From NCBI RefSeq assembly GCF_009301415.1, contig NZ_CP045072.1, forward strand, positions 1,355,001-1,419,000: a stretch of DNA of 64,000 bases, in the 5' to 3' direction. The notes beneath the pieces were generated by a model. That model had not been told where the DNA came from. It was given only the letters and a program-made list of their open reading frames with translations, and searched no databases. Both the position numbers and the translations under genes were made by a program. Each line of letters opens with the position of its first letter. The stretch's first letter is position 1. Shown here piece by piece: positions 1 to 64,000 of the stretch. Origin of the DNA: Paracoccus kondratievae (GTDB taxonomy: Bacteria; Pseudomonadota; Alphaproteobacteria; Rhodobacterales; Rhodobacteraceae).

Positions 1-1265
1 TTGAGCAATTCAAGCGCACGCTCGACCGGCATCTGCCCCTCGACCAATGCACCAGAACCAAAAAGGTCGGCCGTGCCCTCGACATGGCCAAGCGGCAGAT
101 AGGCGGCCCGCCCCGGTCCGGTGCAGAGCGAAATCCCGACCAGCCCGGCCTGCATCTCATCAAGGCCGGTCGTTTCGGTATCAATGGCGACAATGCCTTT
201 CTCGGTAATCTCGGTCAGCCATTCAGCCAACACCGCCTCATCGCGGATGGTGACGTAAAGGCTGCGGTCGATGGGCGGCAGTTCGGCAACCGGCGCGGCG
301 GGACTGGCGGCAGCAGTGATCGGGGCCGAGGGCTGTTCGCTAACCACAGGAGGCTCAACCTCGAAACGGTCGGCAACCCGCCGGGCAAGGGTGCGCAACT
401 CAAGCCGGGTCAGAAACTCCAGCAGCGGCTCTGGCTCGGGTTCGCGGATCGAGAGGCTTTGAAGCTCCATCTCCAGAGGAGTCTCGCAGTCAAGTTCGAC
501 CAGCCGTTTCGAGATGCGGATCTGTTCGGCATTGTCGATCAGCGTCTGGCGACGCTTGGGCTGCTTGATCTCTTCGGCCCGGGCAAGCAGCGTTTCCAGA
601 TCGCCGTATTCCTGAATAAGCTGGGCGGCGGTCTTGATGCCAATGCCGGGCGCACCGGGCACGTTATCGACGGAATCGCCTGCAAGCGCCTGCACATCAA
701 CCACCCGCTCGGGGCCGACGCCGAATTTCTCGAACACTTCGTCGGGGCCGATGGGCTTGTTCTTGATCGGGTCCATCATTTCGACCCCGCCGCCGACAAG
801 CTGCATCAGGTCCTTGTCCGAACTGATGATGGTCACACGCCCGCCCGCATCCCGCGCCCGACAAGCCAGAGTGGCAATGATATCGTCAGCCTCATACCCC
901 TCGGTCTCGATACAGGCGATGTTGAAGGCTCGGGTCGCCTCACGCGTCAGCGGGAATTGCGGGCGCAGATCTTCGGGCGGCTCGGGGCGGTTGGCCTTGT
1001 AGAGAGGATAGATCTCGTTGCGGAACGTGCGCGACGAATGGTCAAAGATCACCGCCGCATGGGTCGGCTGGTCCGAACCCTTGCCGTCCTGCAGATATTT
1101 CCACAGCATATTGCAAAAGCCGGCAACCGCGCCCATCGGCAGCCCGTCACTGCGCCGGGTCAGCGGCGGCAGCGCGTGATAGGCGCGAAAGATAAAGGCC
1201 GAGCCGTCGATCAGATGCAGGTGGTGGCCTTTGCCGAAAGCCTCATTGTCGGTTGCCTCACCCAT
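1..1265 (-). CDS. polA: DNA polymerase I, N-terminal part (runs off the left edge)
   Basis: Repair and replication polymerase that removes RNA primers and fills gaps. The visible ~421 residues hold the FEN-type 5'-3' exonuclease domain, beginning GKGHHLHLIDGSAF near residue 10, with the DKDLMQLV metal-binding segment near residue 140 and the helix-hairpin-helix GDSVDNVPGAPGIG just after. An Ala/Pro-rich linker follows, then the start of the 3'-5' proofreading domain with the ExoI motif AIDTETTG. The polymerase domain lies outside the window. The ATG at 1265 is chosen because AGGAGG sits 8 bases upstream and the frame continues directly into the exonuclease fold. The next gene upstream on this strand is a small zinc-ribbon gene. 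Confidence 0.95.
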   Translation of the reverse strand, partial: MGEATDNEAFGKGHHLHLIDGSAFIFRAYHALPPLTRRSDGLPMGAVAGFCNMLWKYLQDGKGSDQPTHAAVIFDHSSRTFRNEIYPLYKANRPEPPEDLRPQFPLTREATRAFNIACIETEGYEADDIIATLACRARDAGGRVTIISSDKDLMQLVGGGVEMMDPIKNKPIGPDEVFEKFGVGPERVVDVQALAGDSVDNVPGAPGIGIKTAAQLIQEYGDLETLLARAEEIKQPKRRQTLIDNAEQIRISKRLVELDCETPLEMELQSLSIREPEPEPLLEFLTRLELRTLARRVADRFEVEPPVVSEQPSAPITAAASPAAPVAELPPIDRSLYVTIRDEAVLAEWLTEITEKGIVAIDTETTGLDEMQAGLVGISLCTGPGRAAYLPLGHVEGTADLFGSGALVEGQMPVERALELL

Positions 1266-1430
1266 CTGCGCATCCTCCTGCCTGTCGTTTCGGCCTTCTT
1301 ACTGCCACGAAGCGCCCGGCGGGCCAAGAGCAAGCACCGGCCCCCAGCCTGCCCGCAGCGTCAGCCACGCATAGGCCATCAGGCGGCAGGCATGATGCCG
1401 CCGCCCTGTCATTTCAGGCTACAGCCAGGA

Positions 1431-2635
<1,205 letters not shown>

Positions 2636-2639
<4 letters not shown>

Positions 2640-3010
2640 TCGGGCTGAACCATCCGCCCCATCGGGCGACCGCCAAGGATGTGCAGGTGGAAATGCGGAA
2701 CCTCCTGCACGCCATGGGCACCGGCATTGGTAATGGCACGGAAACCCTGTCCGCTGTCCAGCGACACACCCAGATCGCGCGTCACCCGCGCCACCGCCCG
2801 GTGGAAATCCACGATCTCGGCATCCGAGGCATTGGCCGAAAAGTCGTCATAGCTGACATAGGCGCCTTTTGGGATCACCAGCACATGCACCGGCGCCTGC
2901 GGACGGATGTCACGAAAGACCAGCGTATGTCCGGTCTCCAGCACGGTGTCGTTCGGGATCTCTCCACGCAGGATGCGGGCAAAAATGTTGTTGTCGTCAT
3001 AGGCGGGCAT
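2636..3010 (-). CDS. HIT family nucleotide-binding protein
   Basis: Histidine-triad hydrolase of 124 residues, the usual size for the HinT-like branch that cleaves nucleoside phosphoramidates. The catalytic motif HFHLHILGG (His-x-His-x-His) is at residues 106-110, and the N-terminal nucleotide-binding segment is NNIFARILRGEIPND. The protein is cytoplasmic. It follows the glycosyltransferase gene on the same strand with an 11-base gap, so the two may be co-transcribed, although their functions show no obvious link. Its stop overlaps the end of the convergent ABC ATPase gene. Confidence 0.93.
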
Positions 3011-3021
3011 CCGCTCTCTCC

Positions 3022-4599
3022 TCAGTCACTGAACAGGTCCGGGGTTCTGGCAAGCATCAGCGCCGTTCTGGCCGGAACTTCAAGGAAGCGCGCAAGCTGC
3101 GCGGCATTCTCTTCGGCCGAGCGCCAGGGCGCAATGGCATGGAAAGCAGCGAATTCCATATCACGCAACCGCTCGGCCTCATGCTCAAGATCCGCGCGCA
3201 CCAGAGGCAGCAGCCGATCGACCACGCCGGGCGCAGTCTCGGCCCCGGCCAGCCCCACGCGGGCGATATGGCCACGCAGGTAGTCGTCGTCAAACTGCGA
3301 ATCAATCATCAGGACGCGCGTATCCGCCTTGTCCGAGGTCAGGTCCTGAATCAGATAAAGCTCGGACGGGTCCAGACACAGGATCAACCGGTTCGATTCA
3401 AAGTGTTGAAACAGCAGCCGGATCAGCGCGCGCCGGTGACGGTGACGCTTTTCGACCGTAGTTTCGACCCCGCCAAGATCAGGCAACCCCGCCTCAAGTT
3501 CGTTAAAGGCGAAATCGACTGCCGGGATCTTGGTATGCTGCCGAATCGAGGCCGTCAGCCGTTTCGCGACATGCCATTTCTTGGAAGCCACCAGAAGCAA
3601 TGTGTTTGAGCGGCCAAGACTGCCCTCGGCCTCCCAGAAACGCTGGCCAAAGCGCCGCCCGACCCGGCCCCGCCCGGTCAGAAAACGAAACAGCCCCGTT
3701 GCCTCGTTCGAGATCGGAAAATGCACATCTTTGGCTGTCCAAAGCGCGCCAAGCCGCTCACGCAGGCGGATCGCCTCGGGGCTGATCTTGCGGGCAAACA
3801 GGTAGTTCTGCCCCATGAGCAGATCATAGTGGTCGTTGTAAAAGGTGACCGGCATGCCGTAATCGGTAAAGATCAGATAGGTCAGCGTGCGCGCCCGGAT
3901 CTCTTTTCCCGGCACGACGTGGGGCACGATGGTCTGAAAGAAGGTCTCGTCCGGAATCCATGTGGTGGCGAAAAAGCGCATTACGTCGGGACGGTTGGCG
4001 CAGAACTCAAGCACCTTCTCGACGGTCTGACGGCGCAGACACCACCATTGCGAACCGATCATGACCTGAATGTCGGCAGGCACCTTGCGAGTCAGACCAA
4101 ACCGTTTCTGCAGGTTGTAGCTGGTGTAGAAGAGCCACTTTTGGGTACGTTCGTTGAACCAGTGACGATAGATCAGCCGCTCTTCCTTGAAGCCGGTCTT
4201 GATCCAGCCCGATTCGAAAAAGTCGAAACTTTCGATATAGTCGCAGTCTTCTGCATCCAGAAAGGCATGGGCATATTCGGCCGATTTGATCGGCATGCAA
4301 TCGCCGGAAAGCATGTAAAAATGCGTCGCCTGTGGAAATGCGACAATTGCGGCACGCACGGCCTCAAGCGTGGCGGCCACAAGGGACCATTCGCCCCAGC
4401 CGCATTTCCAGCGCCGCTGGACAAAAGTCACCGACGGGTTGCCCCCCAACGCCCCGCGAATTTGCTCGTAATCCCGAGGGTTAGCGCGCGCATCAAAGTG
4501 AATTGAGACATAATCACCCGATGCAGCAAGGCGACGCGCCTGCGCGATAACGCCTTTGGGATCCTTGTGGCAAAGGAGAATGAAGGCAATTCGTGCCAT
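3022..4599 (-). CDS. Core-2/I-branching-like (GT14) glycosyltransferase
   Basis: A 525-residue protein. The N-terminal ~280 residues resemble beta-1,6-N-acetylglucosaminyltransferases of the core-2/I-branching family: it starts MARIAFILLCHKDP, has FYMLSGDCMPI near residues 95-103, and continues with IGSQWWCLRR and WIPDETFFQTI, the family's acceptor/catalytic region. The C-terminal ~230 residues form a second domain seen with this family in Rhodobacteraceae (DUF5927/5928-type; from memory). There is no signal peptide or membrane segment, so it is probably a cytoplasmic enzyme acting on a cell-surface glycan. It is divergent from a sulfotransferase gene 161 bases away. The donor and acceptor sugars are unknown. 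Confidence 0.78.
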   Translation of the reverse strand: MARIAFILLCHKDPKGVIAQARRLAASGDYVSIHFDARANPRDYEQIRGALGGNPSVTFVQRRWKCGWGEWSLVAATLEAVRAAIVAFPQATHFYMLSGDCMPIKSAEYAHAFLDAEDCDYIESFDFFESGWIKTGFKEERLIYRHWFNERTQKWLFYTSYNLQKRFGLTRKVPADIQVMIGSQWWCLRRQTVEKVLEFCANRPDVMRFFATTWIPDETFFQTIVPHVVPGKEIRARTLTYLIFTDYGMPVTFYNDHYDLLMGQNYLFARKISPEAIRLRERLGALWTAKDVHFPISNEATGLFRFLTGRGRVGRRFGQRFWEAEGSLGRSNTLLLVASKKWHVAKRLTASIRQHTKIPAVDFAFNELEAGLPDLGGVETTVEKRHRHRRALIRLLFQHFESNRLILCLDPSELYLIQDLTSDKADTRVLMIDSQFDDDYLRGHIARVGLAGAETAPGVVDRLLPLVRADLEHEAERLRDMEFAAFHAIAPWRSAEENAAQLARFLEVPARTALMLARTPDLFSD

Positions 4600-4760
4600 C
4601 TATTATAAACCTATCCCATCAACATGAAGGGGGAACGCGTTACAGCAGGTTGAATTTTCTCCTGCGATTTGCTTTTTGTCCTTACCGATTTTGGCCGGAT
4701 GGGCAACCCGGCGGGTCGCTTACTCCGACCAAGAGCAGCTTCGTGAAGGATAATAGTAGA

Positions 4761-5579
4761 ATGGGTTTTCCTGGAACCTGGATGACGGAAAGCGAAAGCA
4801 TGGTCTATCGGGTGGTGCCGAAATGCGCCTGCTCCTCGATCGGACAGATCATGTTCTATTCCGACCATGGGCGGTACTTCGATGGTGACATCCACGATTC
4901 CACCAGCGGACTGCACAAGTGGAACCAGCCTGACAGCCAACCGCTCATCGAGGCGAATGTACAGGCGCACAAGGCGCTGACGTTCACCTGCGTGCGCAAC
5001 CCCTATGCACGTATCCTGTCCTCGTTTTTCGACAAGATTGCCGGCATCCAGCGCAATGGCAAACGCTACCGCGGCAACCTCGTGCCGCAGCTGATGCAGC
5101 GCTACGGCGTCGATGTCGGCAGCCCCGAGAACGGCTTCGAGTTCGATCAGATCAAGAGCTTCCGCCGGTTTCTGCTGTTTGCGCGCGACACCATTCGCTG
5201 GCGCCGCCCGATGGAGCCCGACATCCACTGGTCTGCCATGTCCGGTCATATCGCCACCTTCATCGTGAACGGCGGGCGCTATGATCAGATCTTCTTTACC
5301 GAAAAGTTCAACGAAGGCATGCAAAAGGTGCTGGATGCCTCACCGACCCCGGTAAAGCTCGACGTGAACGATGTGCCAAAGTTCAACGAATCAGAGGGGC
5401 ACGGCCCCAAGCGCGCGCATAAGGTCAGCGATTATTTCGACGACCTGTCGCGCCATCTGGTCTGGGAGGTCTATAAAAAGGACTTCCAGCTCTTCCGTTA
5501 CGACTTTGACAATCCCGACAACAAGATGCCCAAGGGCGAGGTTGATCTGGACGAGGTACACGCCAAGCTTGGCCGCTAA
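4761..5579 (+). CDS. Sulfotransferase family 2 protein
   Basis: A 272-residue protein resembling carbohydrate sulfotransferases that use PAPS. The 5'-phosphosulfate loop is VPKCACSSIG (residues 19-28), and the 3'-phosphate-binding segment is VRNPYARILSSFF (about 78-90). An in-frame extension back to 4593 exists, but ATG 4761 is preferred: GAAGGA lies upstream, the protein begins just before the PAPS loop as usual for the family, and the upstream residues are not conserved-looking. The gene is divergent from the GT14-like glycosyltransferase, which suggests a sulfated surface glycan. The acceptor is unknown. A strong terminator follows. Confidence 0.8.
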   Translation: MGFPGTWMTESESMVYRVVPKCACSSIGQIMFYSDHGRYFDGDIHDSTSGLHKWNQPDSQPLIEANVQAHKALTFTCVRNPYARILSSFFDKIAGIQRNGKRYRGNLVPQLMQRYGVDVGSPENGFEFDQIKSFRRFLLFARDTIRWRRPMEPDIHWSAMSGHIATFIVNGGRYDQIFFTEKFNEGMQKVLDASPTPVKLDVNDVPKFNESEGHGPKRAHKVSDYFDDLSRHLVWEVYKKDFQLFRYDFDNPDNKMPKGEVDLDEVHAKLGR

Positions 5580-5628
5580 AGCGGTCCTGGCAGGAGCGGT
5601 TTCCCGTCTAAAAACACAATCTGAAGAG

Positions 5629-5651
5629 GCGGCGCATCAGCGCCGCTTTTT
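5629..5651 (+). terminator. Rho-independent terminator after the sulfotransferase gene
   Basis: The hairpin arms GCGGCGC and GCGCCGC flank an ATCA loop and are followed at once by TTTTT. Confidence 0.8.
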
Positions 5652-5687
5652 CATTACTGGTCCGAAAAGCTTTTTCAAAGATTTCCC

Positions 5688-5715
5688 TTGCGAAATGCAA
5701 AAATGGCGCTATTTT
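5688..5715 (+). promoter_or_regulatory. Candidate promoter for rpmF-plsX-fabH
   Basis: TTGCGA (5688-5693) and TATTTT (5710-5715) are 16 bases apart in the ~300-base gene-free stretch between the sulfotransferase terminator and rpmF. Sequence match only. I see nothing else clear in the rest of 5652-5883. Confidence 0.35.
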
Positions 5716-5883
5716 CCCGCGTTCATTCGACCGGCGGGGGAACCCCGGACCGCGACCCCCGCTTAGCGACCAGTTTTGGCGACTTGCGGTCAGCGTTCCG
5801 GTAGCCTATGCCCGCGCCAGACCCGAACACCGAATCCGGGGCCGCCCTGCCGGGTTGCCCCCCGAACCAGTTGAGGTTGTGAC

Positions 5884-6090
5884 ATGGCCGTCCCTCAGAA
5901 CCGAGTTACCCGCTCCCGCCGCAACATGCGTCGCTCGCATGACGCGCTCGTCGCCGGCAACCCGAATGAATGCCCGAACTGCGGTGAGCTGAAGCGCCCG
6001 CATCACGTCTGCCCCTCCTGCGGCCATTATGCCGACCGCGAGGTGGTCGCGCAGGCCAATGAGGTCGATCTGGACGAAGACGCGGCCTAA
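5884..6090 (+). CDS. rpmF: 50S ribosomal protein L32
   Basis: Large-subunit ribosomal protein of 68 residues. It has the typical basic N-terminus [19 protein letters not shown] and a zinc-ribbon with CPNCGE and CPSCGHY pairs. It is followed after 17 bases by plsX and then fabH, the widespread rpmF-plsX-fabH arrangement that links ribosome and membrane-lipid synthesis. The DUF177 (YceD) gene that often precedes rpmF is not found just upstream here. Confidence 0.97.
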
Positions 6091-6107
6091 GCGGACCGAC
6101 CGCGGAT

Positions 6108-7220
6108 ATGGCTTCGGCAGAAACCAGTTCCCTGCCTCGCGTCTCTGGTGACGGGGGCGGCGTGGTGATCTCGGTCGATGCGATGGGCGGCGATCGCGGT
6201 CCGGCGACGGTGATCGCTGGCGTCGCTGAAAGCGCCCAGAAGAACCCGCATATCCGCTTTGTCGTCCACGGCCCGAAAGCCGAGCTTGAGCGGCTGATCA
6301 GCCGCCGCAGCGGCCTGGCCGGGCGTTGCGACATCCGCGACGCCAGCGGTGTGGTCACCATGGATGACAAGCCCAGTCAGGTGCTTCGCAAAGGCGAAGG
6401 CACCTCGATGTGGTCTGCCATCGAATCGGTGCGTCAGGGCGAAGCGACTGCCGCAGTCTCTTGCGGCAATACCGGGGCGCTGATGGCGCTGTCGATGATG
6501 CGGCTGCGCAAGCTGCCCGGCGTCAACCGGCCTGCCATCGCCTGCCTCTGGCCGTCGCGAAATCCGCAGGGCTTCAATGTCATGCTGGATGTCGGCGCCG
6601 ATATCCGGGCCGATGCCCAGGATCTGCTGACTTATGCGCTGATGGGGGCGTCCTACGCCCGTAACGGCTTTGGACTGGAAAGCCCGCGCGTCGGTCTTTT
6701 GAACGTCGGCACCGAAGAGCATAAGGGCAGGCCCGAGCTGAAACAGGCCCATGAACTGATCCCCACCACCGCGCAGGCTGCGAACTTTCGCTATGTCGGC
6801 TTTGTCGAAGGCGGCGACCTGCCATCGGATCGGGTGGATGTGATCGTGACTGACGGCTTTACCGGCAATGTCGCGCTGAAAACCGGCGAAGGCACGGCAA
6901 AGCTGGTCGGCGATTTCCTTAAGGAAGCGTTCGGAAAATCGGTGCTGTCCAAATTCGCGGCCCTGCTGGCGATGGGCTCACTCCGCCGGCTGCAAAAGCG
7001 CATCGACCCGCGCCGCGTCAACGGCGGCGTCTTTCTGGGACTGAACGGAACCGTGGTGAAATCGCACGGCTCGTCCGATGCGACCGGCGTTTCCGCAGCA
7101 ATCAAGCTGGCCTTCCGGCTGGCCCAATCCGGTTTTCAGGAACGGCTGGCCGCCCGTGTAGCGCAATCCGTCGCGGCAGCCAGCCAAATCAACGGCAGCA
7201 AGGAAAGCGAGGCGTCCTGA
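6108..7220 (+). CDS. plsX: Phosphate acyltransferase PlsX
   Basis: Makes acyl-phosphate from acyl-ACP and phosphate, feeding PlsY in phospholipid synthesis. It is a peripheral, soluble enzyme of 370 residues, slightly long because of an N-terminal Ser/Gly-rich lead before VVISVDAMGGDRGP, the family's opening motif. Further family motifs are SCGNTGALMALS and NVGTEEHKG, and FVEGGDLPSDRVDVIVTDGF is in the C-terminal half. The stop overlaps the fabH start by one base (TGATG), so translation is probably coupled. Confidence 0.96.
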   Translation: MASAETSSLPRVSGDGGGVVISVDAMGGDRGPATVIAGVAESAQKNPHIRFVVHGPKAELERLISRRSGLAGRCDIRDASGVVTMDDKPSQVLRKGEGTSMWSAIESVRQGEATAAVSCGNTGALMALSMMRLRKLPGVNRPAIACLWPSRNPQGFNVMLDVGADIRADAQDLLTYALMGASYARNGFGLESPRVGLLNVGTEEHKGRPELKQAHELIPTTAQAANFRYVGFVEGGDLPSDRVDVIVTDGFTGNVALKTGEGTAKLVGDFLKEAFGKSVLSKFAALLAMGSLRRLQKRIDPRRVNGGVFLGLNGTVVKSHGSSDATGVSAAIKLAFRLAQSGFQERLAARVAQSVAAASQINGSKESEAS

Positions 7221-8191
7221 TGCGGCGTGCGATCGTCCGGGGAACCGGTCACTACCTGCCTGAGCGCGTGGTCGAGAATACTTGGTTCGAGGACAAGCTG
7301 GACACCAGCGACGAATGGATCCGCACCCGCACCGGCATCGAGCGGCGCCATTTTGCCGCCGATGACCAGCGCACCAGCGATCTGGGCATCCACGCTGCGC
7401 AGGCTGCGCTGGCCAATGCCGGGATCACCGCCGGTCAGATAGATGCGGTAATCGTCGCAACCTCGACGCCCGATCTGACTTTTCCTTCGGTTGCGACCAT
7501 GGTGCAGGCCGGTATTGGGATGCGCAGCGGCTTTGCCTATGATGTACAGGCGGTCTGCGCGGGCTTCATCTATGCGCTCGCCAATGCCGACGCCATGATC
7601 CGCGCTGGCCTTGCGGATCGCATCCTGCTGATCGGGGCCGAGACCTTCAGCCGGATCATGGACTGGACCGACCGCTCAACCTGCGTGCTTTTTGGCGACG
7701 GTGCCGGGGCGGTGGTGCTTGAGGCCGCCGATGGTGCGGGCGATTCTTCGGATCGCGGCATCCTTGCGACAGATCTGAACAGCGACGGGCAGTATCGCGA
7801 CCTGCTCTATGTCGATGGCGGCGTCGCCTCAACCGGTACGGCAGGGCATCTGCGCATGCAGGGCAACCTGGTCTTCCGTCACGCTGTTGAGAAACTTGCC
7901 GATACCGCACATCGCGCGCTCGACAAGGCAGGCCTTGCGCCGCAAGAGGTTGATTGGCTGGTGCCGCACCAGGCCAACCTGCGCATTATCGAAGCGACCG
8001 CCAGGCGGATGCAGCTGCCGATGGAGAAAGTCGTGCTGACGGTGGCCGATCACGGCAATACCTCGGCAGCTTCGATCCCGCTTGCAATGTCGGTAGCCAA
8101 TTCCGAAGGCCGTTTCCAATCCGGTGATATTCTGGTGGCCGAGGCTATCGGCGGCGGCCTTGCCTGGGGCTCGGTCGTCCTGCGTTGGTAA
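7220..8191 (+). CDS. fabH: Beta-ketoacyl-ACP synthase III
   Basis: Condenses acetyl-CoA with malonyl-ACP to start type II fatty-acid synthesis. It has 323 residues, the normal family length. The catalytic triad is visible: Cys113 in AVCAGF, His250 in VPHQANLRI and Asn280 in DHGNTSAAS. It is translationally coupled to plsX by a one-base overlap. Confidence 0.97.
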   Translation: MRRAIVRGTGHYLPERVVENTWFEDKLDTSDEWIRTRTGIERRHFAADDQRTSDLGIHAAQAALANAGITAGQIDAVIVATSTPDLTFPSVATMVQAGIGMRSGFAYDVQAVCAGFIYALANADAMIRAGLADRILLIGAETFSRIMDWTDRSTCVLFGDGAGAVVLEAADGAGDSSDRGILATDLNSDGQYRDLLYVDGGVASTGTAGHLRMQGNLVFRHAVEKLADTAHRALDKAGLAPQEVDWLVPHQANLRIIEATARRMQLPMEKVVLTVADHGNTSAASIPLAMSVANSEGRFQSGDILVAEAIGGGLAWGSVVLRW

Positions 8192-8194
8192 GCA

Positions 8195-8470
8195 CTATTT
8201 CAGCTGCGAATCCTTTGAGCCGCGCCGGTTGATACCTGCGGCCGGCTTCCAGGCTTTATCGCGGCCGGACTGGCAATCAACGCATAGCCGGACGCCAGGA
8301 ATAGCCTGCCGGCGCGCCTCAGGAATCGGCTCATCGCATTCGTCGCAGAACCCGGCGCTTTCACGGGCAACGCGCTGCGCATTACGCAGCCGCATGCGCT
8401 CGATCGCCTCTTGCGTCGAGACCTCGATCTGCTCGTTCACCGCATCATCATGCGCCCAGCCACCCGCCAT
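8195..8470 (-). CDS. DksA/TraR-type C4 zinc-finger protein
   Basis: A 91-residue protein with a C-x2-C-x17-C-x2-C zinc finger (CDEC...CVDC) in its second half, and an acidic N-terminal helix as in TraR/DksA-like proteins that act in the secondary channel of RNA polymerase. It is shorter than true DksA and lacks the full coiled coil, so it belongs with the small TraR-like or YbiI-like members, often of unknown target. ATG 8470 is preferred, with GGAG 8 bases upstream. A TTG at 8488 in the same frame with AAAGGG upstream is an alternative. It is convergent with fabH, 3 bases from its stop. Confidence 0.82.
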   Translation of the reverse strand: MAGGWAHDDAVNEQIEVSTQEAIERMRLRNAQRVARESAGFCDECDEPIPEARRQAIPGVRLCVDCQSGRDKAWKPAAGINRRGSKDSQLK

Positions 8471-8682
8471 GAGATTTGCTCCATCCAATCCCTTTCCTTT
8501 TCAAGATAGGGTTGAATCTCTGTGCTTCCAAGCTGCCCAGCAGGATGTCTACTACGCATTGTGGTGGTAAGGCGCGAATAATGCGAAACAAAATCAAGGA
8601 ATGATGGAACGGAATCCGGTCGCAGTTGTTGACTCGACGCTTTAAAGAAATCATCCTTCACAGCATTCAAGAGGTTTCCGAG

Positions 8683-8991
8683 ATGAGCGACTCCACCTTG
8701 ACCCGCATGGATCTGGCAGAAGCCGTGTTCCGTGAGGTGGGACTGTCCCGCCACGAATCGGCTCAGCTTGTCGAGAGCGTGCTTGGCCATATCTCGGACG
8801 CGCTGGTGCGCGGCGAGCAGGTCAAGATCTCGTCCTTTGGCACCTTCTCAGTCCGCGACAAGAATGAACGCGTCGGCCGCAACCCCAAGACCGGCGAAGA
8901 AGTGCCGATCACGCCACGCCGGGTTCTGTCCTTCCGTCCGTCGCATCTGATGAAGGATCGTGTTGCAGCCGGGAACAGGCGCAAGGGCTGA
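8683..8991 (+). CDS. ihfA: Integration host factor subunit alpha
   Basis: DNA-bending nucleoid protein that acts as a heterodimer with IhfB. It has 102 residues from [16 protein letters not shown], and the DNA-grasping arm [21 protein letters not shown] has the Pro that intercalates. The start at 8683 is chosen because GAGG lies upstream and the length fits the family; an in-frame TTG further upstream would add an unlikely extension. The stop overlaps the start of the MerR-type gene by one base (TGATG), as in many alphaproteobacteria. Confidence 0.96.
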
Positions 8992-9620
8992 TGAGCAAAT
9001 CCCCCGACGCCTTCAGATCCATCGGAGAGGTCTCGCGCCTCGTTGGCGTCGCGCCGCATGTCCTGCGATATTGGGAAACGCAATTTTCACAATTGGCTCC
9101 GGTAAAGCGTGCGGATGGGCGTCGCTATTACCGGCCTGATGACGTCCGCCTCGTCGCCGGCCTCTATCAGGTCATGCGCGAGGAAGGCCTCAGCATCCGC
9201 GGCGCCAAGCGTCTTATCGCCGCCGACCGTGGTGCAGGCTTGCGCGAAATCGGCGCTGCAAGGCTGGGCGAAACCAGGGAAGATGCTGCAACAGCTCAAC
9301 CAGCCGCCCCGGCAGTGCGCCTTGCCGTGCCCGAACCAGCGCCTGCTGCACTGCAACCACCAGCGCGACCGGTCAGAATCTCACGCGTCACATCACGCGA
9401 ACCCGAATCATTGCCATTGTTTGCCGGGCTGGAACCTGCGGCAGCGCCCGCCCAGCCTTCTGTCCCCTCGCCTTCTGTCCCCTCCCCAACGCCTGATTGG
9501 CTCTCGCGGTTGGCCGCAACTGCGCTCGCGCTTCGTCAGCACGAATGGCAGGATCGCACTCTTCCAGCCACGGCAAAAGCCCTGCACGACGCCCTGCAGA
9601 ATCTTTGTCAGCGCGCATGA
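8991..9620 (+). CDS. MerR family transcriptional regulator
   Basis: A 209-residue protein. The winged helix-turn-helix domain spans about residues 10-80 (FRSIGEVSRLVGVAPHVLRYWE, then ADGRRYYRPDDVRLVAGL). A long Ala/Pro-rich C-terminal region carries no cysteine sensor motif, so the effector is unknown. Coupling to ihfA is common in alphaproteobacteria, but the regulon is not established. The low-complexity stretch near residues 145-165 contains a tandem Ser-Pro repeat (SVPSPSVPSP), encoded by a near-perfect DNA duplication at about 9461-9487. Confidence 0.9.
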   Translation: MSKSPDAFRSIGEVSRLVGVAPHVLRYWETQFSQLAPVKRADGRRYYRPDDVRLVAGLYQVMREEGLSIRGAKRLIAADRGAGLREIGAARLGETREDAATAQPAAPAVRLAVPEPAPAALQPPARPVRISRVTSREPESLPLFAGLEPAAAPAQPSVPSPSVPSPTPDWLSRLAATALALRQHEWQDRTLPATAKALHDALQNLCQRA

Positions 9621-9697
9621 TTGCCTGCAGCCGCGCGCCGCATGGGATCTTATCCCCAGCAATCGAAAATCTTGGTGAAAATTCCACCCTTGGCCTC

Positions 9698-9727
9698 TTG
9701 TGCTGGGCGCCCGCTTCGCTCTATATG
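9698..9727 (+). promoter_or_regulatory. Candidate promoter for tRNA-Pro
   Basis: TTGTGC (9698-9703) and TATATG (9722-9727) are 18 bases apart and end about 9 bases before the mature tRNA 5' end. Confidence 0.45.
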
Positions 9728-9735
9728 CCCCTCGT

Positions 9736-9813
9736 CGGGCCGTGGCGCAGCCTGGTTAGCGCGTCCGTCTGGGGGGCGGAAGGCCGCGAGTTCGAATCTC
9801 GCCGGCCCGACCA
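9736..9813 (+). tRNA. tRNA-Pro (GGG)
   Basis: Full cloverleaf: acceptor CGGGCCG/CGGCCCG, D stem GCGC/GCGC, anticodon stem TCCGT/GCGGA around loop CTGGGGG (anticodon GGG), T stem GCGAG/CTCGC around TTCGAAT, discriminator A and encoded CCA. Confidence 0.96.
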
Positions 9814-9817
9814 TTCC

Positions 9818-9857
9818 GAAAACGCCCATCCCCACCCGGGGATGGGCGTTTCCTTTT
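9818..9857 (+). terminator. Terminator after tRNA-Pro
   Basis: Long hairpin with arms AAACGCCCATCCCC and CGGGGATGGGCGTTT, followed by a T-rich tail (CCTTTT). Confidence 0.85.
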
Positions 9858-9873
9858 GCCAAAGGGGTTTTGC

Positions 9874-10941
9874 GTGAACGGAGTCCTTCCCGATACCGCC
9901 CTGCGCCAGCTGATCGAAAGCGGGGCGATCTCGGCTGACCAGCCGATCCTGCCCGAACAGATTCAGCCCGCAAGCCTTGATCTGCGCCTGGGCAGCACCG
10001 CATGGCGGCTGCGCGCTTCATTCCTTGCTGGACGCGGGCGCAAGGTCAGCGACCGGCTCGCGGATTTCGAAATGCACCGCATGGACCTGACCGGCGGTGC
10101 AGTGCTTGAAAAAGGCTGCGTCTATCTGGTCCCGCTGATGGAGCGGCTGTCCCTGCCCCAAGGCCTCGATGCCGTCGCCAATGCGAAAAGCTCAACCGGG
10201 CGGCTCGATCTGCTGACGCGGCTCGTCACTGACGAAGGCACCGAATTTGATCGCCTTGCCGAAGGCTATGACGGCCCCCTTTACGCCGAAATCTGCCCGC
10301 GCAGCTTCTCGGTACTGGTCCGGCCGGGCATGCGCCTGAACCAGCTGCGATTGCGACAGGGCCAGGCGGTTCTTTCCGATACCGAATTGCATCACCTGCA
10401 CAGGCAGGAGCCGCTGGTAACGGGTGAGGCACTGATCGACGACGGTCTCGGCTTCTCGGTAGATCTGCGGCCCACCCAAGGCGATCTCGTCGGATATCGC
10501 GCCCGCCCCCACAGCGGTGTCATCGACCTTGACCGCATCGGCGCCTATCAAGCACGCGATTTCTGGGATGAATTACACACCACAGACGGCCAGCTGATCC
10601 TCGACCCCGGTGCCTTCTACATCCTCGTCAGCCGTGAGGCAGTGGCGATCCCGCCCGATTATGCCGCCGAAATGGCCCCTTATCTGGCCATGGTGGGTGA
10701 ATTCCGGGTTCATTATGCAGGGTTCTTCGACCCCGGCTTCGGCCACGGCGCTGCTGGCAAAGGCGCGCGCGGCGTGCTCGAGGTACGCTGCCACGAAGCA
10801 CCCTTTGCGCTCGAGCACGGTCAGGTCGTCGGCCGCCTGGTCTATGAACGCATGGCAGCGCGCCCCGAACGCCTTTACGGCACCGGAATCGCATCGAACT
10901 ACCAAGGCCAGGGCCTTAAGCTGGCCAAGCAGTTCGCTTGA
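9874..10941 (+). CDS. dcd: 2'-deoxycytidine 5'-triphosphate deaminase (double-domain form)
   Basis: Deaminates dCTP to dUTP for thymidylate synthesis. At 355 residues it is about twice the length of E. coli Dcd and matches the alphaproteobacterial form built from two dUTPase-like folds. The first half has LPEQIQPASLDLRLG and ANAKSSTGRLDL; the second has DPGAFYILVSREAVAIPP and FDPGFGHGA. GTG 9874 with AAGGGG upstream is preferred to an in-frame TTG at 9856 that lies inside the preceding terminator. The gene stands alone between tRNA-Pro and the prophage remnant. Confidence 0.9.
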   Translation: MNGVLPDTALRQLIESGAISADQPILPEQIQPASLDLRLGSTAWRLRASFLAGRGRKVSDRLADFEMHRMDLTGGAVLEKGCVYLVPLMERLSLPQGLDAVANAKSSTGRLDLLTRLVTDEGTEFDRLAEGYDGPLYAEICPRSFSVLVRPGMRLNQLRLRQGQAVLSDTELHHLHRQEPLVTGEALIDDGLGFSVDLRPTQGDLVGYRARPHSGVIDLDRIGAYQARDFWDELHTTDGQLILDPGAFYILVSREAVAIPPDYAAEMAPYLAMVGEFRVHYAGFFDPGFGHGAAGKGARGVLEVRCHEAPFALEHGQVVGRLVYERMAARPERLYGTGIASNYQGQGLKLAKQFA

Positions 10942-11053
10942 CTTCCCCGACGCCCGAATGCGCCTCTGCTTCTTTCGTGCCCCAATATCCCGGTGGAGTC
11001 GCGCGGCTGACAGGTGACAAGAGGTTTGAGACTCTGCGATTTACCGAGCGTGT

Positions 11054-11162
11054 AAAATCAATGGGTTGCAAGGGTGAGTGTCAAAAAGTTTGAGCCTTTC
11101 GGCACGCAAGTCGCCTTTTTCGTGGAATCGTGTATATTCTGGCGTCGAAAAATCAATAGGTT
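11054..11162 (+). repeat. Two near-identical 14-bp direct repeats
   Basis: AAAATCAATGGGTT (11054-11067) and AAAATCAATAGGTT (11149-11162) differ at one base and lie 95 bases apart. They straddle the left terminal repeat of the prophage remnant. They may be incidental or relics of recombination or protein binding. Apart from these repeats, 10942-11188 shows no gene. Confidence 0.5.
11079..11097 (+). repeat. Left terminal inverted repeat of the prophage remnant
   Basis: TGTCAAAAAGTTTGAGCCT; pairs with the right repeat at 13007-13025 with three mismatches. Confidence 0.65.
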
Positions 11163-11188
11163 AGCTGAAAAGGTGCGCACGGTTTTAC

Positions 11189-11235
11189 GCAGATCTATCG
11201 TTAAGCGGACACTCAACGGTTAACGATAGATCTGC
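11189..11235. repeat. Perfect 16-bp inverted repeat with 15-base loop
   Basis: GCAGATCTATCGTTAA (11189-11204) and its exact complement TTAACGATAGATCTGC (11220-11235) enclose GCGGACACTCAACGG. There is no T-run on either side, so it is not a normal terminator. It marks the exact point where the truncated structural gene begins. The loop holds GACACTCA, the complement of TGAGTGTC, which spans the left end of the element at 11075-11082. Confidence 0.9.
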
Positions 11236-11370
11236 TTTATCGTGGATGATCGCACGGTGGCAAAGACCGATGGCAGCACCACCCGCTCGCCCGCCGGGGT
11301 GGTCGAGGACGTGGATTCCTCGGGTGTATGGGTTCGCCTGGACGAAGCCTTGACGCGGGCGCTGGCATGA
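11230..11370 (+). pseudogene. 3' fragment of a phage structural-type gene
   Basis: Open only from just after a TAG at 11227 to TGA 11368-11370, giving about 46 residues that include DDRTVAKTDGSTTRSPAGVV and end DSSGVWVRLDEALTRALA. This resembles the C-terminus of small head/decoration-type proteins encoded next to the Mu-like protease; the resemblance is from memory. The 5' part is missing at the 16-bp inverted repeat. The stop overlaps the protease start (ATGA), a relic of translational coupling. Confidence 0.5.
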
Positions 11371-12407
11371 GCCGTCCTATCGAATTCGCCGTTGACCTGA
11401 CGCTGACCGCCGAAGGCCAGGCCCCGGAATGGGTTCATCTCTTGCCGCTTGGCCACTTCGCCGCACGCGACGGGCGGGTGTTCGACAACTCGGACCCCGC
11501 TGCGCTGATCGCCACCTTCCGCGCGCGGGCGGTCGATCTGCCGATCGAAGAACGACCGACCCGAGGCCCGCCTGAATGGTCCGGTTCCGGCGGCTGGTTG
11601 GGTGAAGGAACTGATGCGCCGGGCGGATGGTATCTGGGGCCGCATCGAATGGACCGCGCGCGCCCGCGAGATGATCGCCAACCGCGAATATCGCTATCTC
11701 AGCCCGGCGATCAAATACCTCAAGTCCGGCGGGAAGGTTACGATGATCAAGGGCGCAGGTCTGGTGCATTCGCCCGCGCTGCGCCTGACTGCGCTTGCCG
11801 AAGAGGGTCAGGACGGTGACATCCCCAGCATCGCCGCCCAGGTCGTGGCCGAGGCGTTGGGGCTTGCACCCGATGCCAGCAAAGCCGACATTCTGGACCT
11901 GCTGCAACGCTTGCGCGACATGCTGGGCCGGGCGACGGGGCCAAAGGCGCCGTCGCGCAGCTGGCCGAGCTGGACGTGATCGCGCGCGACCTCGGGCAAG
12001 AAAACCGGATACCGCGCTATGCGCAGGGTGAACCGGATCCGGCCCGCTTCGTGCTGGCGGAGATGCTGCAAGCGGTCCTGACCGAGCGCAATGAGGCACA
12101 GGCCGTGCTATGCGAACAGAACGCCAAAGCGCGGGTCGATGACGCTTTCGCTCGGGGCTATCTCTCGCCTGCTATGCGCAACTGGGCGATGGCCCCCTGC
12201 ATGTCGGACCAACCGAGCTTAGATCTGTTCATCAAGAAGTCGATCCCGCTGTCCGCGCATCTGTTCCAGCCCGCGGCCACATCGACCATGCCGCCCGGAT
12301 TTGCGCAAAACGGCGGCGCGGCGATCCGTTCGGCTGAGGAAATCGCGATCTGCGAGCAACTCGGCCTCAAGCCCGAATCGCTTCTGATTGACCGGATCGG
12401 GCCGTGA
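11367..12407 (+). pseudogene. Mu-like phage protease (I/gp32-type), frameshifted
   Basis: Reconstructed across three frames. It starts MSRPIEFAVDLTLTAEGQAPEWVHLLPLG, then DGRVFDNSDPAALIATF and VDLPIE in frame 1. After a shift near 11543 it continues NDRPEARLNGPVPAAGWVKEL, then DGIWGRIEWTARAREMIANR and YRYLSPAIKYLKSGGKV. After a second shift near 11937 it continues AVAQLAELDVIARDL to the stop at 12407. Order and content fit the Mu I protease/scaffold family. The first shift falls where intact relatives carry the short conserved block after DLPI, so that block appears lost. No functional product is expected. Confidence 0.7.
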
Positions 12408-12409
12408 CG

Positions 12410-12993
12410 GGCGGCCGGAGCGCAGATCCACCGCGAAAGAAACACAAAACGCCAGTTCAACGCCTGATGAAGCCCTGTTGCAGCATGTGGCTGCGCATCG
12501 TCCGGGCCGACCGGGCAAGATCGCTTCGGACTCCGAATTGCGCGCCTTTGTCGAAGCGCGGCTTTCGCACATGACCTTTGCCGAGATCGAGGCTGCGGTG
12601 ACGGCGCAGGTCGCGCCTTTCGTCCAGGTCCCCGGGCTTGAGGGCGCGATTCGCTTCATTCTCGCCTTCGGTGATGCCGAGCTTTACATCGGCAAGAACC
12701 CTCGCGACACCAACGAGCTGGTGCAGATGTTCGGGCGCAAGTCTGCCGAGGCGTTCGCGACCCTCGCCACGCTGTCCCGCCGCATCCCCCCGCGAAGCCA
12801 TGGCTTGCTGCCCATTCCTATGCGCAGGGTCTGTCCATTGCCCGGATCGCCCACAAGCTGCGCATCTCCGATATCTCGGCGCACCTATCTGCGCCGCGAG
12901 GCCGAGAACCGCGAACGACTGCGCGCCGACGCCGAACGCCGAAGATCACGCCTCCCTGCCCGCAATCCTCTGCAATCGGTTATTCCCAGCTGA
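12410..12993 (+). pseudogene. Decayed phage regulators: DNA-binding-like segment fused to a Mor-like fragment
   Basis: The first segment, HRPGRPGKIASDSELRAFVE then ARLSHMTFAEIEAAVTA, resembles a small DNA-binding protein of Rhodobacteraceae Mu-like prophages but stops short. It runs on into FGDAELYIGKNPRDTNELVQ, and after a frameshift near 12793 into KPWLAAHSYAQGLSIARIAH, a helix-turn-helix-like string typical of Mor-type activators. A further shift near 12880 leads to YLRREAENRERLRADAERRR. At least one deletion and two shifts are needed to explain it. In Mu, mor precedes the late genes, so its place after the protease also points to rearrangement. Confidence 0.5.
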
Positions 12994-13006
12994 TGCCACG
13001 AAAAAC

Positions 13007-13037
13007 AGGCTCAGATCTTTTGACACCGGTTTTGACA
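13007..13037 (-). repeat. Right terminal repeat of the prophage remnant, with an extra outer copy
   Basis: AGGCTCAGATCTTTTGACA (13007-13025) is the right inverted repeat. GTTTTGACA (13029-13037) is a second copy of the terminal bases 12 bases further out, as expected for repeated transposase-binding sites. Confidence 0.6.
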
Positions 13038-13056
13038 CATGACCGCGGCGGCCCAG

Positions 13057-13251
13057 CTACCGCATCCGCCGCAGGATCCGCGTTACCTGTTGAAAGCGCT
13101 TCGTTGTCTCACGCGCAGCCTTGTCACGGCGACGCTGCTCAGCGGTACGCTTTTCACCTGGTTTCGGCGCATTCATCCGCCGGACGCCCCAGTTCAGTAA
13201 ACGATTGCCAAACATGCGCGTCAGCATATTGATAAGTTGGTTCCAATTCAT
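13057..13251 (-). CDS. Small conserved hypothetical protein
   Basis: A 64-residue, very basic protein with an N-terminal amphipathic or hydrophobic stretch (WNQLINMLTRMFGNRLLNWG) and a Lys/Arg-rich C-terminal half (RRRDKAARETTKRFQQ). I recall similar short proteins beside scpB in Rhodobacteraceae, but the function is unknown. It is 18 bases upstream of scpB on the same strand, so it may be the first gene of the scpBA transcript's downstream end or an independent gene; transcription order runs scpA, scpB, then this gene. GGGTAA lies upstream of its ATG. Confidence 0.6.
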   Translation of the reverse strand: MNWNQLINMLTRMFGNRLLNWGVRRMNAPKPGEKRTAEQRRRDKAARETTKRFQQVTRILRRMR

Positions 13252-13269
13252 AAAGTTACCCTAAACATC

Positions 13270-13932
13270 TCACTCATCCTCGAATAAATCTTCGGCCAGA
13301 ACCTCGGCATCATCCTCAGGCTCGGTGTCGAAAAGTCCCGGCGCCCCGGCCTCGCCGGGCGGGCGCGAATCCAGCAAACCTGCGGCGCGCAGCTCAGCCA
13401 GCCCCGGCAGGTCACGGGCGCTTTCCAATCCGAAATGGTCCAGAAAGCTTTCGGTCACAACAAAAGTCACCGGCCTGCCCGGAGTCTGACGACGGCGGCC
13501 GATGCGAACCCAGCCAAGTTCAATCAACTGGTCCAGAGTGCCCCGACTGACTGCGACGCCGCGAATCTCTTCGATCTCGGCCCGGGTGACGGGCTGGTGA
13601 TAGGCGATGATGGCAAGGGTTTCGGTCGCAGCACGGGACAGACGACGACTTTCAACCACATTGTCCTGCATCAGAAAGCCCAGATCGGCGGCGGTGCGAA
13701 ACGCCCAGGAATCGCCGACGCGCGCCAACTGCACCCCCCGCCCTTCATAGCGCGTTCGAAGTGCCTGCAGGGCCTCGCCTGCGTCACAGCCCGCGGGCAG
13801 GCGCGCCGAAATCTCGCGCTGGCTCATCGGCTCGGCCGAGGCAAAAAGGATCGCTTCGACCATACGCTCCTGCTCGGCAAGTGGAGGTGGCGGAAAACGC
13901 TTCTGATCTGGGTCTTGATCGTCCTGACTCAT
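13270..13932 (-). CDS. scpB: Segregation and condensation protein B
   Basis: Kleisin-associated winged-helix protein of the SMC-ScpAB condensin, acting in chromosome segregation. It has 220 residues. The two winged-helix regions begin ERMVEAILFASAEPMSQREI and ETLAIIAYHQPVTRAEIEEI (the latter with RGVAVSRGTLDQL). The acidic C-terminus ends DTEPEDDAEVLAEDLFEDE. The start at 13932 overlaps the scpA stop (ATGA) and gives the usual N-terminus; a longer in-frame extension lies wholly within scpA. Confidence 0.93.
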   Translation of the reverse strand: MSQDDQDPDQKRFPPPPLAEQERMVEAILFASAEPMSQREISARLPAGCDAGEALQALRTRYEGRGVQLARVGDSWAFRTAADLGFLMQDNVVESRRLSRAATETLAIIAYHQPVTRAEIEEIRGVAVSRGTLDQLIELGWVRIGRRRQTPGRPVTFVVTESFLDHFGLESARDLPGLAELRAAGLLDSRPPGEAGAPGLFDTEPEDDAEVLAEDLFEDE

Positions 13933-14762
13933 TGGGGACGCCTGCGGATAGTGATTGGGGCAAAAGTGTCGGACTGGCTGATCTCCAGCGCGCCCTGGCG
14001 GGCAAGCTCCAGCGTCGCGGCAAATGTTGCGGCGGTGGCCGAGCGGCGGCGCTGTGGATCGGCGTCCCACCCTGCTGGCAAAAAGGCAGCAAGCTCTGTC
14101 CAGTCACCGGCAAAGCCAATCAGCCCACGCACACGGTCAAGAGCCTGTTCCATCGTCAGAACATCGCGGCGGTCAAACGCATAGGGGCGGAACTCGTCAC
14201 GGGTGCGCAGCCGTGCATAGGCGCGCATCAGGTCAATCAGCCCGGCCTGCCAGGTGACCCGTCGCTTTTGCACCACGGTCTCGGGGGCTCCGCGCGGGAA
14301 ACGGTCCTGACCCAGCCGATCGCGGGTCATCAGCCGCGCCGCTGCCTCGCGCATCGCATTCAGCCGCTCAAGCTGAAAGGCCAGATGTGCGGCCATTTCC
14401 TCGGCGCTCGGACCCTCGGCCTCGGGATCAGGGGGTAGCAGAAGGCGAGATTTCAGATAGGCAAGCCATGCGGCCATGACCAGATAATCAGCCGCCAGTT
14501 CTATACGCAGCGCCCGGGCCTGATCGACAAAGGACAGATATTGGTTGGCCAGCTCCAGAACCGAGATCTGCATCAGATCGACCTTTTGCGTCCGTGACAG
14601 GGTCAGCAAAAGATCAAGCGGCCCTTCAAAGCCCGAGACATCAACGACCAGCACCTCTTCGGCACGGCGCTCGGCCACGGCCTGCGGCTCAAGCCCCGGC
14701 AGATGTGGTGCCGGCCCGGGATCAGGGTCGGGCACAGGGGTCAGATAGGGCACCTTGGTCAT
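13929..14762 (-). CDS. scpA: Segregation and condensation protein A
   Basis: Kleisin subunit that bridges the SMC heads, 277 residues. After a Pro-rich lead, the conserved N-terminal block FEGPLDLLLTLSRTQKVDLM starts near residue 45. LAADYLVMAAWLAYLKSRLLLP follows, and the C-terminal winged-helix region ends VTFAATLELARQ...QSDTFAPI-type sequence. It overlaps scpB by 4 bases, so the two products are probably made together. Confidence 0.93.
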   Translation of the reverse strand: MTKVPYLTPVPDPDPGPAPHLPGLEPQAVAERRAEEVLVVDVSGFEGPLDLLLTLSRTQKVDLMQISVLELANQYLSFVDQARALRIELAADYLVMAAWLAYLKSRLLLPPDPEAEGPSAEEMAAHLAFQLERLNAMREAAARLMTRDRLGQDRFPRGAPETVVQKRRVTWQAGLIDLMRAYARLRTRDEFRPYAFDRRDVLTMEQALDRVRGLIGFAGDWTELAAFLPAGWDADPQRRRSATAATFAATLELARQGALEISQSDTFAPITIRRRPQ

Positions 14763-14821
14763 GACGCTTCCGGGTAAGGAACCCGTGCAGAATCCGTCAT
14801 GGGCCCGCCTTAGTCAACCAA

Positions 14822-15808
14822 TCAGGCCGCAAGCCCGCCAAGCGCGGTCAGTTCCGCGCGAAGCGCAGCGATATCCTGATCGGCAGGTGCGTGCCGCAAG
14901 GCCAGCGCCACCTCGCCGCGTTCAATGGCACGATGGGACATCGCCCCGGCAGCCGCGACGACCTGCTCCATCTGCTCAAGCGTCTCGTTGCAGGACAGGA
15001 CCAGATCGCAACCGGCGGCCATAGCCGCAGCGGCACGCCCGGCCAGCGTGCCCGACAGCGCCTGCATCCCGATATCATCGGACATGAGCAGACCGGCAAA
15101 GCCGATCTCGCGCCGGATCACCTCGATCACCGGCGCAGAGGCAGTGGCGGGCGCATCGTCGATGGCTGTAAACCGGATATGCGCGGTCATTGCCATCGGC
15201 AGGTCGGCAAGGGCGCGGAAGGGCGCAAAATCAGTCTGGCGCAGCTCGTCCAGAGGCGCCTCGACCACCGGCAGGTCCTTGTGGCTATCGACCCGAGCCC
15301 GACCGTGACCCGGCATATGTTTGACGACCGGCAACACCCCGGCGGCCAGCATGGCCGAGGCAGCCGTCCGGCCCAGCCGGATCACCGTATCGGCATCCGT
15401 ACCAAGACAGCGGTTTTTAAGGAAAGGATGCGTATCCTCGCGCGCAATGTCCAGGACCGGGGCGCAATCGGCATCAATACCGACGGCACGCAGCTCCTGT
15501 GCCAGCAGATAATGATGCAGCCAGATCGCGCGTTCTCCCCGACCTGCCTGATCCAGGGGCGCGGGCCATTCGGTCCAGTGCGGGGCCCGCAGACGCTGGA
15601 CGCGCCCGCCCTCTTGATCAATCAGGACCGGGGCATCACGCCCCACGGCCTCGCGCAGATCTGCCGTCAGCCGGCGCAAGCGGTCCGGCGTATCGACATT
15701 GCGCGCAAACAGGATAAAGCCCCAAGGGTTCGCTGCGCGGAAAAAATCGCGCTCGGCCCGGCTCAGGTCCGGGCCGGCGATACCGCCAAGGATGGTGGCT
15801 CCCGGCAT
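14822..15808 (-). CDS. nagZ: Beta-N-acetylhexosaminidase (GH3)
   Basis: Removes N-acetylglucosamine from anhydro-muropeptides during peptidoglycan recycling in the cytoplasm. It has 328 residues. GH3 NagZ motifs are visible: PWGFILFARNVDTPDRLRRL, LIDQEGGRVQRLRAPHW, KHMPGHGRARVDSHKDLP with the catalytic-loop His/Asp residues, and LLMSDDIGMQALSG containing the nucleophile Asp. The start at 15808 lies 5 bases after the SPOR gene stop; an upstream in-frame ATG would overlap that gene. NagZ following a SPOR-domain gene fits a cell-wall cluster. Confidence 0.94.
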   Translation of the reverse strand: MPGATILGGIAGPDLSRAERDFFRAANPWGFILFARNVDTPDRLRRLTADLREAVGRDAPVLIDQEGGRVQRLRAPHWTEWPAPLDQAGRGERAIWLHHYLLAQELRAVGIDADCAPVLDIAREDTHPFLKNRCLGTDADTVIRLGRTAASAMLAAGVLPVVKHMPGHGRARVDSHKDLPVVEAPLDELRQTDFAPFRALADLPMAMTAHIRFTAIDDAPATASAPVIEVIRREIGFAGLLMSDDIGMQALSGTLAGRAAAAMAAGCDLVLSCNETLEQMEQVVAAAGAMSHRAIERGEVALALRHAPADQDIAALRAELTALGGLAA

Positions 15809-15812
15809 CGGC

Positions 15813-16958
15813 TTACTTCGCCGAGGCAGGGATACAGTCCACGCCCTCGGCAATCAGAGCGGCGCAGAAACGCCGTGCCTCGTCTCGCGAGGCAAAGCCC
15901 GCGGCGCGCAGGCGCCAGAAGGTGCGGCCATTGGCCTTATGCTCCTGCACGACCATGCCCTTGCCGGCAAAGAGTGCCGAGAGCTTGCCCGAGACGCGGT
16001 TCCATTCGCCACGCGCCAGCGCATCACTGTCAAAGGCGCCGATCTGAACAAGCGGCGCACCCGAGGCAACCTTGACCGGGGCTGCAGCAGGGGTCTGCGG
16101 CTGCTCGGCCGGACGGCTTTCCACAGCAGCGGCAGCCGGGGCGGCGTCGCTGGCGACAACCGGGGCCGCCGCAGCCACGCGGCGCGGACGCGGCGCAGGC
16201 CGGGCAGATTGCGCGATGGCACCGGCGGACGGCGCAGCAGAGGCTTCGGCCAATGCAGTAGTAATGGCGATATCGCGCGGTTCATTCCCGGCCAGATCGG
16301 TCACAGCCTCATTCACCGGCGCGTCGGCAGCCGGAGCGTCCGAGATAACCGCATTGGCGACAGCGTTGGCCGCGGCCTCTTCGGCAACTTCGCCGTCGGG
16401 ACGCGCAATAACGCGGCTCGGCTCATCAACAAGCGGCAAATCAAGAGGATGCGAGGGCTCTTGCGCGGTCGCGCCCAGTTCGCCCATCGGCACGTCCTGA
16501 CCGCCAAGCGGGGTCGAGGACGGCGCGATCGCCACCTGGTCCACCTGCCCCGGCTCGGTCCCGGCTGCAACCGTGTTGACGGCCAGCCCGATGCGGTCGG
16601 TCAGTTCACCACCCGGATTATCGGGCGCGGTGCGGGCCTCGCCTTCGATGGCGCGGATCACCGGCACGCCGGACACATCGCGCACCACCAGCTTATAACC
16701 CCAGACCACCAGCATCACGATCAGCCCGACCGAGACGAGGGCGCCCAGATAATGGGTCAGCCGTGAAATGCGTCCAACAAGTGTCGGAGCTTCGACCAGC
16801 GAATCGGCCTCGGTCTGGTAACGATGATCATCCCAGCCCTCATCCTGCCAGTCGTCCTGATAACCCTGATGCCCGTCGGCATAGGTATGGTCATGCGACA
16901 GCCCGCGAGGCTGCGCCCCTTCAAACCCGCCCGAGGAGCGGAAATCTACCACCGTCAT
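15813..16958 (-). CDS. SPOR domain-containing membrane protein
   Basis: A 381-residue inner-membrane protein with a periplasmic tail. A Gln/Asp-rich cytoplasmic lead of about 65 residues is followed by one membrane segment (YLGALVSVGLIVMLVVWGYK). A long Ala/Pro/Glu-rich linker leads to a C-terminal SPOR domain over about residues 305-380 (PLVQIGAFDSDALARGEWNR, then FWRLRAAGFASRDEARRFC). SPOR domains bind denuded peptidoglycan at the septum. It is transcribed after argS and before nagZ. Confidence 0.9.
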   Translation of the reverse strand: MTVVDFRSSGGFEGAQPRGLSHDHTYADGHQGYQDDWQDEGWDDHRYQTEADSLVEAPTLVGRISRLTHYLGALVSVGLIVMLVVWGYKLVVRDVSGVPVIRAIEGEARTAPDNPGGELTDRIGLAVNTVAAGTEPGQVDQVAIAPSSTPLGGQDVPMGELGATAQEPSHPLDLPLVDEPSRVIARPDGEVAEEAAANAVANAVISDAPAADAPVNEAVTDLAGNEPRDIAITTALAEASAAPSAGAIAQSARPAPRPRRVAAAAPVVASDAAPAAAAVESRPAEQPQTPAAAPVKVASGAPLVQIGAFDSDALARGEWNRVSGKLSALFAGKGMVVQEHKANGRTFWRLRAAGFASRDEARRFCAALIAEGVDCIPASAK

Positions 16959-17025
16959 TCCTGCCTGCCTGCCGGTTTTTCCGACGCTGCTCGTTTATCT
17001 TTACGTCCCCGGCCGGGCGCCTGTG

Positions 17026-18771
17026 TCAGCGCATTTCCTTGGCCGGAGTCACTCCCAAGATACCAAGGCCGGCCGAAATGACAACGCCGACAGACCGTAC
17101 AAGGGCAATTTTCGCGGCGGTCGCCTGCGAATCCCCGTCCTGCAGAAAGCGCAGGGCCGGTTCGTCATTGCCGCGGTTCCACAGCGAATGCAGCGCAGAG
17201 GCGATATCGTAGAGGAAGAAAGCGACCCGATGCGGCTCATGCGCCCGGGCGGCGATTTCGACCGTGCGTGGCCATTCTGCAACTTTCCGGGCCAGATCCA
17301 GCTCGGCCGGATGCGAAATTTGCGCCAGATCCGCCTTCGAAAGCGCCGCGTCCGAGGTATCGACGCCCATTTCGCCCGCCTTGTTCAGGACCGAGTTCAC
17401 CCGGGCGCTGGCATATTGAACGTACCAGACCGGGTTGTCCTTGGACTGCTCAAGCACCTTGTCAAAGTCGAAATCCAGCGCCGCATCGTTCTTGCGCGTC
17501 AGCATGTGGAAACGGGTGACATCCGAGCCGGCCTGCTCGACCACATCGCGCAGGGTGACAAAGGTCCCGGCGCGCTTGGACATCTTGAAGGGCTCGCCGT
17601 TCTTGAACAGCCGCACAAGCTGGATCAGCTTGACATCCAGCGGCACCCGGCCATTCGACAGCGCCTTGACGGCAGCGGTCATACGCTTGACATAACCGCC
17701 ATGGTCGGCGCCGAACACGTCGATCAGCGCGTCAAACCCGCGGTCGATCTTGTCCCAGTGATAGGCAATGTCCGGGGCGAAATAGGTCCAGCTGCCGTCC
17801 GATTTCTTGACCGGGCGATCCACATCGTCACCATGCGCGGTCGAGCGGAACAGAGTTTGTTCGCGCGGCTCCCAATCCTCGGGGGTCTTGCCCTTTGGCG
17901 GCTCAAGCACGCCCTCATAGATCAGGCCGGCTTCGCGCAGCCGCGCGATTGCAGCCTCGATCCGGCCAGTGCCGTAAAGCGCCTTTTCGCTTGAGAACAC
18001 ATCCATATGGACATTGAGCAGCGCCAGATCCTCGCGGATCATCTGCATCATCGCGTCGGTGGCGAATTCACGCACCTCGGCCAGCCATTCGGATTCCGGC
18101 TTGTCGAGCAGGCTTGTGCCGTATTTCTCTTTCAGCGCCTCGCCGACCGCGATCAGATAGTCGCCGGGGTAAAGTCCGTCGCGGATCTCGGGCTCAAGGC
18201 CGTTCGCCTCGCGGTAACGCTCATAGGCCGAACGCGCCAGCACATCGACCTGTGCCCCGCCATCATTGATATAGTATTCGCGCGTGACATCATGTCCCGA
18301 GAAATCGAGCAGCGCCGCCAGCGCATCACCAAAGACCGCGCCACGGGTATGACCGACGTGCATCGGCCCGGTCGGGTTGGCGCTGACGAATTCGACGTTG
18401 ATCCGTTTGCCCTTACCCATGTCCGAGCGGCCGTAATCCGCCCCGACCTTCAGCGCGGCGCGGATCACACCCTGCCATTCAGAGGGCGCAAGGCGCAGGT
18501 TCAAAAATCCCGGCCCAGCCACCTCGGCCGAGGTAATGCGCGGATCGGCACCCAGACGCGCGGCCAGCGTTTCGGCGATCTCGCGCGGCTTCTTTCCGGC
18601 GGGCTTGGCCAGCACCATGGCAGCGTTCGTGGCCATATCGCCATGGGCCGGGTCCCGAGGCGGCTCGACCGTCACGTTCGCGGTGTCGAGGCCCGAAGGC
18701 AGCTCGCCCGCCTGTTCCATCTGTGCCAGCGCATCAAGGACCAGCGCACGGATATCCGAGAATAGGTTCAT
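17026..18771 (-). CDS. argS: Arginine--tRNA ligase
   Basis: Charges tRNA-Arg with arginine. It is a class I synthetase of 581 residues. The HIGH-type motif is [15 protein letters not shown] and the KMSKS-type motif is [10 protein letters not shown]. The N-terminal Arg-tRNA synthetase domain begins [15 protein letters not shown] and the C-terminal DALR anticodon domain holds [18 protein letters not shown]. The start at 18771 gives the canonical N-terminus; an ATG at 18780 would add three residues. The SPOR and nagZ genes follow 67 bases downstream on the same strand. Confidence 0.97.
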
Positions 18772-19051
18772 GGCTTCCATCCATAAGTCCGGGCCGGGAT
18801 AACGCTTGGTTATGGGGGCCGTCAACCGGGCCAGAGCCCGGGACAAGGCAGCTACGCATGACCGAAAAACCGGCATCAGATTGACGAAGGGCAGGTTTTC
18901 AGCTAGGCCCGCGCTGTCTGCATCCGGCAGGCAAGGCGAGGGGCGTGCGGAAATTGCGTCCCGAACGGCTGATCATCCCGGTGACCGGGTGGGCGGCAAT
19001 GGACGCAAAGGACGGCGCGGCATGGTCCGCGCATTGATACGAAAGCCCTGA

Positions 19052-21109
19052 ATGACCAAATTTTCTGATCTGAAGCTTGACCCCAAGGTTCTGAAAGCCA
19101 TTGCCGAGGCAGGCTATGAGGCCCCGACGCCGATTCAGGCCGGGGCGATTCCCCCTGCGCTCGAAGGGCGGGACGTGCTGGGCATTGCTCAGACCGGCAC
19201 CGGCAAGACCGCAAGCTTCACTTTGCCGACGATCACCCGCCTTGGCCGTGGCCGGGCGCGGGCGCGTATGCCGCGCAGTCTGGTTCTGTGCCCGACGCGC
19301 GAACTGGCCGCGCAGGTGGCCGAGAACTTTGACATCTATGCCAAATACACCCGGCTGACCAAGGCCCTGCTGATCGGCGGTGTTTCGTTTGCGGAACAGG
19401 ACCGGCTGATCGACCGCGGCGTGGACGTGCTGATCGCCACCCCTGGCCGCCTGCTTGATCATTTTGAGCGTGGCAAGCTGTTGCTTACGGGCGTCGAGAT
19501 CATGGTCGTCGATGAGGCCGACCGGATGCTCGACATGGGCTTCATCCCCGATATCGAGCGTATCTTCCAGCTGACGCCCTTTACCCGGCAGACGCTGTTT
19601 TTCAGCGCCACCATGGCGCCCGAGATCGAGCGTATCACCGACACCTTCCTGCATTTGCCCGAGCGGATCGAGGTTGCGCGCCAGGCAACCACCAGCGAGA
19701 CGATCACCCAAAAGCTCGTCGAACTGACGCCCACCCGCCGCGATCAGACCGCCAAGCAAAAGCGCGAGTTGCTGCGCGCCCTGATCCACGCCGAAGGCGA
19801 GGGGCTCAAGAACGCGATCATCTTCTGCAACCGCAAGACTGACGTGGATATTGTCGCCAAATCGCTCAAGGTGCACGGCTTTGACGCTGCGCCTATCCAT
19901 GGCGATCTGGACCAGCGTCACCGCATGGCGACACTCGATGGCTTCCGCGACGGCACTTTGCGTTTCCTCGTCGCCTCGGATGTGGCGGCGCGCGGGCTTG
20001 ATATTCCGGCGGTCAGCCACGTCTTTAACTTTGACCTGCCGAGCCATGCCGAGGACTACGTCCACCGCATCGGCCGAACTGGCCGGGCCGGCCGTCAGGG
20101 CACCGCGATCTCGATTTCGACGCCTGCGGATGAAAAGCTGCTTGGTGCGATTGAGGCGCTTGTCAAACAGGCCCTGCCGCGCGCGTCCCTGCCCGAAGGC
20201 TTTACGCTTTCCGCAGCCGCACAGGCTCCGGCACGTCCGGCGCGTGAAAATGGTCGCAAGGATCGTGGCCGCGACCGTGATCGCGACCGCCGCGGCCGTC
20301 GTGACGACAGCGAACAGCGTCCCCCCGCCCCGGTCGAAGAGGTGCAGGTTGTGGCCCATCCCGTCGAACCCGTCGAGCGTCGCCATGACCGGCGTGAACG
20401 TCATGGAGAACGTCACGACCGCCATGACCGTCACGACCGGCGCACGGACCGTCATCCGGTAGTCGGGATGGGGGATCATATCCCGGACTTCCTGACCCGT
20501 ATTTTCCGCCCTGCCTTCCGCGACCCGATCGACGCGCAGGTCGAGCAGGTCGAGGCCACCCCGGCCGAAACCGTCGCACCGGTGAGCCATGGCAAGGTCG
20601 AAACCGCTCCGATGGCTGAGACACCTGCCCCCGAGGCTACGGCCCCAGCCCCGACGCCGCTTTCGGCAGAGGAAGCTGCTACCACCGCCGAAGCCACCCC
20701 CCCTGAGGCCAAGGTCCCTGCCCCTGCCAAACCGGCCCGCAAGCGCAAACCGCGCGCGCCCAAGGCCGAGGCCAAGGCAGAGCCTGCGCCCGAAGCAGCC
20801 GCCGAAGTGCAGGGGGCCGAAACAGTTTCGCCCAAACCGGCGACCGATGTAGCTGCCGAGACCGTCCCCGAGACGGCACCGGCGGCAGCGCCCAAGCGCA
20901 AGCGCAAGACGGCGCCCAAGGCAGCTGACAAGGCTGAGGAACAAACCGGGGCGAAACCTGCGGCCAAAGCACCCGCCAAACCGCGCGCGCCGCGCAAGCC
21001 CCGCACCAAGCCGGCAAGCGCCCCCGAGACCGGGACTGACGCTGGGGCCAAGGCGGAACCTGCCGAAGCCACCGCGCCGAACCCGGACGATACGGCAACC
21101 ACGACCTGA
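19052..21109 (+). CDS. DEAD-box RNA helicase with a long low-complexity tail
   Basis: RhlE-type ATP-dependent RNA helicase of 685 residues, likely acting in ribosome assembly, RNA decay or cold response. The core (1 to about 375) carries the Q motif TPIQAGAIPPAL, AQTGTGKT, PTRELAAQV, DEADRMLDMGF, FSATM, and HRIGRTGRAG. The remaining ~310 residues are disordered-looking: first an Arg/Asp/His-rich block with repeats of RHDR type (about 395-470), then an Ala/Pro/Lys/Glu-rich region resembling histone-like tails (about 500-685). Such basic tails raise RNA affinity in related enzymes. The tail is unusually long. The 280 bases upstream hold only a possible 30-codon open frame. Confidence 0.93.
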   Translation: MTKFSDLKLDPKVLKAIAEAGYEAPTPIQAGAIPPALEGRDVLGIAQTGTGKTASFTLPTITRLGRGRARARMPRSLVLCPTRELAAQVAENFDIYAKYTRLTKALLIGGVSFAEQDRLIDRGVDVLIATPGRLLDHFERGKLLLTGVEIMVVDEADRMLDMGFIPDIERIFQLTPFTRQTLFFSATMAPEIERITDTFLHLPERIEVARQATTSETITQKLVELTPTRRDQTAKQKRELLRALIHAEGEGLKNAIIFCNRKTDVDIVAKSLKVHGFDAAPIHGDLDQRHRMATLDGFRDGTLRFLVASDVAARGLDIPAVSHVFNFDLPSHAEDYVHRIGRTGRAGRQGTAISISTPADEKLLGAIEALVKQALPRASLPEGFTLSAAAQAPARPARENGRKDRGRDRDRDRRGRRDDSEQRPPAPVEEVQVVAHPVEPVERRHDRRERHGERHDRHDRHDRRTDRHPVVGMGDHIPDFLTRIFRPAFRDPIDAQVEQVEATPAETVAPVSHGKVETAPMAETPAPEATAPAPTPLSAEEAATTAEATPPEAKVPAPAKPARKRKPRAPKAEAKAEPAPEAAAEVQGAETVSPKPATDVAAETVPETAPAAAPKRKRKTAPKAADKAEEQTGAKPAAKAPAKPRAPRKPRTKPASAPETGTDAGAKAEPAEATAPNPDDTATTT

Positions 21110-21117
21110 TCCAAATC

Positions 21118-22650
21118 ATGGCCCGTCCGGCCCTCATGTCCTCGCCACGACGCGCGTTCTGGGCCGCTCTTGCCGCCAACGCAGGCCTTGGCGCGCTTGC
21201 GGCACTGGGTCAGGCGCCGTGGGAATTGTGGCCGCTGACGGTCATCGCATTGGCCCTTGTCTGCCGGCAGGTCGCAACGGCAGACACCGCGCGATGGGCC
21301 GCCTTGCAGGTCTTTGCAGCCGGGCTTGGGCACTTTGCCCTTGCCATGTTCTGGATCATCGAACCCTTTCTCGTTGAACCCGAGGTCTATGGCTGGATGG
21401 CCCCCTTTGCCTTGCTGTTCATGGCGGCAGGCGCAGCACTTTTCTGGACCATTCCTGCATGGCTTGCAGTGCGGATTGCCCCCGGCTTTCCCCGTCAGGG
21501 GGTGGCCTTTGCCGCGCTGATGGTCCTGTCGGACTGGCTGCGGGGCTGGATATTCACCGGTCTGCCCTGGGCGCTGACCGGCCATATCTGGATCAATACT
21601 CCGGCTGCGCAGATCGCAGCCACATTTGGCTCAATCGGCCTGTCGGCCCTGACCATGCTTGCCGCCGCCCTGCCGCTGATCTTTCATCGCCCGGGCCGGT
21701 TTGCAGCTCTGCCGGGCTGGGTCCTGTCGATCCTCGTCATCGCCACGGCATGGAGCGCGGGTCTCGCCCGCCTTGCCCAGCCACTGCCACCTGATACCGG
21801 GCTGCACCTGCGGCTGGTCCAACCTAATGCCACGCAGGCACTGAAATGGGATCCCGTGTGGTCCGAGGTCTTTTTCGGCCGCCTGCTTGAGCTTTCGGCG
21901 GCCCGCGACCCCGGCAAGCCCGCACCCGATGTGATGATCTGGCCGGAAACGGCGGTGAACTTCCTGCTGAACCAATCGGGAACTGCGGCGCAGGACATCT
22001 CGGCCTATGTTGGCGCGCCGGTCATTCTGGGCATCCAGCGCAGCGAAGGCAGCCGCTATTTCAACAGCCTGACCCAGTTTTCAGACGCCGGTATCGGTCC
22101 GGTCTATGACAAGTTTCACCTCGTCCCCTTTGGCGAATATACGCCATGGGGCGATGTGATGGCCCGTTTCGGCATCCGCGCCTTTGCCGCGCAGCATGGC
22201 TTTGGCTATTCTGCGGGTCCCGGCCCACAGGTCATGCGCCTGCCCGGCCTGCCTGCGATGCAGCCGCTGATCTGCTATGAGGCCGTCTTTTCGCGGCATC
22301 TGATTTCGGGCGAGGATCGGCCTGACTGGCTGTTACAGGTCACGAATGACGGGTGGTTCGGACAGATATCGGGACCGTGGCAACATCTGGCGCAGGCGCG
22401 GCTGCGCACTATCGAGTCAGGCCTGCCACTTATGCGGGCGGCAAATACCGGCGTCTCGGCAGTGATTGATGCACGCGGCGGGATCCGGGCCAGTCTGGGA
22501 CTGAACCTTACCGGGCGGATTGACGCACCCCTGCCCGGCGCGCTGCCCCCGACCCCTTGGTCACGCTGGGGTGACTGGCCGGCGGTGGCAGTGACGCTGG
22601 CAGTGCTTTTGTTTTGCCTGCGACGTGGGCGGGCCTCGCTGCGCTGTTGA
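21118..22650 (+). CDS. lnt: Apolipoprotein N-acyltransferase
   Basis: Adds the third acyl chain to outer-membrane lipoproteins, working in the inner membrane. It has 510 residues. About eight hydrophobic segments occupy the first ~220 residues. A nitrilase-type domain follows with catalytic Glu in MIWPETAVNFLL, Lys in VYDKFHLVPFGEYTPWGD and Cys in PLICYEAVFS. A final membrane segment is near the C-terminus (AVAVTLAVLLFCLRR). It follows the helicase gene by 8 bases, so the two are probably co-transcribed. Confidence 0.95.
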   Translation: MARPALMSSPRRAFWAALAANAGLGALAALGQAPWELWPLTVIALALVCRQVATADTARWAALQVFAAGLGHFALAMFWIIEPFLVEPEVYGWMAPFALLFMAAGAALFWTIPAWLAVRIAPGFPRQGVAFAALMVLSDWLRGWIFTGLPWALTGHIWINTPAAQIAATFGSIGLSALTMLAAALPLIFHRPGRFAALPGWVLSILVIATAWSAGLARLAQPLPPDTGLHLRLVQPNATQALKWDPVWSEVFFGRLLELSAARDPGKPAPDVMIWPETAVNFLLNQSGTAAQDISAYVGAPVILGIQRSEGSRYFNSLTQFSDAGIGPVYDKFHLVPFGEYTPWGDVMARFGIRAFAAQHGFGYSAGPGPQVMRLPGLPAMQPLICYEAVFSRHLISGEDRPDWLLQVTNDGWFGQISGPWQHLAQARLRTIESGLPLMRAANTGVSAVIDARGGIRASLGLNLTGRIDAPLPGALPPTPWSRWGDWPAVAVTLAVLLFCLRRGRASLRC

Positions 22651-22684
22651 CGGCAAGGGGTCCGTCCTCTAACGCTTCGTCTTG

Positions 22685-22731
22685 ACCGTCACAACGGCTT
22701 CCTGGCGTGACGGCGTCATTTTAACGGAGCA
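22685..22731 (+). promoter_or_regulatory. SAM/SAH riboswitch in the metK leader
   Basis: P1 arms CGTCAC (22687-22692) and GTGACG (22707-22712) close the loop AACGGCTTCCTGGC, the signature of the Rhodobacterales SAM/SAH aptamer. The loop's GCTTCC can pair with GGAGC (22726-22730), forming the pseudoknot that hides the metK ribosome-binding site. Binding of SAM would therefore block translation of SAM synthetase. Its position directly before metK agrees with the known class. Confidence 0.9.
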
Positions 22732-22736
22732 ATTTC

Positions 22737-23903
22737 ATGGCCAGACAGAACTATGTGTTCACCTCGGAATCGGTGTCCGAGGGCCATCCCGACAAGTTAT
22801 GCGATCAGATCTCGGATGCGGTGCTTGACGCGCTGCTGGCCGAGGATCCGGCTGCGCGCGTCGCATGTGAGGCTTTTGCCACCACCGGAACCGTGGTCAT
22901 CGGCGGAGAGATCGGGCTGAGCGATAAAAAGAAGCTTGGCGAATACATGGGGCACATCAGTCAGATCGCCCGTGATACGATCCGCGATATTGGCTATGAA
23001 CAGGAAAAGTTCCATTGGAACACCTGCCATGTGCACAATTACCTGCACGAACAGTCGGCCCATATCAGTCAGGGCGTGGACCGCGACGGTGCCGGCGATC
23101 AGGGTATCATGTTCGGCTATGCCGTCGATGAAACCCCCGAGTTGATGCCCGCGCCGATTCAATATGCGCATGCGATCCTGCGTCGTCTGGCCGAGGCCCG
23201 CAAATCGGGCGCCGAGCCGATGCTGGGGCCAGACGCGAAGTCCCAGCTGAGCCTGCGTTACGAAAACGGCAAACCGGTCGAGATCACCAGCCTTGTGCTG
23301 TCGCATCAGCACAAGGATGAGGCCCAGACCTCGGATGATATCCGTGCCATCGTTGAACCCTATATCCGCGAGGTATTGCCCTCGGAATGGCTGACTGAGC
23401 GGACAGAATGGTGGGTGAACCCGACCGGGACTTTCGTCATCGGCGGGCCGGACGGCGACGCAGGTCTGACCGGGCGCAAGATTATCGTCGACACCTATGG
23501 CGGCGCCGCCCCGCATGGTGGCGGTGCTTTCTCGGGCAAGGACCCGACCAAGGTCGACCGCTCGGCCGCCTATGCCGCACGCTATCTGGCCAAGAACGTG
23601 GTCGCCGCGGGGCTGGCAAAGCGCTGCACCATCCAGCTGTCCTATGCCATCGGCGTGGCAAAGCCGCTGTCGATCTATGCCGATACTTTCGGGACCAGCG
23701 AAATCCCCGAGGCCGAGATCGAACGCGCCATCTCACGCGCCATGGATCTGACACCGCGCGGGATCCGCGAGCATCTGGATCTGTGCCGCCCGATCTATCG
23801 CCGCACCGCTGCCTATGGCCACTTTGGCCGGGCGCCGGAAGCTGATGGTGGATTCTCGTGGGAGCGGACGGATCTGGCTGAGGCCATCAGGCGGGAATTG
23901 TAA
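22737..23903 (+). CDS. metK: S-adenosylmethionine synthetase
   Basis: Makes SAM from methionine and ATP. It has 388 residues, normal length. Motifs: [20 protein letters not shown] (ATP/metal), [12 protein letters not shown] and the P-loop-like [19 protein letters not shown]. The ATG is 6 bases after the GGAGC that is sequestered in the upstream riboswitch, so product feedback on translation is expected. A terminator follows. Confidence 0.98.
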
Positions 23904-23964
23904 GGCAATGGGGGGCTTTGCCCCCGCGCGTTCCGCGCTCCCCCAGGATATTTGGACACGAAAG

Positions 23965-23996
23965 AAGCCAAGGGTGGGTTGCCCTTGGCTTTTTTC
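23965..23996. terminator. Terminator between metK and the convergent J-domain gene
   Basis: AAGCCAAGGG and CCCTTGGCTT flank a 7-base loop and are followed by TTTTT on the plus strand. It probably serves both converging transcripts. Confidence 0.85.
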
Positions 23997-23998
23997 GG

Positions 23999-24625
23999 TC
24001 AGTCCTTGAAGCTGCGGCTGTCCTTGATCTGGTCCCAGGCCCAGACCACCTCTTGCAAGCGTTCTTCGTCTGAGCGGTCACCACCGTTCATATCAGGATG
24101 AAGATCCTTGACCAGGGATTTGTATTGCTTGCGGATTTCTCCGCGGGTCCAGGTTTCCTTGGCCTCAAGGATTTCAAGGGCGCGGCGTTCTGTCGGCGGC
24201 AGTTTACGGGCCGTCTGGGTGCGGACTTCGGGATTGGTGCCGTTCGCGCCCAGAATCTCGAGCGGGTCGTCGATGCCGTGACGCGCCCATTTACGTTCTT
24301 GCGTGGCGCGGCCAAAGGGTTTGGTCGGACGCTCCCACACCGTGGCATTGTCCAGAAACTCCTGGAATTCGGCCTCGGACTGACCTTGGAAATAATTCCA
24401 GTTCAGGTTGTATTCGCGGACGTGTTCCTTGCAGAACCAGTAGTAATCATCAAGTGCACGCGGCGATTTGGGTGCACGATACTGGCCCGGCTCGGTGCAG
24501 CCGGCCTTGTCGCACCGCCGGGTCGAGGTCTCGAACGCACCCGACATGCCACGCCGGCCCTTTGCCCGGCGCTTTTTGTCCGCAGCTGCGGAAATATCGA
24601 ATCCGAACGGGTCGCTGTTGCTCAT
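23999..24625 (-). CDS. J-domain protein with C-terminal DnaJ domain
   Basis: A 208-residue co-chaperone-like protein. Residues 1 to about 140 are a lineage-specific N-terminal region (MSNSDPFGFDISAAADKKRR, with CDKAGCTEPGQYRAPKSPR). The C-terminal ~65 residues form a J domain with IRKQYKSLVKDLHPDMNGGD, where the HPD tripeptide at 176-178 stimulates DnaK ATPase. The reversed order, J domain last, separates it from DnaJ proper. The start at 24625 is chosen because upstream in-frame residues cross into the divergent bolA region. A Cys pair early in the protein could bind metal (inference). Confidence 0.87.
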   Translation of the reverse strand: MSNSDPFGFDISAAADKKRRAKGRRGMSGAFETSTRRCDKAGCTEPGQYRAPKSPRALDDYYWFCKEHVREYNLNWNYFQGQSEAEFQEFLDNATVWERPTKPFGRATQERKWARHGIDDPLEILGANGTNPEVRTQTARKLPPTERRALEILEAKETWTRGEIRKQYKSLVKDLHPDMNGGDRSDEERLQEVVWAWDQIKDSRSFKD

Positions 24626-24695
24626 TTGCCTGCCTTGTCCTGAACGGGACAGGCAGTTTAGGCTATTTCGCAGGACATGAAAGGGGGGCAAGCGA

Positions 24696-24947
24696 ATGAT
24701 CGCCAAAGAAATGCACAAAAGACTGGCCGCGCTGGAGCCCTCGCGTCTGGAAATCATTGACGAAAGCGAAAGCCATCGCGGCCATGGCGGCTGGCGCGAG
24801 GGCGGAGAGACCCATTTCCGCATCCGCATGGCAAGCCCGCAATTCGCCGGGCTGAACCATGTCGCACGTCACCGGCTGGTGCATCGCACCCTGGGCGATA
24901 TTGTGCCGCGCATTCACGCTTTGGCGCTGGAACTGGCGGAAAACTGA
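24696..24947 (+). CDS. BolA family protein
   Basis: An 83-residue protein with the BolA fold signature: RLEIIDESESHRGHGGWREG followed by HFRIRMASPQFAGLNHVARHR. BolA proteins pair with monothiol glutaredoxins through a shared [2Fe-2S] cluster and take part in iron or cell-shape control; the His residues in SHRGH and HRLVHR are the likely ligands. It has a good ribosome-binding site (GGGGGG 8 bases upstream) and is divergent from the J-domain gene with 70 bases between. Confidence 0.93.
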   Translation: MIAKEMHKRLAALEPSRLEIIDESESHRGHGGWREGGETHFRIRMASPQFAGLNHVARHRLVHRTLGDIVPRIHALALELAEN

Positions 24948-25028
24948 CCCGTTAGCGCACGCAGGCTTGCCCGTTCCGGAGCCGGGGCGTAGAAGCCCCG
25001 AAAAGCAGAAATCACAAGGAATTTTCGG

Positions 25029-25994
25029 ATGAGCTCGCCCAAGGATTTCAACGATCGCATGCTGTCGCTTGGCCTTGCCCGCGTCAGCGAGGCGGCCGCC
25101 CATGCCTCGGCGCGGCTGATCGGCCGCGGTGACGAGAAGGCAGCCGACCAGGCCGCCGTGAATGCGATGCGCGAACAGCTGAACATGCTGGACATCAAGG
25201 GCGTCGTCGTTATCGGCGAAGGCGAGCGGGACGAGGCCCCGATGCTGTTTATCGGCGAAGAGGTCGGCTCGGGTCAGGGGCCCGAAGTGGATATCGCGCT
25301 GGACCCGCTGGAGGGCACCACCCTGACCGCCAAGGACATGCCGAACGCCCTGACCGTGATCGCCATGGCGCCGCGCGGCACCCTGTTGCATGCGCCCGAC
25401 GTTTACATGGAAAAGCTGGCCATCGGGCCGGGTTATCCCAAGGATATCGTCAGCCTAGACATGTCCCCGGCCGAGCGAGTGCGCGCGCTGGCCAAGTCCC
25501 GCGGCGTCAAGGACGGCGATATCACCGTCTGCATCCTTGAGCGTCCGCGCCATGAGAATCTGATCGCCGAAGTCCGCTCGACCGGGGCGGCCATCCGCCT
25601 GATCACCGATGGCGATGTTGCCGGTGTGATCCATTGCGCCGAGGCCGAACTGACCGGCATCGACATGTATATGGGTTCGGGCGGCGCGCCCGAAGGAGTT
25701 CTGGCTGCCTCGGCGCTGAAATGCATGGGCGGGCAGATGTGGGGCAAGCTGTTGTTCCGCAACGAGGATGAAAAGGCCCGCGCCGCCAAGGCCGGCATCA
25801 CCGATCTTGACCGTATTTATTCGCGCGATGAGATGGTGACCGCCGATGTGATCTTTGCCGCGACCGGCGTCACCAACGGCTCGATCGTGGCCGGCGTGAA
25901 GCGTGAGCCGCATTATCTGCAGACCGAAACCATTCTCATGCGTTCAAAAACCGGCTCGGTGCGGCGCATGATCTATCGCAATCCGATCCGCTAA
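25029..25994 (+). CDS. glpX: Class II fructose-1,6-bisphosphatase
   Basis: Gluconeogenic phosphatase, 321 residues. GlpX motifs include GEGERDEAPMLFIGEEVG, the metal-binding DPLEGTT segment, LITDGDVAGV, and MYMGSGGAPEGVLAASALKC. This Li-sensitive class replaces or supplements FBPase I and can also act on sedoheptulose bisphosphate in autotrophs. AAGGA lies 8-10 bases upstream of the start. recJ follows 48 bases downstream in the same direction. Confidence 0.96.
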   Translation: MSSPKDFNDRMLSLGLARVSEAAAHASARLIGRGDEKAADQAAVNAMREQLNMLDIKGVVVIGEGERDEAPMLFIGEEVGSGQGPEVDIALDPLEGTTLTAKDMPNALTVIAMAPRGTLLHAPDVYMEKLAIGPGYPKDIVSLDMSPAERVRALAKSRGVKDGDITVCILERPRHENLIAEVRSTGAAIRLITDGDVAGVIHCAEAELTGIDMYMGSGGAPEGVLAASALKCMGGQMWGKLLFRNEDEKARAAKAGITDLDRIYSRDEMVTADVIFAATGVTNGSIVAGVKREPHYLQTETILMRSKTGSVRRMIYRNPIR

Positions 25995-26042
25995 GCACGG
26001 GACAGGGTTGAACAGCAGGCGGTCATGGGGGATGAAGCCCAC

Positions 26043-27797
26043 ATGACCGCCTTTCTTTCCGTCACCTCTTCTTTGACCGGCCGGCTGTGGCGTGGCCCCG
26101 AGGCTGCGCTGGAGCGCACTGCCGAAGCACTGGCGCAGGACAGCCGCCTGCCCCTGCCCGTCTGCCGGATCCTGGCTGCTCGCGGTGTGCCCGCAAATGA
26201 AGCGCCGCTTTATCTTGATCCCAAGCTGCGTGATCTGCTGCCCGACCCCTCGCAACTGCGCGACATGGACAAGGCAGCCGACCGGTTGGTGGCGGCGGTT
26301 CTGAGTAAGCAGCGCATTGCTATATTTGCCGATTACGACGTGGACGGGGGCGCCTCAGCAGCACTGCTTCTTGACTGGCTACGTCGGCAGGGACGCGATG
26401 CAAGCCTATATATCCCGGACCGTATCGACGAAGGCTATGGACCAAACGCCCCCGCCATCGCGGCGCTGTCGCGCGATCACGACCTGATTATCTGCGTCGA
26501 TTGCGGCACGCTTAGTCATGAGGCTCTGGCAGCAGCCAGCTGCGATGTCATCGTGCTGGACCACCACCAGGGAGGGGAGACCCTGCCCCCCGTTCTGGCT
26601 GTGGTGAACCCCAATCGCGCCGATGAGGACGGCAGCCTTGGCCATCTTTGCGCCGCAGGTGTGGTGTTTCTGGCGCTGGTGCGCTGCAATAGCCTGCTGC
26701 GTCAGGGTGGTCATCCCCAGCCCGACCTGATTCCCATGCTGGATCTGGTGGCGCTGGCGACGGTCGCGGATGTGGCGCCCTTGATTGGGGTGAACCGTGC
26801 CTTTGTCCGACAGGGGCTGCTGATCATGGCGCGGCGCGAACGACCGGGCCTTGTGGCGCTGTCTGATGCAGCGCGGCTTGATTCGGCACCGAATGCCTTT
26901 CACCTCGGCTTTCTGCTGGGACCGCGCATCAATGCCGGTGGCCGGGTCGGCAAGGCCGATCTGGGCGCGCTCTGCCTATCCTGCACCGATAGCCGACAGG
27001 CCGAACGGCTGGCGGCCGAGCTGGACGCGCTGAACCGCGACCGCCGCGCCATCGAATCCGCGGTACGTGACGAAGCATTGGCCCAGGTCGAGGCGCGTGT
27101 TCAGGCTACTGGCGATACGGGCTGTGTCGCCTGGGCGGCAGGCGAAGGCTGGCATCCCGGCGTTGTCGGCATTGTCGCCGCGCGGGTGAAAGAGGCGACC
27201 GGCCTGCCCTCGGTGGTGGTCGGGATTGAAAATGGCATCGGCAAAGGCTCGGCACGATCCGTGCCCGGCGTAGATCTGGGCCGCGCCATTCAGCGCCTTA
27301 CGGCCGAGGGGCTGCTGCTTAAAGGTGGTGGTCATGCGATGGCGGCGGGCCTGACGGTCGAAGAGGCAAAGATCCCCGCCGCGATGGAGCGGCTTTCGCA
27401 GCTTTTGGCACGAGAGATGTCTGACCGCCCCGGCGCGGGTGAACTGCGCATCTCGGGCCTTTTGGACCCTGCCGGCGCGACCATCGAGCTGATGCAGATG
27501 CTGGAACGGGCCGGCCCCTTTGGTCAGGCGGCACCAGCGCCACGCTTTGCCTTTGCCGCGCAGCTGATCGACAGCGCCGCAACCATGGGCGACAGCCATT
27601 TACGCCTGCGTTTCCGCAGCCCCGGCAGTCCGGTTCTGGAAGCCGTCGGTTGGGGGGCGATGAGCGGCCCTCTGGGTCCCGCGCTTTTGGGTGCCAAGGG
27701 GCGACGCTTTCATCTGGCGGGCAAGCTTGAGCTGTCGCAATGGGGCGGGCGTGAACGCGTGCGGCTGCGCCTTGATGATGCTGCACCGGTCGAGTGA
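26043..27797 (+). CDS. recJ: Single-stranded-DNA-specific exonuclease RecJ
   Basis: 5'-3' ssDNA exonuclease for recombination and mismatch repair. It has 584 residues. The DHH-family motifs are ADYDVDGGASAALLLDWL (motif I), CVDCGT, IVLDHHQGG (motif III, DHH) and GGRVGKADLGALCL. The DHHA1 RNA/DNA-binding region has LLLKGGGHAMAAG, and an OB-like C-terminal domain follows. ATG 26043 gives MTAFLSVTSSLTG, matching family N-termini; an ATG at 26025 in frame would add six residues. Confidence 0.94.
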   Translation: MTAFLSVTSSLTGRLWRGPEAALERTAEALAQDSRLPLPVCRILAARGVPANEAPLYLDPKLRDLLPDPSQLRDMDKAADRLVAAVLSKQRIAIFADYDVDGGASAALLLDWLRRQGRDASLYIPDRIDEGYGPNAPAIAALSRDHDLIICVDCGTLSHEALAAASCDVIVLDHHQGGETLPPVLAVVNPNRADEDGSLGHLCAAGVVFLALVRCNSLLRQGGHPQPDLIPMLDLVALATVADVAPLIGVNRAFVRQGLLIMARRERPGLVALSDAARLDSAPNAFHLGFLLGPRINAGGRVGKADLGALCLSCTDSRQAERLAAELDALNRDRRAIESAVRDEALAQVEARVQATGDTGCVAWAAGEGWHPGVVGIVAARVKEATGLPSVVVGIENGIGKGSARSVPGVDLGRAIQRLTAEGLLLKGGGHAMAAGLTVEEAKIPAAMERLSQLLAREMSDRPGAGELRISGLLDPAGATIELMQMLERAGPFGQAAPAPRFAFAAQLIDSAATMGDSHLRLRFRSPGSPVLEAVGWGAMSGPLGPALLGAKGRRFHLAGKLELSQWGGRERVRLRLDDAAPVE

Positions 27798-27847
27798 GCC
27801 CGGCAAGTGTCTGGCAGAAAAACTTTGCAGCCAGACGATTTTTCCGC

Positions 27848-27876
27848 TTGCAGCCTTGGGACAGAGGACCTAAATA
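27848..27876 (+). promoter_or_regulatory. Promoter for tRNA-Glu
   Basis: TTGCAG (27848-27853) and TAAATA (27871-27876) have the ideal 17-base spacing, and the tRNA begins 43 bases downstream. Confidence 0.55.
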
Positions 27877-27918
27877 CCGCCCCACACCGCAGGGCAGCGC
27901 CCGGTGGAACAAGAAAGT

Positions 27919-27993
27919 GGCCCGTTCGTCTATCGGTTAGGACGTCAGGTTTTCAACCTGAAAAGAGGGGTTCGACTCCCCTACGGGCTGCCA
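27919..27993 (+). tRNA. tRNA-Glu (TTC)
   Basis: Acceptor GGCCCGT/ACGGGCT, anticodon stem TCAGG/CCTGA around loop TTTTCAA (anticodon TTC), T stem GGGGT with loop TCGACTC, discriminator G and encoded CCA. The terminal G1-U72 pair is a wobble. Confidence 0.95.
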
Positions 27994-28072
27994 TTTTCCC
28001 ATGTATTATATTGAAATTGTAGCGTAATTTGCGCAAGTCCGGGTCATAATTACCCCACTAGCTGTCATGCGC

Positions 28073-28388
28073 TTAGGCCGTTGGTCTGCCTTTCAGTTTT
28101 GCGCCTGCGAGGGCGGCCTGAACCTTGATCCGGTCGCACTGCGCCTTGTTGTAATTTTCCATCTTGCGGGGCAGCATCTTCAGTTCCAGGCCGATCATGT
28201 CCACCCCGCGCTGGTGCTCAAGCCGGTCCACTGCCTCTAGAATCTTCTTGGCGATCACTCAGTTCGTTGTTGCGCTGGTTGCTGACGCCGCAGCCCTTGG
28301 TGTCATCGTCCCGCCCATAGTATGCTGGGGTGGCTGTGGTCTTGATGGCCCCCGTGGGGGTGACGTGGCTGCTCAGGTAGAGCTTCAT
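28073..28388 (-). pseudogene. Unrecognised ORF beside tRNA-Glu, apparently frameshifted
   Basis: Reads MKLYLSSHVTPTGAIKTTAT, then AYYGRDDDTKGCGVSNQRNN, from ATG 28388 in one frame to about 28260. From a GTG at 28258 in another frame it reads IAKKILEAVDRLEHQRGVDM, continuing through LELKMLPRKMENYNKAQCDR to a basic end LAGAKLKGRPTA at 28073. The two parts join naturally if one base is restored, giving about 103 residues. Alternatively they are two short overlapping genes. I do not recognise the product. Its location just 3' of a tRNA suggests accessory DNA. Confidence 0.4.
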
Positions 28389-28740
28389 AGACCGTTCACC
28401 GTATATCCGTCCGCCAGTATGAAGCACATCCGGCGATACGGGCCAGGTTACGCAACTGCGTGACATTTGCATGACCTCTTGTTTGGGTCGTCGCCCTGAA
28501 CGTTTCCGCCGCGCTTTTGTCGTCGACAGCAAAGATACGCTGCCCGACAAGGCTAAGCAGACGTTACGCGTGCGGAAGCCGTAGGCTGGTGGCAGCAACG
28601 TATGGCGAAGTTGGCGCAGGGCAGCCAGCGCCATCGTGCGCTGGTCCAGAAGATCAGTGCCGGTCACGTCAGCCAACGACAGGCCGCTTTCACAAGGGGG
28701 CGATCCTGTTTTCTCGCGATTGACGAATCTGCGGGGCGCG
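28389..28740. other. Gene-free, probably decayed stretch between tRNA-Glu and imuA
   Basis: Short plus-strand fragments look protein-like in different frames, for example RFRRAFVVDSKDTLPDKAKQ (about 28500-28560, ending at a TAG near 28583) and WWQQRMAKLAQGSQRHRALV (about 28590-28650). They could be parts of one lost gene. No intact gene is supported. Confidence 0.4.
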
Positions 28741-28746
28741 CGCTAA

Positions 28747-28761
28747 GAACAAAACGGAAAC
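28747..28761. promoter_or_regulatory. Candidate LexA (SOS) box upstream of imuA
   Basis: GAAC-N7-AAAC, which on the other strand reads GTTT-N7-GTTC, one base from the alphaproteobacterial LexA consensus GTTC-N7-GTTC. It lies 14 bases before the imuA start. SOS control of imuA-imuB-dnaE2 is known in this class. Confidence 0.5.
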
Positions 28762-28774
28762 ATATGGCTAAACC

Positions 28775-29440
28775 ATGTCCGCACGCCCTTTCCCTATCGG
28801 GGTGGCGCCTTTCGGACGGGCGCCAGTCCCCGTGGTGCCCTCTCTGACCGCACCAATCCTGTCCGAAGCCTTTGGCACCCGCCCCCTGACCGGGGCTGCA
28901 CCGGGATTCGTGCTGGCCACACTGCCGCCAGGGCGGGTGCTTTGGGTGCAAGACCGGCTGAGCCGGACCGAATTCGGCGCACCCTTCCTGCCCGGTATGG
29001 GCCGCGACTTGTTAAGGCTGGACCTGACGCGCCCTGCCGATGTGCTGGCTGCGCTGGAAGACGGGCTGCAAAGCCGGGCGCTTGCGGCCGTGGTGGGCGA
29101 GATTCATGGCCATGCCCCGGCGCTAAGCTTTACCGCCAGCCGACGGCTGGCGCTGCGGGCCGAGGCGGCGGGACTGCCCTGCTGGCTGATCCGTCATGCC
29201 GCGCGCCCCGAGGCCAGCGCAGCGCGGATGCGCTGGCGGCTGGCACCCCTGCCCTCGGCCTCCGATCCCGACGACCCGTATGCGCCCGGCGATCCGCTGT
29301 GGCTGGCCGAGCTGTTCCGGGCGCGTGGTCAGCCCCCCTCGACCTGGCTGGTGCGCCATGACCGGGCGGCGGATCGTCTCGATTTCTCTGCCCCGGCTGG
29401 CGATCGAAAGCTGGCTGAGCCGCGCCGCAAAGCGGGGTGA
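28775..29440 (+). CDS. imuA: ImuA-like mutasome protein
   Basis: A 221-residue, RecA/SulA-like protein, first gene of the SOS mutagenesis cassette. It retains the region around GFVLATLPPGRVLWVQDRLS and the C-terminal MRWRLAPLPS...WLVRHDRAADR block typical of alphaproteobacterial ImuA. No intact Walker A is seen, which is common for this group. It probably helps recruit ImuB and DnaE2 to DNA damage. The ATG has no strong ribosome-binding site. Its 3' end overlaps imuB by 83 bases, suggesting tightly coupled expression. Confidence 0.82.
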   Translation: MSARPFPIGVAPFGRAPVPVVPSLTAPILSEAFGTRPLTGAAPGFVLATLPPGRVLWVQDRLSRTEFGAPFLPGMGRDLLRLDLTRPADVLAALEDGLQSRALAAVVGEIHGHAPALSFTASRRLALRAEAAGLPCWLIRHAARPEASAARMRWRLAPLPSASDPDDPYAPGDPLWLAELFRARGQPPSTWLVRHDRAADRLDFSAPAGDRKLAEPRRKAG

Positions 29441-30878
29441 CGACTGGCCCGAGACAGTCCCGCTGGCGCTTTCGGTTCCCGGCACGCATGGCCCTGTCAT
29501 TCATGCAGTGAACCGCGCCGCCGAAGAGGCCGGAGCTCGCATCGGGGCCCGCGCTGTGGACAGCCGCGCCATCTGCCCCGCGCTGCGCATTGAGCAGGCC
29601 GAACCTGAACAGGATGCAGCAAGGCTGGCACGGCTTGCCTTTTGGGCGAGGCGCTGGGGACCGTGGAGCACGCCGGACGGTGATGACGGCATCCTTATCG
29701 ACACCACAGGCACCGCCCATCTGTTCGGGGGCGAGGCCGCAATGCTGGCCCGGATACAGGCGCATTTTGCCCGCGCAGGGCTGACAGCAAAACTGGCGCT
29801 GGCACCCACGCGCGGCACGGCATGGGCGCTGGCTCGCTTTGGTCCAGAACGTGCGATTTGCACTGACCCTCTGCCGGCGCTGGCACCCCTGCCGGTCGCC
29901 GGGCTGCGACTGTCGGATGAAACGCAGCTGTTGTTACGGCGGCTTGGGCTAAAGACCATCGGTGATCTGGCGGCTATCCCGCGCCTGTCGCTGATGCGCC
30001 GCTTTGCCCGCGCAGGCGCGCAGGACAACCCGCTGATCCGGCTGGATCAGGCGCTGGGACGCGCGGCCGAGCCGCTGGATGCGCCCGAACCCGCGCCAGA
30101 GTTCGCCGCCGAGGCGCGGCTGGCCGAACCGGTCGTCGACCCTTCGGACTGGTTGCCGGAACTGCTTGAACGGCTTTGTGCGCAGCTTGCGGCGGCGGAT
30201 CGCGGCTGTCGGCGGCTGTGCCTTTCAGTATTTCGCATTGATGGTGAACGGCGCGATATCCGTGTCTCGATGGCCGCCCCCACGCGCGAAGCCGCGCATC
30301 TGCTGCGCCTTTTTGACGGCCGGTCAGAGCGGCTGGACCCCGGCTATGGTTTCGACCTGATCCGCCTTGCCGCCGAGGCGGTCGAGCCGCTGACCACCGC
30401 CCAGCCCGGCCTTGATGGTGCCGCGCCTTCGGGCCTTGCACTCGCGCGGCTGGTGGACAGGCTGGCGGCTCGCTTTGGCCCAACCGCAATCAGCCGCCCC
30501 TTGCCACACGAAAGCCACATCCCCGAACGGGCCGAAATCCCCGGCCCGCCGCTTGCAGCCATTCCCGCCCCGCCTGCACGCGCGGACCGGCCGATCCGGC
30601 TCTTGTCTCCAGCCGAGGAAATCCGCGTCCTCTACGTCATTCCCGAGGGGCCGCCCGCGCAATTCATCTGGCGCCGCCAGACCCTGCGCGTCGCCCGCCA
30701 TGCCGGACCCGAAAGGATCGCGCCGGAATGGTGGCGCGACCGTCCCGGCACCCGGCTGCGCGACTATTTCCGCATCGAGGATGACACTGGCCTGCGCCTG
30801 TGGATCTATCGCGAGGGGCTCATCCATGACGGCCGTGGCGGCGCTCCGCGATGGTTCCTGCACGGGATTTTTGCCTGA
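29358..30878 (+). CDS. imuB: ImuB, Y-family polymerase-like protein
   Basis: A 506-residue DinB/UmuC-like protein of the mutasome. ImuB proteins keep the polymerase fold but lack the acidic catalytic residues; here MTGRRIVSISLPRLAIESWL replaces the usual D-x-D N-terminus, which fits a catalytically dead hub. RLGLKTIGDLAAIPRLSLMRRF is the helix-hairpin-helix. ImuB links DnaE2 to the sliding clamp. The C-terminal DUF6504-like part (RIEDDTGLRLWIYREGL) is also present. The start at 29358 overlaps imuA, and the stop overlaps dnaE2 by one base. Confidence 0.9.
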   Translation: MTGRRIVSISLPRLAIESWLSRAAKRGDDWPETVPLALSVPGTHGPVIHAVNRAAEEAGARIGARAVDSRAICPALRIEQAEPEQDAARLARLAFWARRWGPWSTPDGDDGILIDTTGTAHLFGGEAAMLARIQAHFARAGLTAKLALAPTRGTAWALARFGPERAICTDPLPALAPLPVAGLRLSDETQLLLRRLGLKTIGDLAAIPRLSLMRRFARAGAQDNPLIRLDQALGRAAEPLDAPEPAPEFAAEARLAEPVVDPSDWLPELLERLCAQLAAADRGCRRLCLSVFRIDGERRDIRVSMAAPTREAAHLLRLFDGRSERLDPGYGFDLIRLAAEAVEPLTTAQPGLDGAAPSGLALARLVDRLAARFGPTAISRPLPHESHIPERAEIPGPPLAAIPAPPARADRPIRLLSPAEEIRVLYVIPEGPPAQFIWRRQTLRVARHAGPERIAPEWWRDRPGTRLRDYFRIEDDTGLRLWIYREGLIHDGRGGAPRWFLHGIFA

Positions 30879-33800
30879 TGCCCGAACATCACGCCCGTCC
30901 CCAGATCCCGCTGCCCCAGGTCAAGCGCCCGAACCCGCCCTCTGATTACATCGAACTGGCGGTGACCAGTGCCTTTAGCTTTCTGCATGGTGCCTCGCAT
31001 CCCCATGAGCTGGCGCTGACGGCCTGTCATCTGGGCTATGACGCGCTGGGGATAGCCGATCTGAACAGCCTTGCCGGAGTGGTACGCCTGCATGCGGCGG
31101 CAAAACAATTGCACCTGCGTCCGGTAATCGGGGCGCGGATCGTATTGGCCGATGGCAGCGCCTTTCTGGCCTATCCGACCGACCGCGCAGCTTACGGCCG
31201 CCTTGCGTCACTGATCACCAAGGGACGACGGCATGATCTTGACGGGCACTGGCAAGGAAAGGGCCGCTGTGATCTGAACCTTGACGATCTTGCCAGCCAC
31301 GCCCAAGGCATGCGCCTGATCTGGCTGCCGGGCAATGACCTGACGTCCCTGCCCCGGCTTGCCGAACGCCTGCCGCAGCTGTCCCATGTCGCGGCAAGCT
31401 GGCTGTATCGCGGCGACGACCGGTCCCGTATCAACCGCCTTGACCGGGCAGCGCAGGCAGCTGGCCTGTCAATCGTCGCGGTGAACGATGTCCATTACCA
31501 CGCGCCCGAGCGGCGTCCGCTGCAGGATGTCATGACCTGCATCCGCGAGGGCACCACCATCGACCGCGCGGGCCTGCTGCTTGCCCAAAACGCCGAGCGG
31601 CACCTGAAGAGCCCGGCCGCAATGGTGCGGCTGTTCTCGGACTGGCCGCACGCCATCCGCGCGACGCGCGAGATCGCCGAAAGCTGCACCTTTTCGCTGG
31701 ACGAACTGCAATATGAATACCCGCGCGAAAGCGTGCCTCCCGGTCTTACCCCGCAAGAGCATCTTGAAAACCTGACCTGGCAAGGCGCGGCCTGGCGCTA
31801 TCCCGAAGGTGTGCCCGAAAAGGTTCGCGCGACTCTGGTCAAGGAACTGGCCGTGATCGGCAAGAAAAACATCGCGCAATATTTCCTGACCATTCACGAC
31901 ATCATCCGCTACGCCAAGGCGCAGGGTATTCTGTATCAGGGGCGCGGATCGGCAGCGAATTCAGCGGTTTGTTTCGTGCTTGGCATCACTCCGGTCGATC
32001 CGGCCCGGCATGAGCTGTTGTTTGAGCGTTTCATCAGCGAGACCCGTACCGAGCCGCCCGATATCGACGTCGATTTCGAGCATGAGCGGCGCGAAGAGAT
32101 CATCCAGCACATCTATCAGCGCCATGGCCGCGACCGTGCCGGGCTATGCGCCACGGTGATCCATTACCGCCCCCGCAGCGCCATACGCGAGGTTGGCAGG
32201 GTCATGGGCCTGTCCGAGGATGTGACCTCGGCACTGGCCAATACCGTCTGGGGCAGCTGGGGCAAGGATATGAGCGCAGCCTCGACCGATCAGGCGGGGC
32301 TTGATCTGCACGACCCTGTCCTGCGCCGGACGGTCCGGCTGGCAGATGAAATGATCGGTATGCCTCGCCACCTGTCCCAGCATGTCGGGGGCTTTGTGCT
32401 GACCGAGGGGCCCCTGTCCGAAACCGTGCCCATCGGCAATGCCGCCATGCCGGATCGCAGCTTTATCGAATGGGACAAGGACGACATTGATGAGCTTGGC
32501 ATCCTTAAGGTCGATGTGCTGGCGCTGGGGATGCTGACCTGCATCCGCAAATGCTTTGCCCTGATCAGGGCGCATCATGGCAAGACCCTGACGCTTTCGG
32601 ATTTCGACCATGACGATCAACCTACCTATGAGATGCTGCAAAGAGGTGACAGCATTGGCACCTTTCAGGTCGAAAGCCGCGCACAGATGGCAATGCTGCC
32701 GCGACTGAAGCCCAGGACGTTTTATGATCTGGTCATTCAGGTCGCCATCGTCCGGCCAGGCCCGATTCAGGGCAATATGGTCCATCCCTATCTGCGGCGT
32801 CGCAGCGGGCAGGAGGATGTCGAATATCCCGGCCCCCGCGACGGCGATCCCGATGAGCTGAAAAACATCCTGTCACGCACCAAGGGCGTGCCGATCTTTC
32901 AGGAACAGGCGATGAAGATTGCCATGGTCGCAGCGCAGTTCTCCCCCGCCGAGGTTGATAAGCTGCGCAAGGCCATGGCGACATTCCGTTCGCGCGGGAC
33001 GATCGGGCAGCTACAGGACCGCATGGTCGAAAAGATGGTCGCGCGCGGCTATGACCGCGAATTCGCCGAACGGTGCTTTAACCAGATCAAGGGATTCGGC
33101 GATTACGGCTTTCCGGAAAGCCATGCGGCGGCCTTTGCCCATCTGGCCTATGTCTCGGCCTGGCTGAAATGCCATCACCCGGACGCCTTTGCTGCCGCAC
33201 TGCTCAACAGCCAGCCCATGGGGTTTTATGGCCCGGCGCAGATTGTGCGCGACGCACGCGAACATGGTGTGACGGTGCTGCCGGTCGATGTGAATATCAG
33301 TGAATGGGACAATACGCTGGAGCCCTGCGATAGTGCCTTTGCCCTGCGCCTTGGCCTGCGCCAGATCGACGGACTGGCCAGAGCCCCGGCCGAGCGTATC
33401 GTGCAGGCGCGCCGCGGCGGCCCCTATACTGATCTGGCCGATCTGAAACGCCGCGCCGACCTTGATACCCGGACTATCCGTCAGGTCGCGACCGCCGATG
33501 CGCTACGCTCTTTGAACCTCGACCGCAGGGCGGGGCTGTGGCAGGCGCGGGCGTTGCGCGATGCGCCAGAGCTGCCGCTTTTTGGCCGCCGGGACGAAGG
33601 GGCCGAACCTGCAATCTCTCTGCCTGCCATGCCGCTGTGTGAGCAGGTCACCGCCGATTACCAGACGCTGCGCCTGTCGTTGAAAGCCCATCCCATGGCC
33701 TTTCTGCGCCGCAGCCTGACCGATCAGGGTTATACGCCCGCCGCCGCTCTGGCACGGCTGCCGAACCGGGCATGGCTGCGCATGGCCGGAATCGTGCTGG

Positions 33801-34114
33801 TCCGCCAGCGCCCGGGCAGCGCCAATGGCACCTGTTTCATCACGCTGGAAGATGAAACCGGCGTCGCCAATCTGGTGATCTGGGCAAAGACCTTTGGCCA
33901 GTTCCGCAAAGTAGCGATGAGCGCCCGCCTATTGGAAATCCGCGGCCAGCTTCAGCGCGCCGATGGCGTGACCCATGTCATCGCCCATTGGCTGGGGGAC
34001 CGTTCGGACGCGCTGTTGCGCCTGGCCGGAGAGGCCCCCGCCACGCTGCCCCAGCCCCGGCCCAGCCATCCGCGCAAGGTGCGCATCCTGCCGAAATCGC
34101 GCGACTTTCATTAA
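30878..34114 (+). CDS. dnaE2: Error-prone DNA polymerase DnaE2 (ImuC)
   Basis: C-family translesion polymerase of 1078 residues, the normal size for DnaE2. The N-terminal PHP domain begins YIELAVTSAFSFLHGASHPH. The catalytic palm has GRGSAANSAVCFVLG and the acidic PPDIDVDFEHERREE. FPESHAAAFAHLAYVSAWLK is the polymerase/HhH region and a C-terminal OB fold starts near WLRMAGIVLVRQRPGSANG. It lacks the C-terminal tau-binding region of DnaE1. The TGATG overlap with imuB indicates one operon. The candidate SOS box lies before imuA. Confidence 0.96.
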   Translation: MPEHHARPQIPLPQVKRPNPPSDYIELAVTSAFSFLHGASHPHELALTACHLGYDALGIADLNSLAGVVRLHAAAKQLHLRPVIGARIVLADGSAFLAYPTDRAAYGRLASLITKGRRHDLDGHWQGKGRCDLNLDDLASHAQGMRLIWLPGNDLTSLPRLAERLPQLSHVAASWLYRGDDRSRINRLDRAAQAAGLSIVAVNDVHYHAPERRPLQDVMTCIREGTTIDRAGLLLAQNAERHLKSPAAMVRLFSDWPHAIRATREIAESCTFSLDELQYEYPRESVPPGLTPQEHLENLTWQGAAWRYPEGVPEKVRATLVKELAVIGKKNIAQYFLTIHDIIRYAKAQGILYQGRGSAANSAVCFVLGITPVDPARHELLFERFISETRTEPPDIDVDFEHERREEIIQHIYQRHGRDRAGLCATVIHYRPRSAIREVGRVMGLSEDVTSALANTVWGSWGKDMSAASTDQAGLDLHDPVLRRTVRLADEMIGMPRHLSQHVGGFVLTEGPLSETVPIGNAAMPDRSFIEWDKDDIDELGILKVDVLALGMLTCIRKCFALIRAHHGKTLTLSDFDHDDQPTYEMLQRGDSIGTFQVESRAQMAMLPRLKPRTFYDLVIQVAIVRPGPIQGNMVHPYLRRRSGQEDVEYPGPRDGDPDELKNILSRTKGVPIFQEQAMKIAMVAAQFSPAEVDKLRKAMATFRSRGTIGQLQDRMVEKMVARGYDREFAERCFNQIKGFGDYGFPESHAAAFAHLAYVSAWLKCHHPDAFAAALLNSQPMGFYGPAQIVRDAREHGVTVLPVDVNISEWDNTLEPCDSAFALRLGLRQIDGLARAPAERIVQARRGGPYTDLADLKRRADLDTRTIRQVATADALRSLNLDRRAGLWQARALRDAPELPLFGRRDEGAEPAISLPAMPLCEQVTADYQTLRLSLKAHPMAFLRRSLTDQGYTPAAALARLPNRAWLRMAGIVLVRQRPGSANGTCFITLEDETGVANLVIWAKTFGQFRKVAMSARLLEIRGQLQRADGVTHVIAHWLGDRSDALLRLAGEAPATLPQPRPSHPRKVRILPKSRDFH

Positions 34115-34145
34115 GCCGCGCCCATGGGCGGGAAATCACGGCCAT

Positions 34146-34180
34146 AAAAGGAAACCGCGCCCCCGAAGGGACGCGGTTTC
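34146..34180 (-). terminator. Terminator of rpmG
   Basis: GAAACCGCG and CGCGGTTTC pair around a 12-base loop. On the minus strand CCTTTTAT follows, so it serves rpmG rather than dnaE2. Confidence 0.7.
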
Positions 34181-34204
34181 AGAAAAGTTCCGTAAAGGAA
34201 GATC

Positions 34205-34372
34205 TTACTTGATCTTGCCTTCTTTGTACTCGACATGCTTGCGCACGACCGGGTCGTATTTGGTGACCGACATCTTTTCGGTCATCGTGCGGGCGTTTTT
34301 CTTGGTGACATAGAAATGCCCGGTCCCGGCCGTCGAGTTCAGACGGATCTTGATCGTCGTCGGCTTCGCCAT
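34205..34372 (-). CDS. rpmG: 50S ribosomal protein L33
   Basis: A 55-residue large-subunit protein, [20 protein letters not shown], continuing [10 protein letters not shown] and ending [13 protein letters not shown]. It is the Cys-free form (zinc-independent L33), lacking the CxxC pairs of the other type. The 143 bases between its start and the rnpB 3' end hold its promoter but no gene. Confidence 0.96.
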
Positions 34373-34515
34373 CTGTTTCGCTCCTGCTGCGGGGCAAGAC
34401 GCATGGCGCGAACCCCGTGGAATTCTCTTGGAGCCCGCCTTTTAGCGGCACAGCAGGCGAAGTCAACCGGGAATCACCTGATTTCAGGCCGATCTGCAAG
34501 GCAAAAGGGTCAGAT

Positions 34516-34887
34516 ATGCGCGGATGGCCTGTAAGCCGGATTTTGTTCCGGGGTTACCCCCTTTGATGACCATTCATCTGGTCCCGCCATTACTGACGGG
34601 ATCTAGCTGCCAACCCGGACCTGCTGGGGCGAAGGCAGCCCTGTCTTGCGACGCGCGGTCCCTATTCGGCATTGCTCCCGGTGGGGCTTGCCATGCCAGG
34701 ACTGTTGCCAGCCCCGCGGTGGGCTCTTACCCCACCGTTTCACCCTTACCCATGCGTGCATGGGCGGTCTCTTCTCTGTGGCGCTTTCCCTGGGGTTGCC
34801 CCCGCCGGGCGTTACCCGGCACCGCACCTTCATGGAGTCCGGACTTTCCTCGACGTTGCCGCCGCGGTCATCCGGCCATCCGCGCAA
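34516..34887 (-). ncRNA. rnpB: RNase P RNA (bacterial type A)
   Basis: Ribozyme that trims tRNA 5' ends. P1 is formed by GCGCGGATGGCC at the 5' end (plus strand 34874-34885) and its complement at 34518-34529. Conserved core blocks are visible on the minus strand: GAGGAAAGTCCGGACTCC near the 5' end, GGTAAGGGTGAAACGGTG, GGTAAGAGCCCACCG, and AACAAAATCCGGCTTACAG near the 3' end. The ends are estimated from P1. Confidence 0.94.
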
Positions 34888-34916
34888 GGTCCAGATAGGC
34901 CCGCACAAAGGCCGGG

Positions 34917-35282
34917 TCAAGCCTGTGCCCAACCCTGCGCAATCTGGGGCAATGTGTCCTCGATCCAGCCAAGCAGCGTATCGACGCGCGTCGCTGCCTC
35001 ATGCCCCAAAGGCGTCAGCGCATATTCCACATGTGGCGGAACAGTCTGGAAATCGCGGCGCAGCACCATGCCGTCGGCCTCCAGCCCCTGCAAAGTCTGG
35101 GCCAACATCCGTTCGCTGATACCGCCAATCTGCCGCCGCAGGCCGGAAAACCGCTGCGGCCCGTCAGAGAGCACGCGCAGGACCAGCATCCCCCAGCGCC
35201 CGGTCAGCCGCCGCAAGACATCGCGCGACGGGCATTCCGCGGCCATCAGATTCCCCCGGCAACCGGTTTCAGAATTTTTCAC
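34917..35282 (-). CDS. qorR: HxlR-family regulator, QorR (YtfH)-like
   Basis: A 121-residue winged helix-turn-helix repressor. AECPSRDVLRRLTGRWGMLV and the following RFSGLRRQIGGISERMLAQT and PPHVEYALTPLG closely follow E. coli QorR, where the Cys near the N-terminus senses redox change. Start codon is GTG 35282 with GGAGG 7 bases upstream. It is divergent from a qorB-like gene, the same arrangement as in E. coli, so it probably represses that gene and itself. Its 3' end is 30 bases from the rnpB 5' end. Confidence 0.87.
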   Translation of the reverse strand: MKNSETGCRGNLMAAECPSRDVLRRLTGRWGMLVLRVLSDGPQRFSGLRRQIGGISERMLAQTLQGLEADGMVLRRDFQTVPPHVEYALTPLGHEAATRVDTLLGWIEDTLPQIAQGWAQA

Positions 35283-35302
35283 ACTAACACCTCCGTCAGT
35301 AC

Positions 35303-35319
35303 TTACTTTTTAATAGTAA
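35303..35319. promoter_or_regulatory. Candidate QorR operator
   Basis: TTACT-N7-AGTAA inverted repeat in the 81-base divergent promoter region between qorR and qorB. Confidence 0.4.
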
Positions 35320-35363
35320 TGCTTTTACCTCTCGCTGCACAAGCATTTGCGAAAGGAAATGAC

Positions 35364-36206
35364 ATGACCATCGCCGTTACCGGAGCCACCGGCCAGCTTG
35401 GCCGCCTGATCACCGCCCGCCTGAAAGAACTGCTGCCCGCAAATGAAGTCGTCGCGCTGGCCCGCAACCCCGGAAAGGCCGTCGATCTGGGCGTCGAGAC
35501 CCGCGCCTTTGATTATGACCGCCCCGAGACGCTGACCACCGCGCTGGCTGGCGTGGATCGACTGGTGTTTATCTCGGCAAGCGAGGTCGGCAAACGCGCT
35601 GTCCAGCACCGCGCCGTGATCGAGGCTGCCCAGGCCGCCGGCATCAGCCAGATCGTCTATACCAGCCTGCTGCACGCCGACCGTACGCCCCTGTCCCTTG
35701 CCGATGAACATGTCGTGACTGAAAAGCTGCTCTCCGAATCGGGCCTTCCCCATACGATCCTGCGCAATGGCTGGTATGCCGAGAACTACACCGGCGCATT
35801 CCCGGCTGCGCTGGAACATGGCGCGCTGATCGGTGCTGCCGGCGAGGGCCGGATCTCGGCCGCCGCGCGCGCAGATTATGCCGAGGCCGCCGCCAAAGTG
35901 GTCACGGGTGAAGGCCATCTTGGTAAGGTCTATGAACTTGCCGGTGACAATGGCTGGACGCTGGCGGAACTCGCAGCCGAGCTTTCTGCCCAAACCGGTC
36001 GGACCATTCCCTATAAAAACCTGTCGCAGAACGATTATGCCGCCGCGCTAACGGGTGCCGGCCTGCCGGAAGGGCTGGCCGCCGCCATCGCCGACTGGGA
36101 CGCCAAAGCTGCGGAGGGTGCGCTTTTTGACGACAGCCGCACCCTGACCGGCCTGATAGGCCGACCGACCGCGACACTGGCCGAGGTGGTGCGCGCCGCG
36201 CTTTAA
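35364..36206 (+). CDS. qorB: NAD(P)H:quinone oxidoreductase-like SDR (QorB/NmrA-type)
   Basis: A 280-residue atypical short-chain dehydrogenase. The Rossmann motif TGATGQLGRLI is at the N-terminus, and YTSLLHADRTPLSLADEHVV and LRNGWYAENYTGAF mark the QorB/NmrA-like group, which reduces quinones with NADPH. The start at 35364 has GAAAGGA upstream; longer in-frame extensions run through qorR on the other strand. Its stop overlaps the convergent helicase gene by 4 bases. The divergent QorR-like repressor suggests induction by quinones or oxidative stress. Confidence 0.85.
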   Translation: MTIAVTGATGQLGRLITARLKELLPANEVVALARNPGKAVDLGVETRAFDYDRPETLTTALAGVDRLVFISASEVGKRAVQHRAVIEAAQAAGISQIVYTSLLHADRTPLSLADEHVVTEKLLSESGLPHTILRNGWYAENYTGAFPAALEHGALIGAAGEGRISAAARADYAEAAAKVVTGEGHLGKVYELAGDNGWTLAELAAELSAQTGRTIPYKNLSQNDYAAALTGAGLPEGLAAAIADWDAKAAEGALFDDSRTLTGLIGRPTATLAEVVRAAL

Positions 36207-38602
36207 AACGGCACGTCGTCCATCGCACCACCCGAACCGGCCTGCGAGGCGGGCTGCACATAGCCCGCCTTGATCGTCTTGAAACCGGTGGCGAATTCGA
36301 CGGTCAGCGTATCCTCGGCAATGCCCATGATCGTGCCATTGCCGAACTTCTGATGGAACACCCGATCCCCGACCGAAAACCGCGCCGCAGGTTCGGCATC
36401 AATCACGACCGGGGTGCGATGAACAGGCTGCGCGCGTTCGGCGCTGCGCTGCTGCATGCGCTTCCAGCCCGGAGAGTTGTAGACATCGCTCTGCGCCGCA
36501 CGCTCATGGATAGCCGAGGGCGCAAAGGGCTGCGCCGCCGCACCATAACCACCACCGTAAAGGCCGGGCGGCGTCAGCACCTCAACGTGATCCTCGGGCA
36601 GTTCGTCGATAAAGCGCGACGGCAGGCTGGATTGCCATTGCCCATACATGCGACGGTTGCCGGCAAAGCTGATCGTCACCAGCTCACGCCCGCGAGTGAT
36701 CCCGACATAGGCAAGCCGCCGCTCTTCCTCGAGCCCCTTCAGCCCGCTTTCATCCATGCTGCGCTGACTGGGAAACAGGCCGTCCTCCCACCCCGGCAAA
36801 AAGACGATGGGATATTCCAGACCCTTGGCCGCATGCAGGGTCATGATACTGACCTCATCGGTCTGCTCGCCAGAGTCGTTGTCCATGACCAGCGCGACAT
36901 GCTCAAGGAAACCCTGAAGATTTTCAAACTCTTCCAGAGCCTTGATCAGCTCCTTGAGGTTTTCGAGACGACCCGGAGCATCGGGCGACTTGTCGTTCTG
37001 CCACATGGCGGTATAGCCGGATTCGTCCAGAATCCGCTCGGCCAGTTCGACATGACTGACGCGACTGTCCAGCGCATCGGCATGCCAGCGGCCCATCGCC
37101 TCGGTGAACTGACGCAACGCCGCCGCACCCTTGCCGCCAAGAGCGCCGGTCGCAACCGTCGAAACCGCACCCTCCAGCAGCGACAAATTCCGCTCGCGCG
37201 CCTCGCGCTGAATGGTCTGAACGGCTTTCTCGCCCAGACCACGTTTGGGAACGTTCACGATCCGCTCAAACGCCAAATCATCGGCAGGGCTGACCGCGAG
37301 CCGGAAGTAGGCCATGGCATCGCGAATCTCGGCCCGCTCATAAAAGCGCGGACCACCGATCACCCGATAGGGCAAACCGATGGTCATGAATCGGTCCTCG
37401 AACGCCCGCATCTGATGGCTGGCCCGTACGAGGATGGCAATGTCGTTCAGATTGCGCCGACCGAGTGCCGCACGATGCCCGCCGTGGAAAGCCTCAATCT
37501 CTTCCCCGATCCAGCGTGCCTCGGCCTCGCTGTCCCAATGACCGATCAGGCGGACCTTTTCGCCCCCCTCGACCTCGGTCCACAGCGTCTTGCCAAGCCG
37601 GCCACGGTTCGCCGCAATCAGCCCCGAAGCCGCGGCAAGAATATGCGGGGTCGAGCGATAGTTCTGCTCAAGCCGGATCACCTGCGCACCGGGAAAATCA
37701 CTCTCAAAGCGCAGAATGTTACCAACCTCGGCCCCGCGCCAGCCATAGATCGACTGGTCATCATCGCCAACGCAGCAGATATTGCGATGAGCAGACGCCA
37801 AAAGCCGCAGCCACATATACTGGGCGACGTTGGTATCCTGATATTCGTCAACGAGGATATAACGGAACCGATCCTGCCAGGATCTCAGCACATCAGGATG
37901 GGCCTGGAACAGATGTACGCAATGCATCAGCAGGTCGCCGAAATCGGTGGCGTTCAACTCCAGCAAACGGCGCTGATAGGCCGCGTAAAGCCGGCCACCC
38001 CAGCCGTCAAAGGCACGCTCCTCACCCCTTGGCAGTTGCGACGGGGACAGGCAGCGGTTTTTCCAGCTGTCGATCAAATGGGCAAGCTGACGCGCTGGCC
38101 AGCGTTTTTCATCAATATTCCCGGCCAGAATAAGCTGCCTGAGCAGTCGTATCTGATCGTCGGTATCAAGGATGGTAAAGCTGGGCTTCAGGTGCAGCTC
38201 ACCATCGCCGATCAGCTCGGCATGACGGCGCAGGATCTTGACGCTGATCGAGTGAAAGGTGCCAAGCCACGGCATGCCCTCGACCGCCTCGCCCAAAAGG
38301 CGGGCGACGCGCTCTTTCATCTCGCGCGCGGCCTTGTTGGTAAAGGTCACGGCAAGGATCTGCCCCGGCCGGGCCCGGCCAAGGTTCAGCAGATGCGCGA
38401 TACGCGTGGTCAGCGCCCGGGTCTTGCCGGTGCCCGCACCGGCAAGCAGCAGGACCGGACCATCCAGCGCCTCGACCGCTGCACGTTGCGCGGGGTTAAG
38501 CCCGTCAAGATAGGGCACAGGCCGCGCACCGATTGCCCGCTGGGACAGCGGCACCGGCGCGGCTGCGGCCTCGAAAGCGTCCGAGTCGTCGAAATTGCTC
38601 AT
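36203..38602 (-). CDS. UvrD/PcrA-type ATP-dependent DNA helicase
   Basis: SF1A 3'-5' helicase for repair and replication, 799 residues. Walker A is LLAGAGTGKTRALTTRI, then VTFTNKAAREMKERV, motif II VDEYQDTN, motif III GDDDQSIYGWRGA, and motif IV/VI regions LEQNYRST and LAYVGITRGRE. The C-terminal domain VGDRVFHQKFGNGTIMGI is the PcrA/UvrD Tudor-like module that contacts RNA polymerase. ATG 38602 gives MSNFDDSDAF; an upstream in-frame ATG at 38623 is less likely. Confidence 0.95.
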   Translation of the reverse strand: MSNFDDSDAFEAAAAPVPLSQRAIGARPVPYLDGLNPAQRAAVEALDGPVLLLAGAGTGKTRALTTRIAHLLNLGRARPGQILAVTFTNKAAREMKERVARLLGEAVEGMPWLGTFHSISVKILRRHAELIGDGELHLKPSFTILDTDDQIRLLRQLILAGNIDEKRWPARQLAHLIDSWKNRCLSPSQLPRGEERAFDGWGGRLYAAYQRRLLELNATDFGDLLMHCVHLFQAHPDVLRSWQDRFRYILVDEYQDTNVAQYMWLRLLASAHRNICCVGDDDQSIYGWRGAEVGNILRFESDFPGAQVIRLEQNYRSTPHILAAASGLIAANRGRLGKTLWTEVEGGEKVRLIGHWDSEAEARWIGEEIEAFHGGHRAALGRRNLNDIAILVRASHQMRAFEDRFMTIGLPYRVIGGPRFYERAEIRDAMAYFRLAVSPADDLAFERIVNVPKRGLGEKAVQTIQREARERNLSLLEGAVSTVATGALGGKGAAALRQFTEAMGRWHADALDSRVSHVELAERILDESGYTAMWQNDKSPDAPGRLENLKELIKALEEFENLQGFLEHVALVMDNDSGEQTDEVSIMTLHAAKGLEYPIVFLPGWEDGLFPSQRSMDESGLKGLEEERRLAYVGITRGRELVTISFAGNRRMYGQWQSSLPSRFIDELPEDHVEVLTPPGLYGGGYGAAAQPFAPSAIHERAAQSDVYNSPGWKRMQQRSAERAQPVHRTPVVIDAEPAARFSVGDRVFHQKFGNGTIMGIAEDTLTVEFATGFKTIKAGYVQPASQAGSGGAMDDVPF

Positions 38603-38657
38603 GCCCGCACCATAGCCCCGCATCCGCGCTCGGGAAAGCCTGTCGTTCCCATTTCGT

Positions 38658-38960
38658 TCACATGCCGCCTACCGCGGCGGCAAGTCCCCAGAAAACCAGA
38701 AGAGCCAGAGCGAGAAAAACCGCACCCACCGCGTAAAGCCGGATGCGTTCGCGGCGGTTGCGCGGGTGGTGCCAATCCAGAAACCCCTGGCCGTCGAACA
38801 GCGGATTGGCGTGCAGCATCCCGAACGCGAGGGGACCGGACGACCGCCCCTCGGCCAGCCGCCGCAGGCGCCATTCAGGATAGCGATGGCTCAGGCAAAG
38901 CCAGATTGCCGCCAGCCGGGCCGCCAGGAGACAGGCCATTCCGCTGGACAACCACAGCAT
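38658..38960 (-). CDS. Small membrane protein of unknown function
   Basis: A 100-residue protein with two hydrophobic segments, one N-terminal (SSGMACLLAARLAAIWLCLS) and one C-terminal (LYAVGAVFLALALLVFWGLA), separated by a charged ~45-residue loop with NPRF-like LFDGQGFLDWHHPRNRRER. I do not recognise the family. Its start overlaps the folE2 stop by one base, so it is the second gene of that transcript, with the helicase gene 55 bases further on. Confidence 0.75.
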   Translation of the reverse strand: MLWLSSGMACLLAARLAAIWLCLSHRYPEWRLRRLAEGRSSGPLAFGMLHANPLFDGQGFLDWHHPRNRRERIRLYAVGAVFLALALLVFWGLAAAVGGM

Positions 38961-39925
38961 TACGCCCTGAGGCCGGCAAAGATCGCAGGATCAAGGCTGG
39001 CATGGGCAAAAGTCGCCCCTTCGGTCAGCACCGAAACCGCATCATGCGAATGCAGCGATTCCTGATGGCTCGCCACGACGCGGAAATCGCCGATACGCGG
39101 CTCGGCCATCAGCTCGGCGGCAAAGGCGCGCACCGCATCCTCGACAAAGATCGGGTTGGCGGCGTTCAGCTCGGCAAAGGCCTGTTCGTCCTCGCGCTTG
39201 ACCATGACCTGGGTCTCGGTCGCGACGGCACGACGGCACAGGGTCACCATATCTTCGAACCACAGGGTATCGCCCTGCATGACGACCGAGACCCGGGCCA
39301 CCGAACGCTGCGAATGCGGCGTCGCAAGCTGGCCGCGCATACGCCGGGCATGTTCGCTGAGCTCAAGCGAACAGGGGCAGGTCGAGGAATAGACATAGTC
39401 GAAATGCATGATCCGCAGCCGCTGGCCAGCCTTTTCGACCAGTTCCAGCGCAATGTCGTAATACTGCCAGCCCGACAGGCCCGAGCGCAGCGACTCGACC
39501 CGCATCGGATAGCTGAGCCGCATCATGATACGCGCGTCCAGACTGTCGAGGTCGGATTTGTAATCGTCCAGCGCCGCCTCAAGCACCCCCATTGAGAACT
39601 GCTTGTCAGCATGGGCATAGAACGAGCGCATGATGCGGCTCATGTTGATGCCCTTGCGATCAGCCTCAAGGCTGACGGTGCCGGTAACGCTGGTTTCAAG
39701 CGTGATCTCGCCGCCCTCGCGGGTCATATAGCGGATCGGCAGACGGAAGTTAGAGATGCCGACGTGCTGGATCGGCGCGCGCGCCCCGACGATCAGGCTG
39801 GCCGGTCCGTTCTGCAGGTCCGGCAGGCTGGCCTTATAGGCGTCATCGACCCGGAAATCGGCCGGGTATTCGCGCTTAAGCGCAGGATAGGCGCGTTCGG
39901 TGGCGATTGGGCGGGCCTCGGTCAT
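38960..39925 (-). CDS. folE2: GTP cyclohydrolase FolE2 (type IB)
   Basis: First enzyme of tetrahydrofolate synthesis, converting GTP to dihydroneopterin triphosphate. It is the metal-flexible type that replaces zinc-dependent FolE. It has 321 residues. Family sequences include VGISNFRLPIRYM, DRKGINMSRIMRSFYAHAD and YSSTCPCSLELSEHARRMRG, which holds the metal-ligand Cys, with RCPCS-type spacing. Co-transcribed with the small membrane protein gene. No Zur site could be identified. Confidence 0.94.
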   Translation of the reverse strand: MTEARPIATERAYPALKREYPADFRVDDAYKASLPDLQNGPASLIVGARAPIQHVGISNFRLPIRYMTREGGEITLETSVTGTVSLEADRKGINMSRIMRSFYAHADKQFSMGVLEAALDDYKSDLDSLDARIMMRLSYPMRVESLRSGLSGWQYYDIALELVEKAGQRLRIMHFDYVYSSTCPCSLELSEHARRMRGQLATPHSQRSVARVSVVMQGDTLWFEDMVTLCRRAVATETQVMVKREDEQAFAELNAANPIFVEDAVRAFAAELMAEPRIGDFRVVASHQESLHSHDAVSVLTEGATFAHASLDPAIFAGLRA

Positions 39926-39978
39926 GGTCGTCCTCGCTTAAAGGTCGGCAATAATCTGGGGGCTCGCGACCCGAAAGG

Positions 39979-40013
39979 AAAGGGGGCGCCCGGCAAGTTC
40001 CGGACGCCAGAGC
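39979..40013 (-). terminator. Terminator after metZ
   Basis: On the minus strand GGCGTCCGG pairs with CCGGGCGCC (one mismatch), followed by a CCTTTCCTTTC tail. Confidence 0.6.
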
Positions 40014-40017
40014 GCCC

Positions 40018-41199
40018 TCAGGCCAGGGATTGGCGGATGTCCGCGATCAGATCATCCGCGTCCTCAAGCCCGATCGACAGGCGCAAAAGGCCGGGGGTGA
40101 TGCCCAGCTCGGCCCGCATCTCTTCGGACAGGCGTTGATGCGTCGTCGTCGAGGGATGGGTGACGATCGACTTGGCATCGCCAAGGTTGTTCGAAATCTG
40201 GAAAACCTGCATCCGGTTCATCGCCGCAAAGGCAGCTTCTTTGCTGCCCAGGTCGATGGCCACCATGGTGCCGCCCGCCCCCATCTGGCGCATGACCAGA
40301 TCATATTGCGGATGGTCGGCAAGGCCGGGATAGATCACACGCGACAGACGGCCATCATCCTTAAGCGCAGAGGCAAGGCGCAAGGCGCTGTCGGTCTGGG
40401 CACGAACACGCAGGTCCATCGTCGTCAGCCCGTTCAGCATCATCCATGCGTTAAAGGGGCTGATCGCGCCGCCGGTATGTTTAAGATAGGGTTCGGCCAC
40501 GTCGCGCACGAACTCGCGGGTTCCACAGATCACGCCACCCAGACAGCGACCCGAGCCGTCGATATGTTTGGTCGCCGAATAGACCACGACATCGGCACCG
40601 TTCTGCACGGCACGCGAATAAACCGGGGTGGCAAAGACGTTATCGACCACGACCAGCGCGCCGACCGCATGGGCAAGCCCGGCCACGCCGGCAATATCCA
40701 CCACCTCCAGCGTCGGATTCGAGACCGATTCAAAGAACACCGCCCGCGTCGTCGGCCGGATCGCCGCGCGCCACTGTTCCAGATCGGTGCCATCGACATA
40801 GGTCACCTCGACCCCGAAACGCACCAGCACATCAAGCACATAAAGGCATGAACCGAAAAGCGCCCGCGACGAAACGATATGATCGCCGGGCTTGGCAAAA
40901 CACATCAGCGCCCCGTTCACCGCCGCCATGCCGCTGGCAGTGGCAAAAGCGTCCTCGGTACCTTCAAGGTTGGCGATCCGATCCTCGAACATGCGCGAGG
41001 TCGGGTTACCATAGCGGGCATAGATGAATTCATCCGGCCCGGTCTTGATGAAACGGGCCTCGGCCTGTTCGGCGCTGTCGTAGGAAAAGCCCTGGGTCAT
41101 GAACAGGGCCTCGGCCATCTCGCCGTACTGGCTGCGGCGAATGCCGTGATGGACAGCGCGCGTGCGCGGATGCAGAGGCTTGTTCGACTCCTGGGACAT
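40018..41199 (-). CDS. metZ: O-succinylhomoserine sulfhydrylase
   Basis: PLP enzyme making homocysteine from O-succinylhomoserine and sulfide (direct sulfhydrylation). It has 393 residues, with N-terminal RTRAVHHGIRRSQYGEMAEA. The PLP-binding lysine is in YSATKHIDGSGRCLGG, and the Gly-rich TASGMAAVNGALMCF region precedes it. It belongs to the Cys/Met metabolism family, and the RRSQYGE start and length favour MetZ over cystathionine enzymes. It lies 69 bases after yciB. The leader contains a 6-bp stem but no recognised SAM riboswitch. Confidence 0.92.
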   Translation of the reverse strand: MSQESNKPLHPRTRAVHHGIRRSQYGEMAEALFMTQGFSYDSAEQAEARFIKTGPDEFIYARYGNPTSRMFEDRIANLEGTEDAFATASGMAAVNGALMCFAKPGDHIVSSRALFGSCLYVLDVLVRFGVEVTYVDGTDLEQWRAAIRPTTRAVFFESVSNPTLEVVDIAGVAGLAHAVGALVVVDNVFATPVYSRAVQNGADVVVYSATKHIDGSGRCLGGVICGTREFVRDVAEPYLKHTGGAISPFNAWMMLNGLTTMDLRVRAQTDSALRLASALKDDGRLSRVIYPGLADHPQYDLVMRQMGAGGTMVAIDLGSKEAAFAAMNRMQVFQISNNLGDAKSIVTHPSTTTHQRLSEEMRAELGITPGLLRLSIGLEDADDLIADIRQSLA

Positions 41200-41268
41200 G
41201 GCTGGCTCCTGATGGTCAGGATGCCGGGTTACTCCTGCCCGGCCAGCCGTGCAAGGCCCCGGGGCCGG

Positions 41269-41874
41269 CTATTCGCTGTCGCGAGGCAAGGCATGGCGTT
41301 CAAACAGCCGCGAATTGGCCACAAAAAACACCACCATGATCGCCGGCAGGCCAAAGGTCTTGAAATTCACCCAGGCCGTTTCGGACATCAGCCGCCAGAC
41401 CGCCTCATTGGCGATGGCAAGCCCCAGAAACAACAGCGTCATACGCAGGGTCAGGATTCGCCAGCCCTCGGCACGCATCGGCAGGGCCTCGGACATGACC
41501 AGCTCAAGCCAGTTGCGGCGCAGGATCAGGCTTGCGCCAAGCAGCGCGGCAAAGATCAGGTAGATGATCGTCGGCTTCATCTTGAAGAACCTGGGATCAT
41601 TCAGCCAGATCGACAGCCCGCCAAAGACGACGACCAGAACCAGCGTGGCGATCTGCATGGGCGACAGCCGCCCCGTCAGGCGCCATAGCGCCAGCGTGCA
41701 AATGACAAGGACCGGCACAAAGACCAGCGTGGCAAAGATGAATCCGGAATATTCACGCCCAGCCAAGGTCACGGTCTGATCCCGAAACCGCATGAAGACG
41801 ACAAAGAACAGGACCAGCGGGCCAAGGTCCAGTGCGGCCTTGAGCCAGGGATTGATCTTGCGCGGTTCGGTCAA
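41269..41874 (-). CDS. yciB: Inner membrane-spanning protein YciB (septation protein A)
   Basis: A 201-residue inner-membrane protein with about five to six hydrophobic helices and the family blocks KAALDLGPLVLFFVVFM, FKMKPTIIYLIFAALLG and NEAVWRLMSETAWVNFKTFG. In E. coli, YciB interacts with cell-division and envelope proteins. The start is taken as TTG 41874 with AGGAG 8 bases upstream (TEPRKINPWLK); upstream in-frame codons are out of family length. Confidence 0.88.
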   Translation of the reverse strand: MTEPRKINPWLKAALDLGPLVLFFVVFMRFRDQTVTLAGREYSGFIFATLVFVPVLVICTLALWRLTGRLSPMQIATLVLVVVFGGLSIWLNDPRFFKMKPTIIYLIFAALLGASLILRRNWLELVMSEALPMRAEGWRILTLRMTLLFLGLAIANEAVWRLMSETAWVNFKTFGLPAIMVVFFVANSRLFERHALPRDSE

Positions 41875-41941
41875 GGCGAGGCTCCTGCTCAGCTTTGGGG
41901 GCGCGATATTGCGCCGGAAGCGGTCCCGGCGCAAGCGGCGC

Positions 41942-43057
41942 CTAGTCCAGACGGATGGCTGCCAGAATGGGGCCGCTGGCCATACGAGCGTCGCCGCGAC
42001 CCAGCTCTTGCGCCAGAATGGCATGGCGGGTGTCGTCGGGAAAGTCGGTGCTGTTCTGACCGTCCTGCCGCACGGTCAGGCGCAGCGGGGCCCGGCCGTC
42101 CCACTCGGCAATCCGCTCGGCCGCCAGCACGACGTTGCGATAGTTGACGACCTTGCCACGATTTTCACCAGCCCTGATGGCCACCCTGCGCTGTGGAGCA
42201 TAACGCACCAGAATGATCGCCACCCGATCCTTGATCGCGCTGCGCGGTGTCAGCTCGATCCGGTAACCCTCTTTGCCCTGGCTTGAAGAAACCATCACCG
42301 GAGTCGGCCATGCCATCTGGGTCTGGACAAGCCCCACCAGTTCTGCCGGGCGCAATGCGATCAGCGTATCTGTCCCGCCAACGACGATCTGGGGCGTATA
42401 GATCGCACGCTCGCCGGACTGATGGGCATAGGCCTGCTGGCGCAGGGTGAATTCAGGCCGCGCAAACTCGTCGGCCCAGCCAAGGTAATCCCAGTAATCG
42501 ACATGCCAAGACAGCGTCAGCACATCCTCGCGCTCGGCCAGATCGGCCAGCAGCTCATCAGCGGGCGGACAGGATGAACAGCCCTGCGAGGTGAAAAGCT
42601 CGACCACCACCGGGGGCTGACCGACCGGACCGATCATGCGCGCACGCGGCTGCACCTCGGCAAAGGTCGAAACGCCGGGCGCGGCAAAGGGGTCCGAAGG
42701 CATCACCGGCGACGACTGGTCGGCCGGCACCCCGGGCTCACCCTTCGGGGCCTCGATCAGACCGATAACGCCATCCTCATCGACGATCTCGACAAAGGTG
42801 CTTGCCGGGGCAGCCCCCTCGCCCGAGGAGGGCAGTTCCGCAGCCGGACCCGACAGGGTGGCCGCGACATCGGCAGCGCCGGTATCGAATATGCAGACCG
42901 GAGTCGCGCCTTCTGCCGGGCCTTCGCCCATCTCATGCGCGAATGCCGGGACACCCAGCCCGGTCAGCGCAACCACGGCAGCGCAGGCCAGAACCGGCAG
43001 GACCCCTGCCCTGCACGCCTGCCCACGGGCTGATATCTTGATGCGCCTTGCCGCCAT
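41942..43057 (-). CDS. Secreted DUF1223 (thioredoxin-like) protein
   Basis: A 371-residue protein. A signal peptide is evident (Arg-rich lead, hydrophobic VLPVLACAAVVALTGLGV, cleavage near AFA-HE). An Ala/Glu-rich spacer of about 110 residues precedes the DUF1223 domain, which starts PPVVVELFTSQGCSSCPPAD with a CxxC pair and continues VLTLSWHVDYWDYLGW and IYTPQIVVGG. This resembles a periplasmic thiol-redox fold; no activity is established. The N-terminal spacer is longer than in most members. It is divergent from acnA. Confidence 0.85.
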   Translation of the reverse strand: MAARRIKISARGQACRAGVLPVLACAAVVALTGLGVPAFAHEMGEGPAEGATPVCIFDTGAADVAATLSGPAAELPSSGEGAAPASTFVEIVDEDGVIGLIEAPKGEPGVPADQSSPVMPSDPFAAPGVSTFAEVQPRARMIGPVGQPPVVVELFTSQGCSSCPPADELLADLAEREDVLTLSWHVDYWDYLGWADEFARPEFTLRQQAYAHQSGERAIYTPQIVVGGTDTLIALRPAELVGLVQTQMAWPTPVMVSSSQGKEGYRIELTPRSAIKDRVAIILVRYAPQRRVAIRAGENRGKVVNYRNVVLAAERIAEWDGRAPLRLTVRQDGQNSTDFPDDTRHAILAQELGRGDARMASGPILAAIRLD

Positions 43058-43198
43058 ATTCTTCCGTATTCCCGGCCCTTCCGATCCGCATCAGGTAATC
43101 CGGGTGATGGGGGAACGACAAATCAATGCTTTGTTAGTGCAGCGTGTTCACCCCGCGACCGTGATGCAAAACCCACATCCCGCCCGGGGCGCAGAAAT

Positions 43199-43220
43199 TG
43201 GCATACAATTGCATACAAAT
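43199..43220. promoter_or_regulatory. Tandem 10-bp repeat in the acnA/DUF1223 divergent promoter region
   Basis: GCATACAATT and GCATACAAAT (43201-43220) are direct repeats one helical turn apart. TTGCATACAA is similar to GntR-type half sites. The binding protein is unknown. Confidence 0.4.
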
Positions 43221-43315
43221 CTGCCGCACCCCCCTTGATCCCCATGTGGAAAAGGGGCAAATGGCAGGCAGCACCGCCATTCAGCCACCTTTTTGCAAGG
43301 ATAGGGAGCCGAGTC

Positions 43316-46072
43316 ATGCCCATCGTTACAGGAACAGACACCGCAAAGACGCGCCGCCAGCTTCAGGTGGGCTCTCACAGCTACGCCTATTACTCGATCG
43401 AAGCCGCGACACAGGCCGGGCTTGGCGATTTTTCCAGGCTGCCCGCCTCGCTCAAGGTGGTGCTGGAAAACCTGCTGCGTTTTGAGGACGGCGGCCGCAC
43501 GGTCAGCGTCGAGGACATCAAAGCCTTTGCCGAATGGGCGCAAAAAGGCGGCAGGAACCCGCGTGAGATCGCCTATCGTCCGGCACGCGTCCTGATGCAG
43601 GACTTTACCGGCGTTCCGGCCGTGGTGGACCTTGCCGCGATGCGCGATGGCATCAAGGCTCTGGGCGGTGATGCGCAAAAGATCAACCCGCTGAACCCGG
43701 TCGATCTGGTCATCGACCACTCGGTGATGATCGACGAGTTCGGCAACCCCCGCGCCTTCCAGCGCAACGTTGACCTGGAATATGAACGCAACCTTGAGCG
43801 CTATACCTTCCTGAAATGGGGGCAAAAGGCGTTCAACAACTTCCGCGTTGTGCCGCCCGGCACCGGTATCTGCCACCAGGTGAACCTGGAATATCTGGCC
43901 CAGACCGTCTGGACCGACACCGACCAGCAGGGCGCGAACGTCGCCTATCCCGATACTCTGGTCGGCACGGACAGCCACACGACCATGGTCAACGGCCTTG
44001 CCGTTCTGGGCTGGGGCGTCGGCGGGATCGAGGCCGAGGCCGCGATGCTGGGCCAGCCCATCTCGATGCTGATCCCCGAAGTCGTCGGCTTCAAGCTGAC
44101 CGGCAGGATGATGGAAGGCACCACCGCCACCGACCTGGTGCTGAAAGTCGTGGCCATGCTGCGCAAGAAAGGCGTCGTCGGCAAATTCGTCGAATTCTAC
44201 GGCGACGGCCTTGACCACCTGCCGCTGGCCGACCGTGCCACCATCGCCAACATGGCGCCCGAATATGGCGCGACCTGCGGTTTCTTCCCGATCGACAACG
44301 AAACGCTGCGCTACCTGCGCAATACGGGCCGTGACGAAGATCGTATCGCGCTGGTCGAGGCCTATGCCAAACAGAACGGTTTCTGGCGCGGTGCCGATTA
44401 CGAGCCCATCTATACCGACACCCTGCATCTCGACATGGCCGACATCGTTCCGGCGATCTCGGGCCCGAAACGGCCGCAGGACTACACGCCGCTGAACCTT
44501 GCCGCACGCGCTTTCTACAAGACGGTTGCGGAATATCGCGGTGTGGACATGTCCGCCGCCGCCCAAGAGATGGTCGAAGAGGGCGGCGGGGTCATCACCA
44601 ACGGCACGGATGTGCGCAAAACCGTGGCCGTCGAGGGTCAGGATTACACCATCCGCGACGGTTCGGTTGTAATCGCCGCCATCACCTCCTGCACCAACAC
44701 CTCGAACCCCTATGTGATGATCGGTGCCGGTCTGGTCGCCCGCAAGGCGCGTGCGCTTGGCCTGACCCGCAAGCCCTGGGTTAAGACCTCGCTCGCACCG
44801 GGGTCGCAGGTTGTGGCCGAATATCTTGAAGCCGCCGGCCTGCAAGAGGATCTGGACGCCATCGGCTTCAACCTCGTGGGCTTTGGCTGCACCACCTGTA
44901 TCGGCAACTCGGGGCCGCTGGGCGATCCGGCGATCTCGAAAGCGATCAACGACAACGATCTGGTCGCCACCGCCGTCCTGTCGGGCAACCGCAACTTTGA
45001 GGGCCGGATTTCGCCCGATGTGCGCGCCAACTATCTGGCTTCGCCGCCGCTGGTCGTCGCCTATGCCATCGCGGGTGATGTCAACATCAACCTGACCAAG
45101 GACCCGATCGGCCAGACCCCCGAGGGCAAGGATGTCTATCTGAAAGACATCTGGCCGACCACGCAGGAGGTTGCCGAACTGGTCGAGGCGACTGTGACCC
45201 GCGAGGCCTTCCAAAAGAAATATGCCGATGTGTTCAAGGGCGACGAGCGCTGGCAGGGCGTCGAGGTCACCGACAGCGAGACCTATGACTGGCCGCCGAC
45301 CTCGACCTATATCCAGAACCCGCCCTATTTCCGCGGCATGTCGAAAGAGCCGGGCCAGATCACCAATATCGAGGGCGCGCGCGTCCTCGCGATCCTGGGC
45401 GATATGATCACGACCGACCACATCTCGCCCGCAGGTTCGTTCAAGCCCACCACCCCGGCCGGGGAATACCTGCTTGAGCGTCAGGTCCAGCCCAAGGATT
45501 TCAACAGCTACGGTTCGCGCCGCGGCAACCACGAAGTCATGATGCGCGGTACCTTTGCCAACATCCGCATCCGCAACGAGATGCTGGAGGGTGTCGAAGG
45601 CGGCTACACCAAAGGCCCTGATGGTCAGCAGACCTCGATCTTTGACGCCGCCATGGCCTATCAGGCCGAGGGTACGCCGCTGGTCGTCTTTGGTGGCGTG
45701 GAATACGGCGCCGGGTCGTCGCGCGACTGGGCGGCGAAAGGCACCAACCTGCTGGGCATCAAAGCGGTCATCGCTGAAAGCTTTGAGCGCATCCACCGCT
45801 CGAACCTCGTCGGCATGGGCGTCATCCCGCTGGAGTTCACCGAAGGTGAGAACCGCAAGACCCTGAACCTTAAGGGCGACGAGGTCATCACCATCGGCGG
45901 CCTGGAAGGCGACTTCAAACCGCTGTCGCTGGTTCCCTGCACCATCCGCTATGCCGATGGCAGCGAAAAGACCATCCAGCTGAAGGCCCGCGTCGATACC
46001 GAGGTCGAGATCGAATACCTCGAAAACGGCGGTGTGCTGCACTATGTGCTGCGCAACCTCGCCAAGTCCTGA
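43316..46072 (+). CDS. acnA: Aconitate hydratase A
   Basis: TCA-cycle enzyme interconverting citrate and isocitrate through a [4Fe-4S] cluster. It has 918 residues. Cluster cysteines are in ITSCTNTSNPYVM and FGCTTCIGNSGPL. Other family marks are GTDSHTTMVNGLAVLGWGVG, the swivel-domain GGVEYGAGSSRDWAAKG and an N-terminus with SYAYYSI. The start at 43316 has GGGAG upstream and gives the usual length; an in-frame ATG at 43235 is too far upstream. A strong terminator follows. Confidence 0.97.
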   Translation: MPIVTGTDTAKTRRQLQVGSHSYAYYSIEAATQAGLGDFSRLPASLKVVLENLLRFEDGGRTVSVEDIKAFAEWAQKGGRNPREIAYRPARVLMQDFTGVPAVVDLAAMRDGIKALGGDAQKINPLNPVDLVIDHSVMIDEFGNPRAFQRNVDLEYERNLERYTFLKWGQKAFNNFRVVPPGTGICHQVNLEYLAQTVWTDTDQQGANVAYPDTLVGTDSHTTMVNGLAVLGWGVGGIEAEAAMLGQPISMLIPEVVGFKLTGRMMEGTTATDLVLKVVAMLRKKGVVGKFVEFYGDGLDHLPLADRATIANMAPEYGATCGFFPIDNETLRYLRNTGRDEDRIALVEAYAKQNGFWRGADYEPIYTDTLHLDMADIVPAISGPKRPQDYTPLNLAARAFYKTVAEYRGVDMSAAAQEMVEEGGGVITNGTDVRKTVAVEGQDYTIRDGSVVIAAITSCTNTSNPYVMIGAGLVARKARALGLTRKPWVKTSLAPGSQVVAEYLEAAGLQEDLDAIGFNLVGFGCTTCIGNSGPLGDPAISKAINDNDLVATAVLSGNRNFEGRISPDVRANYLASPPLVVAYAIAGDVNINLTKDPIGQTPEGKDVYLKDIWPTTQEVAELVEATVTREAFQKKYADVFKGDERWQGVEVTDSETYDWPPTSTYIQNPPYFRGMSKEPGQITNIEGARVLAILGDMITTDHISPAGSFKPTTPAGEYLLERQVQPKDFNSYGSRRGNHEVMMRGTFANIRIRNEMLEGVEGGYTKGPDGQQTSIFDAAMAYQAEGTPLVVFGGVEYGAGSSRDWAAKGTNLLGIKAVIAESFERIHRSNLVGMGVIPLEFTEGENRKTLNLKGDEVITIGGLEGDFKPLSLVPCTIRYADGSEKTIQLKARVDTEVEIEYLENGGVLHYVLRNLAKS

Positions 46073-46095
46073 GATCTGGACCCGGACAGATAACG

Positions 46096-46122
46096 AAAGG
46101 CCGCCCCCGGGCGGCCTTTTCC
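46096..46122 (+). terminator. Terminator after acnA
   Basis: AAAGGCCGCC and GGGCGGCCTTT form a GC-rich hairpin followed by a T-rich tail. Confidence 0.85.
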
Positions 46123-46148
46123 TTTGTCCGGCCCGGGTTGCGTGCCCC

Positions 46149-46763
46149 CTATTCCTCGGCACAATACCACATGGCCCCACCGGCGGCGGCCGTTCCGATG
46201 ACAAGCGAGCCGACCGCAACCGGGGATGTGGCAAGCCCCGCGGCCGCCGCGCCCGCCGCCTCAAGCGTGCCGACCATCTGCCCCGAGGTCGCGGCAAGAA
46301 TCGTCGCGCCCGGTCGCTGCGTCACCGCATCATAACCGGCCACGGCCAGCGCATTGGCATTACGGAAAGTGGCCTGACGGGCCGAGTTTACCCGCTCGCA
46401 CAGGGTCTTGCGGCATAAGGCGTTACCTTTGCGCGGCCCCTTTTGCGCGCCGATGTAGGTGTCATTTTCCTTGTCCCACAGCAGACAATAGCTGCCGTCA
46501 TCACCCATCTCATTGCGCCGCAGGATCTCGCGCAGCGTGACATAGCCCGGACAGGTGATCCGCCCCCAGCCAGAAAAGTTCTTTTCCAGCCGGCCGACAT
46601 TTTCATGAAACTCGGCATCGCGGACATAATTGATCTCGGTTTTTTCGCCCGCGATCGACGTGTCGCAGGTCCACAGCCGCTCTTCCTTGCCCGGTCGCTC
46701 TTGCGCCGCGCCCGCCGTCGTCACTCCCATCACCCCGACCATAGCCAGAATAAAAGAACGCAT
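46149..46763 (-). CDS. Exported protein of unknown function
   Basis: A 204-residue protein with a clear signal peptide (MRSFILAMVGVMGVTTAGAA, cleavage near GAA-QE) and a C-terminal Ala/Gly-rich hydrophobic stretch (SPVAVGSLVIGTAAAGGAMW). The middle contains several cysteines (CDTSI, CPGYVT, YCLLWD, LCRKTLCERV) that may form disulfides. It may belong to the DUF4453 group of Rhodobacteraceae; that assignment is uncertain. ATG 46763 (GAGG upstream) is preferred to ATG 46775. Confidence 0.7.
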   Translation of the reverse strand: MRSFILAMVGVMGVTTAGAAQERPGKEERLWTCDTSIAGEKTEINYVRDAEFHENVGRLEKNFSGWGRITCPGYVTLREILRRNEMGDDGSYCLLWDKENDTYIGAQKGPRKGNALCRKTLCERVNSARQATFRNANALAVAGYDAVTQRPGATILAATSGQMVGTLEAAGAAAAGLATSPVAVGSLVIGTAAAGGAMWYCAEE

Positions 46764-46887
46764 CCCTTGCCTCATGTCCTTTCTGCGCGCCGCTTTTCCC
46801 GAAAGCACCGCCGCACTGCAAGCCACTTGCTCAGACACAGGCCGGAATGTGAACGGCTGCGTTCATTTTGTTATTGCAGCAGCCCAA

Positions 46888-46918
46888 AAGCAAAAGGCCG
46901 CCCCAAAAGGAGCGGCCC
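46888..46918 (-). terminator. Terminator after rpsD
   Basis: On the minus strand GGCCGCTCC pairs with GGGGCGGCC around TTTT, followed by TTTTGCTTTTGG. Confidence 0.8.
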
Positions 46919-46943
46919 CCGTAAAACTGCGATCCGGAAAGGA

Positions 46944-47564
46944 TCAGTTTTTCGCGTAGAATTCGACGACCAGATTCGGTTCCATCTGCACCGGATAGGG
47001 CACGTCGCCCAGAGCCGGAGTGCGAACGAAGGTCGCGGTCATCTTGTTGTGGTCCACTTCCAGATAGTCCGGAACATCACGCTCGGTCAGGCCAACGGCC
47101 TCCAGCACGATGGTCAGCTGACGCGAACGCTCGCGAACCGAGATCACGTCGCCTTCCTTGACGCGATACGACGGGATGTTCACGCGGCGGCCGTTCACCT
47201 CGACATGGCCGTGGTTCACGAACTGACGGGCAGCAAAGACGGTCGGCACGAATTTGGCGCGATAAACGACGGCGTCCAGACGGCGCTCCAGCAGGCCGAT
47301 CAGGTTTTCACCGGTGTCGCCGCGCACACGCTCGGCTTCGGAATAGATGCGGCGGAACTGCTTTTCGGTCAGGTCGCCGTAATAGCCTTTGAGCTTCTGC
47401 TTGGCGCGCAGCTGGGTGCCGAAATCCGACAGTTTGCCCTTGCGGCGCTGGCCGTGCTGGCCCGGGCCGTATTCGCGCTTGTTAAGCGGCGACTTGGCGC
47501 GGCCCCAGATGTTTTCGCCCATGCGGCGGTCGATCTTGTACTTGGCAGCGGTGCGTTTGGTCAT
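46944..47564 (-). CDS. rpsD: 30S ribosomal protein S4
   Basis: Primary 16S rRNA-binding protein and small-subunit nucleator, 206 residues. The N-terminus [20 protein letters not shown] is of the alphaproteobacterial type. The S4 RNA-binding domain lies at [20 protein letters not shown] and [20 protein letters not shown]. It is a stand-alone gene here, outside the ribosomal operon, as usual in this class. The start at 47564 fits the family; the longer in-frame start is rejected. Confidence 0.97.
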
Positions 47565-47776
47565 CGCTGATCTCCTTCGTGTTATCAGTTTCGAAGGGCG
47601 TTGTCCTTTGGCCAAGCATCTTGCGATCCAGGGCCCGACAGGGTTCCCCTTGCGGGGTCCACCAACACCAATGAAGCGGCGCTTATAGCCGCACTGTTGC
47701 CGGTGTCAAGCGCCCGGGCCCCTTGAGTGGCGGCAAGCTTGTACTTAAATGAATGGCAGCGAACAAGGAATGTGCG

Positions 47777-48148
47777 ATGTTCTCGATCCCCGGCAAATCC
47801 CCCGTGACCATCACCCCGGCGGCTGAACGCCAGATTGCCCGGCTTATGGCCCAGAAATCGGCCCGCGGCCTGAGGATCGGGCTGAAAAAGGGTGGCTGCG
47901 CAGGCATGGAATACACCATGGAACTGGCCGAGAACGCTTCGCCCGGCGATGAGGTTGTTGAACAGGGCGAAGCGCGGGTCATGATCGCGCCCACCGCACA
48001 GATGTTTCTGTTCGGAACCGAGATCGACTATGAAACCAGCCTGCTCGAATCCGGCTTCAAGTTTCGTAACCCGAATGTCACCGACAGTTGCGGCTGTGGC
48101 GAATCGGTAAGCTTCGCCCCGCTCGAAGGTTCGCGGGCGAAAGCCTAG
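47777..48148 (+). CDS. A-type Fe-S cluster carrier (HesB/IscA family)
   Basis: A 123-residue Fe-S assembly factor that accepts and delivers clusters. The three ligand cysteines are present: GGCAGMEY in the middle and [10 protein letters not shown] at the C-terminus. The spacing is the normal C-x(~60)-C-x-C. Whether it is ErpA-, IscA- or SufA-like cannot be decided from sequence alone; there are no suf or isc genes nearby. ATG 47777 with AAGGA upstream is preferred to ATG 47753. Confidence 0.9.
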
Positions 48149-48249
48149 ACCTTTCGCCGCAGGTTCGTGTTCCGTACCCTCCTGCCGTCTTGATCGCGCG
48201 ACGCGCGCGGCCTAATCCCCTGTCGGAAGCTGATAAGGGAGAGAGGCTG

Positions 48250-48993
48250 ATGGCCCCGCGCAAACTTGCCGCCGGAAACTGGAAAATGAACGGAACCCTG
48301 GCCTCGCTGGCCGAGATCGACCAGCTGCTGGCCGATCACCCCCGGCCGGGCTGCGATGTGCTGATCTGCCCGCCCGCGACACTGGTCCATGCGCTGGCAG
48401 GTCGCGTTGAGGGCAAGATCGCGGTCGGCGGTCAGGACTGCCACGCCAAGACCTCGGGCGCCCATACCGGCGACATCGCCGCAGCCCAGCTGAGGGACGC
48501 AGGCGCAAGCCATGTCATTCTTGGCCATTCCGAGCGGCGCACCGATCATGGCGAAACCGACGCTGATGTCGCGGCGAAATCCGTCGCAGCCTATGAGGCC
48601 GGGCTTGTCGCGGTGATCTGCGTCGGTGAGACCGAGGCACAGCGTGACGCGGGCGAGACGCTGGATGTAATCTCGACCCAGCTTGCAGGCTCGATCCCCG
48701 AGAGTGCGACGGCCGCCAATACTGTTATCGCTTATGAACCGGTCTGGGCCATCGGCACCGGCCGCACCCCGACCAGCGAGCAGATCGCCGAGGTCCACGC
48801 CCTGATACGCGACCGCCTTGCCGCCCGCTTTGCCGACGGGGCCGATTTTGCGCTGCTCTATGGCGGCTCGGTCAAACCCGGAAACGCGGCCGAGATCTTT
48901 GCCATTCCCCATGTGAACGGTGCTCTGGTCGGCGGCGCCAGCCTCAGGGCGGCCGATTTCGGCCCGATCATCTCGGCACTTTCCGCAGCGTAA
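48250..48993 (+). CDS. tpiA: Triosephosphate isomerase
   Basis: Interconverts dihydroxyacetone phosphate and glyceraldehyde-3-phosphate. It has 247 residues. Active-site residues are in GNWKMNG (Lys), ILGHSERR (His) and [10 protein letters not shown] (catalytic Glu), with phosphate-binding [21 protein letters not shown] precedes the ATG at 48250. It lies 101 bases after the Fe-S carrier gene and is followed by a terminator. Confidence 0.97.
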
Positions 48994-49006
48994 TTCGCCA
49001 GACAGG

Positions 49007-49054
49007 AACGCCATTCCATCCGGCAGCCCCGGTTTGGAATGGCGTTACCCTTTT
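49007..49054 (+). terminator. Terminator after tpiA
   Basis: AACGCCATTCC (49007-49017) and GGAATGGCGTT (49036-49046) form a long stem followed by ACCCTTTT. Confidence 0.8.
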
Positions 49055-49125
49055 CGGGGGTCCCTGCCCCTTGCCAACCCGGCCGTGTCGGGCATAGGTC
49101 TCGCCTGACATTCAAGGCAGGGGCA

Positions 49126-50172
49126 ATGACAGAGCCGGCAATTTCCTTTCAGGGCGTGACGCGCCGCTATCCGCAAAAGGGCGATAGCGAAGTGGTGGCC
49201 CTGCACGACATCTGGCTGGACGTACCGAAAGGCGCAATCACCGGCATCATCGGCCGTTCCGGGGCCGGGAAATCGACGCTGTTGCGCATGGTGAATGGGC
49301 TTGAGCGCCCCAGCACCGGCAAGGTGATCGTGAACGACCACGATGTAGGCGCGGCCTCGACCGCCAGCCTGCGCCGCATCCGGCGCGAGGTTGGCATGAT
49401 CTTTCAGCACTTCAACCTGCTCGCCAGCCGTACTGTGGCCGAGAACATCGCCCTGCCGCTGGAGATCGCGGGCGAGGACAGCGGTAAGATCGCCCCCCGC
49501 GTCACCGAGCTGATCGAGCGCGTCGGCCTGACCGAGCAGGCCGACCGTTATCCGGCCGAACTTTCGGGCGGGCAGAAACAGCGGGTCGGGATCGCCCGGG
49601 CGCTTGCGACCGGGCCGCGCGTCCTGTTGTCGGACGAGGCGACCTCGGCGCTGGACCCTGACACGACGCGGCAGGTGCTTGAGCTGCTGCACAGCATCAA
49701 CCGTGAACTGGGTCTGACCATCCTGCTTATCACCCATGAAATGGCGGTGGTGCGCGATATCTGCACTCAGGTCGCGGTGATCGAGGCCGGTCGCATCGTC
49801 GAGGCCGGAGATACCTATGAGGTCTTTTCGAAACCTGCCCATCCGACCACGCGTTCGTTTCTGACCGGTGTAACGGGCGTAGCGGTACCGCAGTTTGTCG
49901 CCCATCGCATGCAAGAGACCCCGCCCTCTCCGACAGCCGAGGCGGTGGTCCAGATCACCTTTATCGGCAACCATGCCACTGACCCGATGCTGGCGCGGCT
50001 GACCTCAGAGCGGGGCGTCAGCGTCAACATCCTTGCCGGAGCCATCGAAGAGATCGGGACCAAACCCTTTGGCAGCCTGATCGTTGCCCTGCCTGCCCCG
50101 CGGCTGGAGGAATCGCGCCGCTTTCTGGAAGAACACGGCCTGCTGACCGAGGTGCTTGGCTATGTCGGCTAA
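49126..50172 (+). CDS. metN: Methionine ABC transporter ATP-binding protein
   Basis: ATPase of the D-/L-methionine importer, 348 residues. Walker A GRSGAGKST is near residue 45. The signature LSGGQKQRVGIARAL and Walker B VLLSDEATSALD follow, and the C-terminal ~75 residues form the NIL domain that senses intracellular methionine (QITFIGNHATDPMLARLTSE). The start at 49126 follows GGCAGGGG. It overlaps metI by 11 bases, forming a metNIQ operon. No SAM riboswitch could be recognised in the 70 bases of leader after the tpiA terminator. Confidence 0.94.
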   Translation: MTEPAISFQGVTRRYPQKGDSEVVALHDIWLDVPKGAITGIIGRSGAGKSTLLRMVNGLERPSTGKVIVNDHDVGAASTASLRRIRREVGMIFQHFNLLASRTVAENIALPLEIAGEDSGKIAPRVTELIERVGLTEQADRYPAELSGGQKQRVGIARALATGPRVLLSDEATSALDPDTTRQVLELLHSINRELGLTILLITHEMAVVRDICTQVAVIEAGRIVEAGDTYEVFSKPAHPTTRSFLTGVTGVAVPQFVAHRMQETPPSPTAEAVVQITFIGNHATDPMLARLTSERGVSVNILAGAIEEIGTKPFGSLIVALPAPRLEESRRFLEEHGLLTEVLGYVG

Positions 50173-50836
50173 CCTGATCCCCATTCTGTGGCAGGCAACG
50201 CTGCAGACGCTTTACATGGTGACCACGTCCACGCTGATCGGCACGCTGATCGGCCTGCCGCTGGGGGTGTTTCTGGCCACCTCGCGCCGGGGCGAGTTGC
50301 TGTCTGCGCCATGGCTGAACTCTCTGCTGGGGCTGATCGTCAACGCCGCACGCTCAACCCCCTTTATCATCCTGGTGGTGGCGATCACTCCGCTGACGCA
50401 ATTGATCGCCGGCACTTCGATCGGCACCACTGCCTCCATCGTGCCGCTGACCATTGCCGCCGCGCCTTTTATCGCCCGCCTGATCGAGACCGCCATCCGC
50501 GAAATCGATGCCGGCCTGATCGAGGCCGCGCGCGCCATGGGCGCAACCCCGGTCCAGATCATTCGCAAGGTCCTGATCCCCGAGGCACTGCCCGGCATCA
50601 TCCTGGGGCTTACCCTCGCCGTGGTCAGCCTGATTGGCTATTCGGCCATGGTCGGCGCGGTCGGCGGCAAAGGTCTGGGCGATCTGGGCATCCGCTACGG
50701 CTATCAGCGTTTCATGCCCGAGGTGATGCTGACCGTCGTGATCATCCTGATCGTGCTGGTGCAACTGGTGCAATCCGTCGGCGAATGGATCGCCTCCCGT
50801 TTCGACAAACGTGCCCCCCGCAACCGGGGCCGATAA
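50162..50836 (+). CDS. metI: Methionine ABC transporter permease
   Basis: Inner-membrane permease of 224 residues with five to six hydrophobic segments (LYMVTTSTLIGTLIGLPLGV, IILVVAITPLTQLI, LTLAVVSLIGYSAMVGAV, VVIILIVLVQLVQSV). The EAA loop EAARAMGATPVQIIRKVLIP contacts MetN. ATG 50162 lies inside the end of metN, a common operon overlap. metQ follows 16 bases downstream. Confidence 0.94.
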   Translation: MSANLIPILWQATLQTLYMVTTSTLIGTLIGLPLGVFLATSRRGELLSAPWLNSLLGLIVNAARSTPFIILVVAITPLTQLIAGTSIGTTASIVPLTIAAAPFIARLIETAIREIDAGLIEAARAMGATPVQIIRKVLIPEALPGIILGLTLAVVSLIGYSAMVGAVGGKGLGDLGIRYGYQRFMPEVMLTVVIILIVLVQLVQSVGEWIASRFDKRAPRNRGR

Positions 50837-50852
50837 CCTGAAAGGACATCCA

Positions 50853-51635
50853 ATGCGCATTTTCCGCCTTGCCGCCCTGACTTCGGCGCTGGCCCTTTCG
50901 GCCGCCATGGCCGTGGCCGAAGAAATCAAGGTCGGCGTTTCCCCCGGCGAACATGGCGAGATCATGGAAGAGGTCGCCAAGATCGCCGAGGCCAAGGGCC
51001 TGACCATCGACATCATCGAATTCACCGATTACGTCGTGCCAAACCAGGCGCTGGCCGATGGCGATCTGCAGGCCAACAGCTTCCAGCACCAGCCCTATCT
51101 GGACAACCAGATCAAGGACCGCGGCTTTGATCTGGTCGCGATCGGCAAAACCATCACCACCCCGATGGGCGCCTATTCCGAAAAGCTGAAGTCGCTGGAC
51201 GAGCTGGCCGAAGGCGCGCAGGTCGCGATCCCGAACGACCCGACCAACGGCGGCCGCGCATTGCTGCTTTTGCAGGACAAGGGCGTGATCAAACTGGCCG
51301 ACGGTACTGGCCTGACCCCCTCGCCTCTGGACGTGACCGAGAACCCCAAGAACCTGAAGTTCATGGAGCTTGACGCCGCCCAACTACCCCGCGCGCTGGC
51401 CGATGTCGATATCGCCATCATCAACACCAACTATGCGCTGGACGCCGGGCTGAACCCCAATGAGGACGCCATCGCCATGGAAAAGGCAGACAGCCCCTAT
51501 GCCAACATCATCGTGGTCCGCAAAGGCGATGAAGAAGCGCCCTGGGCCAAGCAACTGGTCGAAGCCTATCACGACCCGGCGGTGAAGAAATTCATCGAAG
51601 AGAGATATCAGGGCGCGGTGATCCCGGCCTGGTAA
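50853..51635 (+). CDS. metQ: Methionine-binding protein MetQ
   Basis: Periplasmic substrate-binding protein of the NlpA/MetQ family, 260 residues. A signal peptide (MRIFRLAALTSALALSAAMA) is cut near AVA-EE. There is no lipobox cysteine, so unlike E. coli MetQ it appears to be a free periplasmic protein rather than a lipoprotein. Family blocks: IEFTDYVVPNQALADGDL, ANSFQHQPYL, and VAIPNDPTNGGRALLLLQ. A good ribosome-binding site (AAAGGA) lies upstream. A terminator follows shared with the next, convergent gene. Confidence 0.94.
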   Translation: MRIFRLAALTSALALSAAMAVAEEIKVGVSPGEHGEIMEEVAKIAEAKGLTIDIIEFTDYVVPNQALADGDLQANSFQHQPYLDNQIKDRGFDLVAIGKTITTPMGAYSEKLKSLDELAEGAQVAIPNDPTNGGRALLLLQDKGVIKLADGTGLTPSPLDVTENPKNLKFMELDAAQLPRALADVDIAIINTNYALDAGLNPNEDAIAMEKADSPYANIIVVRKGDEEAPWAKQLVEAYHDPAVKKFIEERYQGAVIPAW

Positions 51636-51678
51636 GGTAGTCGCCCTCTGCAAACCAGCAGGGACAGGGCCCCGATCA

Positions 51679-51711
51679 GAAAATGCCCCGCCGTTCTGGC
51701 GGGGCATTTTT
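51679..51711. terminator. Bidirectional terminator between metQ and the CoA-transferase gene
   Basis: AAATGCCCCGCC (51681-51692) and GGCGGGGCATTT (51698-51709), flanked by A/T-rich tails on both sides. Confidence 0.88.
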
Positions 51712-53213
51712 CATTCGGGCTTCATGCTGCCAGTACGGCGCAAGCGGTCGTGCCAGCTGAGTGCCTCTTCGATCACATGGGGGGTATGACCACCGCGCGC
51801 CAGCGCCCGGGCGTAATAATCCTCAAGCCCGTCGCGCCATTCGGGGGCCACGCAGTTTTGCAGGATCACCCGCGCCCGTTCACGCGGTGCAAGGCCGCGC
51901 AGATCCGCAAGCCCCTGCTCGGTCACCAGAATATCCACATCATGTTCGCTATGATCGACATGCGAGACCATGGGCACCACAGATGAGACATTCCCGCCCC
52001 TGGCCGTCGATTTGGTGACAAAGACCGACAGGAAAGCGTTGCGCGCGAAATCGCCCGAGCCACCGATGCCATTCATCATTTGCGTCCCCATTACATGGGT
52101 CGAGTTCACGTTGCCATAAATGTCGAACTCAAGTGCGGTATTGATGCAAATCAGGCCAAGGCGGCGGACGACCTCGGGGTGGTTCGAAATCTCTTGCGGG
52201 CGCAACACCAGCCGGGGTTTGAATTCATGGAAGCGCCCCATCACGTCACGGTATTTCGGCGCAGACAATGTGATCGACGATCCCGAGGCAAAAACCATCT
52301 TGCCCGCATCCATCAGGTCAAAGGTCGAGTCCTGCAAGACCTCGCTATACATCGTCAGATCATGGAACGGGCTGTCGATGAACCCATGCAGGACCGCATT
52401 CGCGATTGTCCCAATACCAGCCTGCAACGGATGCAGGTGGCCAGGCAGCCGGGATTGCGCGACCTCGTTTTTCAGAAATTCGGTCAGGTGACCGGCGATG
52501 GCGCGCGTCTCGTCATCCGGGTCATGGATGGTCGAAGAGGAGTCAAGCTTGGTCGAAATCACGATGGCCGCGATACGGTCGGACGGCACCGGGATGAAGG
52601 GAAATCCGACACGGCTTTCGGGCGTCACGACCGGAATCGGGGTGCGGCTGGGCCGGTAGGTCGGGATATAGATGTCATGCAGCCCCTCCAGCGCCTCGGA
52701 CTGGCTAAGGTTGATCTCGACGATCACCTTTTCAGCAAGCAAGGCGAAACTGGCCGAGTTCCCGACCGAAGTGGTGGGCACGATGCCACCGCTTTCGGTA
52801 ATCGCGACGGCCTCGACAATGGCGATATCGACCGGGGGCAACTGACAGGTACGCAGCTGCTCGACCGTTTCCGAGAGGTGCTGATCAACATACATGACCT
52901 CACCGGTATTGATCGCGCGGCGCAGACCCGGGTCGGACATAAAGGGAATGCGGCGGGACAGGACTTTTGCCTCGGCCAGCGTCTTGTCCAGGTCATTGCC
53001 AAGCGACGCACCGGTCATCAGCGTCACTTTCAGCGGCTCGGCCTTGGCGCGTTCGGCCAGCGCCATGGGCACAGCCTTAGCCTCGCCCGCGCGGGTAAAG
53101 CCCGACATGCCCAGCACCATTCCGTCACGGATCAGGCTTGCCGCCTGTTCGGCACTGACCACGCGGTCCAGCAGCCCCTTGTGACGAATGCGGCCAAGAT
53201 AGTCCTGGGTCAT
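51711..53213 (-). CDS. Acetyl-CoA hydrolase/acetate (succinate) CoA-transferase
   Basis: A 500-residue member of the acetyl-CoA hydrolase/transferase family (class I), related to acetate:succinate and propionyl-CoA:succinate CoA-transferases. Blocks include GMSGFTRAGEAKAVPMAL, INTALEFDIYGNVNST (catalytic-Glu region) and MNGIGGSGDFARNAFLSV (oxyanion and CoA-binding Gly). It would act in acetate or propionate metabolism. ATG 53213 is preferred to a longer in-frame start. It lies downstream of the DoxX gene, separated by a terminator. Confidence 0.9.
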   Translation of the reverse strand: MTQDYLGRIRHKGLLDRVVSAEQAASLIRDGMVLGMSGFTRAGEAKAVPMALAERAKAEPLKVTLMTGASLGNDLDKTLAEAKVLSRRIPFMSDPGLRRAINTGEVMYVDQHLSETVEQLRTCQLPPVDIAIVEAVAITESGGIVPTTSVGNSASFALLAEKVIVEINLSQSEALEGLHDIYIPTYRPSRTPIPVVTPESRVGFPFIPVPSDRIAAIVISTKLDSSSTIHDPDDETRAIAGHLTEFLKNEVAQSRLPGHLHPLQAGIGTIANAVLHGFIDSPFHDLTMYSEVLQDSTFDLMDAGKMVFASGSSITLSAPKYRDVMGRFHEFKPRLVLRPQEISNHPEVVRRLGLICINTALEFDIYGNVNSTHVMGTQMMNGIGGSGDFARNAFLSVFVTKSTARGGNVSSVVPMVSHVDHSEHDVDILVTEQGLADLRGLAPRERARVILQNCVAPEWRDGLEDYYARALARGGHTPHVIEEALSWHDRLRRTGSMKPE

Positions 53214-53285
53214 GACAGCCTCCCTGATCGTGACGGGATGATTAGGGACAAAGCGCGACAGTGACAAATCAATCCAGCCATGCAT

Positions 53286-53315
53286 GCAAGGAAAGGCCGG
53301 CCCAAGGGCCGGCCT
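53286..53315 (-). terminator. Terminator after the DoxX gene
   Basis: AGGCCGGCCC and GGGCCGGCCT, with a TTTCCTT tail on the minus strand. Confidence 0.7.
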
Positions 53316-53339
53316 GTGCAAGATCGTTTCGCCTGTAGA

Positions 53340-53765
53340 TCAGCGGCGACGGCCCAGCGACCACGCCCCATCACCCAGCAGCGACAGCGCGACCATGGTG
53401 ATGGCCCAAAGCACCGGATATTCCCAGCCACCACCCGGGTTGCTGAACGAGAAACCGGCCGAGCCATGACCGAACCACGCCGCGCCAAGCAGCAGGGCAG
53501 CCATCACCAGCGCGATGATGCGGGTGAAGATACCGCCGATCAGCGCCAGACCACCCAGAATCTCGGCCAGCATGGTCAGATAGCCAAGCAGGCCCGGCAG
53601 GCCGATCGATTCAAAGTAGCCGGCGGTGCCCGCGGGGGTGAAAACGAACAGCTTGGTCAACCCGTGAACCAGAAACCAGGCCCCGGTCGAGACCCGCAGG
53701 ATGAAAGCGGCAATGTCGGCGTTGCGCTCGGCCGTGGCCGCGCCGCCGTGGATAAAGTCGGTCAT
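53340..53765 (-). CDS. DoxX family membrane protein
   Basis: A 141-residue inner-membrane protein with four hydrophobic helices. Family blocks are FILRVSTGAWFLVHGLTKL, FESIGLPG, AEILGGLALIGGIFTRIIAL and the Gly-rich NPGGGWEYPVLWAITM. DoxX proteins have been linked to quinone or thiosulfate redox reactions and to oxidative stress, but this member has no assigned substrate. It is divergent from the adjacent LysR regulator (105 bases between), which is therefore the likely controller. Confidence 0.88.
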   Translation of the reverse strand: MTDFIHGGAATAERNADIAAFILRVSTGAWFLVHGLTKLFVFTPAGTAGYFESIGLPGLLGYLTMLAEILGGLALIGGIFTRIIALVMAALLLGAAWFGHGSAGFSFSNPGGGWEYPVLWAITMVALSLLGDGAWSLGRRR

Positions 53766-53870
53766 TTTTGCGTTTCCTTGGATACGTTCCTTGCTGCCCA
53801 GATAGCATCTGGAAATTGTCGCAAAAACGGCCATATTTATGGAAACATTATCGCCACAGCGGGGACACAT

Positions 53871-54782
53871 ATGGACAAGATCGACGGCATCCGTGCCTTT
53901 GTCGCGGTGGTCGATGCCGGTTCATTTACCCGGGCGGGGACGCGGCTGGGGATTTCGAACAAGCTGGTCAGCAAATATGTCGCCGCGCTGGAGGGGCAGC
54001 AGGGGGTGACGCTGCTTAACCGCACCACGCGATCACTGTCGCTGACCCCGGCCGGAGAGCGCTATCTGGCCGCAGCCCGCCGCGTGCTTGCCGCCGTCGA
54101 GGAGCTGGACGGACAGGCCAGCGCCGAGGAAGGGGCGCTGACCGGCCGGCTGCGCGTGACCGCTCCGGTCACCTTTGGCGAGATGTTCGTGACCGTGCTG
54201 ACCCGCGATTTCACCCACGCCCATCCGGCATTGAATATCGACCTGCATCTAAGTGATCGTTACGTCGATCTGGCAGCCGAAGGGTTTGATCTGGCGCTGC
54301 GTATCGGGCAATTGCCTGACTCCAGCCTGATCTCGCGCCGCGTCGGTCAGGCCGAGGCATGGGTGGTCGCCAGTCCCGCCTATCTGGCCAGCCGCCCGCG
54401 CCCAACCCACCCCGAGGCGCTGCGCGATCATGTCTGTATCCGGGACAGCAATGCCCAGAACCCCGGGCGTGCCGCCTTTCTGGTCGAAGGCAAGGTGATC
54501 AGTGTCCCCCTGCCCGGTCAGATCACTGTAAACAGCGCGCAGGCAGTGCGCGAACTGGTGTTGACAGGTGAGGGGATCGCGCTGATCCCCAGCTTTGTCG
54601 TGGCGCATGACGTGGCCGAAGGGCGGCTTGAACGGCTGATGGCCGATTATCAGCGCCCCCGGCTGGATATTCAGGCGCTTTACCTGCCACAGCCTTTCAT
54701 GCCACCACGGCTGTCAGCCTATCTGGAGCATCTGCGGGCAAAACTTACGCCCCTGCTGAAAGCACCGCCCCCGGATTCATGA
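53871..54782 (+). CDS. LysR-type transcriptional regulator
   Basis: A 303-residue regulator. The N-terminal helix-turn-helix spans about residues 1-60 (FVAVVDAGSFTRAGTRLGIS, NRTTRSLSLTPAGERY). The C-terminal ligand-binding fold includes GRLRVTAPVTFGEMFV and LVLTGEGIALIPSFVV, typical of the CrgA/AaeR-like group. Divergent orientation to the DoxX gene suggests that it controls that gene. Its 3' end overlaps the convergent FAD-oxidoreductase gene by 38 bases. Confidence 0.93.
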   Translation: MDKIDGIRAFVAVVDAGSFTRAGTRLGISNKLVSKYVAALEGQQGVTLLNRTTRSLSLTPAGERYLAAARRVLAAVEELDGQASAEEGALTGRLRVTAPVTFGEMFVTVLTRDFTHAHPALNIDLHLSDRYVDLAAEGFDLALRIGQLPDSSLISRRVGQAEAWVVASPAYLASRPRPTHPEALRDHVCIRDSNAQNPGRAAFLVEGKVISVPLPGQITVNSAQAVRELVLTGEGIALIPSFVVAHDVAEGRLERLMADYQRPRLDIQALYLPQPFMPPRLSAYLEHLRAKLTPLLKAPPPDS

Positions 54783-56145
54783 TCCCCAAGGGGTCTAGCG
54801 TCGCCTTGATCGCCCGCATCGCGGCAAGCCGCACCGGATCGCCCCAACGTTCCAGATCGCTGACCTTGAGCCGCCCGACGCCATGTTCGGCCGAGAATGA
54901 GCCCCCCCGATCCACCACCATCTGATGAACGCGCTGCGACAGGGCCTTGCGCCGGTCGTCGTAATCGGCGCGGCTGCGGCCCGGCGCGGGGAAAAGATTA
55001 TAATGCAGGTTGCCGTCACCGAGATGGCCAAAACAGTTGATCCGCAGCCCCTCATCCGCAAGGGCCTCGCCAGCATTGCGAATGAAGCCGGCGACTTCGG
55101 ACAGGGGCAGGCTGATGTCGTGGCTGGCGACCGCGCCGATACGGCGGTTCGCCTCGGGGATATGTTCGCGCAGATGCCAAAAGCCCGCCGCCTGAGCGCC
55201 AGACTGCGCAATCACCCCATCGGTGACCAAACCGCGCTCCATCGCGTCGACCAGCAAAGCCTCAAGCGCCGCTTCAGGGGCAAGGCCTTCGGGCAGGCCA
55301 ACCTCGATCAGCACTGACCATTCTGCGCCCGGCAGGGGCTGGCGGATCTCTGGCAGAACCTCGGCCAGAAAGGCCAGCCCCTGCCCGCCGATCAGTTCAA
55401 AGGCGGTCACACCCCCGGCCATGCGCCCCTCGGCCAGCGACAAAAGCGTCAGCGCCGCCTCGGGTGACGGGACCTGCAGCATCGCCGTGCCGATCCCCGG
55501 CGGCGGCACCACCAGCCTCAGACTGGCTGCGGTAATGATGCCCAGCGTCCCCTCGGCCCCGATCAGAAGGTCGCGGATATCGTAACCGGTGTTATCCTTG
55601 CGCAGCCGCTTCAGATCATGGACGATCGAGCCATCGGGCAGCACCGCCTCGATCCCCAGGCACAGCGCGCGCGCCGTGCCGTAGCGCAGCGCAGTAACGC
55701 CCCCCGCATTGGTCGCAAGGCAGCCGCCAATCGCCGCCGTACCCTGACTGGCAAGCGATAGCGGGAAAAGCCGTCCTGCTGCCTCAGCCGCGTCGCGCAC
55801 GGCTTGCAGGGTCATGCCTGCTTCGGCCACCAGCACATTTTCTTCGGGAAACACCGCCCGCAGCGCAGTCATCCGCTCAAGCGACAGGATCAGCGGTGGC
55901 GGTGCATCGGGCATGACCTGTCCCCCGACAAGGCCGGTGCCGCCACCGCGCGGGACAATGGCAACGCGGGCCTCGGCACAGGCGCGAACAATAGCAGCAA
56001 CCTCAGCGGTGTTGCGGGGCGCGGCAACCAGCCCGGCCTGGCCTTGCCAGCGGCCGCGCGGCTCTTCCAGATAGGCAGGTGTCACCTCGCGCAGGACGCC
56101 TTCGGGCAGGCAGGCGGCCAAAGCTTCATCAGCGGGGTTCAGCAT
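54745..56145 (-). CDS. FAD-binding oxidoreductase (GlcD/D-2-hydroxyglutarate dehydrogenase type)
   Basis: A 466-residue flavoprotein of the VAO/GlcD class. The FAD-binding PP-loop is in AIVPRGGGTGLVGGQVMPD, and LAEAGMTLQAVRDAAEAAGR and GTAAIGGCLATNAGGVTALRYG are the FAD-domain blocks. The C-terminal FAD-linked oxidase domain has CFGHLGDGNLHYN with metal-binding His residues and the terminal SAEHGVGRLKV. Likely substrate is a D-2-hydroxyacid. It is the last gene of the minus-strand run thrC-M16-GNAT-FAD, overlapping the GNAT stop by one base. Confidence 0.9.
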   Translation of the reverse strand: MLNPADEALAACLPEGVLREVTPAYLEEPRGRWQGQAGLVAAPRNTAEVAAIVRACAEARVAIVPRGGGTGLVGGQVMPDAPPPLILSLERMTALRAVFPEENVLVAEAGMTLQAVRDAAEAAGRLFPLSLASQGTAAIGGCLATNAGGVTALRYGTARALCLGIEAVLPDGSIVHDLKRLRKDNTGYDIRDLLIGAEGTLGIITAASLRLVVPPPGIGTAMLQVPSPEAALTLLSLAEGRMAGGVTAFELIGGQGLAFLAEVLPEIRQPLPGAEWSVLIEVGLPEGLAPEAALEALLVDAMERGLVTDGVIAQSGAQAAGFWHLREHIPEANRRIGAVASHDISLPLSEVAGFIRNAGEALADEGLRINCFGHLGDGNLHYNLFPAPGRSRADYDDRRKALSQRVHQMVVDRGGSFSAEHGVGRLKVSDLERWGDPVRLAAMRAIKATLDPLGIMNPGAVLSAGA

Positions 56146-56726
56146 CAGCGCACCTCGGTCTTGCCGCGCCGGTCGTGGCGCAGGTTGGCGTAAAGCACGT
56201 GATTGCGCCAACGCCCGTTGATCTGCAGATAGCTTTGCGCAACGCCCTCATACTTAAAGCCCGAACGCTCCAGCACCCCGCGAGAGGGCGAGTTCTCGGG
56301 CAGGCAAGCGGCCTCGATACGGCTAAGATCCATCTCGCCAAAGGCGTAGCGCACGACCGCGCCAATCGCCTCAAGCATATAGCCCTGCCGGGCAAAGGGC
56401 TGGCCGATCCAATAGCCGATGGCCGCTGATTGCGCCGGTCCACGACGGATATTGTCCAGCGTGATCGCACCCAAAAGCGTCCCGTCCCTGCGGATCAGGA
56501 AGAGTGGCAGCGCCGAGCCGTTGCGGCTGGCCCGCTGCGCCCAATAGACGCGATTGGTAAAGCTGCGCTTGCTAAGATGATCAGGCGCCCAGACCGGCTC
56601 CCACGGGGTGAGAAAGGCACGGCTTTCGACGCGCAGCGCCACCCAAGGTCCGAAATCGGCATGCGCCGGCAGGCGCAGCACCATCCGCTCGGTTTCCAGA
56701 CGCGGCGGACGGCGGCGCGAGAACAT
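56145..56726 (-). CDS. GNAT acetyltransferase (RimJ/RimL-like)
   Basis: A 193-residue N-acetyltransferase. LETERMVLRLPAHADFGPWV is the RimJ-type N-terminus, LLGAITLDNIRRGPAQSAAI leads into GYWIGQPFARQGYMLEAIGA, the acetyl-CoA-binding region, and LPENSPSRGVLERSGFKYEG completes the fold. It could modify a ribosomal protein N-terminus or a small substrate; the substrate is unknown. One-base overlaps on both sides indicate an operon with the M16 peptidase and FAD oxidoreductase genes. Confidence 0.92.
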   Translation of the reverse strand: MFSRRRPPRLETERMVLRLPAHADFGPWVALRVESRAFLTPWEPVWAPDHLSKRSFTNRVYWAQRASRNGSALPLFLIRRDGTLLGAITLDNIRRGPAQSAAIGYWIGQPFARQGYMLEAIGAVVRYAFGEMDLSRIEAACLPENSPSRGVLERSGFKYEGVAQSYLQINGRWRNHVLYANLRHDRRGKTEVR

Positions 56727-57991
56727 CAGGCGGCGAGCCTTTCTGCCAGCACCTCGCGCGACGGCGCAGCCGAGACGGGGCCGTAAAGCGCAAGCGCCGG
56801 GCGTGCATGGGTGATCAGCCGCTCGGCATGGGCGCGGATATCGCCCACCGTCACGGCATCAATCCGCTCGGCCACCTCGGCCGGATCGGGCACCCTGCCC
56901 CAGATCGCCAGGGAACGCGCCATCCGCTCGGCCTGACCGGTCGGGCTTTCAAGCCCCATCAGCAACCCGGCTTTCAGCTGGGCGCGCGCCCGCGCAACCT
57001 CGGCGGCGGTCATATCCTCGGCCGAACGCTTTAACTCATCGACGGTCAGTTCTGCCAGATCGGCTATCTGCTCGCCCGAGGTGCCGGCATAGATCGTGAC
57101 CATGCCGGTGTCGTCATGGAAACCGGACTGGGCAAAGATCGAATAGCAAAGCCCACGCTCTTCGCGCAGTTTCTGGAACAGGCGCGAGGACATTCCGCCC
57201 CCAAGCACCGAAGTCCAGATTTGCGCAGCATAGAAATCGGCCGCCTGATAGCCCGGTCCCTCAAAGGCCAGCGCGAAATGGGCCTGCTCCAGGTCACGCA
57301 CACGCCGCGCCTCGGCACCTTGCCAGCGGGCGGGTTCGCGCTGGGTCAGGGCGCGGCTCGGCAGATGGCCAAAAATCGCCTCGACCTGACGTAAGATACG
57401 GTCATGTTCCACCGCACCTGCAGCGGCGACGATCATCCGTTCAGGCCCGTAATGTTCGCCAATAAAGCCCGACAGATCCTCACGGCCAAAATGGCTGACG
57501 CGTTCGGCCGGACCAAGGATGGTGCGCCCCATGGGCTGGTCTGGATAGGCCGCCTCTTGCAGCCAGTCAAAGATCACATCATCGGGCGTGTCGAGCGACT
57601 GGCCGATCTCTTGCAGGATCACGCCCCGCTCAACCTCGATCTCGCGCTGGTCAAAGACCGGGTTCAGCACGATGTCCGAGATGACATCCAGCGCCAGGTC
57701 GACATCCCCTGCCAATACGCGCGCGTAATAAGAGGTAACGTCGCGCGAGGTATAGGCGTTGATATACCCGCCCACGTTTTCGATCGACTCGACGATCTCC
57801 AAGGCGCTGCGGCGGGCCGTGCCCTTGAACGCCATATGTTCAAGGAAATGGGCAATGCCGTTCTGTTCGGCCCGCTCATCCCGGCAGCCTGCGTTGACCC
57901 AGATACCGATGGCGGCAGAGTGCAGCCCCGGCATATTGCGGCTTACGACACGCAGACCGTTCGGCAGAGTGCTGATGCGGATTTGATTCAC
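56726..57991 (-). CDS. M16 family zinc peptidase (mitochondrial processing peptidase beta-like)
   Basis: A 421-residue insulinase-family metalloprotease. The inverted zinc motif HFLEHMAFKGT (HxxEH) is near residue 47, with the third ligand Glu about 75 residues on, in VERGVILQEIG. YYARVLAGDVDLALDVISDIV lies between. In alphaproteobacteria this gene is typically next to thrC and is the relative of mitochondrial MPP-beta. It starts with GTG 57991, overlapping the thrC stop (GTGA). Confidence 0.93.
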   Translation of the reverse strand: MNQIRISTLPNGLRVVSRNMPGLHSAAIGIWVNAGCRDERAEQNGIAHFLEHMAFKGTARRSALEIVESIENVGGYINAYTSRDVTSYYARVLAGDVDLALDVISDIVLNPVFDQREIEVERGVILQEIGQSLDTPDDVIFDWLQEAAYPDQPMGRTILGPAERVSHFGREDLSGFIGEHYGPERMIVAAAGAVEHDRILRQVEAIFGHLPSRALTQREPARWQGAEARRVRDLEQAHFALAFEGPGYQAADFYAAQIWTSVLGGGMSSRLFQKLREERGLCYSIFAQSGFHDDTGMVTIYAGTSGEQIADLAELTVDELKRSAEDMTAAEVARARAQLKAGLLMGLESPTGQAERMARSLAIWGRVPDPAEVAERIDAVTVGDIRAHAERLITHARPALALYGPVSAAPSREVLAERLAA

Positions 57992-59376
57992 GCTGTTCTC
58001 CGTTCAAGAATCAGCGATTTAATCGCCTCGGCGTCGTTTGCAATACGCGTGATGCGTTCGTCGCGTTTAAAGAGGTCGGCCATACGCGACGGCAGGGGCG
58101 GCCGGATGCCGGTCGCGGCCTCAACCGCATCGGGGAATTTCGCCGGATGCGCGGTCGAAAGACTGACCATCGGCACACCCGCGCGCAGATGTGCACGCGC
58201 CACCTTCACCGCAACCGCAGTATGGGGGCAGATCACCTCGCCGGTTTCCTCGCGGATGGTGGCTATCATCGCCGTCGTCTCGGCCTCGGAAACGCGGCCC
58301 GAGATATAGGTTTCACGCAGCGCCTCAAGCGCACCTTGGCTGATGGTGAAACCGCCGGATTTCAGCTCTTCCATCAGGGCCGAAACGGCATTGCCGTCGC
58401 GGCCATAGGCCAGCCACAGCGCACGTTCAAAGTTCGAACTGACCTGAATATCCATCGACGGACTGATCGAAGGCTCGACGGTGCCGACACGATATTCCCC
58501 ACTGGTCAGCGCACGATGCAGAATGTCGTTCTGATTGGTGGCGATCACCAGCTTGCCAATCGGCAGCCCCATAGCCCGGGCGATAGAGCCCGCGAAAATG
58601 TCGCCGAAATTCCCGGTCGGTACGGTGAAATCCACCGCCCGTGCCGGTGCGCCAAGGCTGACAGCGGCAGCGAAGTAATAGACGATCTGCGCCAGCACCC
58701 GCGCCCAGTTGATCGAGTTCACACCCGCAAGGCCCACCGTGTCGCGGAACTCGTGGTCATTGAACAGATCCTTCAGCCGCGCCTGACAGTCGTCAAACGT
58801 GCCCTCTACCGCCAGTGCATGGACATTGGCATCCGCAGGGGTCGACATCTGACGGCGCTGCACCTCGCTGACCCGGCCATGCGGGTACATGATGAACACA
58901 TCGACATTCGAAAGCCCCCGGAACGCCTCGATCGCGGCCGAGCCGGTATCGCCCGAAGTCGCACCAAGAATGGTGATCCTTTGCCCGGAACGCGCCAGTG
59001 CCAGCTGGAAAAGCTGGCCGATCAGCTGCATCGCAAAGTCCTTGAAGGCCAGGGTCGGACCGTGGAACAGCTCCAGCAGGTGATGGCCGGGCGCAAGCTG
59101 AACCAGCGGGGCGCGGGCGATATGGTCAAACCCCTGATAGGCGCGGGCGATGGCATCGCGCAGGTCGGCGTCGCTGAAACTGTCACCGACAAAGGGGGTG
59201 ATGACGCGCCGGGCAACCTCTTCATAGGGCAGGCCTTCGAGGCTGGCGATCTCTTCTGCCGAGAAGGTCGGGATGGTCTCGGGCAGATACAACCCTCCGT
59301 CCCGGGCCAGACCGGTCATCATCGCCTGCTCGAAGTCCAAGACCGGAGCCCGCCCCCGGGTCGAAACGTAACGCAT
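57988..59376 (-). CDS. thrC: Threonine synthase
   Basis: PLP enzyme converting O-phosphohomoserine to threonine. It has 462 residues. MRYVSTRGRAPVLDFEQAMM is the thrC N-terminus. The PLP lysine is in LAFKDFAMQLIGQLF, then GATSGDTGSAAIEAFRG binds phosphate. It lies 9 bases after surf1, so it can be read from the cytochrome oxidase transcript. The M16 gene follows with a 4-base overlap. Confidence 0.97.
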   Translation of the reverse strand: MRYVSTRGRAPVLDFEQAMMTGLARDGGLYLPETIPTFSAEEIASLEGLPYEEVARRVITPFVGDSFSDADLRDAIARAYQGFDHIARAPLVQLAPGHHLLELFHGPTLAFKDFAMQLIGQLFQLALARSGQRITILGATSGDTGSAAIEAFRGLSNVDVFIMYPHGRVSEVQRRQMSTPADANVHALAVEGTFDDCQARLKDLFNDHEFRDTVGLAGVNSINWARVLAQIVYYFAAAVSLGAPARAVDFTVPTGNFGDIFAGSIARAMGLPIGKLVIATNQNDILHRALTSGEYRVGTVEPSISPSMDIQVSSNFERALWLAYGRDGNAVSALMEELKSGGFTISQGALEALRETYISGRVSEAETTAMIATIREETGEVICPHTAVAVKVARAHLRAGVPMVSLSTAHPAKFPDAVEAATGIRPPLPSRMADLFKRDERITRIANDAEAIKSLILERRTA

Positions 59377-59385
59377 CGCGTCCCC

Positions 59386-60057
59386 CTAGAATTTCCGCTG
59401 CCTGATACGCCAGATCAGCGCCACTGTCATCCCTGCCCAGACCGCGGCAATCATGAACCATTGCATCGCATAGCTCAGGTGATTGTTCGGAATGCCCGCG
59501 ACCGCGACCGGAATCGGCTGAACGCCCTGATCGTCCCCCCGCGTCTCGGACGCCACGACAAGGACCGGTTCGGTCCCAAGCTTGGCAGCCATGGCGGGGA
59601 CATCGCGGGCAAACCAGATATTTTCGTCAAGGTTTGGTTCGGGCGTGGCACTGCCTTTTTCCTCGGGCCAGTGCAGATTGCCTGCCACCTCCAGCCGCAC
59701 GGGCGGGCGCGGATCGCGGCGATGGTCCTGATCAACAAAGCCGCGATCCAGCAGGATCCGCCGGCCATCATCGGTGACAAAGCCCGAAATAACCTGATAG
59801 CCGCCGCCCAGCTCGCGGGTACCGGACAGAACGTCAATCTCTTCGCCAGTCGTTTCGCCCGAAACCAGCACAGGCAGGTATTTCATCGAGGGATCAATCG
59901 CCTCCGGCAACGGCACAGGCGCACCCCCGATGCGGGCCTCGATTTCGCTCAGCAATCCCTGTTTCCACTCAAGGCGATGCAGTTGCCAAACACCCAGCGA
60001 GATCAGGATGGCACAGCCGATCACGCCGATGATCAGCGGGAACAGATAGCGGCGCAT
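59386..60057 (-). CDS. surf1: SURF1 family cytochrome oxidase assembly protein
   Basis: A 223-residue inner-membrane protein needed for heme a insertion into cytochrome aa3 oxidase. An N-terminal membrane helix (FPLIIGVIGCAILISLGVWQ, then LHRLEWKQ) carries the conserved GxWQ, and a C-terminal helix has NNHLSYAMQWFMIAAVWAG. The periplasmic domain between them holds RILLDRGFVDQDHR. It is the SURF1 gene following coxC/ctaE, in line with its function. The start at 60057 has GGAGG upstream. Confidence 0.94.
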   Translation of the reverse strand: MRRYLFPLIIGVIGCAILISLGVWQLHRLEWKQGLLSEIEARIGGAPVPLPEAIDPSMKYLPVLVSGETTGEEIDVLSGTRELGGGYQVISGFVTDDGRRILLDRGFVDQDHRRDPRPPVRLEVAGNLHWPEEKGSATPEPNLDENIWFARDVPAMAAKLGTEPVLVVASETRGDDQGVQPIPVAVAGIPNNHLSYAMQWFMIAAVWAGMTVALIWRIRQRKF

Positions 60058-60074
60058 GGCGGGCCTCCAATGCA

Positions 60075-60104
60075 AACGGCGCGGGAACTTTTGCCCCGCG
60101 CCGT
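60075..60104 (-). terminator. Terminator or attenuator between ctaE and surf1
   Basis: On the minus strand ACGGCGCGGG pairs with CCCGCGCCGT across an 9-base loop, followed by TTTGCATT. surf1 starts 18 bases further on, so it may only reduce read-through. Confidence 0.6.
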
Positions 60105-60121
60105 GAAGATGTCTCAGGGTA

Positions 60122-60922
60122 TCAGCGGCCCCAGATGTAGATCACGACAAAGAGGAACAGCCAGACCACGTCGACAAAGTGCCAGTACCAGGCAGCGGCC
60201 TCGAACCCGACGTGCTGCTGCTGGGTCATCTGGCCGCGCAGCAGCCGGATCAGGCAGACAAACAGGAAGATCGTGCCGATGATGACGTGAGCACCGTGAA
60301 AGCCGGTCGCCATGAAAAAGGCACCAGCATACACGGTGTCGGCCATACCAAAGGCAGCGTGGCTGTATTCATAAGCCTGCAGGCCGGTAAAGCAGACGCC
60401 AAGGATCACCGCGACGATCAGACCGTTGATCGTGGTCTTGCGGTCGCCGTCATGGACAAAGGCATGGTGGGCCCAGGTCACTGCAACACCTGACAGCAGC
60501 AGGATCAGCGTGTTGATCAGCGGCAGGTGCCAGGGATCAAAGGTGGTGATACCTTCCGGTGGCCAGACGCCATCCTTCAGCGGGCTGTCCGGTCCCATCG
60601 GATACAGGGCATTTTTGATAAAGGCCCAGAACCAGGCGACGAAGAACATCACCTCGGACATGATGAAAAGGATAAAGCCGTATTGCAGGCCGATGCGCAC
60701 GACCGGGGTATGTTCGCCCGACTCGCCCTCGCGCACGACGTCAGACCACCAGCCGAACATGACGTAAAGCACGGCCGCCAGACCGATCAGGAAGAGCCAC
60801 GGCCCCCCGCTTTTCATCCACATCACGGCGCCGCTCAGCATCACGAAGGCGCCGACAGCACCAAGGAGGGGCCAGATGGATGGCGGCAGGATCTGATAAT
60901 CGTGGTTCTTTACATGGGCCAT
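60122..60922 (-). CDS. ctaE: Cytochrome c oxidase subunit III
   Basis: Third core subunit of the aa3-type oxidase, 266 residues with seven membrane helices. Family blocks: [59 protein letters not shown] and [20 protein letters not shown] with the C-terminal [19 protein letters not shown]. It follows ctaG by 34 bases. Subunit I (ctaD) is not in the window. Confidence 0.97.
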
Positions 60923-60956
60923 GGCTGCGTTCCCGGCTGTTGCTGGTTCGTGTTGC

Positions 60957-61544
60957 TCAGTTTACGGTCGGTTCCGTCTCGTGGTCCAGCGCCGCTTGCT
61001 GCGGTGCCGGAGGATCGGTCCGGTGGAAGGTGTAGGACAGGGTGATGTCGCGGATGCGTCCCGCATCGCGGTCATTGACCAGATCAGCGTCAACAAAGAA
61101 GCTGACCGGCATCTCGACCCGCTCACCCGGCTGCAAGGTCTGCTCGGTAAAGCAGAAGCAGTCAATCTTGTTAAAGAAATAGCCCGCGGCATCCGGCGCA
61201 ACGTTATAGCTCGCCGTCCCGGTAATGGGCTCGTCGGTGTTGTTGACCGCCTCGTAGAAGGCCAGAGCATTCTCGCCTATGCGCAGCTCCATTTCGCGCT
61301 GCATCGGGCGGAACGTCCAGCCAAGGTTCGGGTCCACGTTGGCATCAAAGCGAACGCGGATCTTTTCCTCAAGCACAGTATCCGAAGCGGCCTCGGCAAC
61401 GTTGGTCGTGCCGGCAAAGCCTGTTACCCGGCAGAACCAGGAATAAAACGGCACCGCCGCCCAGGACAGCGCGCCCATCAGCACCGCAACCCCCAAAAGG
61501 ATCGCGACCGTGCGCCCGTTTGACCGTTTTTCCTGCCCGCTCAT
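60957..61544 (-). CDS. ctaG: Cytochrome c oxidase assembly protein CtaG (Cox11)
   Basis: Copper chaperone delivering Cu to the CuB site of subunit I. It has 195 residues, one N-terminal membrane helix ([20 protein letters not shown]) and a periplasmic domain. [16 protein letters not shown] and the copper-binding [13 protein letters not shown] are conserved Cox11 marks. It overlaps the small membrane-protein gene by 4 bases (ATGA). Confidence 0.96.
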
Positions 61545-61816
61545 GGCTGACCTCCTGCGGCTGCGTCCGGCCCGCCGGCTGCGGCCGGAGTTCCGGGCGC
61601 GGCCACCGGGCCTGCGTTCGGCGCTGGCGGGTTCGGGTCCCGGGGCAGCATCGAAGCGCGCGGACGGTGATCGTAGCCTTGCATCATATCGCCCTGGGTA
61701 ATTTTGACCACCGACAGGCCAAAAACCAGTACGACAAAGGCCAGAAGCACCACCAGCAGACCGATGTTGCGGCTGCGACGGCGCCTGTGCAATTCGTGTT
61801 CAACCCGCTGCAGCAT
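61541..61816 (-). CDS. Small membrane protein between ctaB and ctaG
   Basis: A 91-residue protein. It has a basic N-terminus ([15 protein letters not shown]), one helix ([20 protein letters not shown]) and a Pro/Ala/Gly-rich tail of about 40 residues. A small open frame of this kind sits at the same place in the Paracoccus ctaC operon; its role is not established and CcoQ- or CtaG-associated functions would be guesswork. ATG 61816 overlaps the ctaB stop by one base; ATG 61822 is another possible start. Confidence 0.75.
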
Positions 61817-62733
61817 CACCATCCCCCGACCCAATGTTGCAAAAGAAGCGCGAGGAAATGCAGGAAAGTGTAATAGAGTGAAAGCCGGAAATAGCGCTTT
61901 TCGACACGATAGCCGTCGGCCTGCGCCTGCTCTTCGTCACGGCACAGGATACGCCATCCACCAAGGATAAAGAGCGCGTTCAGCACCACCGACACCGCCA
62001 GATAAAGCGGCCCGCCGACCGAGGTGAACCCCAGCCAGATCGCGAACGGCGCCAGCACCAGCGTATAGGCAAAGATGTGGCGGCGCGTGACCTTGCGGCC
62101 ATGGGTCACCGTCAGCATCGGCACGCCGGCCTTGGAATAGTCGTCGTTCATAAAGAGCGCCAGCGCCCAGAAATGCGGCGGCGTCCAAAAGAAGATCAGT
62201 GCAAACATCAGCAGCGATTCGATGCTGACGCCCCCGGTTGCGCAGGCCCAGCCGATCATCGGAGGGAAAGCCCCCGCTGCGCCACCAATGACGATGTTCT
62301 GCGGGGTCGAGCGTTTCAGCCAGATCGTATAGATCACCGCATAGAAAAAGATGGTGAAGGCCAGAAAGCCCGCTGCAAACCAGTTTGCGGCCAGACCCAG
62401 CATCATCACCGAAAGGCCCGACAGCGCGATGCCAAGACCCAGCGCCTCTTGCGGGGTGACCCGGCCTGCGGGCACAGGACGGCCCGCAGTCCGGCGCATC
62501 ACGGCGTCGATATCGGCGTCATACCACATATTGAGGGCGCCCGAGGCCCCGCCCCCCAGCGCGATGAACAGCACCGCGCAGAAAGCGACGAACGGGTTGA
62601 CCGGCTGCGGTGCGATCCACAGCCCGACAAAGGCCGTGAACACCACCAGCGACATGACACGCGGCTTCAGCAGCGCAACATAATCGCCAAAGCCCGCGTC
62701 GGCCGGCCCCTCATATGCGTTGATATTGGCCAC
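61816..62733 (-). CDS. ctaB: Protoheme IX farnesyltransferase (heme O synthase)
   Basis: UbiA-family membrane prenyltransferase converting heme B to heme O. It has 305 residues and about eight helices. The Asp-rich motif [15 protein letters not shown] and the second motif [17 protein letters not shown] are present, and the N-terminus [19 protein letters not shown] matches CtaB/CyoE. It starts with GTG 62733, 9 bases after the ctaC stop. Confidence 0.96.
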
Positions 62734-62742
62734 GGCCCGACC

Positions 62743-63744
<1,002 letters not shown>

Positions 63745-63801
63745 CTATCGACTTCCGACCAAAAAACCCCTAGGCCGGGCTTCCAGGCAAGGACAGGTTT
63801 C

Positions 63802-64000
63802 ATGGCAGACGCTTCGTTTTCCCCCTTTCAGACGCATCTGGATCAGGATCGCGCCCTGCGTGTACTGCGCGATGCCTTGGCCGGTGCCGATGATGGCGAG
63901 CTTTTCCTTGAGCGGTCACGTTCCGAGGCACTGGTCTATGATGATGGCCGGCTGCGCACCGCAAGCTATGACGCCGAACAGGGCTTTGGCCTGCGCGCCG
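63802..64000 (+). CDS. tldD: Metalloprotease TldD, N-terminus (runs off the right edge)
   Basis: The first ~66 residues of a TldD/PmbA-family protease subunit. DQDRALRVLRDALAGADDGE and LFLERSRSEALVYDDGRLRT, then ASYDAEQGFGLRA, match the family N-terminus. TldD with TldE degrades small peptides and CcdA-like substrates. The catalytic HExxxH motif lies beyond the window. GGACAGG lies just before the ATG. Confidence 0.87.
   Translation, partial: MADASFSPFQTHLDQDRALRVLRDALAGADDGELFLERSRSEALVYDDGRLRTASYDAEQGFGLRA

What the first reader, a model, noticed from the sequence alone, without database searches (positions are those of the whole stretch)
11079..13037. A decayed Mu-like prophage still framed by terminal inverted repeats
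Seen directly: TGTCAAAAAGTTTGAGCCT at the left and TGTCAAAAGATCTGAGCCT (inward) at the right, 16/19 identical, plus an outer TGTCAAAAC copy on the right. The three plus-strand gene relics between them are all phage-type. TGT...ACA ends are known for Mu/Tn7-type elements. The element is only 1.95 kb, so nearly all of a ~35-kb phage has been deleted while both ends survived, a rare intermediate for studying prophage loss. No matching 5-bp target duplication was found.
Basis: partly seen in the sequence, partly recalled or inferred. Interest (0 to 1): 0.68.

Follow-up and report, generated by a model that had tools for sequence, protein, structure and literature searches.

The report
Wreck of a transposing phage satellite
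This stretch is the broken remains of a small (about 8 kb) bacterial mobile element that jumps like phage Mu and carries its own phage-head genes but no DNA-packaging motor or full tail, so it probably travels by hijacking a larger phage; better-preserved relatives sit in many marine and soil bacteria.

Summary
The two 19-mers are real, but they are inner repeat sites, not the ends. It is not the stump of a 35-kb phage. Its relatives are a distinct lineage (9 of 17 end-bounded copies are 7.9-8.8 kb), mainly in Rhodobacteraceae: repressor, MuA- and MuB-like proteins, GemA, capsid T, protease I, a late activator, an HTH protein (possible small terminase), often decoration and neck proteins. I found no large terminase or portal in them; one copy (L151) holds a tape-measure-like segment. 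Gene order T-I is the reverse of full phages (31 of 31 T-I loci show no packaging/tail genes; the 35 loci with such genes and readable order are I-T). Best reading: a capsid-encoding phage satellite moving by Mu-type transposition; a 2024 paper describes known satellites as integrase-based. Insertions cluster at a REP-like repeat (11 of 17). Helper dependence is inferred, not shown.

The parts
10983..10996 (+). REP-like repeat core (CAATATCCCGGTGG, two mismatches to AAATAYCCCGGGGG) in which the element inserted
   Evidence: the repeat is present without the element in related genomes
11003..11007 (.). left copy of 5-bp target duplication GCGGC
11008..13044 (+). whole decayed element, 2,037 bp, TGAC...GACC (GACA in G011)
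11015..11033 (+). left end repeat site 1 (TGACAAGAGGTTTGAGACT)
11189..11235 (.). 19-bp inverted repeat at the junction where about 4.15 kb of G011 (repressor, transposase part, an IS, capsid T and most of the decoration gene) is missing
   Evidence: a 15-mer of the arms matches nowhere else in the genome
11233..11367 (+). 3' end of decoration-protein gene (phrog_1731 type), residues 100-144 of the G011 protein
   Evidence: family assigned on L070
11367..12386 (+). head protease/scaffold I (PF10123 in G011), pseudogene read in two frames
12414..12618 (+). HTH protein gene, possible small terminase (phrog_426, weak), frame-damaged and 3'-truncated
12601..12942 (+). late transcriptional activator gene (phrog_836), 5'-truncated and frame-damaged
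13029..13037 (-). right end repeat site 1 (TGTCAAAAC)
13045..13049 (.). right copy of 5-bp target duplication GCGGC

Best explanation
The feature is a dead, internally deleted copy of a small Mu-type transposable element, a member of a lineage of ~8-kb elements found across Rhodobacteraceae. A well-preserved member inserts by its own MuA/MuB-type transposition (shown by gene content, TGA...ACA ends and 5-bp duplications), preferentially at a REP-like intergenic repeat (shown as a statistical preference). It encodes a major capsid protein, a head protease/scaffold, a late activator, an HTH protein that may be a small terminase, and often a decoration and a neck protein (shown), but no large terminase or portal and, with one partial exception (L151), no tail gene (shown within the sensitivity used). 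The inferred life cycle is that of a capsid-encoding phage satellite. When a Mu-like or other helper phage is active, the satellite is induced, replicates by transposition, builds its own (probably small) heads and borrows the helper's packaging motor, portal, tail and lysis. In the window, deletions removed the repressor, transposition, capsid and neck genes, and the remaining genes are damaged, leaving an immobile scar with both ends.
For: Ends and TSD. Empty sites in four related genomes. Family with conserved gene order. Seventeen elements with 5-bp TSDs accepted out of 45 loci scanned; in five of them (L108, L109, L122, L123, L133; 7,951-8,551 bp) A, B, T and I are all open. Control: 12 of 45 own left/right pairs reach 15/22 end identity with a matching TSD, versus 2 of 1,980 pairs taken from different loci. 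Of 80 genome loci with the capsid gene, 31 have order T-I and none of these shows packaging or tail genes; 35 show such genes with I-T order. T of 41 full-length phages lies on one side of one branch, support 98/75, in 99% of 200 bootstrap trees. T, I, A and GemA show dN/dS of about 0.14-0.33 in the eight informative pairs. 13 of 19 element-bearing genomes have no Mu-type portal (PF06074) match at E<=1e-10. PHROGs/Pfam identities.
Against: I saw no induction, particle or transfer data for any member. No specific helper is identified; co-occurrence with Mu-portal prophages is modest (6 of 19 genomes versus 43 of 375, Fisher p 0.021). The small-terminase call is weak: phrog_426 in 2 of 10 members, no Foldseek match at E<=0.001, hhalign probability 19%. 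Twenty-eight of 45 scanned loci gave no accepted end pair. L151, one of the 17, lacks I and holds a segment similar to part of tape-measure proteins (ThpS-P1, E 1.7e-30). Several bounded copies are damaged: a stop in T (L105), in I (L106), in A and T (L119), interrupted or truncated A (L061, L103, L110, L142, L153). Small-element T proteins are not one exclusive clade: 38 of 39 group together with five unclear rows, L160 lies outside. The window copy itself keeps no transposase or capsid gene.
Confidence: 0.7

Rival explanations
1. Remnant of an ordinary 35-40 kb Mu-like prophage from which almost everything was deleted.
For: The window copy really is internally deleted relative to G011; full-length Mu-like phages occur in the family and one lies in this genome at C2:~152.7-182 kb.
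Against: Order decoration-I-HTH-activator with the right end close behind matches the small elements, not phages; relatives with the same ends are 4.7 and 6.9 kb and the wider family mostly ~8 kb; capsid T of small elements and of full phages separates on the tree (the window keeps no T, so this applies to its relatives).
Confidence: 0.05
2. The small elements are capsid-gene-bearing transposons that no longer make particles: phage-derived transposons that spread only within cells, by plasmids or by passive transduction.
For: They have a transposition module and lack packaging motor and portal genes; 13 of 19 host genomes show no Mu-type portal.
Against: T and I stay open in most well-preserved copies and show dN/dS of 0.14-0.33, near that of the transposase, hard to explain if heads are never used; activator and, in part, neck and decoration genes are retained with them.
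Confidence: 0.2
3. The elements hijack the gene transfer agent (RcGTA-type particles) of Rhodobacterales instead of a Mu-like phage.
For: RcGTA genes are described as well conserved in Rhodobacterales (abstract start of PMC9836097 in the listing).
Against: The head genes are Mu-type, so a Mu-like portal would be the expected partner; not tested further.
Confidence: 0.05

Closest known systems
[quoted passage not shown]
   Same: transposition proteins, repressor, gpT/gpI-type heads, neck protein
   Different: RS1 and ThpS-P1 records are ~40 kb with terminase, portal and tail genes and order I-decoration-T; the elements are ~8 kb, order T-(decoration)-I, without terminase large subunit or portal; T on the other side of a branch
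Capsid-forming PICIs (cf-PICI)
   Same: small satellite with its own capsid genes, presumed to borrow the rest from a helper
   Different: PMC10803314 describes known satellites as integrating at specific sites with an integrase and cf-PICI as 14 kb on average (passages); these elements use Mu-type transposition at many sites and are ~8 kb
PmCI172 (Pasteurella multocida PICI with a Mu-like helper)
   Same: satellite whose helper is Mu-like, encodes a capsid homologue and gives small heads (passages of PMC6092414)
   Different: described as a PICI; the main text of that paper does not hold the word 'transposase'
REP hotspots of Pseudomonas saltoviruses (Ab30, HW12, 2P1)
   Same: transposable phages with insertion hotspots near a REP-like motif (PMC5977238, section 3.3 read)
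   Different: about 5% of Ab30 insertions during phage growth there; 11 of 17 resident copies here, which may also reflect survival

Membership tests
Mu-like transposable element | ends of TG...CA type with 5-bp target duplication | tested here: met
   window GCGGC with one terminal substitution; 16 relatives; mismatched-pair control
Mu-like transposable element | MuA/MuB-type transposition genes | tested here: met
   relatives: phrog_310 and phrog_296, DDE_2 in G011; absent from the window copy, where that part is deleted
Mu-like phage | complete virion gene set: large terminase, portal, tail | tested here: not met
   no large terminase, portal or F hit in the small-element loci by tblastn with RS1 and ThpS-P1 proteins; tail: one tape-measure-like segment in L151 only; no PF06074 portal in 13 of 19 element-bearing genomes
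Phage satellite | distinct small genome that recurs independently, not a degraded phage | tested here: met
Phage satellite | dependence on and packaging by a helper phage | not testable with these tools
   needs induction and particle sequencing; co-occurrence only suggestive
cf-PICI | own capsid genes | tested here: met
   gpT (PF10124, phrog_371) and gpI (PF10123, phrog_328):
cf-PICI / PICI | site-specific integrase and att site | tested here: not met
   Mu-type transposase instead; 14 different duplicated 5-mers among 17 insertions. No dedicated search for an integrase was made
Phage satellite with own small terminase | TerS that redirects packaging | tested here: inconclusive
   phrog_426 E 6.7e-5, 2 of 10 members; fold search negative; hhalign 19%; HTH_32 in 7 of 10 at E<=1

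The most novel reading that the evidence does not exclude
A new class of phage satellite that spreads by Mu-type replicative transposition rather than by an integrase, builds its own (perhaps smaller) head from Mu-type head genes arranged in a private order, takes motor and tail from a helper, and lands preferentially in REP-like repeats; the window holds one of its fossils.
Probability: 0.6. Interest if true: 0.88.

Novelty: new variant of a known kind. Interest (0 to 1): 0.8.

Why it matters
PMC10803314 calls integration at specific sites, with satellite-encoded integrases for excision, common to all known satellites (passage). A lineage with a whole Mu-type transposition module plus head genes would show that satellites also arose from transposable phages. 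It would turn some short 'defective Mu' remnants in Rhodobacteraceae into members of an evolving element family, and it is directly testable in strains whose copy has A, B, T and I open, such as Rhodobacter capsulatus SP108 (L133) and Maritimibacter fusiformis HY14 (L148, same locus as L123).

Tried and rejected
Rejected: the 19-mers as termini (they lie 71 bp inside on the left and 19 bp inside on the right). Rejected: decay of a 35-kb phage (see rivals). Tried without result: a fold search for the HTH protein (52 weak viral hits, none at E<=0.001); a defence-gene scan of 10 small unknown proteins (0 of 10 with a PADLOC match); locating the ends of the host's own full-length prophage and of the one in G509 (191 and 242 candidates, nothing convincing); an origin for the hairpin at the deletion junction (only its own two arms match a 15-mer in the genome).

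Weak or dropped rows: L110 and L133 have only 11/22 end identity and were kept because the flanks agree; L165 reaches 12/22 and was not counted because its gene content was not confirmed; L053 and L055 have recognisable ends but gave no convincing duplication; 28 of the 45 loci scanned gave no accepted pair. At the loose threshold of 11/22 the mismatched-pair control is not clean (127 of 1,980). In one search the value 13 for the window is not the accepted pair, because that scan required ACA at the right end; without the window, 14 of the other 44 loci pass 13/22. From I opened 26 loci, so 19 of 394 genomes is a lower bound; one of the 19 (G330) shows only I and the HTH gene. Only the Mu-type portal model PF06074 was searched, not other portal types. 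In one search a ninth pair (L131-L085, dS 0.01) is too close to inform. The rows of the tree are 91 loci that I chose from those held. In one search the L111 repressor had a weak blastp match to a phage lysis protein (threshold 0.01), not followed.

Literature: ten searches, of which eight bear on satellites and/or Mu-like phages, 72 on cf-PICI and 91 on REP targets. No title or abstract start in their listings describes a satellite with Mu-type transposition; searches list only 12 of 1,924 and 10 of 25 papers. I read passages of PMC6092414, PMC5488378, PMC10803314, PMC10689766, PMC11389934 and passages plus section 3.3 of PMC5977238; the rest were seen as listings. The library holds few subscription papers, and the transposable-phage survey PMC10284936 was not held. 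So absence from print is not shown.

Full report
Observation. A consensus of the two finds them plus a third copy at 11015 in the whole window, against 0.06 expected. They are not the termini. The region 9736-13900 was searched in 101 genomes of the same genus. All 101 had some match, mostly on the dcd side; among the matches listed (the list was cut), only G011, at the same locus, and G062, at another locus, matched the interior. Aligning the three copies puts the left end at 11008 (TGACAGGTGACAAGAGG; TGACGGGTGTCAAAAGG in both relatives) and the right end at 13044. The 19-mers are then inner sites, and sites of the same form recur at both ends of relatives. They look like transposase-binding sites; that is an inference.

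Target duplication. G011 has GGGGG and G062 has ACCCC on both sides; the window has GCGGC on both sides if its last element base is a substitution. A blind scan of the window ranked another pair, inside host genes, above it, so the window's ends rest on homology. In four related genomes (G056, G057, G092, G083) the dcd-side and scpB-side matches lie 5 to 22 bases apart, with the repeat but no element between them. The G011 copy sits in the same intergenic repeat but with a different duplication, so it was probably an independent insertion.

What is left inside. Mapping G011 proteins on the window gives: the end of a decoration gene (11233-11367), protease I (11367-12386, in two frames), an HTH gene (12414-12618, truncated) and a late-activator gene (12601-12942, truncated and frame-damaged). 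The G011 transposase, capsid T and neck gene G have no match. About 4.15 kb of G011 is missing at 11191-11233, where the window has a 19-bp inverted repeat (11189-11235) of which a 15-mer occurs nowhere else in the genome. The G011 copy itself holds an IS transposase between A and T.

The family. Two IMG/VR contigs of 8.6 and 8.8 kb (L070, L071) carry a repressor, MuA- and MuB-like proteins, two small genes, GemA, T, decoration, I, a late activator and a neck protein. A search of 394 Rhodobacteraceae genomes with the L070 protease and annotation of the 26 loci opened from it shows the same arrangement, whole or in part, in 22 loci of 18 genomes: A, then GemA, T, I, and then activator, HTH and neck genes in varying order and completeness; the HTH gene is found in 20 of these 22. 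Gene calls on 15 elements agree and add the MuB-like gene. In these 22 loci tblastn with RS1 and ThpS-P1 proteins found no large terminase, portal, F or tail gene. The MuA-like proteins fall into two sets only 17-19% identical, while T is 57-70% identical to the L070 protein throughout, so the transposition module has been exchanged while the head module was kept.

They are not decayed phages. Of 80 loci found in named genomes with the T alignment (the best 80 of 550 relatives), 31 have order T-I and none of these shows packaging or tail genes; 35 show such genes together with I-T order; 8 are I-T without them (four on contigs under 6 kb); 6 are undecided, among them L151, which lacks I and holds a tape-measure-like segment. 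In a tree of 91 chosen T proteins, the 41 from full-length phages lie on one side of one branch (support 98/75; 99% of 200 bootstrap trees). The other side holds the 39 small-element rows and 11 unclear ones; 38 of the 39 group with five unclear rows from Rhizobium and Chelatococcus (100/99), and L160 lies outside that group. dN/dS computed is about 0.14-0.25 for T, 0.23-0.33 for I, 0.15 for A and 0.15 for GemA.

Ends, size and state. Of 45 loci scanned, I accept 17 with a 5-bp duplication and related ends: window 2,037 bp; L022 4,743; L153 4,896; L021 6,868; L119 6,900; L109 7,951; L108 7,952; L123 8,173; L105 8,263; L110 8,272; L122 8,301; L133 8,551; L106 8,621; L061 8,712; L151 9,274; L103 10,815; L142 11,018. 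In five (L108, L109, L122, L123, L133) A, B, T and I are all open; L105 has a stop in T, L106 in I, L119 in A and T, and A is interrupted or cut in L061, L103, L110, L142 and L153. Ten further loci without accepted ends also have A, B, T and I open (L070, L071, L111, L112, L113, L116, L134, L138, L177, L180). Control: with TSD required and end identity of at least 15/22, 12 of 45 own pairs pass against 2 of 1,980 pairs made from different loci; at 13/22, 15 of 45 against 22 of 1,980 (the window's value there is not its accepted pair); at 11/22, 18 of 45 against 127 of 1,980. L110 and L133 (11/22) are therefore weak.

Insertion site. Eleven of the 17 insertions lie within 60 bp of AAATAYCCCGGGGG (up to 2 mismatches); in the flanks of the same elements 847 of 211,321 positions do (0.4%), p about 5e-23; with one mismatch 8 of 17 against 0.29%. 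Even with an assumed background of 5%, 11 of 17 has p about 5e-11. The window and G011 share one intergenic region and are not fully independent. The exact core occurs 14 times in this genome. Preference for such sites and survival at them cannot be separated here. Pseudomonas transposable phages also have REP-like hotspots (PMC5977238, section 3.3 read), so this trait is not unique.

How it probably works. Shown: a transposition module, head genes, Mu-type duplications, and lack of large terminase and portal. Inferred: induction, head building and use of a helper's motor and tail. Of the 19 genomes (18 plus this one) in which I recognise the element, 6 also hold a Mu-type portal gene, against 43 of 375 others (p 0.021). 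The other 13 show no PF06074 match, so those elements do not carry that gene. The HTH protein near the right end might be a small terminase, but the evidence is weak.

Comparison. Known satellites are described as integrating at specific sites with an integrase (PMC10803314, passages). PmCI172 is a PICI with a Mu-like helper and small heads (PMC6092414, passages). A 2024 review (PMC11389934) does not hold the term 'transposable phage' in its main text; it names P4-like, PICI, cfPICI, PLE and PICMI, and further proposed families (VEIMEs, Tycheposons) that I did not compare. In ten searches no listed title or abstract start describes a satellite with Mu-type transposition, within the limits of an open-access library.

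Verdict. The window feature is a fossil of a small, capsid-encoding, Mu-type element family, probably satellites.

Noticed in passing
G000:C2:~152700-182050 (outside the window; loci L211, L068, L069): The same genome holds a full-length Mu-like prophage (transposition genes, GemA, lysis, terminase large subunit, portal, F, I, decoration, T, tape measure, tail protein J), a possible helper type; its ends were not resolved.
   Followed up: partly
window 10983-10996 and 14 exact copies in G000: REP-like intergenic repeat with core AAATAYCCCGGGGG, seen in several Rhodobacteraceae and repeatedly hit by these elements.
   Followed up: partly
window 11189-11235: 19-bp near-perfect inverted repeat with a 9-nt loop at the internal deletion junction; a 15-mer of its arms is unique in the genome.
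   Followed up: partly
L103, L114, L117, L118 (genome G509): At least four copies or fragments of the small element in one genome that also holds a Mu-portal prophage.
   Followed up: no
L149, L156, L165, L185 (Rhizobium) and L150 (Chelatococcus): T-bearing loci without packaging or tail hits, grouping inside the small-element side of the T tree: likely the same kind of element outside Rhodobacteraceae.
   Followed up: partly
L151:11068-11478 (Rhodovulum marinum): An end-bounded copy lacks protease I and instead has a segment similar to part of the ThpS-P1 and RS1 tape-measure proteins.
   Followed up: no
L130 end (Thiobacimonas phage vB_ThpS-P1): The record's right terminus, TGTTGGGTGACACTC, resembles the right end of the small element L061, TGTGTAATGACACTT: possible shared end recognition.
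   Followed up: no
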